Assembly: GCF_002257665.1 (NCBI RefSeq)
Contig: NZ_MQWB01000001.1
Coordinates: 1,021,651-1,074,488, forward strand
Length of the DNA stretch: 52,838 nt
Direction of reading: 5' to 3'
DNA from: Rubricoccus marinus
GTDB lineage: Bacteria > Bacteroidota > Rhodothermia > Rhodothermales > Rubricoccaceae
The translations under genes were made by a program, and so were the position numbers. Position 1 is the stretch's first letter, and every line of letters starts with the position of its first letter. Shown in pieces: positions 1 through 52,838 of the stretch. The notes under the pieces were generated by a model. The model had not been told where the DNA came from, made no database searches, and worked only from the letters and a program-made list of their open reading frames with translations.

Positions 1-2165
1 GGGCGCACCGCGACGACAGGCGGGCCTCTGGCGAGCTGTACATCACGCACCCGTTGGAGGTGGCGGTCATCGCCGCGCGAGACATCCGGTTCGACGACGT
101 GACGGTCGCGGCGGCGCTCCTGCACGACACGGTGGAGGACACCGACCTCTCCATCGACCTCATCCGCGAGGAGTTCGGCGACGACATCGCGAGCATCACC
201 GACGGCGTGACCAAGATCGGTCACGTGTTCGATTCCCGAGCCATGGGCCGCGCCGAGAACGTGCGCAAGCTCATGCTCTCGATGGCGAGCGACATCCGTG
301 TCATCCTCGTCAAGTTCGCCGACCGGCTCCACAACATGCGCACGCTCGGCGGGCTGCCGCAGCGCAAGCAGATCCGCATCGCGACCGAAACGAGTGACCT
401 CTACGCGCCTCTGGCGCACCGCTTTGGCCTCCACGAGGTTAAGACCGAGTTCGAAGACCTCTCGCTGAAGTACCTGGAGCCGGAGGCGTTCAAGACCATC
501 GCCAAAGGCCTCAACGCGAAGAAAAAGCAACGGGAGAAGTTCGTTGAGCGGTTTATCGAGCCGATCCGGCGCGAGCTGACGGAGTCCGGCTTCGACTTCG
601 ACATCTACGGCCGCCCCAAGTCCATCCACTCCATCTGGCGCAAGATGAAGCGCCAGGACGTGGACCTGGATGGCATCTACGACCTGTTCGCGATCCGCGT
701 CATCCTCAACTCCGAGGGGAAAAAGGGAAAGGAGGACTGCTGGCGCGCCTACTCCGTCCTCACGGACCTCTACGCGCCCATCCCCGAGCGCTTCCGCGAC
801 TTCATCTCGGTCCCGAAGTCCAACGGCTACCAGAGCCTCCACACGACGGTCCTGGGCTCGGACGGTCGCGCGGTCGAGATCCAGATCCGGACCGCGGAGA
901 TGCACGAAATCGCCGAGCGCGGCGTCGCTGCCCACTGGAAGTACAAGGAGAACACCGGGACGGATAAGCCGCCGTCGTCCAAAACCATCGCGCCAGAGGC
1001 CTCTGGCGGCAAAGGCGCCGTGCCGCTGGATGCCGGCCGCGACGCGCGCTTGGACGCGATGTACGCCTGGGCGCGGGACCTGCTGGAGTCTCCCCGCAGC
1101 GACGACGCGGGTGAGTTCGTGCGCGACTTCCAGCTTCAACTCTACGACGAGGAGATCCACGTCTTCACGCCCGGCGGCGACCTCGTTACGCTCCCGCAAG
1201 AGGCCACGCCGGTCGACTTCGCGTTCCAGATCCACTCCGAGGTGGGCTTCCACTGCATCGGCGCGAAGGTCAACGGCAAGATGGTGCCGCTGTCTCACAC
1301 GCTGACCTCTGGCGATCAAGTCGAGATCCTCACGTCTAAAAAGCAGTCGCCCAATCCAGACTGGATGGGGTTTGTCGTCACGCAGAAAGCGCGCTCCCGC
1401 ATCCGGCAGTGGATCAACGAGAAGCGCCGGAAGGCTGTAGATCATGGGCGGACGCTGCTCGAAAAGAAGATGCGCCGCGCCGGCGTGGAGGCGGACAAGC
1501 AGCAGTTGGAGCGCGTCACCAGCAAGCTCCGCTTTCCGTCCACGCAGCAGCTTTACTACGAGATCGGGTCCGGCCTCTACGACCCTTCGGACTTCGTGGA
1601 GCAGCTACGCCAGCGCGTTACGCCGGAGCCCTCGCCAGAGGCCAGCCCGGCGCGTCTGGAAGTGGAGCAGTACGCGGAGACCTTCAAGGAAGTCGCCCGC
1701 GAGCGGGGCAAGCCGTCGCTCATCATCGACGGCGAGGCGCACACCGACATGGCGGTGGAGTACGCCACGTGCTGCACGCCCATCCCGGGCGACGAGGTGT
1801 TCGGCTACATCTCCAAAACAGGCGCGATCAACATCCACCGGAACAGCTGCAAGAACGCCCCGCACCTGTTGCTGGAACGTGCCGAGCGCGTGATCGACGT
1901 GGAGTGGAGCCGTCAGAAGGACGTGCACTTCGTCTCCGCGCTCCGCATCGTCGGCGAGGACCGTGTCGGGCTGGTGAGTGACCTCACCACGGTCATCTCG
2001 AAGAACCTCAAGACCAACATCCGCTCCATCACCATCGCCGGGGAGGACGGCATGTTCGAGGGGATCGTCGGCCTGTATGTGTCTGACCTCGGGCAGTTAC
2101 GCCGCATCATGAAACGGGTCGGACGCCTGGATGGGGTCTACGGAGTCTATCGGCTCGAAGAGTAG
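1..2165 (+). CDS. rel: Bifunctional (p)ppGpp synthetase/hydrolase (RelA/SpoT family), 5' end missing
   Basis: Makes and degrades the stringent-response alarmone (p)ppGpp. The reading frame is already open at base 3, and the residues before the first possible internal start (SGELYITHPLE) are the conserved beginning of the HD hydrolase domain, so the true start lies upstream of the window. About 720 residues are visible. The HD domain has HDTVEDT near visible residue 41 and KFADRLHNMRT. The synthetase domain has RPKSIHSIWRKM near 201 and PKSNGYQSLHTTV near 270. The RFRD sequence just before it corresponds to the RXKD motif of bifunctional enzymes. A TGS domain (IHVFTP, about 385-445) and a C-terminal ACT domain (about 645-720) follow. 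Several copies of the dispersed 9-bp repeat lie in the gene, encoding ASG and PEA between domains. Confidence 0.96.
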   Translation, partial: AHRDDRRASGELYITHPLEVAVIAARDIRFDDVTVAAALLHDTVEDTDLSIDLIREEFGDDIASITDGVTKIGHVFDSRAMGRAENVRKLMLSMASDIRVILVKFADRLHNMRTLGGLPQRKQIRIATETSDLYAPLAHRFGLHEVKTEFEDLSLKYLEPEAFKTIAKGLNAKKKQREKFVERFIEPIRRELTESGFDFDIYGRPKSIHSIWRKMKRQDVDLDGIYDLFAIRVILNSEGKKGKEDCWRAYSVLTDLYAPIPERFRDFISVPKSNGYQSLHTTVLGSDGRAVEIQIRTAEMHEIAERGVAAHWKYKENTGTDKPPSSKTIAPEASGGKGAVPLDAGRDARLDAMYAWARDLLESPRSDDAGEFVRDFQLQLYDEEIHVFTPGGDLVTLPQEATPVDFAFQIHSEVGFHCIGAKVNGKMVPLSHTLTSGDQVEILTSKKQSPNPDWMGFVVTQKARSRIRQWINEKRRKAVDHGRTLLEKKMRRAGVEADKQQLERVTSKLRFPSTQQLYYEIGSGLYDPSDFVEQLRQRVTPEPSPEASPARLEVEQYAETFKEVARERGKPSLIIDGEAHTDMAVEYATCCTPIPGDEVFGYISKTGAINIHRNSCKNAPHLLLERAERVIDVEWSRQKDVHFVSALRIVGEDRVGLVSDLTTVISKNLKTNIRSITIAGEDGMFEGIVGLYVSDLGQLRRIMKRVGRLDGVYGVYRLEE

Positions 2166-2394
2166 CTGCTGCACGCCGGGTGCCGGCTCGGATGGATATA
2201 TGTGCGTTGGGTTTGGGTCTGCTTTGAGGTTGGGGGGAATATCAGGTGCCCTTATACGATCAGGTCACTGTGTACCGTATGTTTGACTCCGCCTCCCGGC
2301 ACGTGCTGATCCGATGAGCGGGATCTCTCAGCCCCGGTCGGTCATATGTCTCTGCCCGCCTATCTCTGGCGCTAGCACCACCCCATCCTACCAC

Positions 2395-2799
2395 ATGGAA
2401 ACCACGCCCAACCGCGTGCCTACGCTGACCAAGAAAGACGTGGCCCGGCGCGTCTCAGAGCTTCAGGGAGTCCCTCTCTACAAATGCGAGCCCTGGGTCC
2501 ACGCCGTCGTGATGTCGATCCGTCAGTTGATGGAAGAGGCAGACCCAGAGGTCCGCATCGAACTCCGCGACTTCGGCGTGTTCGAGGTCAAGAAGACGAA
2601 GGCCAAGCCGAAGGCACGCAACCCCAAAACGAACGAAACGGTGTTTATCCCGTCGCGCCGGAAGACGCACTTCAAACCCAGCAAAAAGCTCCGCGAGGTG
2701 CTGCAGGCGCCTCTGGCGGACCTCGGCTACGCCATCCCCGAAGGGAGCGCCGATTCGGAGCCGGTGCTCAACGGCCACCACGAGCACCAGTCCGCGTAG
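2395..2799 (+). CDS. HU/IHF-family DNA-binding protein with C-terminal tail
   Basis: Small nucleoid-associated protein of 134 residues expected to bind and bend DNA as a dimer. I chose the ATG at 2395 because the HU fold begins shortly after it (TKKDVARRVSE), although the frame stays open upstream to 2314. The DNA-binding arm is recognisable (RDFGVFEVKKTKAKPKARNP then PSRRKTHFKPSKKLRE). About 35 residues beyond the usual HU end form a non-basic tail (ending NGHHEHQSA), so it is longer than the usual 90-100. A strong hairpin at 2823 follows the stop. The roughly 230 bp upstream, between rel and this gene, is relatively AT-rich and probably holds the promoter, but I could not identify one with confidence. 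Confidence 0.9.
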   Translation: METTPNRVPTLTKKDVARRVSELQGVPLYKCEPWVHAVVMSIRQLMEEADPEVRIELRDFGVFEVKKTKAKPKARNPKTNETVFIPSRRKTHFKPSKKLREVLQAPLADLGYAIPEGSADSEPVLNGHHEHQSA

Positions 2800-2822
2800 C
2801 GCTCGATGTGCTCCGTAGGTTT

Positions 2823-2856
2823 CGAGGCCGGGCATTGCGCCCGGCCTCGCGCTGTT
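2823..2856 (+). terminator. Rho-independent-like terminator after the HU gene
   Basis: A perfect 11-bp stem, CGAGGCCGGGC pairing with GCCCGGCCTCG, with a 5-nt loop, ends seven bases before a short T run. It begins 23 bases after the HU stop codon. The T tract is short, so termination may be partial. Confidence 0.6.
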
Positions 2857-2884
2857 TAAAGGCGGCGCGGTCTACCCTTACTCT

Positions 2885-2902
2885 GCCTCTGGCGCCAGAG
2901 GC
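2885..2902. repeat. Dispersed 18-bp palindrome GCCTCTGGCGCCAGAGGC
   Basis: Perfect copy of the head-to-head pair of the 9-bp dispersed word, seven bases upstream of the ruvX start codon. Confidence 0.95.
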
Positions 2903-2909
2903 CCCGCGC

Positions 2910-3350
2910 ATGATCGACGCCCCGCCCCGTATAGCCGCTGTTGACGTGGGGCGCCGGAGCGTGGGCGTGGCGGTCGCCGATCCGTTGCGGATGTTCGCGA
3001 GAGCTGTGGGGACGTTCGTGCCGCCTGTGGCACTGAAAGAGCTGCAGGCGATCCACGCGCGCGATGGGATTGAGGTCGTCGTGGTGGGGTGGCCTCTGGC
3101 GGAGGATGGCTCAGAGGGGGAGGCCGTGCAGCGCACGAAGCCGTTTATCACCCGGTTGAAAAAGGCGCTGCCGGGCGTGGAGATCCAGGTGCAGGACGAG
3201 CGGTTCTCGACGCGGCGGGCGCGCGAAGCGCTGATCGCGAACGGCGTCCCCCGCCAGAAGCGTCGCAAGGCCAAAGGGCACGTGGACGCGGCGGCGGCGG
3301 CGATCATCCTTCAAGATTGGCTGGAGGATGCCGAGGAGGGGAGCGACTAG
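2910..3350 (+). CDS. ruvX: RuvX/YqgF family Holliday junction resolvase-like nuclease
   Basis: 146-residue RNase H-fold protein of the YqgF/RuvX family, associated with 16S rRNA 5' processing and Holliday-junction resolution. The ATG at 2910 places the first catalytic aspartate at D12 (AAVDVGRRSVGVAVAD). The other acidic positions are E97 (QDERFSTRRA) and D126 (KGHVDAAAAA). The length matches the family. The frame is open far upstream, but that part overlaps the HU gene and shows no homology, so the short start is preferred. The dispersed palindrome at 2885 sits just before the start codon. Peptide deformylase follows 42 bases after the stop, consistent with one transcript. Confidence 0.93.
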   Translation: MIDAPPRIAAVDVGRRSVGVAVADPLRMFARAVGTFVPPVALKELQAIHARDGIEVVVVGWPLAEDGSEGEAVQRTKPFITRLKKALPGVEIQVQDERFSTRRAREALIANGVPRQKRRKAKGHVDAAAAAIILQDWLEDAEEGSD

Positions 3351-3392
3351 CGCCAGAGGCGCGTAGTCTGCGCTCACACCTCCCCGATACCC

Positions 3393-3989
3393 GTGGTCCT
3401 GCCGATCTACACCTACGGTCAGTCCGTCCTGCGCGAGCCCGCGCCGCCTCTAGATCCGGACGCGCCGGGCTTTGACCGAGAAGCGTTCTCGGCGCTTGTG
3501 GACGACATGATCGATACGATGCATGAGGCCAACGGGATTGGCCTCGCGGCGCCGCAAATCGGGAAGCTGTTGCGCGTGTTCGTGATCGACCTCTCGCCCT
3601 ACGCGGAGGACATCGCGGAAGAGCATGGTGGGGAAACGCCGGAATGGGCCACGCGGCCTCTGGCGCTGATCAACCCCGTGATCGGGCCCGTTGAGGAGGC
3701 GAGAAGCGAGTCCTTCGAAGAGGGGTGCCTCTCGATTCCAGACCTGCGCGAGGAAGTCGTGCGGCCGGACATGATTACGCTCCGGTTCTTGAACCGAGAG
3801 TTCGAGCCCATCGAGATGATCGCGAGCGGGATGCTGGCACGCGTGGTGCAGCACGAGTTGGACCACCTGGACGGCGTGCTGTTCGTGGACCACATCTCCG
3901 CGCTCCGCAAGCGCATGATCAAGCGCCGCCTGAAGCGGATGGCCTCTGGCGACGTGGAGGCGGAGTACCCGATCCAGGCGCCAGCCTAG
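3393..3989 (+). CDS. def: Peptide deformylase
   Basis: Removes the N-terminal formyl group from nascent proteins in the cytoplasm using a bound metal. All three family motifs are present: GIGLAAPQIG from residue 48, EGCLSIP with Cys112 as metal ligand, and QHELDH with His154 and His158 as ligands and Glu155 as the catalytic base. Length 198 residues, close to the usual 165-200, with a short C-terminal extension. The start is the GTG at 3393, which gives the standard N-terminus (MVLPIYTYGQSVLREPA). The gene follows ruvX closely on the same strand. One copy of the dispersed word in the gene encodes PLA and another, near the end, ASG. Confidence 0.96.
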   Translation: MVLPIYTYGQSVLREPAPPLDPDAPGFDREAFSALVDDMIDTMHEANGIGLAAPQIGKLLRVFVIDLSPYAEDIAEEHGGETPEWATRPLALINPVIGPVEEARSESFEEGCLSIPDLREEVVRPDMITLRFLNREFEPIEMIASGMLARVVQHELDHLDGVLFVDHISALRKRMIKRRLKRMASGDVEAEYPIQAPA

Positions 3990-4008
3990 AGCGGGGACGC
4001 GGCGCGAA

Positions 4009-4026
4009 GCTTCTGGCGCCAGAGGC
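4009..4026. repeat. Dispersed 18-bp palindrome, one-base variant
   Basis: GCTTCTGGCGCCAGAGGC lies in the gap between the deformylase stop and the next small gene and differs from the perfect palindrome at one base. Confidence 0.85.
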
Positions 4027-4079
4027 GCGAACCCTTGCTCTGCCGCGCCGTATCAGCGGCCCATCTACCGATCGAAACC

Positions 4080-4316
4080 ATGTCCGACCTCTCGACCAAG
4101 AAAGACCCGCTCCACCTCCGCGACGAGCGTCCAGATTACGTTCAGGACAACTCTGGCCTCGGTAACGAGGTTGACGGCGACGACGATCAGTCCGAGGAAG
4201 TACAGCCGTCGATGAACCTCGTGCAGGACCCCGGCTCTTCGGAGATCGAGAAGCCGACGGTTCACCTCGACATGGACAAGGTGAAAAAGGCTGAGTCTGA
4301 AGGCAAAGGCATGTAA
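4080..4316 (+). CDS. Small acidic hypothetical protein
   Basis: 78-residue protein starting at the ATG at 4080 (MSDLSTKKDPLHLRDERPDY). It is rich in Asp, Glu, Ser and Lys, has no hydrophobic segment and no cysteine, and looks largely disordered. I do not recognise a family. Its codon composition matches its neighbours and it fills a gap between def and the ZIP transporter gene, 46 bases before the latter, so it is probably real and may be cotranscribed with it. No function can be proposed from sequence. Confidence 0.6.
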   Translation: MSDLSTKKDPLHLRDERPDYVQDNSGLGNEVDGDDDQSEEVQPSMNLVQDPGSSEIEKPTVHLDMDKVKKAESEGKGM

Positions 4317-4362
4317 TCCGCGCCCCCGCGCGCATCACCTCGGGCTCTAGAGGAGCGACCAC

Positions 4363-5166
4363 ATGCCAATCTGGGTCTACGCCCTCGGAAGCGTCTTCAT
4401 CGTCAGTCTGACCTCGCTCGCGGGCGCGATCACGCTTTCCCTGGGTCCGAAACGGCTCCAGAAGCTGCTCTTCCTGCTCGTCGCGTTCGCCGTCGGCGCG
4501 ATGCTCGGCGGCGCGCTTTTGCACCTGATCCCGGAGTCCTACGAGAGGCTCGGCGGCGGTCCGCGTACGGGCCTGCTCGTCCTGGCGGGCGTGATGGCCT
4601 TTTTCGTGCTGGAGAAGTTCCTGCACTGGCAGCACCAGCACGGCGCGCCAGAGGCAATCGAAGGTGCTACGGGGCACTCCCACGATCACGGGCACAGCCA
4701 CGGCGATCCTCTGGCGACAATGAGCATCGTCGGGACGGTTGCGCACCACCTGATCGACGGTGCCGTCGTAGCGGCGGCGTACGGCGTGTCCATCGAAGCA
4801 GGCCTCGTGACCACGCTGGCCGTAATGGCGCACGAGGTGCCGCAGCAGATCGGCATGTTCGGCATTCTGGTGTACGCAGGGCTCAAACCGCGCCGGGCGC
4901 TGTTGTACAACTTCCTCGCAGGGCTCGCGACAATCCCGGGCGCGCTTCTCGTCCTGCTCATGGCCGGTGAGACCTCTGGCGACGCGCTGTACACGTGGCT
5001 GCTCCCGGTGACGGCAGGCTCGTTTCTCTACGTCGCGGGCAGCGACCTCATCCCGGAACTCAACCGCCGGCACAGCTATCCCGCGACAAAGGCCGTAGGC
5101 CAACTCGCGATGATGCTGCTCGGCATCGGCCTGATGGCGGTGCTTCTCCTGTTGGGCCACGGGTAA
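4363..5166 (+). CDS. ZIP family divalent metal transporter
   Basis: 267-residue inner-membrane protein with about eight hydrophobic segments, expected to move zinc or a similar divalent metal. A histidine-rich cytoplasmic loop (HSHDHGHSHGD) lies near residues 107-117, as is typical of ZIP proteins. The metal-site helices are visible as HHLIDGAVVAAAY and HEVPQQIGMFG. A Shine-Dalgarno-like AGGAG at 4351-4355 precedes the ATG at a normal distance and supports this start. The dispersed word occurs twice near the His loop and once in a later loop (ETSGD). Substrate specificity cannot be read from sequence. Confidence 0.92.
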   Translation: MPIWVYALGSVFIVSLTSLAGAITLSLGPKRLQKLLFLLVAFAVGAMLGGALLHLIPESYERLGGGPRTGLLVLAGVMAFFVLEKFLHWQHQHGAPEAIEGATGHSHDHGHSHGDPLATMSIVGTVAHHLIDGAVVAAAYGVSIEAGLVTTLAVMAHEVPQQIGMFGILVYAGLKPRRALLYNFLAGLATIPGALLVLLMAGETSGDALYTWLLPVTAGSFLYVAGSDLIPELNRRHSYPATKAVGQLAMMLLGIGLMAVLLLLGHG

Positions 5167-5167
5167 C

Positions 5168-5185
5168 ACCTCTGGCGCCAGAGGC
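5168..5185. repeat. Dispersed 18-bp palindrome, one-base variant
   Basis: ACCTCTGGCGCCAGAGGC, two bases after the ZIP transporter stop codon; it may act as a weak terminator hairpin. Confidence 0.85.
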
Positions 5186-5290
5186 TCCCTTCTGGTGTGC
5201 AACCTGTGACGCGGGAGACGCCAGCGGCGGCTTCTGGCGTACGTAGGGTCCGGTCCGTACCGTTCTACTCCGCTCCACCACTCCCTTTCT

Positions 5291-5884
5291 ATGCTCCGCT
5301 CGCTACGCCTCGTCCCTGTCCTGCTCGCGCTGTTCGCCCTCGCTCCGGGCTGCACCACGCTCCAGCAGATCGCCAACTTCCAGAACGTCGACTTCGACCT
5401 CGACCGTGTCTCCAACGGCTTGGTTGCTGGGGTAGACCTGGACCGGCTTGTTCAGAACCGGCGGGTCGGCGTTGCCGATGGGGCGCGCATCACGGCGGCG
5501 GCGCTCCGTGGCGAAGTGCCGCTGAGCTTCACGCTGTTCGTGGGCGCCGACAACCCGACGGGAAACCCGGTCGCGCAGGTGCTCTCACTGGATTGGACGA
5601 TGTTCTTGGACGGGACCGAGACCATCAACGGCACCTACAACGAAACGGTGAGCTTGCAGCCTGGCCAGCGCAGCCTCATCCCGATCGACATGGAGTTGGA
5701 CCTCGTCCGCTTTTTTGGCAACAACGCGGGTGACATCATCGACCTGATCGGTGACCTCGCTGGTGACGGCAGCCAGCCATCGATGATCCGGCTTCAGGCA
5801 CGCCCGACGGTCAACACCGCGCTCGGCCCGATTCGCTACCCCGGCACGATCTCCATCGAGTTCCCGGTGGGTAGCCAGAACTAA
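5291..5884 (+). CDS. LEA14-like (WHy-domain type) lipoprotein
   Basis: 197-residue predicted lipoprotein. A signal peptide ends at a lipobox (LAPGC, Cys17). The rest is beta-rich: a conserved-looking core contains SFTLFVGADNPTGNPVAQVL, resembling the Asn-Pro signature of WHy/LEA14 domains, followed by LDWTMFLDGTE. The C-terminal half includes LQARPTVNTALG and ends in a beta strand (ISIEFPVGSQ). This family is usually linked to envelope or stress roles but the exact function is unknown. The ATG at 5291 gives a complete signal peptide. The gene is followed by a variant palindrome and a strong hairpin, so it is probably monocistronic. Confidence 0.72.
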   Translation: MLRSLRLVPVLLALFALAPGCTTLQQIANFQNVDFDLDRVSNGLVAGVDLDRLVQNRRVGVADGARITAAALRGEVPLSFTLFVGADNPTGNPVAQVLSLDWTMFLDGTETINGTYNETVSLQPGQRSLIPIDMELDLVRFFGNNAGDIIDLIGDLAGDGSQPSMIRLQARPTVNTALGPIRYPGTISIEFPVGSQN

Positions 5885-5891
5885 ACGCTTG

Positions 5892-5909
5892 GCCCCTGGC
5901 GCTAGAGGC
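5892..5909. repeat. Degenerate dispersed palindrome
   Basis: GCCCCTGGCGCTAGAGGC, two changes from the consensus, directly after the stop of the LEA14-like gene. Confidence 0.6.
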
Positions 5910-5919
5910 CTACACAGAA

Positions 5920-5966
5920 CGAGCCCCGACCCGGTGCGCATGGAGCGCAGCCCGGATCGGGGCTCG
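5920..5966. terminator. Bidirectional hairpin between convergent genes
   Basis: CGAGCCCCGA pairs with TCGGGGCTCG over 10 bp, with further inner pairing, between the plus-strand LEA14-like gene and the minus-strand DJ-1 gene. It is followed by a weak T-rich stretch on both strands, so it could terminate both. Confidence 0.6.
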
Positions 5967-5974
5967 GTTCATTT

Positions 5975-5992
5975 CGCCAGAGGCCTCTGGCG
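5975..5992. repeat. Dispersed palindrome, opposite phase (centre AGGCCT)
   Basis: CGCCAGAGGCCTCTGGCG: the two 9-bp words meet tail to tail rather than head to head. It lies nine bases beyond the stop codon of the minus-strand DJ-1 gene. Confidence 0.9.
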
Positions 5993-6000
5993 GAGCGGTC

Positions 6001-6564
6001 TTAGGCGGCGGCGTCTGCCGTCGAGAAGGCCTCGATTAGCGCGTTGTTAAAGGCCGGGAGGTCGTCCGGGTTGCGGCTCGTGATGAGCGTAAAGTTGCCG
6101 TGGGGGCAGACGACGACTTCCTCGTCGCGAACCTTGGCGCCGGCGTTCTTGAGGTCCGTGCGGATGCTCTTGAACGAGGTCATGTGGCGGTCTTCGGCGA
6201 GACCCGCCTCGATGATGAGCCACGGCGCGTGGCAGATCGCGCCGACGGGCTTGCCAGCATCGGCGAAGGCCTTGATAAAGCTCAGCGCGTCGTCGTTGAT
6301 GCGAAGCTTGTCCGGGTTGATCTGGCCACCGGGGAGCACGAGGCCTTGGTAATCGCCGGCGGATGCTTCGGAGATCGTCTTGTCGACCTCGACGGACTCG
6401 CCCCAGTGGTCCTGGTCCCAGCCCTTGATAGAGCCGGAGTCAGGCGAGACAATGTGGACGGTTGCGCCCGCGTCTTCGAGAGCCTTCTTGGGCTTGGTCA
6501 ACTCGACCTGCTCGAAGCCATCGGTGGCGAGAATGGCGATGCGGACGTCAGAAAGGGTAGACAT
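6001..6564 (-). CDS. DJ-1/PfpI family protein (type 1 glutamine amidotransferase-like)
   Basis: 187-residue cytoplasmic protein with the DJ-1/PfpI fold. The start is the ATG at 6564 (MSTLSDVRIAILATDGFEQ); the longer upstream open frame has no homology. The nucleophile elbow is AICHAPW, with the reactive cysteine followed by His, in the position of the family AICHGPW motif. Other family features are ILATDGFEQVEL at the N-terminus and GLVLPGGQINPD. Members include deglycase/chaperone-like stress proteins (YhbO type) and peptidases, and I cannot separate these here. It stands alone between a convergent lipoprotein gene and a divergent protease gene. Confidence 0.9.
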   Translation of the reverse strand: MSTLSDVRIAILATDGFEQVELTKPKKALEDAGATVHIVSPDSGSIKGWDQDHWGESVEVDKTISEASAGDYQGLVLPGGQINPDKLRINDDALSFIKAFADAGKPVGAICHAPWLIIEAGLAEDRHMTSFKSIRTDLKNAGAKVRDEEVVVCPHGNFTLITSRNPDDLPAFNNALIEAFSTADAAA

Positions 6565-6727
6565 GAGAGAGAGGGGAAATGGAAGGGAGTCGTGGTAGCG
6601 CCAGAGGCGCGGCGGGTTTCGCATCCCGCGGGGTCCCATTCGCAATTCATGGCGGCAGGGGCCTCTGGCGGGACTCGCACGCGCTCTCGGAGGCGAGTAT
6701 TCTCTGGCCTCCACTGCCTGCACCGCT

Positions 6728-9184
6728 TTGTCTCGCCTGCTCACGCTCGTCGCCGTTCTCGCCCTCGCTGGTTGCTCCACCACCGCGCCCACGGTTTCGC
6801 CAGAGGCCCCGGGTGGGGCTGCCTCTGGCGAGAAGGCTGAGAAGCCCAAACCCAAAGACGGCGACCCCAAGCCGTACGACGAGGTGATCACCGAAGACGC
6901 CGTGACCGAGCGCGGCCTGTTTGACGTGCACCGCATTGGGGACAAGCTGTTCTTCGAGATCCCGGACTCACTCATGAGCCGCGAGATGCTCGCGGTCAGC
7001 CGGATCGCGCAGACGCCCGCGGACCTGAGCCCGTTTATCAACGCGGGCAGCAAGACCGCCGAGCAGGTGCTGAAGTGGGAGCGCAACGGCAACCGCGTCC
7101 TCTTGCGCAAAGCGTCCTACACGTCGGTCGCGAGTGATACCCTCGCGATTGCGCAGAGCGTGCGCGTCAACAACTTCGAGCCCGTCGTGATGGCGTTCGA
7201 CGTGGCGGCGCTCTCGCCCGACAGCGCGGGCGTGGTCCTGGACGTGACGAGCCTGTACACCGACGACGTGCCCGCGATTACGGGCCTGCCGACGTCGCTG
7301 CGGACGCAGTACAAGGTGCGTCGGCTGGACCCTAAGCGCTCGTTTATCGATGAGGCGCGCGCGTTCCCGCTCAACGTCAACGTGCGTCACACGATGACCT
7401 TCGATGCTGCCGAGCCGCCCTCCAACGCCGGGACGGGGACCATCTCGATGCAGATGTACCAGAGCATGATTCTGCTTCCCGCCGAGCCGATGACACCGCG
7501 CCTGGCCGACGAGCGCGTGGGATGGTTCACGGTCTCGCAGATCGACTTCGGCAGCAACGCCCAGAAGGCCGATCAGAAGACCTACATCCGCCGCTGGCGC
7601 CTGGAGCCGACCGACCCCGAGGCCTACGCCAGAGGCGAGCTCGTGGAGCCGGTCAAGCCCATCGTGTACACGCTCGACCCCGGCACGCCGGAGCGCTGGC
7701 GCCCGTACTTCTGCATGGGCGTCGAGGACTGGAACCGCGCGTTCGAAGCCGCGGGCTTCAAGAACGCGATTCGCTGCGAGATGCCGCCGGCCCCTGGCGA
7801 CAGCACGCAGTTCGATCCCGAGGACGTGCGCTTCTCGACGGTCCGCTACGTGGCGAGCGAGACGCGCAACGCGACCGGCCCAAGCGTCAGCGACCCGCGC
7901 AGTGGCGAGATCATCGAAAGCGACATCATCTGGTACCACAACCACATCCGCTCCTACCGCAACCGGCTCATGATCGAGACCGGCGCAGCCAACCCGCAGG
8001 CGCGCTCGCTGGAGATCGACGAGGAGTTGATCGGCGAGACCATGCGACAGGTGATCGCGCACGAGATCGGGCACGCGCTCGGGCTTCCGCACAACATGAT
8101 CGCGTCCAGTTCCTTCCCGGTGGATAGCCTTCGCAGCCCGGCGTTCACGTCCGAGTTCGGCGTCGCGCCGACGATCATGGACTACACGCGGCAGAACTAC
8201 ATCGCGCAGCCCGGCGACGGCGTGACGCGCTTTGTCCGCATGGTGGGGCTGTACGACGACTACGCCATCAATTGGGGCTACCGCTGGTACCCCGGCATCA
8301 CTTCGCCAGAGGCCGAGACGGCGCGCTTGGACGCGCTGATCGCGGAAAAAGAAGGCGACCCGATGTACCGCTTCTCGACGGGCTCCGGTGGCTACAACCC
8401 GGACGCACAAACCGAGGACATGGGCAACGATCCCGTCGCCGCCAGCGGCTACGCGGTCGCAAACCTCAAGCGCGTCGTGCCCAACCTGATCGAGTGGACG
8501 AGCACGCCCGGCGAGGGCTACGACGACCTGGGCGAGATCTACGGCGAGCTTCAGGGCATGTACGCCCGTTACATGGGCCACGTGGTCACCGTCCTGGGTG
8601 GCGTCCGCGTGACGCCAAAATCGACGGACCAGGCTGGCGTCGTGTACGAGCCCGTGCCACGCGCCGAGCAGGAGCGCGCGCTGGACTTCCTCGCGCAGAA
8701 CGTGTTCGAGACGCCCGAGTGGCTCCTGGACCGCGAGATCCTGCGCCGCATCGAAGCCTCTGGCGCCGTCGACCGGATGCGCGGCATCCAGATGCGCACG
8801 CTGGACGGCGTTCTCGACGCCGAACGCCTCCACCGACTCGTGGAGCGCGAGGCCATCGACGGCGGTGAGGCGTGGCCTCTGGCGGAGTACATGGACGCCG
8901 TTCGCGAAGACATCTGGAGCGAGCTCGCGCGCCAGAGGCCTGCGATCTCGACGCAGCGCCGCCACCTGCAGCGCGGCTACGTGGAGACGCTGGAAGCGCT
9001 GATGACGGAGGACGAGCGCCGTGGGACCGACCTCAGCCAGTCCGATATCCGCGCCGCCGCGCGCGCTGAGCTCAAGACCATCCGCACGCAGGCCCGCCGC
9101 GCCAGAGGCGCCGACGCCGCCACGCGCGCGCACTTGGACGACATCGCGGACCGCATCGACGACCTGCTGGAGAACGACGGCTGA
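6728..9184 (+). CDS. Zinc-dependent metalloprotease, lipoprotein (DUF5117/DUF5118-type metzincin)
   Basis: 818-residue exported lipoprotein, lipobox LALAGC. The start is the TTG at 6728, which gives the full signal peptide MSRLLTLVAVLALAGC. The catalytic zinc site is HEIGHALGLPHN with the first His at about residue 445, the metzincin pattern HExxHxxGxxH. The N-terminal region corresponds to the DUF5117/5118-like domains common in Bacteroidota homologues and the C-terminal half is mostly helical. Probably a periplasmic or outer-membrane-anchored protease of unknown substrate. The dispersed repeat is frequent here: PEA and ASG flank the low-complexity linker after the lipobox, and PEA, ASG, PLA and RQR occur in the C-terminal half. 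The palindrome at 9185 begins directly after the stop. Confidence 0.9.
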   Translation: MSRLLTLVAVLALAGCSTTAPTVSPEAPGGAASGEKAEKPKPKDGDPKPYDEVITEDAVTERGLFDVHRIGDKLFFEIPDSLMSREMLAVSRIAQTPADLSPFINAGSKTAEQVLKWERNGNRVLLRKASYTSVASDTLAIAQSVRVNNFEPVVMAFDVAALSPDSAGVVLDVTSLYTDDVPAITGLPTSLRTQYKVRRLDPKRSFIDEARAFPLNVNVRHTMTFDAAEPPSNAGTGTISMQMYQSMILLPAEPMTPRLADERVGWFTVSQIDFGSNAQKADQKTYIRRWRLEPTDPEAYARGELVEPVKPIVYTLDPGTPERWRPYFCMGVEDWNRAFEAAGFKNAIRCEMPPAPGDSTQFDPEDVRFSTVRYVASETRNATGPSVSDPRSGEIIESDIIWYHNHIRSYRNRLMIETGAANPQARSLEIDEELIGETMRQVIAHEIGHALGLPHNMIASSSFPVDSLRSPAFTSEFGVAPTIMDYTRQNYIAQPGDGVTRFVRMVGLYDDYAINWGYRWYPGITSPEAETARLDALIAEKEGDPMYRFSTGSGGYNPDAQTEDMGNDPVAASGYAVANLKRVVPNLIEWTSTPGEGYDDLGEIYGELQGMYARYMGHVVTVLGGVRVTPKSTDQAGVVYEPVPRAEQERALDFLAQNVFETPEWLLDREILRRIEASGAVDRMRGIQMRTLDGVLDAERLHRLVEREAIDGGEAWPLAEYMDAVREDIWSELARQRPAISTQRRHLQRGYVETLEALMTEDERRGTDLSQSDIRAAARAELKTIRTQARRARGADAATRAHLDDIADRIDDLLENDG

Positions 9185-9202
9185 GCCTCTGGCGCCAGAG
9201 GC
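9185..9202. repeat. Dispersed 18-bp palindrome GCCTCTGGCGCCAGAGGC
   Basis: Perfect copy starting at the base after the TGA stop of the metalloprotease gene. Confidence 0.95.
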
Positions 9203-9207
9203 CTGAA

Positions 9208-9230
9208 GCGACGGCCCCCCAGGCCGTCGC
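9208..9230 (+). terminator. GC-rich hairpin after the metalloprotease gene
   Basis: GCGACGGCC pairs with GGCCGTCGC around a 5-nt loop, shortly after the dispersed palindrome. There is no good T tract, so it is a weak or factor-assisted terminator at best. Confidence 0.45.
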
Positions 9231-9315
9231 GGTTGTGCGACGGTGGAGGCGACTGATTGGGACGGGCAGGGGATATGCCGATCCTCTAGATCCACCTTCT
9301 TATCGGTCGTTTTCC

Positions 9316-10476
9316 ATGTCCCGCCTTCGCCTCCTCGGCATCGCATTCCTCGCCTCTGGCGCCCTCACCGCCTGTGACTCTGGCGCAGACCTCGCAGATG
9401 GCGAGATCCAGAGCATCGAGACGGTTTCGGTCGTCGATTCCAGCGGCGTGGTGGGGGACCGCTACCGCGCGCTCGGTCCGGATGGCATCGCGTTCACGCC
9501 AGAGGCCTCAGTGTCGGCGAAAGGCGCACGTGTAGCCCTGGCGCCGTTGTACAACGTCGCGGCGCCGGCGGGCACGCACGCCACGCACCTCGCTCTCGAT
9601 GGCGATAAGGTGACGGGCTCCTACCTCGTCCCCGGCAACCCCTTCGGCGGGGGCTATGACCTCATCGATCCGGGCGCCCCGGGGCAGTCCTCCGCGTTTA
9701 CCGCCTCCTACCTGGACCTCGCGGGCGTCTACCACCGAGATGACGACCTCTTCCTCTCCGGTAGCCTCGACCTCACCCATCCTGAGACGCAGAGCCTGAG
9801 GTTTGAGTCGCTGGCCGTGTTCGCACGCGTGGACACGCGACGCAACAAGACCAAGATGGTAGAGCTGGGCTCGGACTTCGTCATGGACGTTGTGTACCCG
9901 GAGTCCGGGAACGACTTCTTCGCCGTGACGGGCTACGACGGCGGGCTCTACCGCATCCAGCGCAGCTCGCTCAACGCGCGGTTGATTGGGATGGCGACGG
10001 ACCTCCGGAGCGTCGTCGTCGCGGGCGACGACGCTGACGACCTCTTGGTGCTGGACGGAGCCGGGAACGTGCGCCCCGCGAGCATCCGGAGCGGCATCGG
10101 TGAGCCCGTCCATACGGTTCGCCCGTTCCTCCACGGCGCGATCGCCAAGATGCACGCCTCTGGCGGACGCGTCTACGTCCCCAACGGGAACGAAGGGTTC
10201 GACGTCCTCGACGCCAGCGGCGCCTTCCTGACCTACTTCAAGAGCGGGGCCGTAAAGAGCGTCGCGACCTCCGGTGACCTCGTCGCCGTCGCCAACGCCG
10301 ACGACGGCGTCCTGATGGCACGCTGGACGACAGGTGAGGACGGAAAGCCTGCCCTGGAGCGTCTGGGCCGCCTCGATTTCGGGGACGCGCAGGTCAACCA
10401 CGTCCTGATCCACGGCTCCACCGTGTACGTCGCGGCCGGGGCAAGTGGGGTGTACGCGGTCCAGGTCTCGTTCTAG
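9316..10476 (+). CDS. Hypothetical lipoprotein, propeller-like (LVIVD-type repeats)
   Basis: 386-residue predicted lipoprotein. The ATG at 9316 gives the signal MSRLRLLGIAFLASGALTAC with a lipobox ending at Cys20. The mature part is built from short beta repeats (for example GGRVYVPNGNEGFDVLDASG and STVYVAAGASGVYAVQV), resembling LVIVD or propeller proteins in which each blade reports a value. No catalytic motif is visible. It is flanked by the metalloprotease and cmk genes on the same strand, but each gap carries a palindromic hairpin, so it may be a separate unit. The signal peptide itself contains a copy of the dispersed word (encoding ASG). Confidence 0.75.
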   Translation: MSRLRLLGIAFLASGALTACDSGADLADGEIQSIETVSVVDSSGVVGDRYRALGPDGIAFTPEASVSAKGARVALAPLYNVAAPAGTHATHLALDGDKVTGSYLVPGNPFGGGYDLIDPGAPGQSSAFTASYLDLAGVYHRDDDLFLSGSLDLTHPETQSLRFESLAVFARVDTRRNKTKMVELGSDFVMDVVYPESGNDFFAVTGYDGGLYRIQRSSLNARLIGMATDLRSVVVAGDDADDLLVLDGAGNVRPASIRSGIGEPVHTVRPFLHGAIAKMHASGGRVYVPNGNEGFDVLDASGAFLTYFKSGAVKSVATSGDLVAVANADDGVLMARWTTGEDGKPALERLGRLDFGDAQVNHVLIHGSTVYVAAGASGVYAVQVSF

Positions 10477-10502
10477 ACAGCGGACGCCCAACGAAGGAAT
10501 GT

Positions 10503-10530
10503 GGCCACGCCAGAGGCCTCTGGCGTGGCC
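10503..10530. repeat. 28-bp perfect palindrome containing the opposite-phase dispersed repeat
   Basis: The tail-to-tail pair of 9-bp words (CGCCAGAGGCCTCTGGCG) is extended by five matching bases on each side, giving a perfect 28-bp dyad between the propeller lipoprotein and cmk. As RNA it would form a strong hairpin. There is no T tract. Confidence 0.95.
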
Positions 10531-10645
10531 GCGTTGCCTGTGTGCGGCTAGCCTCCCGTTCCTGCACGGTTAATCCACACCTCAGCGCGTTGGTCCCACG
10601 CGCGCGGGCGCCTATACTGTAAGGCTCCCCAGAGCACCATTCTGC

Positions 10646-11365
10646 GTGATTGTCGCCATTGACGGCCCAGCCGGGTCCGGCAAGAGTACTACCGCGCGGC
10701 GCGCTGCACAACGGTTGGGCGGTCTGTATCTGGACACAGGCGCGATGTTTCGAGCGATCGGACTCGCCTTCCTGGACCAGGACCAGCCGTTTACCGATGC
10801 CGCCGCCGCTGTCCTCGTGCCGTCCCTGACGGTCGAACTCGATCCCCATCCCGATACCTCGGCGCTGACGGTTCGGCTCAACGGCGACGACGTCACAGAA
10901 CGGATCCGGTCGGGACCGGCCGCGCAAGCGGCTTCCCGCGCGGCCTCGTTGGGCCCGGTCCGGGACGCCATGCTGCGCTCGCAGCGCGCCGTCGCCGCCG
11001 ATTGGACCTCGCACGGCCGCGCCGTGGTCGCCGAAGGGAGGGACATGGGCAGCGTCGTTTTTCCCGACGCCCCGGTCAAGTTCTTTTTGATCGCTGACAT
11101 CGAGGCCCGCGCCCAGCGCCGCGCTGCCGATCTCGCCGCCAGAGGCGAAACCGCAGACGTGGACCAGGTGCGCGCGGAGATCGCCGAGCGCGATCGCCGG
11201 GACCAGAACCGCGCCCTCGCCCCGCTCCAGGCCGCGCCAGACGCCATCGTGCTCGACACGACCGCGCTGACGCCCGAGGAGCAGGTCGAGCGCGTCGTCC
11301 AGACCGTCCGCACCGTCCAGAAGGCCCAGGCCTCTGGCGAGACGGACGCCGACGCCTCGTCGTAG
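10646..11365 (+). CDS. cmk: Cytidylate kinase
   Basis: Phosphorylates CMP and dCMP in pyrimidine nucleotide metabolism. 239 residues, normal for the family. The P-loop GPAGSGKST is at residues 7-15 directly after the N-terminal strand (MIVAIDG), which fixes the GTG start at 10646. LYLDTGAMFRAIG and GRDMGSVVFPDA are family signatures for substrate binding, and the lid region has RRAADLAARGE. The next gene is rpsA; cmk-rpsA is a very common bacterial gene pair (also in E. coli), which supports both calls. The 142-bp gap before rpsA lacks the dispersed repeat. Confidence 0.96.
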   Translation: MIVAIDGPAGSGKSTTARRAAQRLGGLYLDTGAMFRAIGLAFLDQDQPFTDAAAAVLVPSLTVELDPHPDTSALTVRLNGDDVTERIRSGPAAQAASRAASLGPVRDAMLRSQRAVAADWTSHGRAVVAEGRDMGSVVFPDAPVKFFLIADIEARAQRRAADLAARGETADVDQVRAEIAERDRRDQNRALAPLQAAPDAIVLDTTALTPEEQVERVVQTVRTVQKAQASGETDADASS

Positions 11366-11507
11366 AGTTTTTCTCACCAGACCCCGACGGGACCGCGCGC
11401 GAGCCGCGCCCGAGCGGATTTCTCACTTTTAGACCCCCACCGGCTGCCGCCTGCCGCATCGCCTCCGTTCACCAACCCCGGAGAGCAGGCCCACCGACTC
11501 CATCTAT

Positions 11508-14159
11508 ATGGCTGACGACAAGACCACACCCGTCGAGGAGACCTCCGAGACGACCACTCCCGAGAACGAGGCGCCCGCCACCGCTCCCGAGGAGACGCCC
11601 GCCGCCTCTGGCGACGGCGCGACCGCAGACGCGCCAGAGGCCGCCGGCGAGGAGAGCCTGATCGAGCGCGCCACCGGCGCCGCCAAGAAGGCCGCCGCTG
11701 CCGCTGCCGACGCCGTCGAGGACGCCGCTGAAGCGGTAAGCAAGACGGCCAAGTCCGTCGCAGACCGCGTCGAGCACGCGGTTGAGGACACCGTGGAGCG
11801 CGTGCGTGGCGAGAAGCCCGCTGCATCAGCGGCCTCTGGCGATGGTGCCAACGCGCCCATCACCGGCTACACCGGCCTCAACCTCGGCCGCACGATCACG
11901 CTCGACGAGCTCAACAGCATGGACTCCGGCGCCAGCGGCGACGGCGTGCAGCTGAGCGACAACGACTTCATCTCCATGGTCGACAGCTCGATGAGCGACG
12001 TCGACGAGCACTCGCTCACGACCGGAACGGTCGTCGGGATGACGGACAAGGAGATCGTCGTCGACATCGGCTTCAAGTCCGATGGCGTCGTCGCGAAGAA
12101 CGAGTTCAACGAGGTCCCCGAGATCGGCGAGGAGATCCAGGTCTACGTCGAGTGGCTGGAGGACCGTCGCGGTCAGCTCAGCCTCTCGCGCAACAAGGCC
12201 ATCGACCGGATGCGCTGGGACATCATCGAGGAGGCCCACGAGAACGGGACCGTCCTCGAGGGTGAGATCGTCAAGCGCATCAAGGGCGGCATGATCGTCA
12301 ACCTGCTCGGCTCGGAGGCCTTCCTCCCGGGCTCCCAGGTCGACGTGCGCCCCGTCCGCGATTTCGAGGCGTACCTCGGGAAGACGATGGAGTTCAAGGT
12401 GGTCAAGACGAACCCCCAGAACGGCAACGTCGTCATCTCGCACAAGGCCCTCGTTGAGAAGGACCTCATGGAGCAGCGCAAGCTGATCCTGGACTCGCTC
12501 GAAGTCGGACAGGTGCTCGAGGGCACGGTCAAGAACATCGTCAACTTCGGCGCCTTCGTCGACCTCGGCGGCGTCGACGGCCTGCTCCACATCACCGACA
12601 TCTCGTGGGGCCGCGTCGGCCACCCGAGCGAGGTGCTGGAGCTCGACCAGAAGATCAAGATCGTGGTCCTGGACTACGACAAGGAGCGCCAGCGCATCTC
12701 GCTGGGCTACAAGCAGCTCCTCGGACACCCGTGGGACAACATCCACGAGCGTCTCACCGAGGGCATGGAGCTCGACGGCAAGGTGGTCTCCATCACCGAC
12801 TACGGCGCCTTCGTGGAGCTGGAGCGCGGTATCGAGGGCCTCGTCCACATCTCCGAGATGTCGTGGACGGAGCACGTCAAGCACCCCACCCAGCGGGTCC
12901 AGCTTGGTCAGGCCGTCCAGGTCAAGATTCTCAAGATCGACGACGACGACAAGAAGATCAGCCTCGGCATGAAGCAGCTGGAGCCCGACCCGTGGGAGGG
13001 CCTCCTGTCTCGCTTCCCCGTCGGCACGGTCACGCGTGGCAAGGTGCGCAACATCACCACCTTCGGCGCCTTCGTGGAGCTGGAGCCCGGCATCGACGGC
13101 CTCGTGCACGTCTCCGACCTGAGCTGGACGCGCCGCGTCAAGCACCCGTCTGAGGTGGTCAAGAAGGGCCAGGAGCTGGATGTCATCGTGATCGACATCG
13201 ACGTGGCGAACCGCCGCATCTCGCTCGGCCACAAGCAGGTGTCCACCGATCCGTGGAGCCAGTACGCCGACGTGTACGCCGAGGGCTCCGGGACGACCGG
13301 AACCGTCACGGACACCAACGCCGGTGGCGTTGTCGTCGAGCTCCCGCTCGGCGCCGAAGCGTTCATCCCGGCCTCGCACCTGGCCCGCCAGGGCAACCCG
13401 GGCGACGCCTACGCCGCTGGCGACGAGCTGGAGCTGACGGTGATCCGCCTCGACCGTGAGGATCGCGAAATCGTGTGCTCTGAGACGGCCCAGCGCCGTG
13501 CCGCCGAGCGTGCCGAGCAGCACGCCGAGCGGATGGAGAAGACGAAGAAGATCCAGGAAGAGCGCCGCGCTGTTAGCAACTACCAGCGTGCGGCCTCTGG
13601 CCCGGCAACCCTCGGAGAGCTCTCCGGTCTGGCCGCCCTGCGCGCTCAGATGGAGGAGGCCGAGGCCTCGGGCGAGCCGTCCGAGTCCGAGTCGAAGGCC
13701 GTCGAGGCTGAGCAGCCCGAAGAGGGCGAGCTCACCCCGACCGTCTCGTCCGCTGCCAGCGACCTGGAAGGGTCCGTTGGAACGGGCAACCGGAGCGAGG
13801 ACGAGCCGACGATCGGCGAGGAGGCTACGGCTCAGCGTCCGCAGGAGCAGGGGGCAACCCCGACCTCGGAGAAGAGCCAGGCCGCCGTCAAGAGTGGTGA
13901 CCTCCAGACCGAGGGCGTTGCAGGCGAAGTCGAAGCCGCTGTCGAGGACGAGACGCCGAACACGGCCGACGCCAAGACCGACATCGACCGCGTCAACAGC
14001 ACCGAGGAGTCCCCTGAGGTCCCCGACGTGCTGAGCAAGACCACCAGCGACATCGTGGGCGACGCCAACGACGAAGCCGGTGAGTCCGCCGAGATGGGCA
14101 AGGCCGACGTGACGGTCAAGGGCGACGACGCCGAAGATGTCGCGGACAAGGCCGAGTAG
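11508..14159 (+). CDS. rpsA: 30S ribosomal protein S1 with long N- and C-terminal extensions
   Basis: 883 residues against about 560-600 for typical S1. Six S1/OB RNA-binding domains begin near residues 171, 246, 334, 418, 505 and 592. The middle three are the most typical (for example VNFGAFVDLGGVDGLLHI and ITDYGAFVELERGIEGLVHI). S1 binds mRNA leaders on the 30S subunit. The first 160 residues are Ala/Glu/Thr-rich with a charged amphipathic-looking helix (about 55-105), and the last 220 residues are strongly acidic and probably disordered. The dispersed 9-bp word occurs several times in the N-terminal extension (ASG, PEA) and just after the last S1 domain, but not in the S1 domains themselves. 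A clear terminator follows. Confidence 0.95.
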   Translation: MADDKTTPVEETSETTTPENEAPATAPEETPAASGDGATADAPEAAGEESLIERATGAAKKAAAAAADAVEDAAEAVSKTAKSVADRVEHAVEDTVERVRGEKPAASAASGDGANAPITGYTGLNLGRTITLDELNSMDSGASGDGVQLSDNDFISMVDSSMSDVDEHSLTTGTVVGMTDKEIVVDIGFKSDGVVAKNEFNEVPEIGEEIQVYVEWLEDRRGQLSLSRNKAIDRMRWDIIEEAHENGTVLEGEIVKRIKGGMIVNLLGSEAFLPGSQVDVRPVRDFEAYLGKTMEFKVVKTNPQNGNVVISHKALVEKDLMEQRKLILDSLEVGQVLEGTVKNIVNFGAFVDLGGVDGLLHITDISWGRVGHPSEVLELDQKIKIVVLDYDKERQRISLGYKQLLGHPWDNIHERLTEGMELDGKVVSITDYGAFVELERGIEGLVHISEMSWTEHVKHPTQRVQLGQAVQVKILKIDDDDKKISLGMKQLEPDPWEGLLSRFPVGTVTRGKVRNITTFGAFVELEPGIDGLVHVSDLSWTRRVKHPSEVVKKGQELDVIVIDIDVANRRISLGHKQVSTDPWSQYADVYAEGSGTTGTVTDTNAGGVVVELPLGAEAFIPASHLARQGNPGDAYAAGDELELTVIRLDREDREIVCSETAQRRAAERAEQHAERMEKTKKIQEERRAVSNYQRAASGPATLGELSGLAALRAQMEEAEASGEPSESESKAVEAEQPEEGELTPTVSSAASDLEGSVGTGNRSEDEPTIGEEATAQRPQEQGATPTSEKSQAAVKSGDLQTEGVAGEVEAAVEDETPNTADAKTDIDRVNSTEESPEVPDVLSKTTSDIVGDANDEAGESAEMGKADVTVKGDDAEDVADKAE

Positions 14160-14183
14160 CCTCTGGCGCTCAGACAAGACCAG

Positions 14184-14215
14184 GCGGCGGTCTCTTCGGA
14201 GGCCGCCGCTTTTTT
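14184..14215 (+). terminator. Rho-independent terminator of rpsA with UUCG tetraloop
   Basis: An 11-bp GC-rich stem (GCGGCGGTCTC with GAGGCCGCCGC, one G-T pair) is closed by a TTCG loop and followed by six T residues. It is the clearest intrinsic terminator in the window, 25 bases after the rpsA stop. Confidence 0.92.
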
Positions 14216-14255
14216 ATGCGCGTGCCACAGGCTTGGAACGGCTTGCGATGCGTGG

Positions 14256-14273
14256 GCCTCTGGCGCCAGAGGC
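14256..14273. repeat. Dispersed 18-bp palindrome GCCTCTGGCGCCAGAGGC
   Basis: Perfect copy in the gap between the rpsA terminator and the eRF1-like gene. Confidence 0.95.
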
Positions 14274-14336
14274 GGACTGGGGGAGAATCCTGTCGCGGTC
14301 CGCGCCGTTGGAGGCGGCCGCTCACACCCCACCCCT

Positions 14337-15431
14337 ATGATCTCCGCCGGCGCCCTCCGTCAACTCTCCGACCTCGTCGGTCCCGAACGCGCGTTCCTGA
14401 CGGTGTACCTCGACGCGGGCGATGACCGCTCGGTCCTCGACTCCCGCTTTGCCCGCATCCGCTCACTTCTGGCGGACCAAGAAGAGGAGACCGAGCATTT
14501 TGAAAAGAGCCTGGACATCGCCAGAGGCCTACTGGACGAGAACCGTGCGCCCGAGGGCGGGGCGCTGGTCATCTTCGCGAGCTGGGGCGCCGACCTCGCG
14601 GTGGCCTATCCGCTCCCCGTACAGGTCGGCAGCCGGGCGTGGATGGGAGACGCGCCGTACGTGCGCCCCGCCTACGAGCTCTTGGACGAGCACGAGACGT
14701 TCGCCGTAGCCGTGGTCGACAACACGCGCGCCAAGATCTACCTCGTGGCCTCTGGCGAGGCGGAGCAGGAGGGGAGCGTTCGCGGCGACGTTAAGAACAG
14801 TGTTAAAAAGGGCGGCTGGAGCCAGAAGCGCTACGCGCGGCGGCGCGAGAAAGAGCTGAGCGTGTACGCGCAGAGCATCGCGGACAGCCTCGTCGAGTTG
14901 GATGCCGAGCGCCCGTTCGCCCGCCTCGTCCTGCTGGGCTCGGAGGAGACCGCGCTGGCGGTCAAGGGCGCGCTCCGGTCCGACCTCGCAGACAAGCTCG
15001 TCGCGATGGACGTGGCCGAGACCGATGCGCCAGAGGCCCAGTTGATGAAGCAGGCCACGGATCTCTCCGACGAGGCCGAGCGCGAGGAGGAAGAAGGCCT
15101 CTGGCGCGAGATCCGCGAGCAAGGTCTGAGCGGAGCGCTCTCTGCGTTCGGGCCGGTTTCGGTTCTGGACGCGCTACGGGCCGCGCGCGCCGAGGCGATT
15201 TTGTTGGACCGTGAGGCCGAGATCGGCGGGACGAAGTGCCGCGCGTGCGAGCACGTCGTCTACGGCACGCCCGAAACGTGCCAGCGGTGCGGCGCCTCCG
15301 ACGTGTTTGCCGTCGACCTCACCGAGGTTATCACCGAGCACGCCGCCCGGACCGGCGCGAGCGTGGACTTTGCCGACCCGATGGAGCCTCTCTCGGAGGC
15401 CGGGCACGTCGCCGCTCTTCTCCGCTATTGA
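14337..15431 (+). CDS. Bacterial archaeo-eukaryotic release factor (eRF1/Vms1)-like protein with zinc ribbon
   Basis: 364-residue protein resembling the bacterial relatives of eRF1/Pelota/Vms1 (baeRF/VLRF1 families). The middle domain holds VKKGGWSQKRYARRREKE, with GGWSQ at residues 159-163 occupying the place of the catalytic GGQ or GGxxxQ loop of peptidyl-tRNA hydrolysing factors. After an alpha/beta domain (LVLLGSEETALAVKGAL) comes a zinc ribbon with Cys301, Cys304, Cys315 and Cys318. The N-terminus (LVGPERAFLTVYLDAG) matches the usual opening of these proteins. Suggested role: ribosome rescue or peptidyl-tRNA hydrolysis, inferred and not established for this family. It lies between rpsA and a lipoprotein gene whose ATG starts two bases after its stop codon. 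Confidence 0.75.
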   Translation: MISAGALRQLSDLVGPERAFLTVYLDAGDDRSVLDSRFARIRSLLADQEEETEHFEKSLDIARGLLDENRAPEGGALVIFASWGADLAVAYPLPVQVGSRAWMGDAPYVRPAYELLDEHETFAVAVVDNTRAKIYLVASGEAEQEGSVRGDVKNSVKKGGWSQKRYARRREKELSVYAQSIADSLVELDAERPFARLVLLGSEETALAVKGALRSDLADKLVAMDVAETDAPEAQLMKQATDLSDEAEREEEEGLWREIREQGLSGALSAFGPVSVLDALRAARAEAILLDREAEIGGTKCRACEHVVYGTPETCQRCGASDVFAVDLTEVITEHAARTGASVDFADPMEPLSEAGHVAALLRY

Positions 15432-15432
15432 G

Positions 15433-15966
15433 ATGCGTCGCGCGTGGGTGCCTCTGGCGCTGATCGTACTTCTCGCCAGCGGCTGCCTGGCCACGCATCC
15501 GGTCGTGGCCCCGCCCGCCTCCGAGCCCGCGTTTCGGCCGGAGGTGTTCTTCCTCGGCCACACGAGCGGTATCGGGACGCTCACGTTCCGCAACGGCTTC
15601 CCCAAACGCGTGCGCGTGCAGAGCGTCGGCACGCCTCTGGCGGACGGGACGTTCCAACTGGACCAGACCATCACGATCGCGGGCGAGGCGCCAGAGGATC
15701 GAACGTGGATCATGCGGCCTCAGAGCCCGGCGCGGTACACGGCTTCGCTGACGGACGCTACCGGTGAGGCCGAGATCACCGTCGAGGGATCGCTGCTTCG
15801 CATCCGGTATCTGCTCGCGAAGCCGGACATCCGTATGGAGCAACGCCTTTACCTGGAGCCGGACGGGCGGGCGGCGCTCAACCTCGCGACGGTCCGCTTT
15901 CTCGGCATCCCGATCGCGCGGCTTCAGGAGCGGATCACGCGCAGGTCTTCGCCTCCAGAGCGATAG
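15433..15966 (+). CDS. DUF3833-like lipoprotein
   Basis: 177-residue predicted lipoprotein, lipobox LLASGC (Cys18). The mature part (VFFLGHTSGIGTLTFRNGF near residue 44, then a repeated beta pattern) resembles the lipocalin-like DUF3833 family, whose function is unknown. The ATG at 15433 follows the stop of the eRF1-like gene by two bases, so translation is probably coupled, although a functional link is doubtful. The longer open frame upstream (from 15211) overlaps that gene and is ignored. The perfect palindrome at 15967 begins immediately after the stop codon. Confidence 0.7.
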   Translation: MRRAWVPLALIVLLASGCLATHPVVAPPASEPAFRPEVFFLGHTSGIGTLTFRNGFPKRVRVQSVGTPLADGTFQLDQTITIAGEAPEDRTWIMRPQSPARYTASLTDATGEAEITVEGSLLRIRYLLAKPDIRMEQRLYLEPDGRAALNLATVRFLGIPIARLQERITRRSSPPER

Positions 15967-15984
15967 GCCTCTGGCGCCAGAGGC
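15967..15984. repeat. Dispersed 18-bp palindrome GCCTCTGGCGCCAGAGGC
   Basis: Perfect copy starting at the base after the stop codon of the DUF3833-like gene. Confidence 0.95.
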
Positions 15985-16072
15985 GGACGCAAGAGGGAAG
16001 AGCGGATCTACCGTCTCCAGAAACACGGAGGATGCGGTGGGGTAGGCCCGTGTCCCCGTACGGTTGCTTTTG

Positions 16073-17692
16073 ATGTCGAGTTTGCTACATCGCACGTTTC
16101 TCCTGTGCCTGATCATCGTGTGGAGTGCTGCGCCCATACGCGCGCAGGTGGACTTTACGTCCTCCAATCTTCCTATCGTGCTGATCGAGACCGATGAGGA
16201 GATCCCGGACGAGCCCAAAGTTCCGGGCCGCATGCGAGTTATCGACAACGGATCGGGACAGCGGAACCACGTGGGGGACAGCCCGACAGGTTACGACGGC
16301 TTTATCGGCATCGAAGTCCGAGGCGCTTCGTCGCAGAGCTTCCCAAAGAAGCAGTACGGCATCGAAACGCGGGACGCTTCGGGAGACAACCGCAACGTCT
16401 CCATCCTCGGGATGCCGGACGAGAACGACTGGGTATTGCACGCCCCGTACAGCGACAAGACGCTCATGCGAAACGCGCTCGCCTACCACATGGCGCGAGC
16501 CACGGGCCGGTACGCCTCGCGGACGCGGTGGTGCGAGGTGGTCCTCAACGGGGAGTACGTGGGCGTGTACGTGATGATGGAGAAGGTCAAGCGCGACGAC
16601 GGGCGAATCGACGTCAACAACCTCAAGCCCGACGAGACCTCTGGAGACGACCTCACGGGCGGGTACGTGATCCAACTCGACCGGCCCGACGAGGACGGAT
16701 GGTATTCCGCCTATCCGGCGCCGTACCCGACCTCGTTCCGCCCGTACTTCCAGTACCGCGAGCCCGCCGCCGACGAGATCGTCGCGGAGCAGGCCGCGTA
16801 CATCCAGGCGTTCATGGAGGACTTCGAATCGAGGATGGCCTCTGGCGACCCGGCCGATCCCCAGGCGGGATACCCGAGCGTTATCGACGTGGGCTCGTTC
16901 GTGGACTTCATGCTGGTCAACGAGGCCGCGCGGAACGTGGACGCGTACCGGCTGAGCACGTACTTCCACAAGGACAAGGACTCCAACGATCCGCTTCTCC
17001 ACGCCGGCCCGGTGTGGGACTTCAACATCGCCTTCGGCAACGCCTACTACTACGACGGCGCGGACCCCGAGGGTTATCACTACAACACGCGGACGTTCAA
17101 CAACACGCAGCCCATTCCCTTCTGGTGGCGCGAACTCGCCAACACCGAGGCGTTCCGCTCCGACATGACCGCGCGGTGGGAATCGCTCCGCGCCGGACCG
17201 TTCCAGACGGACGCGCTGCTCGCGTTTATCGATAGCACCGCCGCCGTTCTGGACGAGGCGCAGGCGCGCAACTTCAGGCGCTGGCCCGTCATCGGCCGCC
17301 GCGTCTGGCCCAACGACTTCGTGGGCGAGACCTACCAGGAAGAAGTCGACTACCTCAAAGGCTGGCTGAGCCAGCGCCTCGCGTGGCTGGACGGAAGCCT
17401 GCCGGTCTCGCAAGAGGCCTCTGGCGCCAGAGGACTCGCCGTTACCGCCGCCGCGCCCAACCCCTCGCGCGGCCGGCTCTCGTTCCAGGTCACCGTCGAC
17501 GCGCCGCAGGACGTCCGGGTCGAGGTCTACGACACGCGCGGACGACGCGTCACGCGCTTGCACTACGGTCCTGTTCTAGAGGCGCGGCGGGTCGAGTGGG
17601 ACGCGTCGGGCCTGGCCTCTGGCGCGTACCTGATCCGCGTCGAAGGCGAGCGGTTTCTTGAGACGCAGATGGTGACGATCGTCGCTCCCTAG
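16073..17692 (+). CDS. Secreted CotH-like kinase-fold protein with C-terminal sorting-type domain
   Basis: Exported protein of about 539 residues. The ATG at 16073 gives a signal peptide ending near PIRAQ; an in-frame TTG three codons earlier is less likely. The CotH region spans about residues 30-400 with GIEVRGASSQSFPKKQYGIE, DWVLHAPYSDKTLMRNALAY, GEYVGVYVMMEKVKRDDGRI and the active-site-like stretch VWDFNIAFGN. CotH proteins are atypical kinases that can phosphorylate protein. The last 80 residues (PNPSRGRLSFQVTV to LIRVEGERFLETQMV) resemble the Por/FlgD-type sorting tail of T9SS substrates, matching the T9SS genes at 39-44 kb. A dispersed palindrome at 17417 encodes the EASGARG linker just before the tail. 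Confidence 0.85.
   Translation: MSSLLHRTFLLCLIIVWSAAPIRAQVDFTSSNLPIVLIETDEEIPDEPKVPGRMRVIDNGSGQRNHVGDSPTGYDGFIGIEVRGASSQSFPKKQYGIETRDASGDNRNVSILGMPDENDWVLHAPYSDKTLMRNALAYHMARATGRYASRTRWCEVVLNGEYVGVYVMMEKVKRDDGRIDVNNLKPDETSGDDLTGGYVIQLDRPDEDGWYSAYPAPYPTSFRPYFQYREPAADEIVAEQAAYIQAFMEDFESRMASGDPADPQAGYPSVIDVGSFVDFMLVNEAARNVDAYRLSTYFHKDKDSNDPLLHAGPVWDFNIAFGNAYYYDGADPEGYHYNTRTFNNTQPIPFWWRELANTEAFRSDMTARWESLRAGPFQTDALLAFIDSTAAVLDEAQARNFRRWPVIGRRVWPNDFVGETYQEEVDYLKGWLSQRLAWLDGSLPVSQEASGARGLAVTAAAPNPSRGRLSFQVTVDAPQDVRVEVYDTRGRRVTRLHYGPVLEARRVEWDASGLASGAYLIRVEGERFLETQMVTIVAP
17417..17434. repeat. Dispersed palindrome inside the CotH-like gene
   Basis: GCCTCTGGCGCCAGAGGA, one base from consensus. It lies exactly at the linker between the CotH domain and the sorting tail and is read as ASGARG. 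Confidence 0.9.
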
Positions 17693-17712
17693 CTGACGCC
17701 CCATCGGAGACA

Positions 17713-17730
17713 CGCCAGAGGCCTCTGGCG
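17713..17730. repeat. Dispersed palindrome, opposite phase
   Basis: CGCCAGAGGCCTCTGGCG between the convergent CotH-like and S46 peptidase genes, next to a separate terminator hairpin. Confidence 0.93.
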
Positions 17731-17735
17731 CACAG

Positions 17736-17779
17736 AAAAGCGCCGGCCTGCGCGCTCGCGGACGAGGGCAGACCGGCGC
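17736..17779 (-). terminator. Terminator of the S46 peptidase gene
   Basis: GCGCCGG and CCGGCGC arms with additional inner pairing, followed on the minus strand by TTTT. It lies 25 bases past the stop of the minus-strand peptidase gene. Confidence 0.65.
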
Positions 17780-17803
17780 CGGAGGCAACATGCACGAGAG
17801 GAC

Positions 17804-20026
17804 TCAGTCCGTCAACTCGTCCACCAAACGGTCCAGCTTGTACACGTCGTCCAGCACCATCAGCATGGCGCGGACATCGAGCGAGACCGTGCGGTTGAGG
17901 GTATCGTCGAAGATGTAGTTGCCGGGCAGGCCTTCGATGTTGCCGTCGAACGCGATGCCGACGACTTCGAGGTCGCGGTTGAGAACCGGCGAACCCGAGT
18001 TGCCGCCGATGATGTCGTTGGTGCTCACGAAGTTGTACGGCGTGGAAAGCGGGAGGCTGCCCTGCATCTCGCGCCAGCGGCTCGGGAGGTACCAGTCGCA
18101 GGTTTCGTCTGCTGTAGCGCTCGTGTCGCCGCCGAGGCACTGGCTGACGTAGCGGTCATACAGTCCGTAAAACGTCGTGTATGGCGGCGTAACGGTCCCG
18201 TTGTACGGGTAGCCCTTGACGACGCCGTCCGTGATGCGGAGCGAGAACGTGGCGTCAGGCGGCGTGCTCGTGCCGTAGATCTCGAAGCGGCTCCGCGCCA
18301 GCTTGGATTGCAACTCGCTTTGCTCCGCGTTGAGCGGCTGGATCGCGCCGAAGTACGCGCGCAGCGCCGGAAGCACCGCGTTGGCCGCGAGGACCGCAGG
18401 GTCCTGCGAGAGGTCCGCACCCGAGTCGATAGCCTCTTGCGTGGACTCCGCCGTGGTCAGAGCGGAGCCGTCGACCATCGCCTGTGCGGCGGCGGCGGCG
18501 GTTCGGCCCTTGAGGAGCGCCTGGGTCACCTCGTCATCGGCACCGAGGTAGTCCTCGAAGTCCTGGAAGCGGGCTTCCAAGAGGTACGTCTGGAGAAGCT
18601 CCGGCTGGTCCTCGATGGCGAGAAGAGCCTCTGGCGAGCCCTCGCTGAGGACGTACGCGAGGCCGCGGTTCAGGACGGCTCCGTTGTAGGGGGAGCCGGG
18701 GCCGAACGCCGTAAAGGCGCGTGCCTGAGGCGCCAGGTCCCTCGCGCGCGTCCGGTTGTCCGAAATGCGGTCCACGATGTCCCCGTAGAGGCCTTGCGCC
18801 TGAGCGTTGGCCCGCAGGTCGCGCTGGTAGGCACGCTCAGCGGCTTCGCGGCGCGCGAGGATGTACGGATCGCGGAGACCCTGAACGCGTCCGGTGTAAG
18901 CCTTGCGACCGTTGCCGAGCGAGAAGTAGGTGTCTTCCAACTCCGCGTAAAGCGGGTCGTCAGGCGTCGCGTCGAGGTAGCGCTTGTAAGCGGCCTCGCG
19001 AGAGGTCAGGAAGTCCAAGAGCGCGGGCTCGGTCACGTCGCGCCGATAGGCCAATTCTGCGACGGTGTTCAGCCGCGTCGTGGAGCCGGGGTTGCCGATC
19101 ACGAAGACGAGATCACCCGGGTCCGAGCCTTCTTCCTGGAAGGGGAAGAAGACATCGGGGCGGACAGGCTGGCCGTCCTCACCGTAGGCGCGGAAAAGCG
19201 AGAAGTCCAGGCTGTAGCGGGGATATGTGAAGTTGTCCGGGTCGCCGCCGAAGTAGCCCAACGCCGTCTCGGGCGCGAAGACAAGTCGCACATCGCCATA
19301 GCGCTTGAAGATGTACGCTTTGTACTGACCACCGGCGTAGAGCGTGATCACCTGCGCGCGGACGTCCTCGCCCCGCTCTTCGGTCATCCGGGTGGTGATC
19401 GCTTCGACTGCGGCAGCGCGTGCCTGCTGCTTCTCGGCATCGCTGGCCTCGCCAGAGGCTGCGGCGTCGACCTCGGCGGTGACGTCGATGATCTCGATAA
19501 GCTGCTCCACGAACAGGTCTTCGATGGGCTTCTCCTGCGCCATCGTGCCTGCGTAGTAGCCAGCCTCGTTGTAGTCCTGGCCGTCTTCGAGCGAGGCTTT
19601 TGTCACAGACTCGCGCGCACAGTGGTGGTTGGTGAGCACCAAGCCCGACGCGGACACAAACGACGCCGAGCAGTACGTCGCGAAGCGGAGCGCACCGAGT
19701 TGAGCGCGCTCGAACCATTCGTCGTCCGGGCGGAAGTCGTAGGTCTCCGCGAGGTAGTCGCGCGGCGGGTCGTCAAGCGTGAACATCCGGCCGTTGTCGA
19801 ACCGGCCGGCCTGAACCGTGTCGGGATCGAACGTGAGGCCTTCCACGCCGTCCAGGACGGAGGAGGGGGCCTCTGGCGTCTGCATGGGCATCGCGCCCGG
19901 CATCTGGGCGGATTCCGTGGGCGCGGCCACCGTGGGCGGCGCGGCCTCTGGCGTGGCGACGGGCGCGGAGCCGCCGCATCCGGCCAGAATCAGCACGAAG
20001 GCGACGAGGGAGAAGCGAGAGAGCAT
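17804..20026 (-). CDS. S46 family dipeptidyl-peptidase (DPP7/DPP11 type), lipoprotein
   Basis: 740-residue exported serine peptidase that should release dipeptides from peptide N-termini. Signal peptide with lipobox LILAGC (Cys17), then a Pro/Ala-rich linker. The chymotrypsin-type triad region includes TNHHC (His134/135) with the family Gly-rich ASGLVLTNHHC, and GGNSGSPVLN near the C-terminus containing the nucleophilic serine, followed by FDGNIEGLPGNY. DPP7 and DPP11 differ at a specificity residue close to this last stretch, and I cannot assign which with confidence. S46 peptidases are characteristic of Bacteroidota and relatives that feed on peptides. It is divergent from the tRNA-Leu gene at 20058. 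Confidence 0.93.
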   Translation of the reverse strand: MLSRFSLVAFVLILAGCGGSAPVATPEAAPPTVAAPTESAQMPGAMPMQTPEAPSSVLDGVEGLTFDPDTVQAGRFDNGRMFTLDDPPRDYLAETYDFRPDDEWFERAQLGALRFATYCSASFVSASGLVLTNHHCARESVTKASLEDGQDYNEAGYYAGTMAQEKPIEDLFVEQLIEIIDVTAEVDAAASGEASDAEKQQARAAAVEAITTRMTEERGEDVRAQVITLYAGGQYKAYIFKRYGDVRLVFAPETALGYFGGDPDNFTYPRYSLDFSLFRAYGEDGQPVRPDVFFPFQEEGSDPGDLVFVIGNPGSTTRLNTVAELAYRRDVTEPALLDFLTSREAAYKRYLDATPDDPLYAELEDTYFSLGNGRKAYTGRVQGLRDPYILARREAAERAYQRDLRANAQAQGLYGDIVDRISDNRTRARDLAPQARAFTAFGPGSPYNGAVLNRGLAYVLSEGSPEALLAIEDQPELLQTYLLEARFQDFEDYLGADDEVTQALLKGRTAAAAAQAMVDGSALTTAESTQEAIDSGADLSQDPAVLAANAVLPALRAYFGAIQPLNAEQSELQSKLARSRFEIYGTSTPPDATFSLRITDGVVKGYPYNGTVTPPYTTFYGLYDRYVSQCLGGDTSATADETCDWYLPSRWREMQGSLPLSTPYNFVSTNDIIGGNSGSPVLNRDLEVVGIAFDGNIEGLPGNYIFDDTLNRTVSLDVRAMLMVLDDVYKLDRLVDELTD

Positions 20027-20057
20027 GGGAGAGAGGAGGTATTATCTTGGACGGCCT

Positions 20058-20141
20058 GCGAGAATGGCGGAATTGGTAGACGCGCCAGACTTAGGATCTG
20101 GTGGGGTAACACCTGTGGGGGTTCGAGTCCCCCTTCTCGCA
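20058..20141 (+). tRNA. tRNA-Leu (anticodon UAG)
   Basis: 84-nt class II tRNA. Acceptor arms GCGAGAA and TTCTCGC pair perfectly with discriminator A. The anticodon stem is CCAGA/TCTGG with loop CTTAGGA, giving anticodon TAG (reads CUA/CUN). There is a long variable arm, and the T arm contains GTTCGAGTC. CCA is not encoded. A TATTAT box at 20040-20045 could be its -10 element, though no matching -35 is obvious. Confidence 0.97.
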
Positions 20142-20192
20142 CTGCGTGGCTTTCGTACCCTTGCCGCCGCCGCTGGTTCTCACCTCTCTAGG

Positions 20193-22271
20193 ATGTTCAA
20201 GACCCTGACGGCGTGCCTCGCGCCGGTTTTCGCCGCCCTCCTCGTCCTCGGCGGCTGCGCCGGGTCGCCGCCTGTGGCGCCCTCGCCAGAGGCCATCTAC
20301 CGGCCCGCCGACGCGCTGTTGGAGCGGCCCGAGCTCCAGGCGATCGTGGACGCGCAGGTGCTGCGGAGCGCGGCGCCCCTCGTCAACGCGCTGGCCTCTG
20401 GCGACGCGTCGGTGCGCGCCCGCGCGGCGCTTGCGTTGGGTTCGGTTCAGGCGCCAGAGGCCGTGGGGCCGCTTACGGACGCGCTCCAGGACAGCGTACC
20501 GCTGGTACGCGCCGACGCCGCGTGGGCACTAGGCCAGACCGCCGACTCCAGCGCGGCGGGGTTCCTGTTCCTCGCGCTGCGTCGTGAGGGGACGCCCGCC
20601 GTCCAGCACGAACTGATCGACGCTATCGGCAAGGTCGGGAGCGAGGCGGACGGGGACGCGCTGCTGGAGCTTGACCTCCCTCCGGTCCGCGAAGCCGACC
20701 GCGCCCTCGCGCTTGCGCGGCTGGCCATGCGCCAGAGGCTCAGCGCCGACGCCTTCGGCGTGCTCGCGAGGCACTTGACCTCGGCCTCTGGCGCGCTCCG
20801 CGAGGACGCGGCCTACGCGTTTTCTCGTGCAGACGGCTGGGGTTCTAGCGCCGAGCGCGTGCGCGATGCGTTCGACGAACTCCCTGCTGGCGATCCGGCG
20901 CGGATGCACCTCGCGCGGGCTCTGGGCCGGCTCGGAGAGGCCGAGGACGCCCCCCGCCTTGCGCGTGCGCTCCAGACCGACCCCGACTGGCGCGTCCGTG
21001 TCAACGCCGCAGCTTCGCTCGGCCGCATCGTAGAGACCCGGGACGCCAGAGGCGCGCTGTTCGCCGCATTGGACGATCCCAGCGTGCACGTACGCGTCGT
21101 GGCGGCGACATCCATTGCGGGCGCAGACGCGCTGCCTCCCGTGTATGTGGACCGAGCGCGGACGTGGATCGAAAGCCGTGCCGCTGGCGAGTGGCAGGCG
21201 GCGGCGGCGCTGTTGCCCGCGATGGCAGCAGCAGGGGACGGCGCGTTTGTGGCGCGATGGGTAGAGGCGCAGAGCGACGTGTTCGCGCGGGCCGCTGGCG
21301 CCTCGGCGTTGGGCGCGGCCTCCGGCGACGCTGTGGCGACCGACGCCCTTCTGACGCTCGCGCAGGATGAGCGCGCTCTCGTCGCGAGCGCCGCGCTCGG
21401 CGCGATGGGCCGCCTCTGGCGCCGCGAGCGCAGCGAATCCCTCGCCCAAACCCTCGCGCCCGCTCTGTTGGAAGGCCTCCGCCGTCAGGACGTCGCGACA
21501 ACCGGGAGCGCGGCCGGCGTTCTCGGCGACACCTTGTTCGCGCGCTACGGCGCGCCAGAAGCTCTGCGCGAGGTGTACGAGAGCTACGACGCGCCAGAGG
21601 CGCTCGAAGCCCGCGTCGCGATCCTGAACGCGATCGGCGAGGGGCGCGACGGGAGCGAACTCGACTTCCTGCTCGGCATCGCGCTCAACGCCGAAACCTC
21701 GCCGCCGCTGCGGAAGGCCGCCGTGGACGCGCTCAACAAGCGGCTCGTGGAGGGCATCGACGTGGACCTGACGCAGGCCTCTGGCGAGGCCGCCGAGACG
21801 GTCGGCATCGACTGGGCGTTTTTGGGCCGGCTGGGCCGGCATCCGCTGCTGACGCTCCAGACCACGCGCGGCGAGATCGGGATCGAGATGGACGCCGAGG
21901 CAGCGCCGCAAACGGTGCAGACGATGACGCGGAGCGCTCGCGAGGGCAACTACGACGGCGTGCCGTTCCACCGCGTCGTCCCCAACTTCGTGCTCCAGGG
22001 CGGCGATTACTTCCGCCGCGACGGCTACGGCGGCCCGGATGTCCCCATCCGCAGCGAGTTCTCGCGCCTCCGCTACCGCACCGGTACCGCGGGCATCGCC
22101 TCGTCCGGGAAGGACACCGAGGGCGTTCAGTTTTTCGTCACGCACAGCCCCACGCCGCACCTCGACGGCCGCTACACCGTGTTCGGCCGCGTCGTAGAAG
22201 GGCAGGACGTGGCCAACGAGATCCGCGTAGGCGACGTGATTCTCAATGCCCGCGTGACCGCCGAGCGATAA
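20193..22271 (+). CDS. HEAT-repeat / cyclophilin-type peptidyl-prolyl isomerase fusion lipoprotein
   Basis: 692-residue predicted periplasmic lipoprotein (ATG at 20193, lipobox LVLGGC). Residues about 60-540 are a run of HEAT-like helical repeats (for example DASVRARAALALGSVQAPEA, VPLVRADAAWALGQ, DDPSVHVRVVAATSIAG). The last 150 residues are a cyclophilin domain: LTLQTTRGEIGIEMDAEAAP, VPFHRVVPNFVLQGGDYF, GVQFFVTHSPTPHLDGRYTV and FGRVVEGQDV. The FHR.VP..VLQGG and QFF motifs are the cyclophilin active site. The HEAT part may present client proteins to the isomerase during envelope folding (inference). The dispersed word is common in the HEAT part (ASG, PEA, RQR, LWR) and absent from the cyclophilin domain. 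Confidence 0.88.
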   Translation: MFKTLTACLAPVFAALLVLGGCAGSPPVAPSPEAIYRPADALLERPELQAIVDAQVLRSAAPLVNALASGDASVRARAALALGSVQAPEAVGPLTDALQDSVPLVRADAAWALGQTADSSAAGFLFLALRREGTPAVQHELIDAIGKVGSEADGDALLELDLPPVREADRALALARLAMRQRLSADAFGVLARHLTSASGALREDAAYAFSRADGWGSSAERVRDAFDELPAGDPARMHLARALGRLGEAEDAPRLARALQTDPDWRVRVNAAASLGRIVETRDARGALFAALDDPSVHVRVVAATSIAGADALPPVYVDRARTWIESRAAGEWQAAAALLPAMAAAGDGAFVARWVEAQSDVFARAAGASALGAASGDAVATDALLTLAQDERALVASAALGAMGRLWRRERSESLAQTLAPALLEGLRRQDVATTGSAAGVLGDTLFARYGAPEALREVYESYDAPEALEARVAILNAIGEGRDGSELDFLLGIALNAETSPPLRKAAVDALNKRLVEGIDVDLTQASGEAAETVGIDWAFLGRLGRHPLLTLQTTRGEIGIEMDAEAAPQTVQTMTRSAREGNYDGVPFHRVVPNFVLQGGDYFRRDGYGGPDVPIRSEFSRLRYRTGTAGIASSGKDTEGVQFFVTHSPTPHLDGRYTVFGRVVEGQDVANEIRVGDVILNARVTAER

Positions 22272-22287
22272 CCAGCAGTTCAGCGCG

Positions 22288-23526
22288 ATGAGCAAGACCG
22301 GCGACGCGCCTTTGGCGCCAGAGGCAGAGCCCACGATGCCAGCTGCGCCAGAGGCGCGGCCGAAAGCCTCTGGCGGTCTGGGCGAGGTCGCGCGGCTGTT
22401 CCTCAAGCTCGGGTTCATCGCCTTCGGCGGCCCGGCGGCGCACATCGCGATGATGGAGGACGAGGTGGTGGAGCGGCGTGGGTGGCTCTCGCGCCAGCAC
22501 TTCCTGGACCTGATCGGCGCGACGAACCTCATCCCGGGCCCGAACTCGACCGAGATGACGATGCACGTCGGCTACGAGCGTGCGGGGTGGCGCGGACTGT
22601 TCGTGGCGGGCGCGTGTTTTATCGGTCCGGCGGTCCTGCTCACGGGGCTCGCGGCGTGGGCGTACGTGGAGTACGGCGAGCTGCCCGTCGTTGAGCCATT
22701 CCTGTATGGTATCAAGCCTGCGGTCTTGGCCGTTATCGCAGGAGCGCTGTGGAAGCTGGGCAAGAAAGCGATCAAAGGCTGGCCTCTGGCGGTGATCTCG
22801 GTTCTCGTCGCTAGCGCGGTGCTAGCGGGTCTAGGGGAAGTGTGGGCGCTCCTCGTGGGGGGCATTCTGGGCGCGCTCGCGCTCCGCGCGGTCGCCCCTG
22901 GCGACAGCGGGACGGCTTCGCGGTGGTTGCCCATCCTGTTTCTGCAGAGCAGCGGCGCGGGCCTCGCCTCTGGCGCCAGCGGCCTGGGCGCGGCGTCCAG
23001 CGTGTCGATGTGGAAGCTGTTCCTCTTCTTCCTGAAGGTGGGCAGCGTGCTCTACGGCTCGGGCTACGTGCTCGTGGCGTTCCTCGAAGGTGGGCTCGTA
23101 GACGACCTCGGCTGGCTTACCCAAGGGCAACTCCTCGACGCCATCGCCATCGGGCAGTTCACGCCCGGCCCCGTGCTCTCCACGTCCACCTTTATCGGCT
23201 ACCTCGTGCTCGGCGTCGGCGGTGCGGCCGTCGCGACGCTCGGCATCTTTCTGCCGTCGTTCGTTTTCGTGGGCATCCTGAACCCGCTGATCCCGCGCCT
23301 GCGGCAGTCGGCGTGGCTCTCGGCGTTTCTAGACGCCGTCAACGCGGCCGCCGTCGCGCTGATGCTCGCCGTCACGCTTCAACTCGGGCGCGACGTGCTC
23401 GTGTCGTGGCCCGCGGTCGTGATCGCGTTGCTTGCTGCCGTCGCAGTGATCCGGTTCAAGCTGAACGCGGTCTACATCGTGCTCGGCGGCGCAGCGCTCG
23501 GCTTCCTGCTCTCCGCCTGGGCCTAG
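22288..23526 (+). CDS. chrA: Chromate transporter, long-chain CHR family
   Basis: 412-residue inner-membrane protein with two homologous CHR domains. The first has KLGFIAFGGPAAHIAMMEDE, followed by NLIPGPNSTEMTMHVGY. The second has FLKVGSVLYGSGYVLVAFLE, followed by AIGQFTPGPVLSTSTFIGY. The paired FGGP and GPGP-like signatures define ChrA-type anion transporters. The N-terminal 30 residues (APLAPEAE, PEARPKASGG) are almost entirely encoded by dispersed repeats, including a variant palindrome at 22308, and precede the first conserved residue. The start codon is 16 bases after the HEAT-cyclophilin stop. No other chromate-resistance gene is nearby, so the actual anion is uncertain. Confidence 0.9.
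   Translation: MSKTGDAPLAPEAEPTMPAAPEARPKASGGLGEVARLFLKLGFIAFGGPAAHIAMMEDEVVERRGWLSRQHFLDLIGATNLIPGPNSTEMTMHVGYERAGWRGLFVAGACFIGPAVLLTGLAAWAYVEYGELPVVEPFLYGIKPAVLAVIAGALWKLGKKAIKGWPLAVISVLVASAVLAGLGEVWALLVGGILGALALRAVAPGDSGTASRWLPILFLQSSGAGLASGASGLGAASSVSMWKLFLFFLKVGSVLYGSGYVLVAFLEGGLVDDLGWLTQGQLLDAIAIGQFTPGPVLSTSTFIGYLVLGVGGAAVATLGIFLPSFVFVGILNPLIPRLRQSAWLSAFLDAVNAAAVALMLAVTLQLGRDVLVSWPAVVIALLAAVAVIRFKLNAVYIVLGGAALGFLLSAWA
22308..22325. repeat. Dispersed palindrome variant inside chrA
   Basis: GCCTTTGGCGCCAGAGGC, one base from consensus, read as PLAPEA in the non-conserved N-terminal tail of ChrA. Confidence 0.85.
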
Positions 23527-23534
23527 CGCGAGAG

Positions 23535-23574
23535 GCCTCTGGCGGAGGATCCGCAACGCTTCAGCGCCAGAGGC
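23535..23574. repeat. Spaced inverted pair of the dispersed word between convergent genes
   Basis: GCCTCTGGCG and CGCCAGAGGC are separated by 20 bases and can form a stem-loop. The second arm ends at the base before the stop codon of the minus-strand DUF2892 gene. A bidirectional terminator role is plausible. Confidence 0.75.
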
Positions 23575-23787
23575 TCAGGAGCGGCGGCGGGGGAGGGTGG
23601 AGAGTCCAACGGATCGATACAGGGGGCAGAACCCCACGGCAGCGGTCGCAACCAGCACGACGGCGATCACGCCCAGCACCCACGCGAACAGCGTGCTCTC
23701 GATCAGGCCGAACAGGAGCAGGACGCCGATGACGCCCGCCGCGACGAGGCGGACTTTACGGTCGGGATAAGAGAGGTTGGTCGTCAT
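23575..23787 (-). CDS. DUF2892 (YgaP-like) small membrane protein
   Basis: 70-residue protein starting at the ATG at 23787 (MTTNLSYPDRKVRLVAAG). Two hydrophobic helices (VIGVLLLFGLIESTLFAW and VLGVIAVVLVATAAVGFCPL) with a cysteine-proline at the second helix end match the DUF2892/YgaP transmembrane family, which is often found alone or fused to rhodanese domains. Function unknown; associated elsewhere with sulfur or redox proteins. The long upstream extension of the frame has no homology and overlaps the promoter region of the divergent gene at 23927. Confidence 0.82.
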   Translation of the reverse strand: MTTNLSYPDRKVRLVAAGVIGVLLLFGLIESTLFAWVLGVIAVVLVATAAVGFCPLYRSVGLSTLPRRRS

Positions 23788-23846
23788 AGTCCGAAGGGGC
23801 GGTGAACCGTGAACGTACGATGATGGAACTGAACGGGAGGACTCTC

Positions 23847-23892
23847 GCGCCAGAGGCCATCGCGCGAGGCCTTTCGGCTCGGCCTCTGGCGC
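23847..23892. repeat. Spaced inverted pair of the dispersed word in a divergent promoter region
   Basis: GCGCCAGAGGCC and GGCCTCTGGCGC form 12-bp arms separated by 22 bases, between the DUF2892 start (minus) and the TonB-domain gene (plus). An example of the pair lying upstream of genes rather than after stops. Confidence 0.75.
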
Positions 23893-23926
23893 CGGTATCT
23901 TGGCGCACTCACCTGCCCGACTGCTC

Positions 23927-24646
23927 GTGCCTTTCCCGTCCGCGCCCTCGCCCCGAACCATTGTGCTCACGGTTATCGCCCTCGTGGTCGCGGTCGTGAC
24001 GGGCCTCTCGGCTTGCAACACCAGTAGTGGCATCGAGCCCCCCGAAGGGTGGGAAGACCTCGGCGACGGTCGGTGGATCCGCACGGGCGCCGACACGACC
24101 GGCGCCTTCCGCGACCTCTCCTCCGTCGCCGCGATCGGCGTCGTGGACTCGACCGATTCGGAGGTGATCCGCTACGCGAAGGAAGAGCTGCTGTACCTCT
24201 ACCGCACGTCGCCCGAGATCGTGGACAGCCTATTCCAGGCCGAGGCCGTGCCGCTGCTCGACCGCTCGTACTCCAACGTCAACTTCCAGGACGAGGTCAA
24301 CACCGCGCTCAACGACGTTAAAAAGGCGCTCCTTGGCGATGGCACGGACGTGTCCACGTACCGCCAGTCCACCGCGCTTCCCGGCTCGTCCACGGCCCCT
24401 GCCGTCTACCCGGACAGCCTCAAGAACGCAGGCGTCACCGGTCGCGTCGCCGTTCAGACGTACGTCAACGCGGACAAGCAGCCTGTGGCGGTGCAGGTCG
24501 TCGAGAGCGTCAACCCGACGCTGGACGCGCTCGTGATGCGTCAGGCCGCGACCTCGACCTACACCTCAGCCTGGGTCATCGAGGACCCGCGCCGCGGCGG
24601 CAAGGCCATCCCCAACTACGTCCGCCTGACGATCCCCTTCGAGTGA
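23927..24646 (+). CDS. TonB C-terminal-domain protein, probable lipoprotein
   Basis: About 239 residues. An N-terminal hydrophobic segment (IVLTVIALVVAVVTGLSAC) may be a lipobox or an anchor. The last 85 residues match the TonB C-terminal domain: YPDSLKNAGVTGRVAVQTYV, NADKQPVAVQVVESVNPTLD and a final YVRLTIPFE. No proline-rich periplasm-spanning linker is present, so it is unlikely to be a standard energy transducer. Similar short TonB-C proteins are common in Bacteroidota. The start is uncertain between the GTG at 23927 and a TTG at 23900. Its stop overlaps the next gene's start (GTGA), implying translational coupling. Confidence 0.75.
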   Translation: MPFPSAPSPRTIVLTVIALVVAVVTGLSACNTSSGIEPPEGWEDLGDGRWIRTGADTTGAFRDLSSVAAIGVVDSTDSEVIRYAKEELLYLYRTSPEIVDSLFQAEAVPLLDRSYSNVNFQDEVNTALNDVKKALLGDGTDVSTYRQSTALPGSSTAPAVYPDSLKNAGVTGRVAVQTYVNADKQPVAVQVVESVNPTLDALVMRQAATSTYTSAWVIEDPRRGGKAIPNYVRLTIPFE

Positions 24647-25020
24647 GGCTGACGCTCGCCTTGGAGCCTCTGGCGGTGTGCCGCCTCGCGCCAGAGGCGG
24701 AGGTGGAGGAGTGGATGTGGCGCGGGCCTCTGGCGTCCGTCACGCGGACGGGCGCCGAGCTCTCGGTCGTGTGCGCGCAAGAGGCCGTGCCGGAGGGCGT
24801 GCAGGCCGAACGCGGCTGGCGCGCGATGGCCATCGCCGGCTCGCTCGATTTCGCGCTGACGGGCGTGCTCGCGAGCCTCGCCGAGCCTCTGGCGGAAGCG
24901 GGCGTCCCCGTCTTCGTCGTCTCCACCTTCGACACGGACTGGCTGCTGGTGAAAGACGACCGGCTGGACGACGCCTTCGCGGCGCTCCACGCCAGAGGCC
25001 ACGAGGTGCGTAATGCGTAA
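24643..25020 (+). CDS. ACT-domain protein (COG3603-like)
   Basis: 125-residue cytoplasmic protein with two ACT-like halves: LALEPLAVCRLAPEAEVEEW at the N-terminus and a second part with GWRAMAIAGSLDFALTGVLA and VPVFVVSTFDTDWLLVKDD. This matches stand-alone amino-acid-sensing ACT proteins of the COG3603 type. The GTG start at 24643 overlaps the preceding stop by four bases. The final codons and the TAA stop at 25018-25020 lie within the first two units of a 7-bp tandem repeat, so the repeat has replaced or extended the natural C-terminus (HARGHEVRNA). Dispersed words encode PLA, PEA and ARG within it. Confidence 0.8.
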   Translation: MRLTLALEPLAVCRLAPEAEVEEWMWRGPLASVTRTGAELSVVCAQEAVPEGVQAERGWRAMAIAGSLDFALTGVLASLAEPLAEAGVPVFVVSTFDTDWLLVKDDRLDDAFAALHARGHEVRNA

Positions 25021-25066
25021 TGCGTAATGCGTAATGCGTAATGCGTAATGCGTAATGCGTAATGCG
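25011..25066. repeat. 7-bp tandem repeat, eight units of TAATGCG
   Basis: Eight perfect copies of TAATGCG, with a partial unit (TGCG) before. Because 7 is not a multiple of 3, the plus strand has stops in all frames, while the minus strand (CGCATTA) is open in every frame as a repeated RITHYAL heptapeptide. Three inverted copies of the related TACGCAT lie at 25195-25230. Confidence 0.97.
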
Positions 25067-25194
25067 TGAGGGGCGCGGCTTTTTTTGTTCCGGTGGGAGG
25101 TCGTTTCCCCGCCTGGCCTCTGGTGCCGAGGGACGAGAAGTTGTCTCGGGGCTCTCTGCTCGGCGCCACCGCCAGAGGCGTGTACGGCCTCCCC

Positions 25195-25230
25195 TACGCA
25201 TCATGCAGTACGCATTCCCTCGGTACGCAT
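25195..25230. repeat. Decayed inverted copies of the 7-bp repeat (TACGCAT)
   Basis: TACGCAT occurs at 25195, 25209 and 25224, about two repeat periods apart and in inverted orientation to the array at 25011. The 128 bases between the arrays hold a T7 run and two dispersed-word copies but no gene that I can support. Confidence 0.7.
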
Positions 25231-25267
25231 CCCCCGCAGCGCAAGAGGCGCGGTTCGCTCCCGTGCC

Positions 25268-25792
25268 CTACCGCCGGACCTCTGGCGGCACGCCGTCTAG
25301 CCAGCCTGCCTCTACGCACGCCCAGAGGCCGATGCAGATCGCCTCGGCGACATCGTGCTTGAGCTTTCCCTTTGGGTTCGCAGCCTCGCTCCACGTGATG
25401 ATGCGTCGGGCGTAGGCGTCCGCAGCTTCTTTGGCGAGTGCGCCTGACCGCCTCTCGCGCGGTAAGAGCAGGCCTCGTCGCCACACGCCAGCGTCCATGA
25501 TGCGGACACGGAGATCGCGCCGCAGACCTGCCGCTTTCCATAGCTCGGCGAGGTTTCCGCCGCCCTCCAGCACCAGCCGCTCCAACTCGGGCGTCTCCGC
25601 CAGAAGCGAGTGCGCGGCCCGCTTGAGCCGCGCCCGGCTGCCCAGGTTCTGCGAGCGGTACGACAGCAGCCGGCCTCTGGCGTCGAAAAACGCGAGGCCG
25701 GTGCGGACGCCGAGGTCGACGGCGAGAAGGGTGGGCTCGGGAGGGATGGGGGATGGAGGCATGGAGGGATGGGCAGAACCCGAACCCTCCAT
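25268..25792 (-). CDS. RuvC-like RNase H-fold protein
   Basis: 174-residue protein with the acidic pattern of RuvC-type nucleases: D26 in LLAVDLGVRTGLAFFD, E76 in RLVLEGGGN and D147 in KLKHDVAEAICIGLWA. The spacing and the glycine after D26 fit a Holliday-junction-resolvase or related DNA-nuclease fold, but overall similarity to canonical RuvC is low. The N-terminal 20 residues (MEGSGSAHPS, MPPSPIPPEP) are low-complexity, and the true start may be the second Met. It lies 9 bases downstream of the nucleoside transporter gene's stop on the same strand and is convergent with the ACT gene across the 7-bp repeat region. No ruvA or ruvB nearby. Confidence 0.6.
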   Translation of the reverse strand: MEGSGSAHPSMPPSPIPPEPTLLAVDLGVRTGLAFFDARGRLLSYRSQNLGSRARLKRAAHSLLAETPELERLVLEGGGNLAELWKAAGLRRDLRVRIMDAGVWRRGLLLPRERRSGALAKEAADAYARRIITWSEAANPKGKLKHDVAEAICIGLWACVEAGWLDGVPPEVRR

Positions 25793-25801
25793 CGCTGATC
25801 C

Positions 25802-27244
25802 CTATCCCAGCAGCACGCCTGCGATGGTGGCGGTCATGAGGTTCGCGAGCGTGCCCGCGAGGACGGCGCGGAGGCCGAGACTCGCGATCTCGCCCGTCCG
25901 CTCCGGCGCCAGAGGCCCGATGCCGCCGATCTGGATGCCGATGGACGAGAGGTTGGCGAAGCCGCACAGCGCGAACGTCGCCATGACGATCGTCTTCTGG
26001 TCCAGTACGCCGGTCCCGAGCAAGTCCGCGAACTGGCTGTAGGCCACGAACTCGTTGGCGATCACCTTTGTCCCGAGGAGTCCGCCAAACGTCGTGATGT
26101 CGGCTGTGGGCACGCCGATGAGCCACGCGACAGGCGCGAGCACGACGCCGAGGATGCTCTCCAGCGTCATCGTGTAGCCGAACAAGCCGGCGCTCCAGTC
26201 GATGATGCCGTTGATCATCGCGATGAGCGCGAGAAAGGCGATGAGCATCGCGCCGATGTTGAGCGCGAGCTGCATCCCGTCGGCCGCGCCCGTGGCGGCG
26301 GCGTCGATGATGTTCTTGGGGCCGGCGTCCTCCAGCGCCTCCACGGCGGCCTCTTGCGCCTCGTCGCTGGAGGTGGCGGGAAGGGTCGCCTCACCGGCGT
26401 CGGTGACAGGGACCACGCCAGAGGCCGTGCTGGCGACGGCGGCGTGCGCCTCTGGCGAGAGGCTGTCCGTCACGGGGCGCGTTTCCGGGATGAGGATCTT
26501 CGCGAGGACGAGGGCCGCGGGCGCCGCCATCACGCTCGCGCCCAACAGTTGCTCAGCGAAAAGCTGCTGCCCGGCCTCCACCGCGATGCCGGCCACGCTC
26601 GCGTAGCGCTCGCCGAGGAAGGCCACGTAGCTCGCGAGCACGCCGCCTGCGATGGTCGCCATGCCGCCCGTCATGACGGCCATGAGCTCGGAGCGCGTGA
26701 GGTTCTTGATGTACGGCTTGATCACCAGCGGCGCCTCGGTCTGCCCCACGAAGATGTTCGCGCTCACGCTCAAGGACTCTGGCCCGCTCGTGCCCAGCGC
26801 GCGGCGCACCACCCACGAAACGCCCCGCACGATCCACTGCATGATGCCGAGGTAGTACAAGACCGACATCAGCGACGCGAACACGATCACGGTCGGCAGC
26901 ACGTAGGCGAAGAAAAAGAAGCCCAATGAGCCCTCAGACCCCGGTGAGAGCGCGAGGGTGCCGAAGATGAACGTCGCTCCAGCCTCCACGGCCGCGAGGA
27001 ACTTGACGAAGAGCCCCGCCACCCACGCAAACGCCGCGCGCGGCCACCCGAACGGCGCGAACGTCTCGGCCAAGTCCTCGCCCTTGAGGAAGAGGACCGC
27101 GAAGACGAGCTGGAGCAGCAGCCCAGCGCCGACCGTCCGCCAGTTGATGCGCCTCTTGTCGGACGAAAGCAGGAACGCGATGGCGATGATGCCGACGAGG
27201 CCGAGCAGACCCCGGCCGGCCGAAGTGAGGAAGTCGATGTCCAT
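25802..27244 (-). CDS. Concentrative nucleoside transporter (NupC/CNT family)
   Basis: 480-residue inner-membrane protein with about ten hydrophobic segments. The CNT signature ANIFVGQTEAPLVIKPYI is present near residue 165, with LTRSELMAVMTGGMATIAGG next, and the C-terminal core has FGGLLGTKVIANEFVAYSQF. This family imports nucleosides with H+ or Na+. A hydrophilic insertion of about 60 residues in the middle (PVTDSLSPEAHAAVASTASG onward) carries two dispersed-word copies (PEA, ASG), placed between transmembrane parts. The ATG at 27244 gives MDIDFLTSAGRGLLGL, a typical start. Confidence 0.93.
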   Translation of the reverse strand: MDIDFLTSAGRGLLGLVGIIAIAFLLSSDKRRINWRTVGAGLLLQLVFAVLFLKGEDLAETFAPFGWPRAAFAWVAGLFVKFLAAVEAGATFIFGTLALSPGSEGSLGFFFFAYVLPTVIVFASLMSVLYYLGIMQWIVRGVSWVVRRALGTSGPESLSVSANIFVGQTEAPLVIKPYIKNLTRSELMAVMTGGMATIAGGVLASYVAFLGERYASVAGIAVEAGQQLFAEQLLGASVMAAPAALVLAKILIPETRPVTDSLSPEAHAAVASTASGVVPVTDAGEATLPATSSDEAQEAAVEALEDAGPKNIIDAAATGAADGMQLALNIGAMLIAFLALIAMINGIIDWSAGLFGYTMTLESILGVVLAPVAWLIGVPTADITTFGGLLGTKVIANEFVAYSQFADLLGTGVLDQKTIVMATFALCGFANLSSIGIQIGGIGPLAPERTGEIASLGLRAVLAGTLANLMTATIAGVLLG

Positions 27245-27357
27245 GGGATGCGCCTGGGGCGCCGTCGTGGGAGGTCGCCGAAGATACCCGGTGCTTCAGC
27301 CCTCGCCAGAGGCGCGGTCGGTGAAGGAGACAGCCGCCGCGCCGGTCGGCCTATCAG

Positions 27358-27375
27358 GCCTCTGGCGCCAGAGGC
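27358..27375. repeat. Dispersed 18-bp palindrome GCCTCTGGCGCCAGAGGC
   Basis: Perfect copy that overlaps by one base the stop codon of the minus-strand helicase gene. Confidence 0.95.
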
Positions 27376-29132
27376 TACACCAGCCGCCCCATGCGCAGGC
27401 AGCGCTCCAGCCACGTCTTCTTCTTCTCCAACGCCACCACGCTCGCGTCTGCTTGCGCCTGCCCGCGGATCTGCCGCTTCCACGCCGCGTGGACGTGGCT
27501 CACAGGCACGTCGATGCCAAAGGCTAGCTCCTTGGCGATCTCGGAGCAGGCGAGGCGGAGCTCGCGCTCTTTTTTGGCCACGTCGAACTGCACGGGCGCG
27601 GCCTCTGGCGCGGGCGCGTCGGCGTGGAACGTGCGGCTGGAGCGGGCGCGGCCGAACTGCTCCTGGCGGTGCGTCTGCCGCCCGGCGTCGCGGACGGACT
27701 TGAGCGCCCATGCGCTCCGCTCCGGTTGGTCCGGGATGGCCGCGGGTTCCACGATGCGGTTGGACTCCTTCCGCATCTTGATGCCGACCTTCTCCTCGCT
27801 GGCGAGCCAGCGCAGCGTTTCCACCACGTCCGAGTCATCCGCCGCGTAGAGGTCGCAGCGGTTGGCCTCTTCGGGCCAGCTCGGGACGTAGCGCATGCCT
27901 CGAAAGACCTGCTGGAGCGTCTTGCTGAGCGCCCGCACCAGGTCGGCTTTGACGATGACGGAGATCGGCTTGATGTCCGTCCCCTCGCCGATCATGTCCA
28001 CCTGCACCATCACGTCTAGCCGGCCCTCGCGGTAGTCGTTGAGGTGTTTCGTCCGCTCCGCCAGAGGCACGTCCTGACCGATTCGCTCGGCGCGGAGGCC
28101 GGGGAAGCGGCGCTTGACGTAGTCCAAGATGGCGGCGGAGTGCGCGTTGCTCATCGCGATAACGAGCATCTGGTGATCGCGCCAGCCGTCCAGCAGGCTG
28201 CCGGACTTGGCGAGCGCGCGGACCAACTCGCCGCGCTTCTCTTGGAACCGTGCCACCGCCGGGCCCACGAGGGCGTCCAGGTACACCTCGTGAAAGCGGA
28301 GCTTGCGCCGCGCGAGGTAGGTGTCCACGTCGCGAGAGGCCTCGACCTCCTGGCGGAGTTCAGAAAGAGTCACGTCCACTTCCTCGCCGCTTTCCGTGTT
28401 GACCATCCGCACGGAGTAGTCCACCACGTGGGCGTCCACGCGCTTGAGGATGCGGCCTTCCTCGTGCGCGTCGCGCATCGTCACCTCGTGGAGCGCGCGG
28501 TAGGTCTGCACGCCGTCGGCGTCCTCGTCGAACGGGACGCCGAAAAGGGTTTTGTTGTCGCTCCGGAGCGGCGTGCCGGAAAGCGCCACGCTCGCGGCGT
28601 GGGGGAACCGGGCGAGTCGCGTGGCCCACGTGCCCTCGTCGGCCAAGTGGTGTACCTCGTCAAAGACGAAGAGCGCCTTGGACTGCCGGCAGTATTCCAG
28701 AAGCGCCTCGTTGCCGCGGTCGCCCGCAGCGTACTGGTACGTGGTCACCACGAACTCCGTCTGGAGGTTCTTGACGAACACCCGGTCCGAGTCCGCCACG
28801 CAGTACGTCGGCGGCGTGCTGCCGAGGCTCTGGAACACGAAGGCGAGCTCCTGCGCGTCGGCGTACTGGTCCCGGAGGTTGCCGCGCGGTACGAAGACGA
28901 CGAGCCGGTTCGCGATGCCCATCTCGCGCGCGACGAGGTAGCTCGCGAGCGCCGTGATCGTCTTGCCATAGCCCGGCACGAAGACGCCCAGCGCGTTGCG
29001 CTCGCCTCTGGCGAGGGCGCCGGCCCAGGCGGAGAGGAACTGCGACTGCCCGTCGCGCAGGCGGAAGCCGCCCTGAGGGCGGATGCCGGTAATAAACGGA
29101 GCGGGCAGGGTGTCGGACACTGAGGGCAGCAC
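27375..29132 (-). CDS. Superfamily 2 DEAD/DEAH-type helicase
   Basis: 585-residue SF2 ATPase. Walker A is VPGYGKT (motif I) near residue 52, motif II is DEVHH, motif III is SGTP, and the second RecA domain has VQVDMIGEGTDIKPISVIV and QQVFRGMRYVP (motifs V and VI). The domain arrangement resembles the ResIII/type I or III restriction helicases and phage-type helicases. The C-terminal 170 residues are helical and charged with no recognised nuclease or methylase domain. No restriction or modification partner is adjacent, so it is a solo helicase of unknown pathway. A dispersed word encodes an ALARGE loop between the N-terminal helix and motif I. Confidence 0.85.
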   Translation of the reverse strand: MLPSVSDTLPAPFITGIRPQGGFRLRDGQSQFLSAWAGALARGERNALGVFVPGYGKTITALASYLVAREMGIANRLVVFVPRGNLRDQYADAQELAFVFQSLGSTPPTYCVADSDRVFVKNLQTEFVVTTYQYAAGDRGNEALLEYCRQSKALFVFDEVHHLADEGTWATRLARFPHAASVALSGTPLRSDNKTLFGVPFDEDADGVQTYRALHEVTMRDAHEEGRILKRVDAHVVDYSVRMVNTESGEEVDVTLSELRQEVEASRDVDTYLARRKLRFHEVYLDALVGPAVARFQEKRGELVRALAKSGSLLDGWRDHQMLVIAMSNAHSAAILDYVKRRFPGLRAERIGQDVPLAERTKHLNDYREGRLDVMVQVDMIGEGTDIKPISVIVKADLVRALSKTLQQVFRGMRYVPSWPEEANRCDLYAADDSDVVETLRWLASEEKVGIKMRKESNRIVEPAAIPDQPERSAWALKSVRDAGRQTHRQEQFGRARSSRTFHADAPAPEAAPVQFDVAKKERELRLACSEIAKELAFGIDVPVSHVHAAWKRQIRGQAQADASVVALEKKKTWLERCLRMGRLV

Positions 29133-29233
29133 GAGGGGCCGCGAACCTATGCCACCTCGGGCGCCAGCGTTGCGTCACTCTGGCGAAGCGCGAGCGAAGC
29201 CGGAGCGCGGGCCGCGCGGGTGGCGCCAGAGGC

Positions 29234-29551
29234 CTACAGCCGCCCCGCCAGCCTCTGGCGCAGGAGGTCGACCAGCGCCGGGTCCATGAACGCGTAGTCG
29301 TCCGGGATGCCGAGCGTCGTGATCTCCACGCCCGCGACGTGCGGCCCGAAATCGCGGCGGATCGCTCGCGCGTGACGCGGCTCCATGCACACGATCCAGT
29401 CGGTCCACTCGATGAGGTCGAGCGAGACGCGCACGTCGGCGTCGGGCGCGGTCCCGGCGCTGAGAGTCTGGACGCCAGAGGCCTCGCTGAACACGCGCTC
29501 GGCGGTTGGGCTGCGGAGGCGGTTGCGGGAGCAGACGAAGAGGACGCGCAT
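29234..29551 (-). CDS. Low-molecular-weight protein tyrosine phosphatase-like protein (COG4551 type)
   Basis: 105-residue protein starting at the ATG at 29551 (MRVLFVCSRNRLRSPTAE). The phosphatase P-loop C-x5-R-S is CSRNRLRS, directly after the first strand, as in the low-molecular-weight family. It is shorter than classical members (about 150) but matches the compact COG4551 group. The usual general-acid Asp region may be IPDDYAFMDPAL. It is a plausible phosphoprotein or phospho-arginine phosphatase; substrate unknown. On the same strand, the helicase gene lies downstream and the M1 peptidase gene upstream, the latter separated by a terminator. Confidence 0.85.
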   Translation of the reverse strand: MRVLFVCSRNRLRSPTAERVFSEASGVQTLSAGTAPDADVRVSLDLIEWTDWIVCMEPRHARAIRRDFGPHVAGVEITTLGIPDDYAFMDPALVDLLRQRLAGRL

Positions 29552-29622
29552 CCCACAGGCTACGACGGCCTCTGGCGGCATGCGCGAGCGCGGCGTGTGC
29601 TCGGACGCCAGGGGCTGAACGC

Positions 29623-29656
29623 AAACCGCCCCGCCGGCACGCGGCCAGCGGGGCGG
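29623..29656 (-). terminator. Terminator of the M1 peptidase gene
   Basis: CCGCCCCGC and GCGGGGCGG form a 9-bp stem, followed on the minus strand by TTTGCGTT. It lies 44 bases after the M1 peptidase stop. Confidence 0.6.
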
Positions 29657-29699
29657 AGACGCCAGAGGCAGGCCTCTAGCGAACGGGTGCGCCTCGGCG

Positions 29700-32030
29700 C
29701 TACTCCATCTCTTCCAGCACGTACACGTCGTTCTCGCGGTCCACGTCGGGGTAGAGCCCATCGGGATCGATCTGCGCCATCGTGACCTCGCGGCCGTCGG
29801 TGGGGATCTCAACCGTGACCTCCTCGCTCACGCCGAAGCCTTCGACGGGGACGGCCAGGCGGGCCGTGGACCCATCGGCGAAGGTGACCTCGACGGTCGT
29901 CGGGAAGACGAGACCGCTGACGTGGGAAACGGTCACGCGCGCGATGCCGTCCTGCACGTCCACGTCGTCGATCTCGGCGTCGTAGGTGCGGACGGTGTCG
30001 AACCAGCCGCGCCAGAACCAGTCAAGGTCCTCGCCACTCACGTCCTCCATCGTGCGGAAAAAGTCAGCGGGCTGCGGGTGCTTGTAGGCCCAGCGCTCGA
30101 TGTACGCCTTAAAGGCGCGGTCGAAGCGCTCCTCGCCGAGAACGGCCGTGCGGAGCAGGCTCAGGCCCATGCCGGGCTTGAAGTAGCTGTTCCAGCCGCC
30201 TTCCTGGCCCGAGAGCTGGTCGGCGTAGGTCAGGATCTCGTCGTCACCGCTACCGAAGGAGCCGGTAAGCCGCGCGAAGGTGTCTGGCTGGAGCAGCTGA
30301 ACGCCCTGCGTACGCTCGGCCTGGCCGTATCCCGCGATGCTGGTGTCCGGGTTCTCGTTGTAGTACTGGATCGCCGAGGGGCCGTTGATAAACGTGTTGA
30401 AGCCCTCGTCCATCCACGCGTGGCGGCGCTCGTCGGAGCCCACGATCATGGGAAACCAGTTGTGGCCCAACTCGTGGTCCACGACGCCGAAGAGGCTGAA
30501 GTGGCGGCTGCGAACCGACGAGAAGTGGATCATGGGGTACTCCATGCCGCCGATGTGGCTCGCGACCGAGATCGCGACCGGGTAGGGGTAGGGATACCAG
30601 TACGAGTTGTTCTCGATGGAAGCCTTGCCGAAGTGCGTGGCCTCTTCCCATCCGGGCTCCTCTGGCGTGCCGAGGCCCTCCTTCGGGTAGGCGCTCATGA
30701 TGAGCACGTTGTTGGTGGAGCCGTCCGCCATCTGGACCGGCGCGTTGGCGGCGTCCACGATAAAGGCGGCGCTGGCGCCCCAGGCCACGTCGCGCACGTT
30801 CTCGGCGCGGAAGCGCCACGTGGTCATGCCGGAGCGGGCTCCAGGCTGACCGATCTCGTCTTCTGTCGCGATGTACACGCGCTCGCTAGACGTGCGGGCG
30901 CGCTCCAGCCTCTGGCGCTGCTCGCGGGAGTACACGTCGTTCGGGTTCTGGAGCGCGCCGGTGGAGACGACCTCCATGTTGGCCGGGACGGTGAGCGCGA
31001 GGTCGAAGTCGCCGTACTCCAGGTAAAACTCGCCGCTGCCGAGGTAGGGGAGGTTGTTCCAGCCGTTCACGTCGTCGAAGACGGTCACGCGCGGGTACCA
31101 CTGCGCCATGCTGTAGATGGTGCCATCGGCGACGTCCAGGCGGCCCATGCGGGGCGTGCCAGGGCCCTCGGGTACGCGGAAGCTGAACGGGATGCGGACC
31201 TCGGTCTCGCCGCCAGAGGCCTCCAAAGGCTCGGGCAGGTCGAGACGCATGCGCGTGTCGTCCACGAACGGCGTGACGGTGCGGCCGTCCACGGTGATGG
31301 TGCCGAGGCGGTAGCCGTTGCGCTCGTCCAGCGAGGCGCCGTCGGCGCGGCTCCCGGCGCTGGCGCCGCGGCTGGTGGGCACGAACAGGTTCTGCTCCAG
31401 CTGGAACCACATCTTGTCCAGGTCCTCCGGGCTGTTGTTGGTGTAGCTGAGGACGACCTCACCCGAGACGATGTGCGTGGACGGGTCCAGGCTCACCGCG
31501 ATCTTGTAATCCGCCTCCTGCTGCCAGTACTGCGGTCCTGGGCGGCCGCTGGCGCTGCGGTACACGTTGGGCGTGGGCAGCTGGAACGGCTCGAAGAGAT
31601 CCTTGACCGGCTCGATGGGCGGCGCGGCCTCGGCGATCGCCTCCTCCATCGTCTCCATGTCGATGCGCCCGGCCTCGATGGTGAGCGTGCTGTTGCCGAG
31701 CACGAGCGTGGCGGTCATCTCGTCGCCGTCGACGGTGCCGCTGAGGCTGAACGGAGGTCCGGCACCGCCGACCTCGAAGGTGCCCGCGTAGCTGAAGGTG
31801 CCGTCGGAATCCGTGAGGGTGGTGCCGGTAAGCGTCGCGTCCAGGCCCTGGCCGTCGAGCGTCATGCGCCCGTCTTCGCCGGGGGGCGCGATCACCAGAA
31901 AGCCGGAGTCGACGGCTTCGTTGGCTTCGGGGTTGATGAGGTCGAACGTCCAGACGCCAGCGGCGTTTTGCGCCCACGCGCCTGTGGCAGCGAAGGCGAG
32001 GAGGAGGACGAGGAGTGTGCGGAGTCGCAT
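29700..32030 (-). CDS. M1 family metallopeptidase (aminopeptidase-like), exported
   Basis: 776-residue exported zinc peptidase. The ATG at 32030 gives a signal peptide MRLRTLLVLLLAFAATGAWAQ; upstream parts of the frame lack homology. The active site is HELGHNW, with the third zinc ligand Glu exactly 18 residues later in AWMDEGFNTFI (HExxH-x18-E). An N-terminal beta domain (about residues 22-150), built from a repeated VLG/TLTG pattern, precedes the M1 part. Likely a periplasmic or surface aminopeptidase that feeds peptide uptake, in line with the S46 peptidase. The dispersed word is moderately frequent (ASG, PEA, RQR). Confidence 0.92.
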   Translation of the reverse strand: MRLRTLLVLLLAFAATGAWAQNAAGVWTFDLINPEANEAVDSGFLVIAPPGEDGRMTLDGQGLDATLTGTTLTDSDGTFSYAGTFEVGGAGPPFSLSGTVDGDEMTATLVLGNSTLTIEAGRIDMETMEEAIAEAAPPIEPVKDLFEPFQLPTPNVYRSASGRPGPQYWQQEADYKIAVSLDPSTHIVSGEVVLSYTNNSPEDLDKMWFQLEQNLFVPTSRGASAGSRADGASLDERNGYRLGTITVDGRTVTPFVDDTRMRLDLPEPLEASGGETEVRIPFSFRVPEGPGTPRMGRLDVADGTIYSMAQWYPRVTVFDDVNGWNNLPYLGSGEFYLEYGDFDLALTVPANMEVVSTGALQNPNDVYSREQRQRLERARTSSERVYIATEDEIGQPGARSGMTTWRFRAENVRDVAWGASAAFIVDAANAPVQMADGSTNNVLIMSAYPKEGLGTPEEPGWEEATHFGKASIENNSYWYPYPYPVAISVASHIGGMEYPMIHFSSVRSRHFSLFGVVDHELGHNWFPMIVGSDERRHAWMDEGFNTFINGPSAIQYYNENPDTSIAGYGQAERTQGVQLLQPDTFARLTGSFGSGDDEILTYADQLSGQEGGWNSYFKPGMGLSLLRTAVLGEERFDRAFKAYIERWAYKHPQPADFFRTMEDVSGEDLDWFWRGWFDTVRTYDAEIDDVDVQDGIARVTVSHVSGLVFPTTVEVTFADGSTARLAVPVEGFGVSEEVTVEIPTDGREVTMAQIDPDGLYPDVDRENDVYVLEEME

Positions 32031-32076
32031 GGAGGAGGAGAAGGGGAACAGGAACGGACGCGGGGACCCGAAAGGG

Positions 32077-32094
32077 GCCTCTGGCGCCAGAGGC
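32077..32094. repeat. Dispersed 18-bp palindrome GCCTCTGGCGCCAGAGGC
   Basis: Perfect copy in the 286-bp divergent gap between the M1 peptidase (minus) and the ABC ATPase (plus). I see no other clear element in this gap. Confidence 0.95.
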
Positions 32095-32316
32095 GCCAAG
32101 CTAGGCGGGCGTCGGACGGGCACGGCGTCAGGGAATGGCGGAAACGGGCCGCTTGGGCACAAGGGTGCAGGCGTGCCGGGGAAGACCGTGCGAAGGGCCT
32201 ACGACAGAAGCTGTGGAGCCGGACGTTGAGAGGGCAACCCCCCGCCCGCCCTCGTGCGGGCAGGGGCTGCGCCAGAGGCGTCCGAAACCCCGCGCGCGCG
32301 CAGCGGTCCATCGCGC

Positions 32317-33069
32317 ATGACCGACGCGTTCCCCACGCCCGCCTCTGGCGCGGCTTCGACCTCCGCAGCCTCTGGCGACCTCGTGCTCAACCTTCGCGGC
32401 GTGACCAAGCGCTACGCCGAAGGCGCCGGCTTCCGCGACGTGCTCGCGGGTGCCGATCTGCAACTGGAGCGTGGTGCGTTGGGCGCCCTTGTCGGCAAGT
32501 CCGGCGCGGGCAAGAGCACGCTGCTCAATCTCATTTCGGGGATCGACCAGCCGGACGGCGGCGAGGTCGTCGTGGACGGCACGCACCTGGAGAAGCTGAG
32601 CGAGCGCGACCGGACGCTGTTCCGGCGCCAGCACCTCGGGTTCATCTTCCAGTTCTACAACCTCGTGCCCACGCTGACGGTCGAGGAAAACGTCCGCTTC
32701 CTCTTGGACCTTAACGGCGTCGCCGCGCCCCAGGCTCGCGACCGCGCGCACGCGCTCTTGGAGGAGGTGGGGCTCGCCGACCGCGCGGCGGCGTTTCCAG
32801 ACCGGCTCTCCGGTGGCGAGCAGCAACGCGTCGCCATCGCGCGGGCGCTCGCGCATGAGCCGTCGCTCGTCCTCGCCGATGAGCCAACGGGCGACTTGGA
32901 CGGCGATACGGGCCTCGTCATCCTCGACCTCTTGGAGCGCATGACGCGCGCCAGAGGCCGCACACTCCTCATGGTCACGCACGACGAGAGCACGCTGAAC
33001 CGTGCCGACGTGGTGTTCCGTCTCGCCTCTGGCGAGGTCACGGCGGAGCGCCGCACGCCCGGTCGCTAA
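32317..33069 (+). CDS. ABC transporter ATP-binding protein (LolD/MacB-like)
   Basis: 250-residue ABC ATPase. Walker A is GKSGAGKST near residue 68, the Q-loop sits in FIFQFYNLVPTLTVEENV, the signature is LSGGEQQRVAIARAL, Walker B is LVLADEPTGDLD and the H-loop is MVTHDE. The FQFYNL and GDLDGDTG features place it with the LolD/MacB/FtsE-like subgroup. No permease is adjacent, so it probably pairs with a membrane subunit elsewhere. The first 20 residues (PTPASGAASTSAASG) contain two dispersed words and precede the conserved core, so the ATG at 32317 should be regarded as likely but not proven. Confidence 0.9.
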   Translation: MTDAFPTPASGAASTSAASGDLVLNLRGVTKRYAEGAGFRDVLAGADLQLERGALGALVGKSGAGKSTLLNLISGIDQPDGGEVVVDGTHLEKLSERDRTLFRRQHLGFIFQFYNLVPTLTVEENVRFLLDLNGVAAPQARDRAHALLEEVGLADRAAAFPDRLSGGEQQRVAIARALAHEPSLVLADEPTGDLDGDTGLVILDLLERMTRARGRTLLMVTHDESTLNRADVVFRLASGEVTAERRTPGR

Positions 33070-33077
33070 ACGCACAT

Positions 33078-33109
33078 CGGCCTCTGGCGCAACGCTTCGC
33101 CAGAGGCCG
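33078..33109. terminator. Repeat-derived hairpin between convergent ABC and CreD-like genes
   Basis: CGGCCTCTGGCG and CGCCAGAGGCCG make a perfect 12-bp stem with an 8-nt loop, formed from two dispersed words. It lies 9 bases after the ABC stop and 26 bases before the stop of the minus-strand gene, as expected for a bidirectional terminator, although no T tract follows. Confidence 0.65.
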
Positions 33110-33134
33110 CGATGGGAGAGCGCCCGAGGCGCCG

Positions 33135-34460
33135 CTAGCTCGCGCTAACCGCCGGCTGGCTGCGTCGGACCGGCGGCTCGTCGGGACGCGCCAGGAGCGT
33201 TTCCCAGTCGATGCGGCCGGTGGCCTGCATGACGATGAACAGTGTCGCGATGGAGAGCAGCGTGACGGCCAGGCCGGTAAAGCCCTCTAGGAAGAAGGTG
33301 CACGCGAAGCCGACGAGGTACACCAGTTGTGCCCCGCCGACTTCGACGAGCGCGAACCGCAGCCCGCTCACCAGCCGCATGTAGCTCACCACGAGGCCCA
33401 TGCTCACAACTGACGAGATCACGAGCGCCACACCCACGCTCAGGTGGTCCACCGAGTACGCCAGAAGCAGGTGGAAGGCGAAAAAGGCCGCCCCCAGGAA
33501 GAAGTAGTGCATCGGGTGGAGCCGCACGCCGCGCAGGAGCGTGAGCACGAAGACGGCGAAGAAGAACAGGAACAGGCTCACCGGCGCGAAAAACGTCACG
33601 CGGCTTACCCACGGGCCGGGGTTGAGCTTCTGCGGCATCGCCATCCCGATCGCGGCGTCGGTGACGAGCGTGCCCTTGTCCCAGGCCAGCGACCAGCCCT
33701 TGCCGGTTTTGCGCTTCTCCGTCGGGGACAGCGTGCCAGGAGGGAAGTCCACGTCGGCGAAGTCCGTCGTCATCGTCAGCGCGAAGTCGCGGATCGTCGC
33801 CACGCCGCCGGCCGGGCCTCTGGCGCCAGAGGCGAATTCCTGAGCAGAGGCGGTCGGGGAGAGTTCGTAGCGCCACGTACCCGTCCCTTGCGACGTGTAG
33901 CCGACGTGGATCTCCGCGCTCTCGCCGGGCTCTAGCTCCAGCCTGTGCGCGAGGGCGCCGCCGTCGACGCTGGCCTCGGCGGAGTCGCCGTTGACGAGCA
34001 ACTCCACGTCGCCGAAGACGGCCGCTTGCGACGGGAGGCGGAAGCGGAAGTCGTACGTCGCCGGCTTCTCGGTCTCGTTCTCAATGCCGTAGCGGCCCTC
34101 GAACGCGATGTCGTACGTGGGGTACCAGAGGAGCCCCTTGCGCCGGTGCTCCAGTTCCACCTGGGTCCGGATGCGGCTGCTCGTCGCGCTCGTCGCGTTC
34201 CACACCTCGCGCATTTCGGCTTTGGTTTCGGTCTCCCCGGGTGCGCCTTCCTTGGGCCGTGTCACGTTTTCCAAAACGGTCTCGACGCGAGAGACAGCAG
34301 GTGAGAACTGGACCTGCTCGCCGCCCCACAGGCGGCCGACGGCCAGCTGCATGTCGCGGTCTTGCGAGTGCGTGCGCTCGACGACCGTCGCGCCGAGCAT
34401 TGTCCAGGCGACGCAGCAGCAGATAAAGATGAACGAGATGGCAAAGATGCGTTTGGTCAT
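33135..34460 (-). CDS. CreD-like inner membrane protein
   Basis: 441-residue protein with one N-terminal transmembrane helix (IFAISFIFICCCVAWTMLG), a periplasmic domain of about 270 residues, and at least five C-terminal helices. The motif GVRLHPMHYFFLGAAFFAFH, followed by LLLAYSVDHL, matches the CreD family, whose E. coli member affects envelope integrity under CreBC control. No cre two-component genes are near. The ATG at 34460 was chosen for the complete signal-anchor. A perfect dispersed palindrome at 33816 lies in the periplasmic domain and is read as ASGARG, which is a good sign that this loop tolerates insertion. Confidence 0.75.
   Translation of the reverse strand: MTKRIFAISFIFICCCVAWTMLGATVVERTHSQDRDMQLAVGRLWGGEQVQFSPAVSRVETVLENVTRPKEGAPGETETKAEMREVWNATSATSSRIRTQVELEHRRKGLLWYPTYDIAFEGRYGIENETEKPATYDFRFRLPSQAAVFGDVELLVNGDSAEASVDGGALAHRLELEPGESAEIHVGYTSQGTGTWRYELSPTASAQEFASGARGPAGGVATIRDFALTMTTDFADVDFPPGTLSPTEKRKTGKGWSLAWDKGTLVTDAAIGMAMPQKLNPGPWVSRVTFFAPVSLFLFFFAVFVLTLLRGVRLHPMHYFFLGAAFFAFHLLLAYSVDHLSVGVALVISSVVSMGLVVSYMRLVSGLRFALVEVGGAQLVYLVGFACTFFLEGFTGLAVTLLSIATLFIVMQATGRIDWETLLARPDEPPVRRSQPAVSAS
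33816..33833. repeat. Dispersed 18-bp palindrome inside the CreD-like gene
   Basis: Perfect GCCTCTGGCGCCAGAGGC within coding sequence, read on the minus strand as ASGARG in the periplasmic domain. Confidence 0.95.
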
Positions 34461-34529
34461 GGGAGCGGGGAATCCGGTGGGGTGACGGGGCCTCTGGCGG
34501 GGACGCTGGAGGTGAGAGCGGGGGAGTGG

Positions 34530-34547
34530 GCCTCTGGCGCCGGAGGC
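34530..34547. repeat. Dispersed palindrome, one-base variant
   Basis: GCCTCTGGCGCCGGAGGC just beyond the stop codon of the minus-strand ferritin-like gene. Confidence 0.85.
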
Positions 34548-34549
34548 GA

Positions 34550-35323
34550 TCAGGCCGCGATGGGGAGCGCGGAGGGGATGGGGGCGTGCGCGTCGGCCTC
34601 GACACGCAAGACGCGGCGGGAGAGCGCGCGGGACGTGTCTGTTGCGACGTCGGCGTAGGAGAGCCCGGCGCGGCGGAACACGCGGCGGTGCGCGCCCGCC
34701 CAGACGGCGAGCGTGGTGCCCGCCATCAGCGCGCGATGGGCAGCGCGGACGATGCCTCGCGCCAGAGGCCAGCGGGCAGCCTGGAAGAGCGCGAGACGCT
34801 CGGCGTGGAATCGGACGTGGGCGGACTCGTCGCGCAGGATCTGGGTGCAGAGCGCCCGCGTCACCGGGCACTCGGTGGCGTCGCGCAAGGCGGCGTAGTA
34901 GGAGAGGGCTACGATTTCGGCGGTCACGAGCACGCGGAGGCACACCTCCAGACCGTCCCCAGACCCGAGCTTGCGGACGATGCGGAAGGCGCCGTCTAGA
35001 GGTGTGGTCGTTTTGAGGCGTTCGCCTGCGCCCGTGAGCAGGCGCGCCAACTCGGCCGCGTGCCGGACCTCTTCACCGACGAAGAGGCGCATCGCTTTCG
35101 GGTAGTCCACGTCGCCCGTTCGGGCGGCGTATCGGTCCGCGCACAGGCGGAGGTAGCGGCCTTCGGACTGCTCACCCAACTGGAATTCCTGGATAGAGGC
35201 GACGATGGCGCGCCGGTCCTCTGGCGTCCATCGGATGGGCTCGTCCCACGGAATGGGGCGGTCGGCGGTGGTGTTGCGCGCGAAGATGTCGCGCCAGTCG
35301 GCGGAGGTACGGAGGCGGGGCAT
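34550..35323 (-). CDS. Ferritin-like diiron-type protein
   Basis: 257-residue, mostly helical protein with the four-helix pattern of ferritin-like diiron proteins. Candidate ligands: a Glu in FQLGEQSEGRYL, E and H in VGEEVRHAAEL, a Glu in LVTAEIVALSYY, and E and H in DESAHVRFHAERL (the ExxH motifs). Related enzymes include oxidases, hydroxylases and desaturase-like proteins, and no substrate can be assigned. Its ATG at 35323 lies three bases beyond the uppS stop on the same strand, so the two are almost certainly one operon, which hints at a role connected with isoprenoid or envelope lipid. Confidence 0.75.
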   Translation of the reverse strand: MPRLRTSADWRDIFARNTTADRPIPWDEPIRWTPEDRRAIVASIQEFQLGEQSEGRYLRLCADRYAARTGDVDYPKAMRLFVGEEVRHAAELARLLTGAGERLKTTTPLDGAFRIVRKLGSGDGLEVCLRVLVTAEIVALSYYAALRDATECPVTRALCTQILRDESAHVRFHAERLALFQAARWPLARGIVRAAHRALMAGTTLAVWAGAHRRVFRRAGLSYADVATDTSRALSRRVLRVEADAHAPIPSALPIAA

Positions 35324-35326
35324 GGA

Positions 35327-36151
35327 TCAGGCGGCGAGGTGAGCGAGGGCGCCAGAGGCTGGCGTGTTGGGCACTGGGGCGTTGGAAGCCGAGGCGCCAG
35401 AGGCCTGGGCGGCGCTTGAGGGAGCGAGGCCGCCAAAGCGCCTCTGGCGGGAGCGGAAGTCCGCCACGGCGTCGGCGAGCGTCTCGCCGGTCACGTCGGG
35501 CCAGGGGAGGGCGAGGAAGAGGAGCTCGGCGTAGGCCAGCTCCCAGAGGAGGAAGTCGCTCAGGCGGCGCTCGCCGCTTGTGCGCACGAAGAGATCGACG
35601 GGGCAGGCGTCCACGCCGTCCGGGTGGAGTGCACGTCCGAGCGCGGCCTCCATGTCTTCGCGCGTGACGGCGCACGCCTCTGGCGAGGCCGCGCGTGCGC
35701 CAGAGGCGAGGTCGGTTGCGGCGCGGCACAGGGCGTCTCGCGAGGAGTAGTCCAGCGCGAGGCGGAGGTGCAGGCGCGTGCCGTGGCGCGTTTCCCACTC
35801 GGCGCGGGCGAGGGCGGAGCGGATCGTGCCGGGCAGCCGGTCGCGGCGGCCGATGGCGGTCAGGCGCACGCCAGAGGCTTTGAGCTCGGGCACCTCGCGG
35901 CGGAGGCCGAGGCCGAACAGGCCCATCAAAGCCGTCACCTCGGCGCGTGGGCGCTTCCAGTTGTCTGACGAGAAGGCGTAGAGCGTGAGCGTGGTCACGC
36001 CAGAGGCCGGCGCGGCACGCACGACACGGCGCACGGCCTCGACGCCGGCGCGGTGCCCTTCTGTCCGGGGGAGGCCGCGTTGCTCGGCCCATCGGCCGTT
36101 GCCGTCCATGACGAGCGCGACGTGGAGTCCTTTGCGAAGAGTGGTTTGCAT
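35327..36151 (-). CDS. uppS: Isoprenyl transferase (undecaprenyl diphosphate synthase family)
   Basis: 274-residue cis-prenyltransferase making the lipid carrier for peptidoglycan and other envelope glycans. The signature HVALVMDGNGRWA holds the catalytic Asp, followed by RTEGHRAGVEAV, TLTLYAFSSDNWKRP, and the C-terminal VDLFVRTSGERRLSDFLLWE with LPWPDVT. A C-terminal tail of about 30 residues (SAAQASGASAS and PASGALAHLAA) is largely encoded by dispersed words and is not part of the family fold. The ATG at 36151 gives a normal N-terminus, but it lies inside an operator-like dyad (36143-36159), so transcription or initiation may be directly repressed or the transcript leaderless. Confidence 0.94.
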   Translation of the reverse strand: MQTTLRKGLHVALVMDGNGRWAEQRGLPRTEGHRAGVEAVRRVVRAAPASGVTTLTLYAFSSDNWKRPRAEVTALMGLFGLGLRREVPELKASGVRLTAIGRRDRLPGTIRSALARAEWETRHGTRLHLRLALDYSSRDALCRAATDLASGARAASPEACAVTREDMEAALGRALHPDGVDACPVDLFVRTSGERRLSDFLLWELAYAELLFLALPWPDVTGETLADAVADFRSRQRRFGGLAPSSAAQASGASASNAPVPNTPASGALAHLAA

Positions 36152-36159
36152 TTCAAAGT
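36143..36159. promoter_or_regulatory. Operator-like dyad A (overlaps uppS start)
   Basis: Plus strand reads GGTTTGCATTTCAAAGT; minus strand reads ACTTTGAAATGCAAACC. It matches an ideal ACTTTG-N5-CAAAGT dyad except at the last two bases. The uppS ATG lies in its centre. The same 17-mer with its middle five bases reverse-complemented occurs as dyad B. Confidence 0.5.
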
Positions 36160-36188
36160 TTGGAGGCGTGAGAGGAATCTGAGATCGG

Positions 36189-36217
36189 CCTCTGGCGAGA
36201 ACGCATCGCGCCAGAGG
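36189..36217. repeat. Spaced inverted pair of the dispersed word upstream of uppS
   Basis: CCTCTGGCG and CGCCAGAGG with an 11-base loop, in the gap between the polytopic membrane protein stop (minus) and uppS start (minus). It could be the terminator of the upstream gene. Confidence 0.7.
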
Positions 36218-36226
36218 TCCGAGGGG

Positions 36227-37552
36227 TTAGAAGAGGAAGGGGAAGAGGAGCACAACCGACGCGCTCCAGATCGTGTAGACCGTGAGGTACCGCGCCGTCC
36301 ATGCCTCGACGGGCGCGGAGCCGTTGCCCGCGAGCCGGCGCCAGAGGGGGAGCACCATGCCCGCGAAGTGAACCGCGATCAGCGCGTTGAAGCCGACGAC
36401 GGCGAGCCGGTTGGGCGTGAACCCGCCCTCGGCGAGCCGCCCGGCAACAAACGCGAAGGCGGTGAGGTCGGCCGCTAGGGCGAGCGTTACGAGTCCCGCC
36501 CCGACCCAGTCCGTCCAATGCTTCTCTACGTCCGGGCGCTCGGCCTCGATGAGAAGCACGAGCCCCAGAACGGCGATCAGCGCGATGTTGAGGGTCAGCA
36601 GCGTGTCACGGTCGTTCAGCTCGCCGCTGAGGAGCAGAAACGGGAAGTAGACCGTCAGCACGGCAAGCGCCATCGGGCCGAAGACGCGGGCGACGAGCGG
36701 CGCCAACCGCGCGCTCTCGGGACGTTGGCCCGCCAGAAGCAAGCCGATGGGCAGCACGCCGAGAAGCCCGGCCGGGACGACCCATTCTCCCAACACGTGC
36801 CACGCTTCGATGTCGATCGCCTCGAATAGCGCCGCCGTTAATCCGGTGAGCAGCGCGCCGACGATCAGGAGCGGAATCGCCAGCGCAGCGCCCTCACCGA
36901 CAAGTTGTAGGTAGCCCATCCGCCCCTCGACCGACCGCCATTGGCGCCCGAGGGCGAGCGCGGACCCCACCGCTATAAGCAGAGTCGGCAGGTGGAGAAC
37001 CGAAAGCCACGCCACGCCTTCCGCTTCCGTGCTCAGGTCCGCCAGAGGCCTGAACGCCTGGATAGCGAGCAGAGCGGCCACGACGCTCCCGGCCGTGAGC
37101 ATGCTCTGCGTGGATGGTCGGTAGCGCCGCGCCAGGAGCACGAGGACCGGGAACAGCACGTAGAACGGTGCGAACCGCTGGTGGAAATGGTCGGCTCGCA
37201 TTCGGTTGCTGCGTGGGCCTTCCCAGCTCGTCCATCCGAGAAGCTCCGGGAGCTTGAACCACAAAACCGCCAGCACGATGAGTCCGACGGCCCACCCCAG
37301 GAGCCCACGTGCGCGCTCGGCGCTCAGCACTTCCGCCCAGCGCCACGTGGATTCGGCCCCTGGCGCCAGAGGTTGCGCGGTGAGTAAGCCCTCGGCATCC
37401 AACCGGGCGTGCCAGAAGGCGAGGCCGGGCTCGGCAGAGTGGGAGTCCCAAGCAGCCGAGAAAGCGCGCGCAAACGCGTGTGGATCGTCCCGGTACAGGC
37501 GCTCCAACGTCGGCGGGGCGTCCAAGTAGTTGAGGAGGTGGGAGGGGTCCAT
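36227..37552 (-). CDS. Polytopic membrane protein of unknown function
   Basis: 441 residues from the ATG at 37552 (MDPSHLLNYLDAPPTLERLY); a TTG seven codons upstream also keeps the frame but lies in the dyad B region. After a soluble N-terminal stretch of about 80 residues there are roughly 10-12 hydrophobic helices (for example GLLGWAVGLIVLAVLWFKL and LLGVLPIGLLLAGQ). I do not recognise a family and see no transporter signature. Neighbouring genes on the same strand are the winged-helix regulator upstream and uppS downstream, and its upstream region carries an operator-like dyad, so it is a likely target of that regulator. Confidence 0.75.
   Translation of the reverse strand: MDPSHLLNYLDAPPTLERLYRDDPHAFARAFSAAWDSHSAEPGLAFWHARLDAEGLLTAQPLAPGAESTWRWAEVLSAERARGLLGWAVGLIVLAVLWFKLPELLGWTSWEGPRSNRMRADHFHQRFAPFYVLFPVLVLLARRYRPSTQSMLTAGSVVAALLAIQAFRPLADLSTEAEGVAWLSVLHLPTLLIAVGSALALGRQWRSVEGRMGYLQLVGEGAALAIPLLIVGALLTGLTAALFEAIDIEAWHVLGEWVVPAGLLGVLPIGLLLAGQRPESARLAPLVARVFGPMALAVLTVYFPFLLLSGELNDRDTLLTLNIALIAVLGLVLLIEAERPDVEKHWTDWVGAGLVTLALAADLTAFAFVAGRLAEGGFTPNRLAVVGFNALIAVHFAGMVLPLWRRLAGNGSAPVEAWTARYLTVYTIWSASVVLLFPFLF
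37356..37373. repeat. Degenerate dispersed palindrome inside the polytopic membrane protein gene
   Basis: GCCCCTGGCGCCAGAGGT, two changes from consensus, read as QPLAPGAE in the soluble N-terminal part of the protein. Confidence 0.75.
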
Positions 37553-37559
37553 GTGAAGT

Positions 37560-37576
37560 GGTTTGAAATGCAAAGT
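37560..37576. promoter_or_regulatory. Operator-like dyad B upstream of the polytopic membrane protein gene
   Basis: GGTTTGAAATGCAAAGT, a 17-bp dyad matching ACTTTG-N5-CAAAGT except for the first two bases, 8 to 24 bases upstream of the minus-strand ATG. A further half site CAAAGT lies at 37591-37596, exactly 20 bases (about two helical turns) from the CAAAGT of this dyad. Confidence 0.55.
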
Positions 37577-37612
37577 TGGGGCGCGACGTGCAAAGTGTGG
37601 TGTCTCGTTTGA

Positions 37613-37630
37613 GCCTCTGGCGCCAGAGGC
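37613..37630. repeat. Dispersed 18-bp palindrome GCCTCTGGCGCCAGAGGC
   Basis: Perfect copy between the regulator gene and the polytopic membrane protein gene. Confidence 0.95.
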
Positions 37631-37644
37631 CCATTGGTCGCTCG

Positions 37645-37989
37645 CTATGGCCTCGCGGCCTGGATGACGGCTTCCATCTGGTCCAGATAGCTCGCGAGCG
37701 CGGCCCGGCCCGCGTCAGTCAGGTCGAACTCGGTGTGGGGCATCCGGTCTACGAAGGACTTCGTGACGCGGAGGTATCCGGCCTCTTCCAGCTTTCGCGC
37801 GTGGACGGAGAGGTTGCCGTCGGTCAACTCCAACACGGCCTTGAGGTCGGTAAAGCTCGTCGCGCCACCCGCCGCGAGGGCGCTCACGATCCCCAATCTC
37901 ACCCGCTGGTGAATCACCGGGTCGAGGTCGGGCACGCCGCTAGCGACGCCAGAGGCTGCGGTGGATCGTGTGGTACGTCGGATGGCCAT
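37645..37989 (-). CDS. Winged-helix transcriptional regulator (PF13601-type)
   Basis: 114-residue DNA-binding protein. After a short Ser/Ala tail, the core is VIHQRVRLGIVSALAAGG, SFTDLKAVLELTDGNLSVHA (the helix-turn-helix), then RKLEEAGYLRVTKSFVDRMP and TEFDLTDAGRAALASYLDQM. This is the compact winged-helix family often encoded next to membrane proteins in Bacteroidota and Actinobacteria. The ATG at 37989 was chosen because MAIRR begins the protein without low-complexity residues. It lies between two membrane-protein genes on the same strand, and dyads of the form ACTTTG-N5-CAAAGT stand before both of them and before uppS. I infer these are its binding sites. Confidence 0.85.
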   Translation of the reverse strand: MAIRRTTRSTAASGVASGVPDLDPVIHQRVRLGIVSALAAGGATSFTDLKAVLELTDGNLSVHARKLEEAGYLRVTKSFVDRMPHTEFDLTDAGRAALASYLDQMEAVIQAARP

Positions 37990-38015
37990 GTCAGGATGAA
38001 ACGGAAGGGGGAGGG

Positions 38016-38033
38016 GCCTCTGGCGCCAGAGGC
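38016..38033. repeat. Dispersed 18-bp palindrome GCCTCTGGCGCCAGAGGC
   Basis: Perfect copy in the 43-bp gap between two minus-strand genes, overlapping by one base the stop codon of the upstream membrane protein gene. Confidence 0.95.
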
Positions 38034-38701
38034 TAGCCGCCGTGCTTGCGCACGATGAGCGCGCCGAAAACGACGTGGATGCCGCCGAAGCCGAGCGCGA
38101 GAAACGCGTCGCCCCAGCCCGACGGCGCAAGAAGCGCGATCGCGCCGATCAGCATGAACGCCGTCCCCATCATGGGCACGAGGCGAACCGAGAACGTCCC
38201 CGCTGCCGCGACGCCGGCGCCGTAGCACAGCAACCAGATGCCCGGGAGGAGGTGCAGGCTCAGCGAACTGACGACGGGGATCGACCGCGGATCGTACTTC
38301 GAGGTCGGGTCGAGTTCGAACCCGTACACGGCGAGGGTCAGCGCCACGCCGACGAGGACGGCGGGCAGGAGCCCCAGGAAAAACTTGCGTCCCTGCCCAC
38401 TCAGCACGGGTGCAGACGAACGGCGCGCTTTGAGGAGCGTCGCCCACAGACCAATCAGAAACCCGATTAGCGCCTCGGCGGCCCACACGGCCAGCCATGC
38501 GCTGACGGTCGGCTGCTGGTGGGCGATCCACGCAGCCGCGACTGCCGTTCCACCCATCGCGACACCGCCCCAGCCGGGGACGGCGGTAAACGTCCCGGTC
38601 CGGGCCATCGTCTCGCGGATAAACCGGAGGTGCGCATGCGCCGCGGCCTCGGGACGGGCGGCGGGTTGAGAGCGGCGGAGCGGGGGACGGTCCTGAGGCA
38701 T
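38033..38701 (-). CDS. Small polytopic membrane protein of unknown function
   Basis: 222 residues from the ATG at 38701 (MPQDRPPLRRSQPAARPEAA). After a charged N-terminus there are about six hydrophobic helices, for example GGVAMGGTAVAAAWIAHQ, LLPAVLVGVALTLAVYGF and GDAFLALGFGGIHVVFGALI. The pairing of such a protein directly before a small winged-helix regulator gene (43 bases apart, same strand) is common in related bacteria, but the function is unknown. It has a textbook sigma-70-type promoter overlapped by an operator-like dyad, so the pair is probably autoregulated. Confidence 0.78.
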   Translation of the reverse strand: MPQDRPPLRRSQPAARPEAAAHAHLRFIRETMARTGTFTAVPGWGGVAMGGTAVAAAWIAHQQPTVSAWLAVWAAEALIGFLIGLWATLLKARRSSAPVLSGQGRKFFLGLLPAVLVGVALTLAVYGFELDPTSKYDPRSIPVVSSLSLHLLPGIWLLCYGAGVAAAGTFSVRLVPMMGTAFMLIGAIALLAPSGWGDAFLALGFGGIHVVFGALIVRKHGG

Positions 38702-38721
38702 GGTGTTCACGATCTGTATTC

Positions 38722-38750
38722 ATTGTAGTGAAAGCACTTTGCGTTGTCAA
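38722..38750 (-). promoter_or_regulatory. Sigma-70-type promoter (TTGACA, 17 bp, TACAAT)
   Basis: On the minus strand, TTGACA (38750-38745) and TACAAT (38727-38722) are separated by exactly 17 bp, upstream of the membrane protein ATG at 38701. The predicted transcription start is near 38715, giving a short leader of about 14 bases. This is close to the E. coli consensus, unlike the usual Bacteroidota TTTG/TAnnTTTG promoters. Confidence 0.75.
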
Positions 38751-38752
38751 GT
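38736..38752. promoter_or_regulatory. Operator-like dyad C overlapping the -35 element
   Basis: ACTTTGCGTTGTCAAGT, an imperfect 17-bp dyad like A and B, covers the -35 hexamer and part of the spacer of the promoter at 38722-38750. A repressor bound here would block RNA polymerase. Confidence 0.5.
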
Positions 38753-38854
38753 CAAAGGGCGGATCGCTTGCGCAACGCTCTCTTCTTTGTTTCGGGCCTC
38801 TGGCGTCCCAGGCCTACCACCGCACCGCTGGCGCCGCGCCAGAGGCCTAAACCC

Positions 38855-38886
38855 AAAGCGGCCCGTCCGGAAGGGGACGGGCCGCT
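38855..38886 (-). terminator. Terminator of the tRNA-His/tRNA-Glu unit
   Basis: AGCGGCCCGTCC and GGACGGGCCGCT form a perfect 12-bp stem with a 6-nt loop, starting five bases past the tRNA-Glu 3' end and followed on the minus strand by TTTGGGTTT. Confidence 0.8.
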
Positions 38887-38890
38887 GAGG

Positions 38891-38962
38891 TACCGCGTAG
38901 GGGAATCGAACCCCTATTACCAGGATGAAAACCTGGCGTCCTAACCGTTAGACGAACGCGGC
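38891..38962 (-). tRNA. tRNA-Glu (anticodon UUC)
   Basis: 72-nt tRNA. The anticodon stem CCAGG/CCTGG closes the loop TTTTCAT, giving anticodon TTC. The T arm is AGGGGTTCGATTCCCCT. The acceptor has a G1-U72 wobble pair. CCA is not encoded. It lies 28 bases from tRNA-His on the same strand with a small inverted repeat (38968-38987) between them, consistent with one precursor. Confidence 0.95.
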
Positions 38963-38990
38963 AGGGCGTCAGGGCCGGGGCCCTGACTGG

Positions 38991-39065
38991 GGTGGATGAC
39001 GGGAATCGAACCCGCGACCTCCAGTACCACAAACTGGCGCTCTAACCAATTGAGCTACACCCACC
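38991..39065 (-). tRNA. tRNA-His (anticodon GUG)
   Basis: 75-nt tRNA including the extra G at position -1 that pairs with C73, a hallmark of tRNA-His. The anticodon stem CCAGT/ACTGG closes the loop TTGTGGT, giving anticodon GTG. The T arm contains GGGTTCGATTCCC. Confidence 0.95.
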
Positions 39066-39193
39066 ATGGCATCCCGCTTGGGGCGGAACGTGCCGAAAAG
39101 GTACAGACACTCTCGGGGGCCTCGCACGAAGAAACTCTGAACGATGATCTAGCAGTCGCGGCGCCAGAGGACGGAGTGTTTGAGCCAGCCGGT

Positions 39194-41542
39194 CTAGCGG
39201 AGCACGGCCACCTTGCCGTACAGCGTCCCTTCGCCGTTGACGCCAGAGGCGGCAACGATATACACGCCCGACGGCACGAGGTCGCCGGTGCGCGCGTCGC
39301 GGCCGTCCCATTGAAACGAGCCGCCGAACACGCTGTCGCTTTCGTACACCACGCGTCCGTCCAGGGTGAGCACGCGGACGCGGCTTGTGGGTGCGTTGAT
39401 GCCCGCGATGGTCACGCGGGCGTGCTCGGACGGGCGGTACGGGTTCGGCGAGAGGCGGAGCGCTTCGGAATCGAGATCCGGTCCCGTCGCGTCCCCCTTG
39501 TAGGAGTAGAGCCCGTTCGCGGTCACGATGTACACGAGGCCGGTGCTGGCGTCCACCTCAATGTCAATGATGTCATCCGTAGGGAGCGGGGTGCCGTCAG
39601 CGCCGAGGCGGAGTTGGATGCCGTCGCCCTCTGGCGTGAGCAAGAATGCGCCCGTCGTGGTGGACACCCAGATGCGGCCGGCAGGGTCCAGCGCGAGGTC
39701 TTTGATGTCGGCGTCGCGCAAGAGGTAATCCAGGCCCTCGCCGTCTCCGGTAGTGGGCCAGACGGGCTCGGCGAGGGCGTTGTCTGCGCCGAACGCGGAG
39801 CCTGGCGAGAAGATGACGGCGAGCCCGCGGCGCGTGCCGATCCATATCCGCCCTTCCAAATCCCGAACGAGCGAGGTCACGTTCCCGTTGGGCAGGCCCT
39901 GGCCGTTAAAGCCTGTCGTGAACACGCGGCCGCGGTCGTCGGCCGGGCTCAGCGGATCGCTGCCGGTGTCCCACACCATGAGCCCCTGCGGGCCCATCGC
40001 GAGCCACTTCTGCCCGAAGTTGTCCAACTCGATAGCATCGGCGCCGATGCCCGAGGGGCCGCCGGGCGGCGGGGGAAGGCCGTTCCAATCGGCTCGCGTC
40101 GCGTCAGCGGTGCCCGGGAAGGAGTGGAGCGGGAGCGGGCTGCTCTTGTTGACGATCCACCAGCGGTCTCCTTCGCGGATCATGTCCGAGATGACGAGGA
40201 AGTTCTGGGCGCCCGTCGCGCCCAACAGGGTGGAGTTGCTGCGGTCGAAAACCGTTACGTCGCCGTCCTCACTAATCACAGCGAGTCCGAGGCCATCGGT
40301 CCCGGCGAGCGCGCCTCCTTCTGATCGGGTGACGATCCGCTTAAATGAGGTGCTGGGAAGCGCCGTCTCGTCCGTGCGCAGTGTGGTCCACATGCCATCC
40401 TCAAACCAGTTGACGGCGGCGGCGCCGGAGACGCCAACGGCGGCCGTACCCGACGCTGTCCAGATGCGGCCATTGCGGCCGACATCGACGCTGACGATGC
40501 TGTTCGTAAACGGACCGCTCGGAAGCCTCGGATCGGGAGACACCACGAGCGTCCCGTCGGAAGAGGGGAGCGGGGGGTACTGGAACAGCCCGACCCCGGC
40601 ATCTCCGACCCACAGGCGCCCGTCCGGTCCAAGCGCCAGGGATTGATGCCGAATGGCCTCTGGCGAAGCGTTGAAGGTGCGGAGCGGTGCTCCGGGCCGC
40701 ACGAGGAACGTGCGAGACGAGCCTTGATCCAGGACCGCAAGCGTGCCGTCCACGACGACGAGATCGGAAAGGGTCTGGTCCACGAAGAGTTGGCGCTGCC
40801 ACTCGCCAGAGGCTGCGCGCCGGTAGAGATCCCCGAACGGACCACCCGGCCGCCCCCCGGCCCAGACCGTGCCGTCGTATGCGACGAGCGAGTAGGCTTC
40901 GTTTCTAAACCCGTCCTCTATCGTCCACGCTGATGGGATCTGGAGGTTGGAGGTCGCCAGAGGCGCGCTTACGATGCCCTCGTCCGTCGCGAGCCAGTAA
41001 GCGTCGCCGCTGGCATTGGCCGCTGGCGCCACGATCACATCGTTGACAGGCGTCGCCGCGTCCAAGCTGCCCAGTCGCGAGGCGGTCTGGCGCACTTCGT
41101 CGCGCGCGAGGTCCCAGATCACGAGCCCGAAGTCGGTCCCGATCAGGAGCGTTTGGCCTCGGGGGCGGATGCGGTTGACGCCCCGGCTCGTGTACTGATC
41201 GGCGCGCTGAATGTCGAAAAACGTCCGCACCTCGCCAGAGGCCGGGTCAATGCGGTCCAGCGTGCCATCGGCGTAGCCGGCCCACACGCGGCCGTTCTCA
41301 TCGACAGCAAGGGCGCGGACCTGACCGCCCGTGATGCCGTCGACGGTCGTGTACCGCTCGAAGGCGCCATCGGCGGTAGAGACGGCGAAGATGCCGGCCG
41401 GGGTTGCGGCCCAGATGGCGTCGCCAGAGGCCGCGACCGCCCGAACGTCGCGGTAGGCGGGGTAAGCCTGCCACGTCTGGGCAACGGAGGAACCGCCGGC
41501 GAGACAAGCCAGCAGAAGAGTGAACGCGAGGCGGAGCCGCAT
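39194..41542 (-). CDS. PorZ-like two-propeller protein with C-terminal sorting domain (T9SS)
   Basis: 782-residue exported protein (ATG at 41542, signal MRLRLAFTLLLACLAGGSSV). It is built from regulator-propeller repeats such as AIWAATPAGIFAVS, RVWAGYADGTLDRIDPASGE, RIWIGTRRGLAVI and RIWVSTTTGAFLL. The N-terminus WQAYPAYRDVRAVAASGDAI and DGITGGQVRALAVDENGRVW match the PorZ beta-propeller family. PorZ is a cell-surface part of the T9SS attachment complex that helps attach cargo to anionic LPS. The last 80 residues (LSPNPYRPSEHARVTIAG, then a FlgD/Por-like fold) are a T9SS sorting domain. PorD and a PorV/PorQ-like gene follow within 2.5 kb. The dispersed word is present mainly in loops between blades. 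Confidence 0.82.
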   Translation of the reverse strand: MRLRLAFTLLLACLAGGSSVAQTWQAYPAYRDVRAVAASGDAIWAATPAGIFAVSTADGAFERYTTVDGITGGQVRALAVDENGRVWAGYADGTLDRIDPASGEVRTFFDIQRADQYTSRGVNRIRPRGQTLLIGTDFGLVIWDLARDEVRQTASRLGSLDAATPVNDVIVAPAANASGDAYWLATDEGIVSAPLATSNLQIPSAWTIEDGFRNEAYSLVAYDGTVWAGGRPGGPFGDLYRRAASGEWQRQLFVDQTLSDLVVVDGTLAVLDQGSSRTFLVRPGAPLRTFNASPEAIRHQSLALGPDGRLWVGDAGVGLFQYPPLPSSDGTLVVSPDPRLPSGPFTNSIVSVDVGRNGRIWTASGTAAVGVSGAAAVNWFEDGMWTTLRTDETALPSTSFKRIVTRSEGGALAGTDGLGLAVISEDGDVTVFDRSNSTLLGATGAQNFLVISDMIREGDRWWIVNKSSPLPLHSFPGTADATRADWNGLPPPPGGPSGIGADAIELDNFGQKWLAMGPQGLMVWDTGSDPLSPADDRGRVFTTGFNGQGLPNGNVTSLVRDLEGRIWIGTRRGLAVIFSPGSAFGADNALAEPVWPTTGDGEGLDYLLRDADIKDLALDPAGRIWVSTTTGAFLLTPEGDGIQLRLGADGTPLPTDDIIDIEVDASTGLVYIVTANGLYSYKGDATGPDLDSEALRLSPNPYRPSEHARVTIAGINAPTSRVRVLTLDGRVVYESDSVFGGSFQWDGRDARTGDLVPSGVYIVAASGVNGEGTLYGKVAVLR

Positions 41543-41594
41543 GAGCAAACCGGAGGAGACGGCGTAGCGAAGGCTCAAGCGGTGCGGGCTGGGG

Positions 41595-42080
41595 CTAGGA
41601 GGGCTGGCCCTCGGACGCGTCGATGGAACGGAGCAGGTGCACCATCTCGATGGCGCCAGCGGCGGCTTCGGCGCCTTTGTTTCCGGCCTTGGTGCCCGCA
41701 CGCTCCCACGCTTGATCCAGCGTGTCCACAGTCAGCACGCCGAACATCACGGGGACGCCTGTGTCCATCATCACGCGCGCGCAACCGCTAGCGACGGGTC
41801 CCGAGACGTACTCGAAGTGAGCCGTCGCGCCGCGAATAACAGCGCCGAGGCAAAGGATGGCGTCGTAGCGGCCGGTGGCAGCGAGCCGATTGGCGACGAG
41901 CGGGAGCTCGAACGCGCCGGGCGCCCACGCGGTGTCGATGAGGTCCGCATCCGCACCGTGGCGGACCAGGGCCTCTTGCGCGCCATCGACGAGTCGCCGG
42001 ACGATGGCGTCGTTAAACCGGCTGGCGACGATGGCGAAGCGGGAGCCGTCGGGGGCGACGAGGGAGCCTTCGAACTGCAT
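41595..42080 (-). CDS. ribH: 6,7-dimethyl-8-ribityllumazine synthase
   Basis: 161-residue riboflavin-pathway enzyme joining ribityl-pyrimidinedione and dihydroxybutanone phosphate. The motifs SRFNDAIVRRLVDGA, WAPGAFELPLVANRLA and GAVIRGATAHFEYVSG (the latter with the catalytic His) are typical, as is VMFGVLTVDTLDQAWERAG with NKG near the end. The ATG at 42080 (MQFEGSLVAPDGSRFAIVAS) gives the normal N-terminus. It is placed between the T9SS genes porZ-like and porD, with no other riboflavin gene nearby and no FMN-riboswitch structure that I could recognise. Sequence from 41595 to 42584 stays open, but only this part has homology. Confidence 0.95.
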   Translation of the reverse strand: MQFEGSLVAPDGSRFAIVASRFNDAIVRRLVDGAQEALVRHGADADLIDTAWAPGAFELPLVANRLAATGRYDAILCLGAVIRGATAHFEYVSGPVASGCARVMMDTGVPVMFGVLTVDTLDQAWERAGTKAGNKGAEAAAGAIEMVHLLRSIDASEGQPS

Positions 42081-42223
42081 GGGCGTGAGGTGTGCGCCCC
42101 AAAGGTACGGACGCTCCGCGTAGCCGGACGGGGCAAGACCGAGCCCCCAGTTGAGCGCGCCGCCGGCCTCGCCAGAGACAGCGCGCCGCCCTAGAGAACC
42201 GACAGGGCCTCGGGCGCCAGAGG

Positions 42224-43123
42224 CTAGCGACCGCTCACGAGCTTGTCGTACTCGGAGAGGTGGGCCGGGTCCATCTCGCTGAGGAAGGCGTAGGCCTCGC
42301 TGCGCTGGGGTGCCTCGCGCAGGAGCGCGGCGAGCTCTTGGTACTTCGCCGTAAAGAAGACATCCGTCGCGTAGCGCCGCGTGTTGAACTGGAGGAACAG
42401 CTCGTGGAGCTCCTCTAGAACGCCAGTGGCGCGGTCCCAGGCGTCTTCGGGACCAAGCAGGAACTGGTCCAGCACTTCGAAATGGTAGGTGAAGTGCGCG
42501 CGGCGGAGCGGGAGAAAGGCCGGGTCGAGAAGCTCGCGGATGAGGTCGTAGCGCGACCGTTCCTCGCCGAACTCGTTGCCCCACCCCTGCGCGCCGGCGT
42601 TGGAGCGCGCCCGCTCGGCGATGCGCCGGGCCTGCTCGAAGTGCGGCGTGCCACCCAGACTCGCGAACGAGTCGTAGTCGTATCCGAGGATCAGGAACGT
42701 GTAGAAGTCCAGGACCGACGTAAACGAGTCGTACCGCTCCGGGTCGAAAACGAGGCTCTGGCCGCGGGTGTAGGTAAACGCCCAGTCGTTGTCGCTGATC
42801 AGGACAAGCTGGGTGGGCTGCGCGGAGCCGTAGATGGGCCGCGAGGCGCGGACAACAATCTCGCCGTTGAAGATGCTCAGCCCGTCGGCCTCGTTGAGGA
42901 TGATCTGCATCGAGCAGTCGATCCTCTCACGGTCCTGAAAGACGTCCTGTGTCCACGCGCGGTTGTTGATGTACCGCGAGACGTCCTCCTGGAGCTCGTC
43001 TAGAAAGGCGAACTCGTCGCCGTTGAGCTGGCTGCGGTCCACGCGGACGGTGCAGTTCAGCTCTTGGGCATGGCTCGCTCCGGCGAACAGAAGGGCGAAC
43101 AGAAGCGGGACGATTCGACGCAC
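42224..43123 (-). CDS. Type IX secretion system protein PorD (DUF4835)
   Basis: 299-residue exported protein. The GTG at 43123 starts a signal peptide (VPLLFALLFAGASHAQ); a longer start at about 43180 would overlap the divergent gene. The mature protein begins ELNCTVRVDRSQL and shows the DUF4835/PorD pattern: FINNR-type YINNRAWTQDVF, RERIDCSMQIIL, SRPIYGSAQP, DNDWAFTY and LGYDYDSFASLGG. PorD is needed for T9SS-dependent secretion in Bacteroidota, in the envelope. It lies divergent from the PorV/PorQ-like gene with 55 bases between starts. Together with the PorZ-like gene, this is a good marker of an active T9SS. Confidence 0.88.
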   Translation of the reverse strand: MRRIVPLLFALLFAGASHAQELNCTVRVDRSQLNGDEFAFLDELQEDVSRYINNRAWTQDVFQDRERIDCSMQIILNEADGLSIFNGEIVVRASRPIYGSAQPTQLVLISDNDWAFTYTRGQSLVFDPERYDSFTSVLDFYTFLILGYDYDSFASLGGTPHFEQARRIAERARSNAGAQGWGNEFGEERSRYDLIRELLDPAFLPLRRAHFTYHFEVLDQFLLGPEDAWDRATGVLEELHELFLQFNTRRYATDVFFTAKYQELAALLREAPQRSEAYAFLSEMDPAHLSEYDKLVSGR

Positions 43124-43178
43124 GGGGGAGGGGGCTACCTTCTCAAAGCTACGCCGCCCCAACGACCCGCCCGCGCCC

Positions 43179-44018
43179 ATGTTGCGTGCCCTAGCCCTTG
43201 CCGCCCTGACCCTCGCGTTCGCCTCTGGCGGCGCGGAGACTGCGCGGGCGCAGTACGCCGAAGGCGGCGCCAGAGGCCTCGCGATGGGCCGCGTCGGAGT
43301 CGCGCTCGGTGGCCAGACGTGGGGGCAGGCCAACCCCGCCACGTGGGCGACCGCCGCCAGAGGACTCGGCGTAGAGGCCAGCCAGGCGTACGGACTGGAA
43401 GGGCTCCGCATCGCGGGCGCGAGCGCGTCCGTGCCTCTGGCGCTGGGGACCCTCGCCGCCAGCGGCCGCACCTACGGGGCCGACGGCTACGCCGAGACGC
43501 GGATCTTGGCAGGCTTCGCCCGCGAGGTGCCGCTCAGCAGCGCGCGCACGCTCGCCCTTGGCCTCGCGGTGGGCTACGACGGCGTGAGCATCGACGACTT
43601 CGGCTCAAAGGGCTCGCTCCACCTCTCCGTCGGCGTGCAAGGCGACGTGGTCCCGACCGTCCGCGCCGGCTTCGCGCTCCGCAACGCGCTCGGCTTTTTC
43701 GACGATACCGAGGCCGACCTCACGCGTCCGTTGGGCTCCGTCCCGAGTGTCGCCGCCGGCCTCGCCTTCCGCCCGAGCGACCGCGCACTGCTCGCGCTCG
43801 ACCTCGATCAGAACCTCGACGGTGACCTCTCGGTCCGCGCAGGGCTGGAAGCCCGCGTGGTGCAGCCTCTGGCGGTGCGCGCAGGCGTGGGCACCGGCCC
43901 GACGACGTTCTCGGCGGGCGTGGGGATCTACGCCGGGCCTCTGGCGGCAGATCTCGCCGTGGAGCACCACGAAGACCTCGGGCTCACGCCGGCGGTCTCG
44001 CTCCAGATCGGGTTTTGA
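43179..44018 (+). CDS. PorV/PorQ-like outer membrane beta-barrel protein
   Basis: 279-residue exported protein. Signal MLRALALAALTLAFASGG, then ARAQYAEGGARGLAMGRVGV, and GQANPATWATAARG matches the N-terminal pattern of the PorV/PorQ/UPF0164 (FadL-like) barrel family. The rest alternates short beta strands with glycine-rich turns and ends in a strand with C-terminal Phe (VSLQIGF), typical of outer-membrane barrels. It is short for PorV (about 390), so it may be a distant relative. The next gene starts 3 bases after its stop, so the two are probably translationally coupled. Confidence 0.7.
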   Translation: MLRALALAALTLAFASGGAETARAQYAEGGARGLAMGRVGVALGGQTWGQANPATWATAARGLGVEASQAYGLEGLRIAGASASVPLALGTLAASGRTYGADGYAETRILAGFAREVPLSSARTLALGLAVGYDGVSIDDFGSKGSLHLSVGVQGDVVPTVRAGFALRNALGFFDDTEADLTRPLGSVPSVAAGLAFRPSDRALLALDLDQNLDGDLSVRAGLEARVVQPLAVRAGVGTGPTTFSAGVGIYAGPLAADLAVEHHEDLGLTPAVSLQIGF

Positions 44019-44020
44019 GC

Positions 44021-46228
44021 ATGGCGCCTGTCTCCTCTGAAGACCGCTGGCGCCAGAGGCTCGGTCTCGCGACCGTGCTCCTCGCGTTCCTGGCTCTCGC
44101 GCCAGAGGCCTGGGCGCAGGACCCCGTGCCGGATACGACCTCGGTCCCGCAGGACGGCGTGGTGGATGAACTGGAGGCGTTGCTGGAGGACGAGTCGGCG
44201 GGGGACCCGACCGTGCTTCTTGAACTGCTCCAGGACCTCCGCGAGAACCCGCTCGACATCAACACGGCGACGGTCTCCGAACTCGCGCAGATCCCCGCGT
44301 TCGATGGGCTCCTGGCGGCGGCGATCGTGCGCCAGAGGACGGCGACGGGCGCCTTCCGCTCGCTCCCGGAGATCCAGAGCGTGGAGGGGCTCACGTCCGA
44401 TGTCTTTCTAGAGGCGCGGCCGTACCTCACGATTGGCCAGACGTTGGACGTAAGCGCCGCCGCGGCGCCGCGCTTTCCAACGCCGCCACGACTTCGAACG
44501 GTTGTGCGCGGCTTGGAGCCACGGCTGACGCAGCGCGTGCAGCGCCGCCTGGATGTGGCCTCGGGCTTCCAGGGTCCGGATTCGACGCGGGCCTATCCCG
44601 GCTCGCGAGACCGGATCTACACCCGCATCCAGGCCAACTATCGGCGCCAGGTGAGCCTGAACCTCACGCTCGAAAAAGACCCCGGCGAGCAGTTCCGCTG
44701 GGACCCCGAGACGCAGACCTACGGCTACGATTACGCCTCCGCACACCTCGCGATTCTGGATGCCGGGCGCATCGACGCGCTCGTGATTGGCGATTTCGTG
44801 GCGGAGTACGGGCAAGGCTTGACGCTGTGGCGCGCAGCGGGCTTCGGGAAGGGCCCGGACGCAGTGGGCGGGCCGATCCGCAACGGCCGCGGGATTCGGC
44901 CCTATGGTTCCGTCGATGAAAACCAGTTCTTCCGTGGCGTCGGCCTGAGCGTGGCGCTTACGCCGCGGCTCTACGCCAGCGGCTTCGCCTCCCGGCGGCG
45001 CTTGGACGCGACGGTCTTCAGCCTGGACTCGCTTGATCTCACCGACCCGGACATCCCGCCAGAGGCGCTTCAGGGCGGCCTCGTGAGCGGCCTCGGCATT
45101 GACGGGCTGCACCGGACGGAAAGCGAGATCGCGCGGAAGGACGCACTTGGCGAGACGATCGTCGGCGGCGGAACGGAGTACCGTGTGACCACCTCGCGCG
45201 TGGAAGGCCGCATCGGCGTCGTCGGCTACGCCGCACGGTTCGACGCGCCTCTGGCGGCGGGCGAGCGCCCGGACGACCGCTTCGACTTCGCGGGACAAGA
45301 CGCCGCGATGGTCTCGATCTACGCCGACGCGAAAACGCGTGCGGGTCAAGCCTTTACCGAAGTCGCGCGGGCACCGGGCGGTGCCGTCGGTGGGCTGGGC
45401 GGGCTCCTGGCGGACCTGGGCGGCGGGACGGACCTGCTCGTGGTCGGCCGGCACTACCCGCGCAGCTTTACAACGCTCCACGGCTACCCGTTCGGCGAGC
45501 GCAACGGGATCGGGCAGAACGAGACCGGGCTGTACACCGGCCTCCGCGTCAAACCCTCCAGCACGTGGACCATTTCCACATATCTGGACCAGTACCGCTT
45601 CCCCTGGCTCCGCTTTTCCACGCCGCGTCCTACGCGTGGGTACGAAGCGCTCCTGTTTGTGGAGCATCGCCCGCGCCGCTGGATCCGTCTGTACATGCAG
45701 GCGCGGACCGAGACGCGTGAGCGCGATCTCGACTTTGTAGGCGGCGTCCCGACGACGATCCTCGAAGGCGTCGCGCCCGAGACGCGCCAGACCCTCCGCG
45801 TGCAGGGCGAGTGGGCCGCCAACCGCGAGCTCCGCTTCCGCACGCGCGCTGAGGTGGTCCGCTTCGCGCCGCGAGCCTCTGGCGAGCCGACCGAAACCGG
45901 TGGGCTCCTGTTCAACGATGTGCGCTGGCAGATCCGCGACGGCCTTCGCTTGGACGCCCGCCTCACGCTGTTCTCGACCGACGGCTTCGCCTCGCGGCTG
46001 TACACCTACGAGAACGACCTGACAGGCGTCTTCGCTGTCCCCGTCCTCTACGGGCAGGGCGCCCGCGCCTACACGCTGCTGACGCTGGAGCCGACCGACG
46101 GCATCCAGATCCAGGGCAAGATCGGGACGAGCCTGTTCCGCGACCGCCGCAGCATCGGCTCGGGCAACAACCTGGTGGACGGCAACCGCGCGACGGACGT
46201 GGGCCTCCAGATCCGCGCACGGCTCTAA
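44021..46228 (+). CDS. Helix-hairpin-helix domain protein with outer-membrane beta-barrel-like C-terminus
   Basis: 735-residue exported protein. A signal peptide ends near LAPEAWAQ. Residues about 75-140 hold paired helix-hairpin-helix motifs of the ComEA type (NPLDINTATVSELAQIPAFD, then VRQRTATGAFRSLPEIQSVE). The remaining 590 residues are alternating beta strands and long turns (for example DALVIGDFVAEYGQGLTLWR, IRLYMQARTETRERD and VGLQIRARL at the very end), as in a large outer-membrane barrel. HhH motifs in ComEA bind DNA. A DNA-binding domain attached to an outer-membrane barrel is an attractive candidate for envelope DNA handling, but related Bacteroidota proteins are uncharacterised. 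The ATG at 44021 follows the previous stop by two bases. Confidence 0.8.
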   Translation: MAPVSSEDRWRQRLGLATVLLAFLALAPEAWAQDPVPDTTSVPQDGVVDELEALLEDESAGDPTVLLELLQDLRENPLDINTATVSELAQIPAFDGLLAAAIVRQRTATGAFRSLPEIQSVEGLTSDVFLEARPYLTIGQTLDVSAAAAPRFPTPPRLRTVVRGLEPRLTQRVQRRLDVASGFQGPDSTRAYPGSRDRIYTRIQANYRRQVSLNLTLEKDPGEQFRWDPETQTYGYDYASAHLAILDAGRIDALVIGDFVAEYGQGLTLWRAAGFGKGPDAVGGPIRNGRGIRPYGSVDENQFFRGVGLSVALTPRLYASGFASRRRLDATVFSLDSLDLTDPDIPPEALQGGLVSGLGIDGLHRTESEIARKDALGETIVGGGTEYRVTTSRVEGRIGVVGYAARFDAPLAAGERPDDRFDFAGQDAAMVSIYADAKTRAGQAFTEVARAPGGAVGGLGGLLADLGGGTDLLVVGRHYPRSFTTLHGYPFGERNGIGQNETGLYTGLRVKPSSTWTISTYLDQYRFPWLRFSTPRPTRGYEALLFVEHRPRRWIRLYMQARTETRERDLDFVGGVPTTILEGVAPETRQTLRVQGEWAANRELRFRTRAEVVRFAPRASGEPTETGGLLFNDVRWQIRDGLRLDARLTLFSTDGFASRLYTYENDLTGVFAVPVLYGQGARAYTLLTLEPTDGIQIQGKIGTSLFRDRRSIGSGNNLVDGNRATDVGLQIRARL

Positions 46229-46233
46229 TCCGC

Positions 46234-46251
46234 GCCTCTGGCGCCAGAGGC
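46234..46251. repeat. Dispersed 18-bp palindrome GCCTCTGGCGCCAGAGGC
   Basis: Perfect copy five bases after the stop of the HhH-barrel gene. Confidence 0.95.
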
Positions 46252-46367
46252 GGACCGTTCGGCAGGAGGCCGCAACGGTTCACGCGTGCGCGCGGGCGAT
46301 TCACGCCAGAGGCGTTGAAGCGGGCACGCTGGAGGCTGTAGCGTAGCGACCGCACCGCCCGCCACCT

Positions 46368-46772
46368 ATGCGCCGCTTGTTTCTCCTCTCGGGGGCTCTC
46401 GCCCTCGCCTCGTGCGACGCCGCTGCGGACCCCTTCGTCTGCACCGAGGAGTTCGTCATGATCACGGTTGAGGTCGTGGACAGCGCCGGGCGCCCGGTCG
46501 AGGGCCTCTCGACGCAGTCGGTCAACGAGCGGACCGGACAGCCTCTGGCGGTGGCGATGGGCGCGACGGACGCGCCAGAGGCCGGCGTGCAAGGACGCTA
46601 CACCGTCGCAACGGACGCCGACGCGCGGCGTCTGCGCGTAGACGGAGACCCCGTTGCGTTCACAGCGTCGGGCGAGGGCGTGCGGGCCTCGGCGCGCTTC
46701 GTGCTGGCGGACGATGGCTGCCACGTGGTCAAGGAGGAGGGCCCGGACCGGGTGACGGCGACGCGCGGGTAG
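46368..46772 (+). CDS. Small lipoprotein with carboxypeptidase-regulatory-like fold
   Basis: 134 residues, lipobox LALASC (Cys16). The mature part MITVEVVDSAGRPVEGLSTQ and VQGRYTVATDADARRLRVDG resembles a single prealbumin/CarboxypepD_reg-type beta sandwich. Two cysteines in the mature protein may form a disulfide. No known partner. It is separated from the upstream gene by a palindrome and from the next gene by 72 bases with a variant palindrome. Two dispersed words in the gene give PLA and PEA. Confidence 0.68.
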   Translation: MRRLFLLSGALALASCDAAADPFVCTEEFVMITVEVVDSAGRPVEGLSTQSVNERTGQPLAVAMGATDAPEAGVQGRYTVATDADARRLRVDGDPVAFTASGEGVRASARFVLADDGCHVVKEEGPDRVTATRG

Positions 46773-46790
46773 CCTCTGGCGCCAAGGGCC
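46773..46790. repeat. Degenerate dispersed palindrome
   Basis: GCCTCTGGCGCCAAGGGC, two changes from consensus, directly after the stop of the small lipoprotein gene. Confidence 0.75.
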
Positions 46791-46844
46791 GCTTTAGCGC
46801 CCCCGCCGCCGGCCGATACCGAGGAGGCACTCCCTGGGTCCGCC

Positions 46845-47414
46845 ATGCGCACCTCTACTCCGTTTCTGACTCTGCTTGTCGTCCTGGCCGCGCTCACCGC
46901 AGCGCCCTCGCTAGCGGAGGCGCAGACCACCACGCCAGAGGCGGTGGTGTATTTCAGCGAACTGACAGAGCTCCGCGTACGCCTCCCCGCGGGGTGGGAC
47001 GGCACGCACGCGGTCAACGAAGCCACGCTGCCCGGCCGCGCCACCTACCGCTGGGAAGCCACTGCCGCGCCTCTGGCGGGAACGGTCGTCGTGGTGGAGC
47101 GCGTCGTAGGGCTCAACCCGCTGATGCAAGAGCGGTGGCGGCGCGGGCAGGTCGCCAGCGGCTACTACGGGCTCCGCCCGACGGGCGCGGTGCCAGACGA
47201 GGACCTCGCGTTCGGGCCCGGCGCCGCGTTTGAGATCGCGGGGGGCGAGACGATCGGCCGCGTCTACTTCGTGCAGCGCGGTGAGGTGTTCTGGTCCGTT
47301 CATGTCTCGGCGCCCGCAGGCGTGATCGCGGCGGTTCCGCCTTTGCTGGATGGCATCGCCCGAGGCATTCGCGTAAGCGCCAAAACGGTCCCGCCTCAGC
47401 AAGCGTCCCGGTAA
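46845..47414 (+). CDS. Exported hypothetical protein
   Basis: 189 residues with a cleavable signal peptide (FLTLLVVLAALTAAPSLAEAQ). The mature part (VVYFSELTELRVRLPAGWDG, VVVVERVVGLNPLMQERWRR) is mixed alpha/beta, with a positively charged loop, and contains no cysteine or catalytic motif. I do not recognise the family. It follows the small lipoprotein gene on the same strand and precedes the 7TM-HD gene across a 172-bp gap containing an opposite-phase palindrome. Confidence 0.68.
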   Translation: MRTSTPFLTLLVVLAALTAAPSLAEAQTTTPEAVVYFSELTELRVRLPAGWDGTHAVNEATLPGRATYRWEATAAPLAGTVVVVERVVGLNPLMQERWRRGQVASGYYGLRPTGAVPDEDLAFGPGAAFEIAGGETIGRVYFVQRGEVFWSVHVSAPAGVIAAVPPLLDGIARGIRVSAKTVPPQQASR

Positions 47415-47508
47415 AGGGCAAGCGGCCGGGCGCGCGGCTTCTTTAGAGCGCAGACGGCCACACCGTAGGAGCCCGCAGCTGGAGTCCTGCACCCGGCGCT
47501 CCGCGTCA

Positions 47509-47526
47509 CGCCAGAGGCCTCTGGCG
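47509..47526. repeat. Dispersed palindrome, opposite phase
   Basis: CGCCAGAGGCCTCTGGCG, perfect, 61 bases upstream of the 7TM-HD gene start. Confidence 0.93.
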
Positions 47527-47586
47527 AGAGTCGGCGGCACGCGTCGCGGGAATGCCGGATCTTAGCGCCACGCCATCCGACCACCC

Positions 47587-50058
47587 GTGGGAATCCAAGA
47601 CCGCCTCGGGCTGGGCCCCAAGCCCGGCCGCCGCCGCAGCGGTGCCCTCAAGATCGAGAAGCGCCCGTCCGACGACGACGCGCAACGCCTGACGCGCCAG
47701 GCCGTCCTCTGGCGGGCGGCGCTGCTGCTCGGCCTCGGCGTGCTCGCCCTGCTGGCGTTCCCCCGGATCTCCGTCTACGACGGCACGGCCCGCGTCGGCG
47801 AAGTCTGGACGCGCGACGACGTTGTCGCCCCGTTCGACTTCGCGGTGCGCTTGCCGGAAGAGGAACTGGAGGCCCAGCGCGATTCCGTCGCACGGGCGGA
47901 GCCGCCGATCTTCGTCGAGCGCGTGAACGCGTTGGACAACACCCTCGCGAAGATCGATTCCCTGGACGCGCGGCTGGACTCCACGTTTGCCGCCTACGTC
48001 CGCTGGCGCACCGTGCGCACCTCTGGCGGACCGGACCTGGCGGCTCAGACGGATAGCCTGCGCTACCTCGCGCTCCGTGCGGACCTGGGTGGCGGCCTCA
48101 CCAACCAGCAACTTGATTGGCTGGTAAGCAGCGCGTACGCCCACGCCAGAGGCCAGGAAGCGGGTCTGCCGCTGGATGACCGCCTACTAGGGGAGGCCGG
48201 GCGGCTCAGCCGCGAGCTCCTCACCCGCGGCGTGCTGGACGTGCCGCGCGACGACGTTCTGGCGAGCACCCTCGTGGTCCGCAACGTGGACCCGGCCGTG
48301 CGGACCGAGAGCGAGGTACCGCTCGCCGAGGTGGTCGGCAAGCTCCAGGCATTTGCGCTCGCGCAGAGCTCGCTTCGCGCTGTTGCGCCCGGGCGGCCGG
48401 ATACGGTGGACATCGGGATGACCTTTTTCCGCCGCACGTTCGAGCCCAACTACATCTACCAGGCCGAGGCCACGGAGCGCCGGCGGGCGGAGCGCTTGAG
48501 CGAAGTGCAGCCCAACCGGGGGCAGGTGCGAGAAAACACCCGCATCATCCGCACCGGCGACGTGGTGACAGACGCGCAGTACGAGCAGCTCCGCTCGCTC
48601 AACATCGCGCAACGCGCCCGCACCGGGGATCGGAGCTTCCCTAGAACGGTCATCGGCAGGATCCTGCTCGTGTTCGCCGCGCTCTCGCTGTTCTTCCTCT
48701 ACCTCTACCTCTTGCGCGAGAGCATCTTCGACGACCTGCGTCAGATGATCCTCGTCGCGCTGCTGATCGGGTTCGTGCTTGTCGGCTTCTGGATCGCGGG
48801 CGTGGTGGGCCTTTCGGCGGCGCCGTTTGCGGTCCCCGTCGCGCTCGTCTCCATCCTGATGGCGATCGTCTACGACAGCCGCGTGGCCGCCTTCGCGACG
48901 CTCTCGCTCGGGCTTCTGGCGGGTCTGATCTTCGGCGGCAACTTCGAGATCGCGTTCGCAACCATCTTTGCGGGCCTGCTCGGCGTGTTCTCCGTCCGCG
49001 ACGTCAAAAACCGGACGCAGCTCCTGGCCTCCGGCGGCGTGGTGTTCCTCGCCTACGCGCTCGTCATCTTCGCCTACGCGCTGCTCCGTGCCGACCCGTT
49101 CGGGGACCGGCTGGTCTACGAACTCCTCGCTGCGGGCATCAACGCGGTCTTGCTGCTCCTCGTCTGGCCCATCCTCGTAGGCATCGAGCGCGGGTTCAGC
49201 GTGACGACCGATATCACGCTTCTGGAGCTTTCGGACACGAACCGGCCCGTGCTGAAGGAGCTCTCGATGCGTGCTCCGGGCACATTCAACCACTCGCTCC
49301 AGGTCGCCAACCTTGCCGAGGCCGCCGCCGACGCCATCGGCGCGAACGCGCTGCGCACCCGCGTGGGCGCGATCTACCACGACATCGGGAAGATGCTCAA
49401 GCCCGAGTACTTCATTGAGAACCAGCAGCCCGGCGAGAACCCGCACGAAAAGCTGAAGCCGTCGATGAGCGCGATCGTGATCGCGGCGCACGTCAAAGAC
49501 GGGCTCGAACTCGGCCGCGAGAACAAGCTCCCGAAGGTGGTCCTGGACTTTATCGGCACGCACCATGGGACGGGCTTGATCGAGTATTTCTACCGCAAGG
49601 CCAAGGAGGCCGCTGGCGACGACGCTGATCAGGTCAAGGAAGCAGAGTTCCGCTATCCCGGCCCGCGCCCGCAGACGAACGAGCAGGCCATCGTGATGCT
49701 CGCAGACTCCGTGGAGGCGGCCTCGCGTTCGCTCCAGAAGCCAAACCCGCGCCGCCTCCGCTCGCTCGTAGAGGCCATCTTCGCTTCCCGCGTCGCCGAC
49801 GGCCAACTCGACGATACCGACCTCACCTTTTCGGACCTCGCCAAGATCCGCGAGACGTTCCACACGCTACTCTGCGGCATCTACCACTTCCGCGTGAAGT
49901 ACCCCGGTCAGGAGAGCGAAGACGAGAGCGCGCCTCCGCCGGACCCCGACAAGGCCCCTCCGCAAGAGGCCGGGCTGGACGTCTCGGTCCCAGACGATGC
50001 CCCGCTCCCGACCGCCCCGCCAGAGGCCGAAGGGTTGGGCAAGCAACCGATGAGCTAG
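47587..50058 (+). CDS. pgpH: 7TM-HD cyclic-di-nucleotide phosphodiesterase (PgpH-like)
   Basis: 823-residue inner-membrane HD-superfamily phosphodiesterase, of the type that degrades c-di-AMP in Firmicutes and in Bacteroidota. Order: N-terminal transmembrane helix, an extracytoplasmic 7TMR-HDED domain (about residues 60-350), seven membrane helices (about 355-540), and a cytoplasmic HD domain with HSLQVANLAEAAADAIGAN, YHDIGKM (His598 Asp599) and HVKDG, THHGTG motifs. The C-terminus adds a non-conserved acidic tail. The GTG start at 47587 is the first in frame. Few dispersed words occur in this gene, mostly outside the conserved core. ispD follows 31 bases later. Confidence 0.92.
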   Translation: MGIQDRLGLGPKPGRRRSGALKIEKRPSDDDAQRLTRQAVLWRAALLLGLGVLALLAFPRISVYDGTARVGEVWTRDDVVAPFDFAVRLPEEELEAQRDSVARAEPPIFVERVNALDNTLAKIDSLDARLDSTFAAYVRWRTVRTSGGPDLAAQTDSLRYLALRADLGGGLTNQQLDWLVSSAYAHARGQEAGLPLDDRLLGEAGRLSRELLTRGVLDVPRDDVLASTLVVRNVDPAVRTESEVPLAEVVGKLQAFALAQSSLRAVAPGRPDTVDIGMTFFRRTFEPNYIYQAEATERRRAERLSEVQPNRGQVRENTRIIRTGDVVTDAQYEQLRSLNIAQRARTGDRSFPRTVIGRILLVFAALSLFFLYLYLLRESIFDDLRQMILVALLIGFVLVGFWIAGVVGLSAAPFAVPVALVSILMAIVYDSRVAAFATLSLGLLAGLIFGGNFEIAFATIFAGLLGVFSVRDVKNRTQLLASGGVVFLAYALVIFAYALLRADPFGDRLVYELLAAGINAVLLLLVWPILVGIERGFSVTTDITLLELSDTNRPVLKELSMRAPGTFNHSLQVANLAEAAADAIGANALRTRVGAIYHDIGKMLKPEYFIENQQPGENPHEKLKPSMSAIVIAAHVKDGLELGRENKLPKVVLDFIGTHHGTGLIEYFYRKAKEAAGDDADQVKEAEFRYPGPRPQTNEQAIVMLADSVEAASRSLQKPNPRRLRSLVEAIFASRVADGQLDDTDLTFSDLAKIRETFHTLLCGIYHFRVKYPGQESEDESAPPPDPDKAPPQEAGLDVSVPDDAPLPTAPPEAEGLGKQPMS

Positions 50059-50089
50059 CGCCTCTTGCGCCTCACCCCCTAAGTCCGAG

Positions 50090-50800
50090 ATGACGACAGA
50101 TCAGACGTGGGCCGTCGTGCCCGCTGCGGGCGTCGGCTCGCGGATGGGCGGCGAGGCAGGCGATCCTGCGAAGCAATTCCGCGAACTGGACGGAGCGCCC
50201 GTTCTCGTCCACACGCTCCGCGCGCTGGCCTCCGCGCTTGGGGTGACGGGGCTCGTGGTCGTGGTGGGGGAGGAGGAAGTGGAGCCCGTCCGTCAGCTGT
50301 TGTCGCAAGACGCCCCTCTGGCGGACGCCCTCAAAGCCGTCGTCGCGGGCGGCGCGACGCGCCAGGCATCGGTCGCCAGAGGCGTCGCGCATGTGCCCGA
50401 CGAGGTCGGCATCGTGCTCGTCCACGATGCGGTGCGTCCGTTCGTGCGAGCGGAGGACATCGAGGCCGTGATCCAGGCGGTTCGCGCCTCTGGCGCCGCG
50501 GCGCTCGCCGTTCCAGTGGCCGACACGCTCCGGCGCGGCGCCAGCGGCCGGTTCGAGGCGACCGTGGACCGCGAGGGCCTCTGGCGGATGCAAACGCCGC
50601 AGGGCTCCCGTCGCGAAGTTCTGGCCGATGCGCTCGCACGCGCCGAACGGGAGGGCTGGACCGCGACCGACGAGGTCGGCGTGCTGCAACGGACGGGCGC
50701 GGCGGTGGCGCTCGTGGAGGGCGACGAGCGCAACATCAAGCTGACGCGGCCCTCAGACTGGCTCCTCGCGCGGGCGCTCTGGGCGCACCGCGAGATGTAG
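50090..50800 (+). CDS. ispD: 2-C-methyl-D-erythritol 4-phosphate cytidylyltransferase
   Basis: 236-residue enzyme of the MEP isoprenoid pathway adding CTP to methylerythritol phosphate. The nucleotide motif is [13 protein letters not shown] near the N-terminus, followed by the KQF motif ([20 protein letters not shown]), [24 protein letters not shown] and [14 protein letters not shown]. Its neighbour ispF is the next-but-one pathway enzyme. The order ispD-ispF is widely conserved. A dispersed word lies in the LAADAP region as PLA, and others as ARG and ASG. Confidence 0.95.
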
Positions 50801-50814
50801 GCGCTTCCCTCTTG

Positions 50815-50835
50815 CGCCAGAGGCCGCCTCTGGCG
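50815..50835. repeat. Dispersed word pair, tail to tail with 3-bp spacer
   Basis: CGCCAGAGG, CCG, CCTCTGGCG in the ispD-ispF gap, 32 bases before the ispF ATG. Confidence 0.88.
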
Positions 50836-50867
50836 TGATTCCTGTCCCCGCCACACACCCATCGGAT

Positions 50868-51377
50868 ATGCGCATAGGCCACGGCTACGACGTTCACCGC
50901 CTGAAAGAAGGCCGCCGCCTCGTCCTCGGAGGCGTCGAGATCCCATCGGAGGTCGGCCTCGACGGGCACTCGGACGCCGACGTGCTCGCGCACGCCATTA
51001 CGGACGCGCTCCTGGGCGCCGCCGCAATGGGAGACATCGGCGCGCACTTCCCGGATACCGATGCCGAGTGGAAGGACGCCGACAGCATTGGCCTCTTGCG
51101 CGAGATCGTGCGCCGCATCGGTGCCAGAGGCTGGCGCGTGGGCAACGTGGACTCTACCGTCGTGCTACAAGCGCCCAAGCTCCGCCCCCACATCGATACC
51201 ATGCGCCAGAGGCTGGCCGACGCGATGGGCGTGGACCTCGACGCCGTCTCGGTGAAAGCGACGACGGGGGAGGGGATGGGCTGGGTCGGCTCCGGCGAAG
51301 GCGCCGCCGCGCACGCCGTCGCGCTCCTCTTGCCTCAGTACGAGGGCACCGGGGCCTCTGGCGCCAGAGGCGAATGA
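50868..51377 (+). CDS. ispF: 2-C-methyl-D-erythritol 2,4-cyclodiphosphate synthase
   Basis: 169-residue trimeric MEP-pathway enzyme. The metal and substrate motifs [29 protein letters not shown] and IGAHFPDTD are complete, followed by [20 protein letters not shown]. The ATG at 50868 ([10 protein letters not shown]) is preferred over the upstream frame extension. The C-terminal seven residues ASGARGE are encoded by a perfect dispersed palindrome at 51354, immediately before the stop, so the repeat forms the end of the protein. The last four bases overlap the next start (ATGA), showing translational coupling with the DedA gene. Confidence 0.95.
51354..51371. repeat. Dispersed 18-bp palindrome at the ispF C-terminus
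   Basis: Perfect GCCTCTGGCGCCAGAGGC encoding ASGARG, four bases before the ispF stop codon. Confidence 0.95.
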
Positions 51378-52024
51378 TGGAATCCGTCCAGGGGCTCGCG
51401 GACTGGCTGGCGGCGTTGCCTCCGCTGGGCATCTACGGCGTGCTCTTCGCGGTCTCGTACCTGGAGAACATCGTGCCGCCCATCTGGGGAGACACACTGA
51501 TCGTGCTCTGCGGCTGGCTCGTCGGCATCGGCACCATCGCGTTCGTGCCCACGGTCGCCATCGCGACGCTCGGCGGCTCGCTGGGGTTTATGACGCTCTA
51601 CGCCGTCGGCCACAGGCTGGACGAAGCCATCGCCGATCCCACGCGCTTGCGGTGGATCCCGCGCGGGCCTCTGGCGGCGGCCGAGCGGTGGCTGAAACGA
51701 TGGGGGATGGGCGTCGTGGTGGCGAACCGGTTTCTGGCAGGCGGTCGGTCGGTGGTCTCGCTACTCGCTGGCGCGTCGCGGTTGCCTGTTCTCCGGACGA
51801 CCATCTGGGCGACGCTCAGCGCTCTCTTGTGGTGCGCGCTTCTCGTCGCGGCTGGCTCGTGGGTGGGGACGCGATGGGATATCGTGCTGAACGCGCTCGG
51901 GACGTACGGCAAAGTCATCACGGCGCTGGTCGGCGGGATCGTGCTCATCGGAGCCGTGCGGTGGGTACGAGGCCGGAGGGGCCGACGCGCCGCACCCCAA
52001 GAAACCGAGAAGACACCCCCATAA
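51374..52024 (+). CDS. DedA family membrane protein
   Basis: 216-residue inner-membrane protein of the DedA/SNARE-associated (VTT) family, linked in other bacteria to recycling of undecaprenyl phosphate and phospholipid flipping. Characteristic are [20 protein letters not shown] (re-entrant helix), [18 protein letters not shown] and [19 protein letters not shown] with the conserved Arg. Start ATG 51374 overlaps the ispF stop; ATG at 51377 is an alternative. In view of uppS at 35.3 kb and this gene, two steps of the undecaprenyl-lipid cycle are present in the window, though not clustered. The promoter for the tRNA cluster follows the stop. Confidence 0.9.
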
Positions 52025-52047
52025 GCGCCGGGCGCCGCCCGCACACG

Positions 52048-52077
52048 TTGACTCGCGATCCGGCGGCTCCGTACTTT
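52048..52077 (+). promoter_or_regulatory. Candidate promoter of the tRNA-tuf operon
   Basis: TTGACT at 52048-52053 and TACTTT at 52072-52077 with an 18-bp spacer, in the only gap before tRNA-Thr. The predicted start near 52084 lies 16 bases before the tRNA. The -10 match is weak. Confidence 0.4.
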
Positions 52078-52099
52078 CGCGCTCCGTTTGACACACGCT

Positions 52100-52172
52100 G
52101 CTGGCGTAGCTCAGTTGGTAGAGCAGCTCATTTGTAATGAGCATGTCGGGGGTTCGAGTCCCTCCGCCAGCT
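52100..52172 (+). tRNA. tRNA-Thr (anticodon UGU)
   Basis: 73 nt. Acceptor arms GCTGGCG and CGCCAGC with discriminator T. The anticodon stem GCTCA/TGAGC closes loop TTTGTAA, giving TGT. The T arm is GGGGGTTCGAGTCCCTC. First of the four-tRNA cluster before tuf. Confidence 0.97.
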
Positions 52173-52214
52173 CTCCGAGCCGCCTCTGGCGGAGCGGAAT
52201 GTTCTTTTTTGTTT

Positions 52215-52297
<83 letters not shown>

Positions 52298-52310
52298 CGT
52301 ATACGCGCTT

Positions 52311-52347
52311 CGCCTCTGGCGGTGACCCCCGGGTCCCGCCAGAGGCG
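52311..52347 (+). repeat. Repeat-derived stem-loop in the tRNA operon spacer
   Basis: CGCCTCTGGCGG pairs with CCGCCAGAGGCG (12 bp, perfect) and the loop contains a second stem GACCC/GGGTC. Built from two dispersed words between tRNA-Tyr and tRNA-Gly. It could be an RNA processing site or attenuator. Confidence 0.75.
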
Positions 52348-52350
52348 CGC

Positions 52351-52423
52351 GCGGGAGTAGCTCAGTTGGTAGAGCACTAGCCTTCCAAGCTTGTGGTCGC
52401 GGGTTCGAGTCCCGTCTCCCGCC
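52351..52423 (+). tRNA. tRNA-Gly (anticodon UCC)
   Basis: 73 nt. Acceptor arms GCGGGAG and CTCCCGC. Anticodon loop CTTCCAA gives anticodon TCC. The anticodon stem CTAGC/GCTTG has a T28-T42 mismatch at its second pair, while the rest of the fold is regular. Confidence 0.94.
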
Positions 52424-52459
52424 CCATGACCGTGGCTGCCGCCCGCCGCGTTCATCTTC

Positions 52460-52531
<72 letters not shown>

Positions 52532-52533
52532 CT

Positions 52534-52559
52534 GACGCCAGAGGCGTCTTTCTCTCTCT
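52534..52559 (+). terminator. Possible attenuator between the tRNA cluster and tuf
   Basis: GACGCC-AGA-GGCGTC, a 6-bp stem built on one dispersed word (GCCAGAGGC), followed by TTTCTCTCTCT. It lies 39 bases before the tuf start codon. The stem is short and the tract is mixed, so readthrough into tuf is expected. Confidence 0.4.
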
Positions 52560-52597
52560 GAACCAGCACTACTCGCGAGCCCGGCTCGCTGCTCACC

Positions 52598-52838
52598 ATG
52601 GCTAAGGAGCAATTCCAGCGGACGAAGCCCCACGTCAACGTGGGCACGATCGGCCACGTCGACCACGGGAAGACCACGCTGACGGCGGCGATCACGAAGG
52701 TGCTCGCCGAGAAGTCGGGCGGCGTGGCGAAGGGGTTCGACGAGATCGACAACGCGCCCGAGGAGCGGGAGCGCGGCATCACGATCGCGACGGCGCACGT
52801 GGAGTACGAGACGGAGGCGCGGCACTACGCGCACGTGG
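52598..52838 (+). CDS. tuf: Elongation factor Tu, 3' end missing
   Basis: The first 80 residues of the GTPase that brings aminoacyl-tRNA to the ribosome. The ATG at 52598 begins [20 protein letters not shown], and the P-loop is GHVDHGKT, followed by [18 protein letters not shown] (switch I and strand). The gene runs off the window end. It is preceded by tRNA-Thr(UGU), Tyr, Gly and Thr(GGU) in the same order as E. coli thrU-tyrU-glyT-thrT-tufB. No dispersed words are present in the visible part. Confidence 0.97.

Follow-up and report, generated by a model that had tools for sequence, protein, structure and literature searches.

A strictly conserved GGWSQ loop marks a candidate peptide-release factor of baeRF family 10 among the relatives of Balon

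The open reading frame (ORF) at 14337..15431 (+ strand) of the window, by which we mean the whole 52,838-nucleotide stretch of Rubricoccus marinus DNA analysed here, encodes a three-domain eRF1-fold member of a known protein family, baeRF family 10 (baeRF-10; PF18854). From comparison of its sequence with those of its relatives we read it as a stop-codon-independent peptidyl-tRNA hydrolase or rescue factor of the ribosomal A site, and give this reading a probability of about 0.5. By analogy with the structures of Balon, Rv2629, Msmeg1130 and eRF1, the tRNA-shaped protein would fill the 70S A site independently of stop-codon recognition by a NIKS motif, and its GGWSQ loop would go into the peptidyl-transferase centre. 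There Q163, two residues past the usual GGQ glutamine, is the putative residue that admits water to the P-site ester; freeing the nascent peptide from stalled ribosomes would be its putative rescue role. The clade to which the protein belongs is a clean test for peptide release among Balon relatives, since it combines a conserved loop, a glutamine-less paralogue and archaeal relatives beside aRF1. If release is true, it adds a stop-codon-independent rescue pathway and suggests a release factor as the evolutionary origin of a ribosome sleep factor.

The protein has 364 residues and an ATG start. A first-pass annotation had proposed this reading frame, with GGWSQ at residues 159-163 and four ribbon cysteines at 301, 304, 315 and 318, and each of these details was confirmed. 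The motif (14811..14825) lies within KNSVKKGGWSQKRYARRRE, and orthologues equal in length to the protein and 37-70% identical to it conserve both loop and cysteines, so the ORF, the loop and the cysteines are not products of chance. All features that follow are on the + strand. An N-terminal eRF1-like domain (residues 1-105, 14337..14651; from secondary structure) has no NIKS by motif counts. The middle, RNase H-like domain (residues 121-226, 14697..15014; from Pfam and the structural model) carries the catalytic-type loop and the start of a basic helix, delimited by column invariance as residues 153-170 (KNSVKKGGWSQKRYARRR, 14793..14846). The C-terminal Pelota-type domain (residues 233-364, 15033..15428; from the model, 3ir9 Z 11.5) contains the zinc ribbon CxxC...CxxC (15237..15290), which also proved to be a real feature: all four cysteines are kept in 21 of the 22 rows of the clade defined below.

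Profile searches place the protein in the baeRF group of the eRF1/Pelota superfamily, as the first-pass annotation had expected, and specify family 10. PF18854 is the top Pfam match, far above its cut-off (80.5 vs 27.1 bits), followed by acVLRF1 (48.2 bits) and baeRF_family2 (43 bits), and it matches all 10 members of relative set A1 at E 0.01 or better. VLRF-1 is not the best family profile, the NCBIfam acVLRF1 model reaching 32.1 bits against a cut-off of 125; the NCBIfam aRF1 model gives 45.8 bits (cut-off, 234.7). Family 10 was singled out earlier as keeping the loop glutamine and possibly active (Burroughs and Aravind 2019, PMC6514570).

The main rival to the release reading is a Balon-like, non-catalytic ribosome binder: a hibernation factor in idle or stalled A sites, perhaps with EF-Tu, whose loop would hold A2602 and the CCA end and carry out no hydrolysis. 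We regard this as a real possibility, though at clearly less than even odds. Balon is a recently described ribosome hibernation factor whose homologues are widespread, and Msmeg1130 and Rv2629 lack the GGQ motif (PMC10901736). The best PDB sequence match of the window protein is the Balon Msmeg1130 (3.6e-8 alone, 2.2e-21 with an alignment), with aRF1 and eRF1 next, and the NCBIfam MSMEG_1130 model matches nearly its whole length at 5e-22. We nevertheless rejected Balon identity on the best PDB match alone, since the scores fall far below the cut-offs of the Balon models NF052287/8/9 (20.8 vs 330, 78.4 vs 480 and 58.7 vs 320 bits, the second being MSMEG_1130 and the third Rv2629).

The AlphaFold model, built from ten relatives (mean pLDDT 79.7, pTM 0.44), has good individual domains and an unsure relative domain placement. 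All three eRF1 domains are present, so that the absence of an eRF1 core, which the first-pass annotation had named as refuting, did not occur. With Foldseek and VIA-align the best matches, over residues 1-364, are the Balon structures 8v9l (Z 16.8) and 8v9j (Z 15.6), a top rank that again favours the Balon-like alternative; aRF1 and eRF1 structures reach Z of about 14, and residues 116-248 match the eRF1 middle domain 2hst at Z 10.7 (VIA-align). Vms1 does not appear among the structure matches listed for the model, an absence that carries no weight in either direction. The matches to Pelota structures are weaker (Z 12.8 or lower), which counts against another alternative, a Dom34/Pelota-like splitting or recycling factor that would enter the A site and separate the subunits, the loop being structural. 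The superfamily fold, including its C-terminal domain, and the want of a stop-codon motif would suit such a factor. The Dom34 loop, though, is poorly conserved (PMC6514570), whereas no part of the present protein is more conserved than its loop, and we think this explanation unlikely.

In the model a long helix (163-191) follows immediately on the middle-domain loop (residues 150-162), the arrangement seen for the GGQ loop of eRF1, and in HMMER the loop aligns gaplessly to KGGQSAQRFARLR of aRF1 (4af1) and to RGGQSALRFARLR of Schizosaccharomyces pombe eRF1. GGWSQ thus is the counterpart of the GGQ loop, as had been supposed, and the second outcome that the first-pass annotation had named as refuting, GGWSQ buried and out of line with the GGQ loop, is absent too. 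In this register W161 occupies the position of the GGQ glutamine and Q163 follows two residues later, giving the pattern GGxSQ. The description of the loop as non-standard holds only relative to GGQ: the literature gives GGxSQ as the signature of aVLRF-1 and acVLRF-1 (the Vms1 group being given the motif GxuQ; PMC6514570), and the pattern is common in the sampled baeRF-10 relatives.

Our first nine relatives were partly found with the peptide KKGGWSQK as one of the search patterns. Their agreement on GGWSQ was therefore set aside as evidence, and the comparison was repeated with profile searches of whole genomes, covering the order of the window and the phyla to which the Planctomycetes, Desulfobacteraceae and Acidobacteria relatives belong; these searches yielded close orthologues and a broader set. 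The window's clade, delimited in a tree built without the loop columns, comprises 22 sampled rows from five phyla (mean pairwise identity 43%), and GGxSQ is invariant in all 22. So are K153, N154, V156, G159, G160, W161, S162, Q163, R165, Y166, R168 and R170, making 12 invariant columns of 18 in residues 153-170, compared with 17 of 346 elsewhere; among the rows found without the loop-based seed search, 13 of these 18 columns are invariant. Outside the clade GGW[SA]Q is frequent and often replaced (GGWEGY, GTDHMRSQ, DGDQGRAG and others). Over the stretch corresponding to residues 128-185, rows that carry GGW[SA]Q measure 58-59 residues (sd 0.3) and those that lack it 55-83 (sd 4.7); the aRF1 value is 58. 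Narrow ranges of loop length are reported as the pattern of families with known or predicted activity (PMC6514570). NIKS occurs in none of the 22 clade rows, as against 19 of 19 aRF1 rows, which makes it improbable that the protein reads stop codons in that way. Since the loop is strictly kept, the protein probably still cuts, and would then be a rescue rather than a sleep factor.

Relatives of the protein also occur in archaea. One locus (L011, a 3.2-kb contig) comes from a Poseidoniales genome, whose phylum we take to be Thermoplasmatota. Matches were found in 129 of the 194 genomes of that phylum, about 43 of them strong (E below 1e-38), and most genomes with a strong match give a second, weaker one as well. 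We read 17 loci of the weaker type, and all are ordinary aRF1 with NIKS and GGQ; with two further rows they make up the 19 aRF1 rows, every one of which has both motifs. The 29 strong loci that were read (L158-L186) all have GG[WMC]SQ and the four cysteines of the zinc ribbon, their loop region is 58 residues long, and none has NIKS. Two of the archaeal proteins were scanned: Pfam assigns them to baeRF-10, and their aRF1 scores (124 and 115 bits) exceed that of the window protein. These archaeal relatives coexist with a normal aRF1 and are therefore not termination factors.

Residue 161 varies among the archaeal loci (W in 14, M in 11, C in 4), while G159, G160, S162, Q163, R165 and R168 are invariant in all 29 of them and in all 22 bacterial clade rows, although the limits of these groups came from search scores or from trees without the loop columns. 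In true aRF1 the residue aligned to Q163 is Q (12), A (4) or S (3). Fixation as Q thus coincides exactly with the absence of the GGQ glutamine, which speaks for Q163 having taken over a function.

Two careful trees were made with the loop columns excluded, rooted on 2 and on 19 aRF1 rows; L011 was omitted from the last because of its long branch. The archaeal GGxSQ rows are nearest the root in both, and the glutamine-less rows are nested inside the rest. Well-supported branches imply at least 6-7 state changes among the sampled rows, and the clade-defining tree has 8 changes of loop state when GGGQG-type strings are not scored as intact. Parsimony counts alone give no direction of gain or loss, and the direction is taken from the outgroup root. 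Rv2629 and Msmeg1130 are placed within the bacterial rows, but their branches are so long that their exact place is unsure. The simplest reading of these trees is that GGxSQ would be ancestral and the glutamine-less, Balon-like loops derived, probably several times. A broader scenario, which we offer tentatively, is that archaea and bacteria share in the GGxSQ proteins an ancient third A-site factor, independent of stop codons and with a shifted glutamine; Balons would be its decommissioned descendants, the glutamine having been lost several times, and genomes like that of the window would keep an active and a silenced version.

The same genome does encode a second baeRF-10 protein (C1:1853911-1855005, L138:4828-6006; 108 bits), without GGWSQ and without the zinc-ribbon cysteines, and a sigma-70-like ORF lies 40 bp upstream of its gene. 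We consider this paralogue a candidate Balon-type hibernation factor. Eight genomes of the window's order have a strong GGWSQ-type match, and in seven of them a second, weaker match accompanies it. The paralogue beside a sigma-70-like gene fits the Balon role better than the GGWSQ protein does. Loop comparison also tells against a Balon-like role for the latter, in that Balon and its mycobacterial homologues lack GGQ and the sampled glutamine-less loops vary greatly in length, whereas the GGWSQ clade keeps its loop without exception. Reading of the sequence and 10 Pfam scans showed no RaiA/HPF or stress gene next to the gene or at about 20 related loci, and the only HPF match of the genome (C1:2270961) is about 1.2 Mb away.

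For peptide release, then, would speak the invariance of Q163 and the flanking loop residues while residue 161 varies in archaea, the fixed loop length and the lack of NIKS. Against it, a tryptophan stands at the catalytic GGQ position, so the glutamine must act from a displaced position. Among full-length relatives of solved structure the nearest is, moreover, a hibernation factor without GGQ. The genome, in which HPF, NFACT and tmRNA were looked for, also encodes tmRNA and an RqcH-like NFACT protein, so that rescue is already served, and the conservation of the loop could be explained by rRNA binding as well. Our literature search found no biochemical test of baeRF-10 proteins with a GGWSQ-type loop.

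The gene lies directly downstream of rpsA (11508..14159, + strand; six S1 domains), which is preceded by cmk, read from the sequence as a nucleoside-kinase P-loop ORF at 10646. The rpsA product is long (883 residues), with long, acidic, low-complexity tails flanking the six S1 domains on both sides. Six of the seven genomes examined in the order, from two families, have the arrangement cmk-rpsA-gene, which might suggest co-expression with rpsA and a functional partnership with S1 or with ribosome synthesis. Between the two genes, however, lies an intrinsic rpsA terminator (14182..14211, + strand; 13-pair stem and T run), and an equivalent strong hairpin is present at the same place in 6/6 genomes with this gene order. 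The exception to this arrangement is a genome of the window's own genus, in which the gene adjoins lepA, and the inspected orthologues from other phyla have unrelated neighbours and do not show it. The adjacency to rpsA that had been pointed out is thus real, but conserved only at the level of the order and split by a conserved terminator, so that it does not imply a shared transcript. An operon with rpsA was rejected on these grounds. A lineage-level order with an insulating terminator gives the neighbourhood little functional weight, and a role as S1 partner seems to us very improbable. Directly after the gene, and possibly co-transcribed with it, ORF 15433-15966 encodes a DUF3833 protein (44 bits); locus L139 has DoxX instead of this neighbour.

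A feature of the window in its own right is the 10-mer GCCTCTGGCG, present in 172 copies on both strands of the 52.8 kb where 0.47 are expected (for example at 14159-14168, 14256-14273 and 15450-15459). The copies have sharp edges and a median spacing of 190 bp, and sometimes form an 18-bp palindrome; rpsA holds only three copies and the longest gap (2.3 kb). The 10-mer is dense elsewhere in this genome too (33 copies in the 11 kb of L138) and absent from the checked loci of the same family and order, including a genome of the same genus (G227, L037). It resembles the cyanobacterial HIP1, a highly iterated short sequence.

The family, the GGxSQ motif and the suggestion that family 10 could be active were already known (PMC6514570). 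What our computational comparison adds is the invariant clade spanning five phyla, the three-domain archaeal GGxSQ relatives in genomes with aRF1, and a probable direction of change towards Balon. With the rest of baeRF-10 the window protein shares the middle-domain profile, the three-domain layout and the conserved loop glutamine; it belongs to an invariant-loop clade within the family and keeps the four-cysteine zinc ribbon, in place of which many baeRF families carry a two-strand insert. The family is called bacterial (the bacterial aeRF-1 clade, PMC6514570), yet archaea also hold relatives. Balon, Msmeg1130 and Rv2629 share the three-domain fold and full-length homology with it and are its closest solved structures, but they lack GGQ (Msmeg1130 has AGQMREQ and Rv2629 AGWNGYG at the loop place) where it keeps GGxSQ, and Msmeg1130 does not keep its four cysteines. 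With the VLRF-1 clade (Vms1/ANKZF1, aVLRF-1 and acVLRF-1) it has the GGxSQ loop in common, as stated for aVLRF-1 and acVLRF-1 (PMC6514570). It scores lower on VLRF-1 than on baeRF-10 (48 vs 80 bits), and its model has both N-terminal and Pelota domains, whereas aVLRF-1 has no Pelota domain and acVLRF-1 no stop-codon domain. It resembles aRF1 and eRF1 in fold, in the place of the zinc ribbon, in the GG-S-R-[FY]-R pattern of loop and helix and in loop length; it differs from them in having no NIKS, a tryptophan at the GGQ glutamine, and an aRF1 score of 46 bits against a cut-off of 235.
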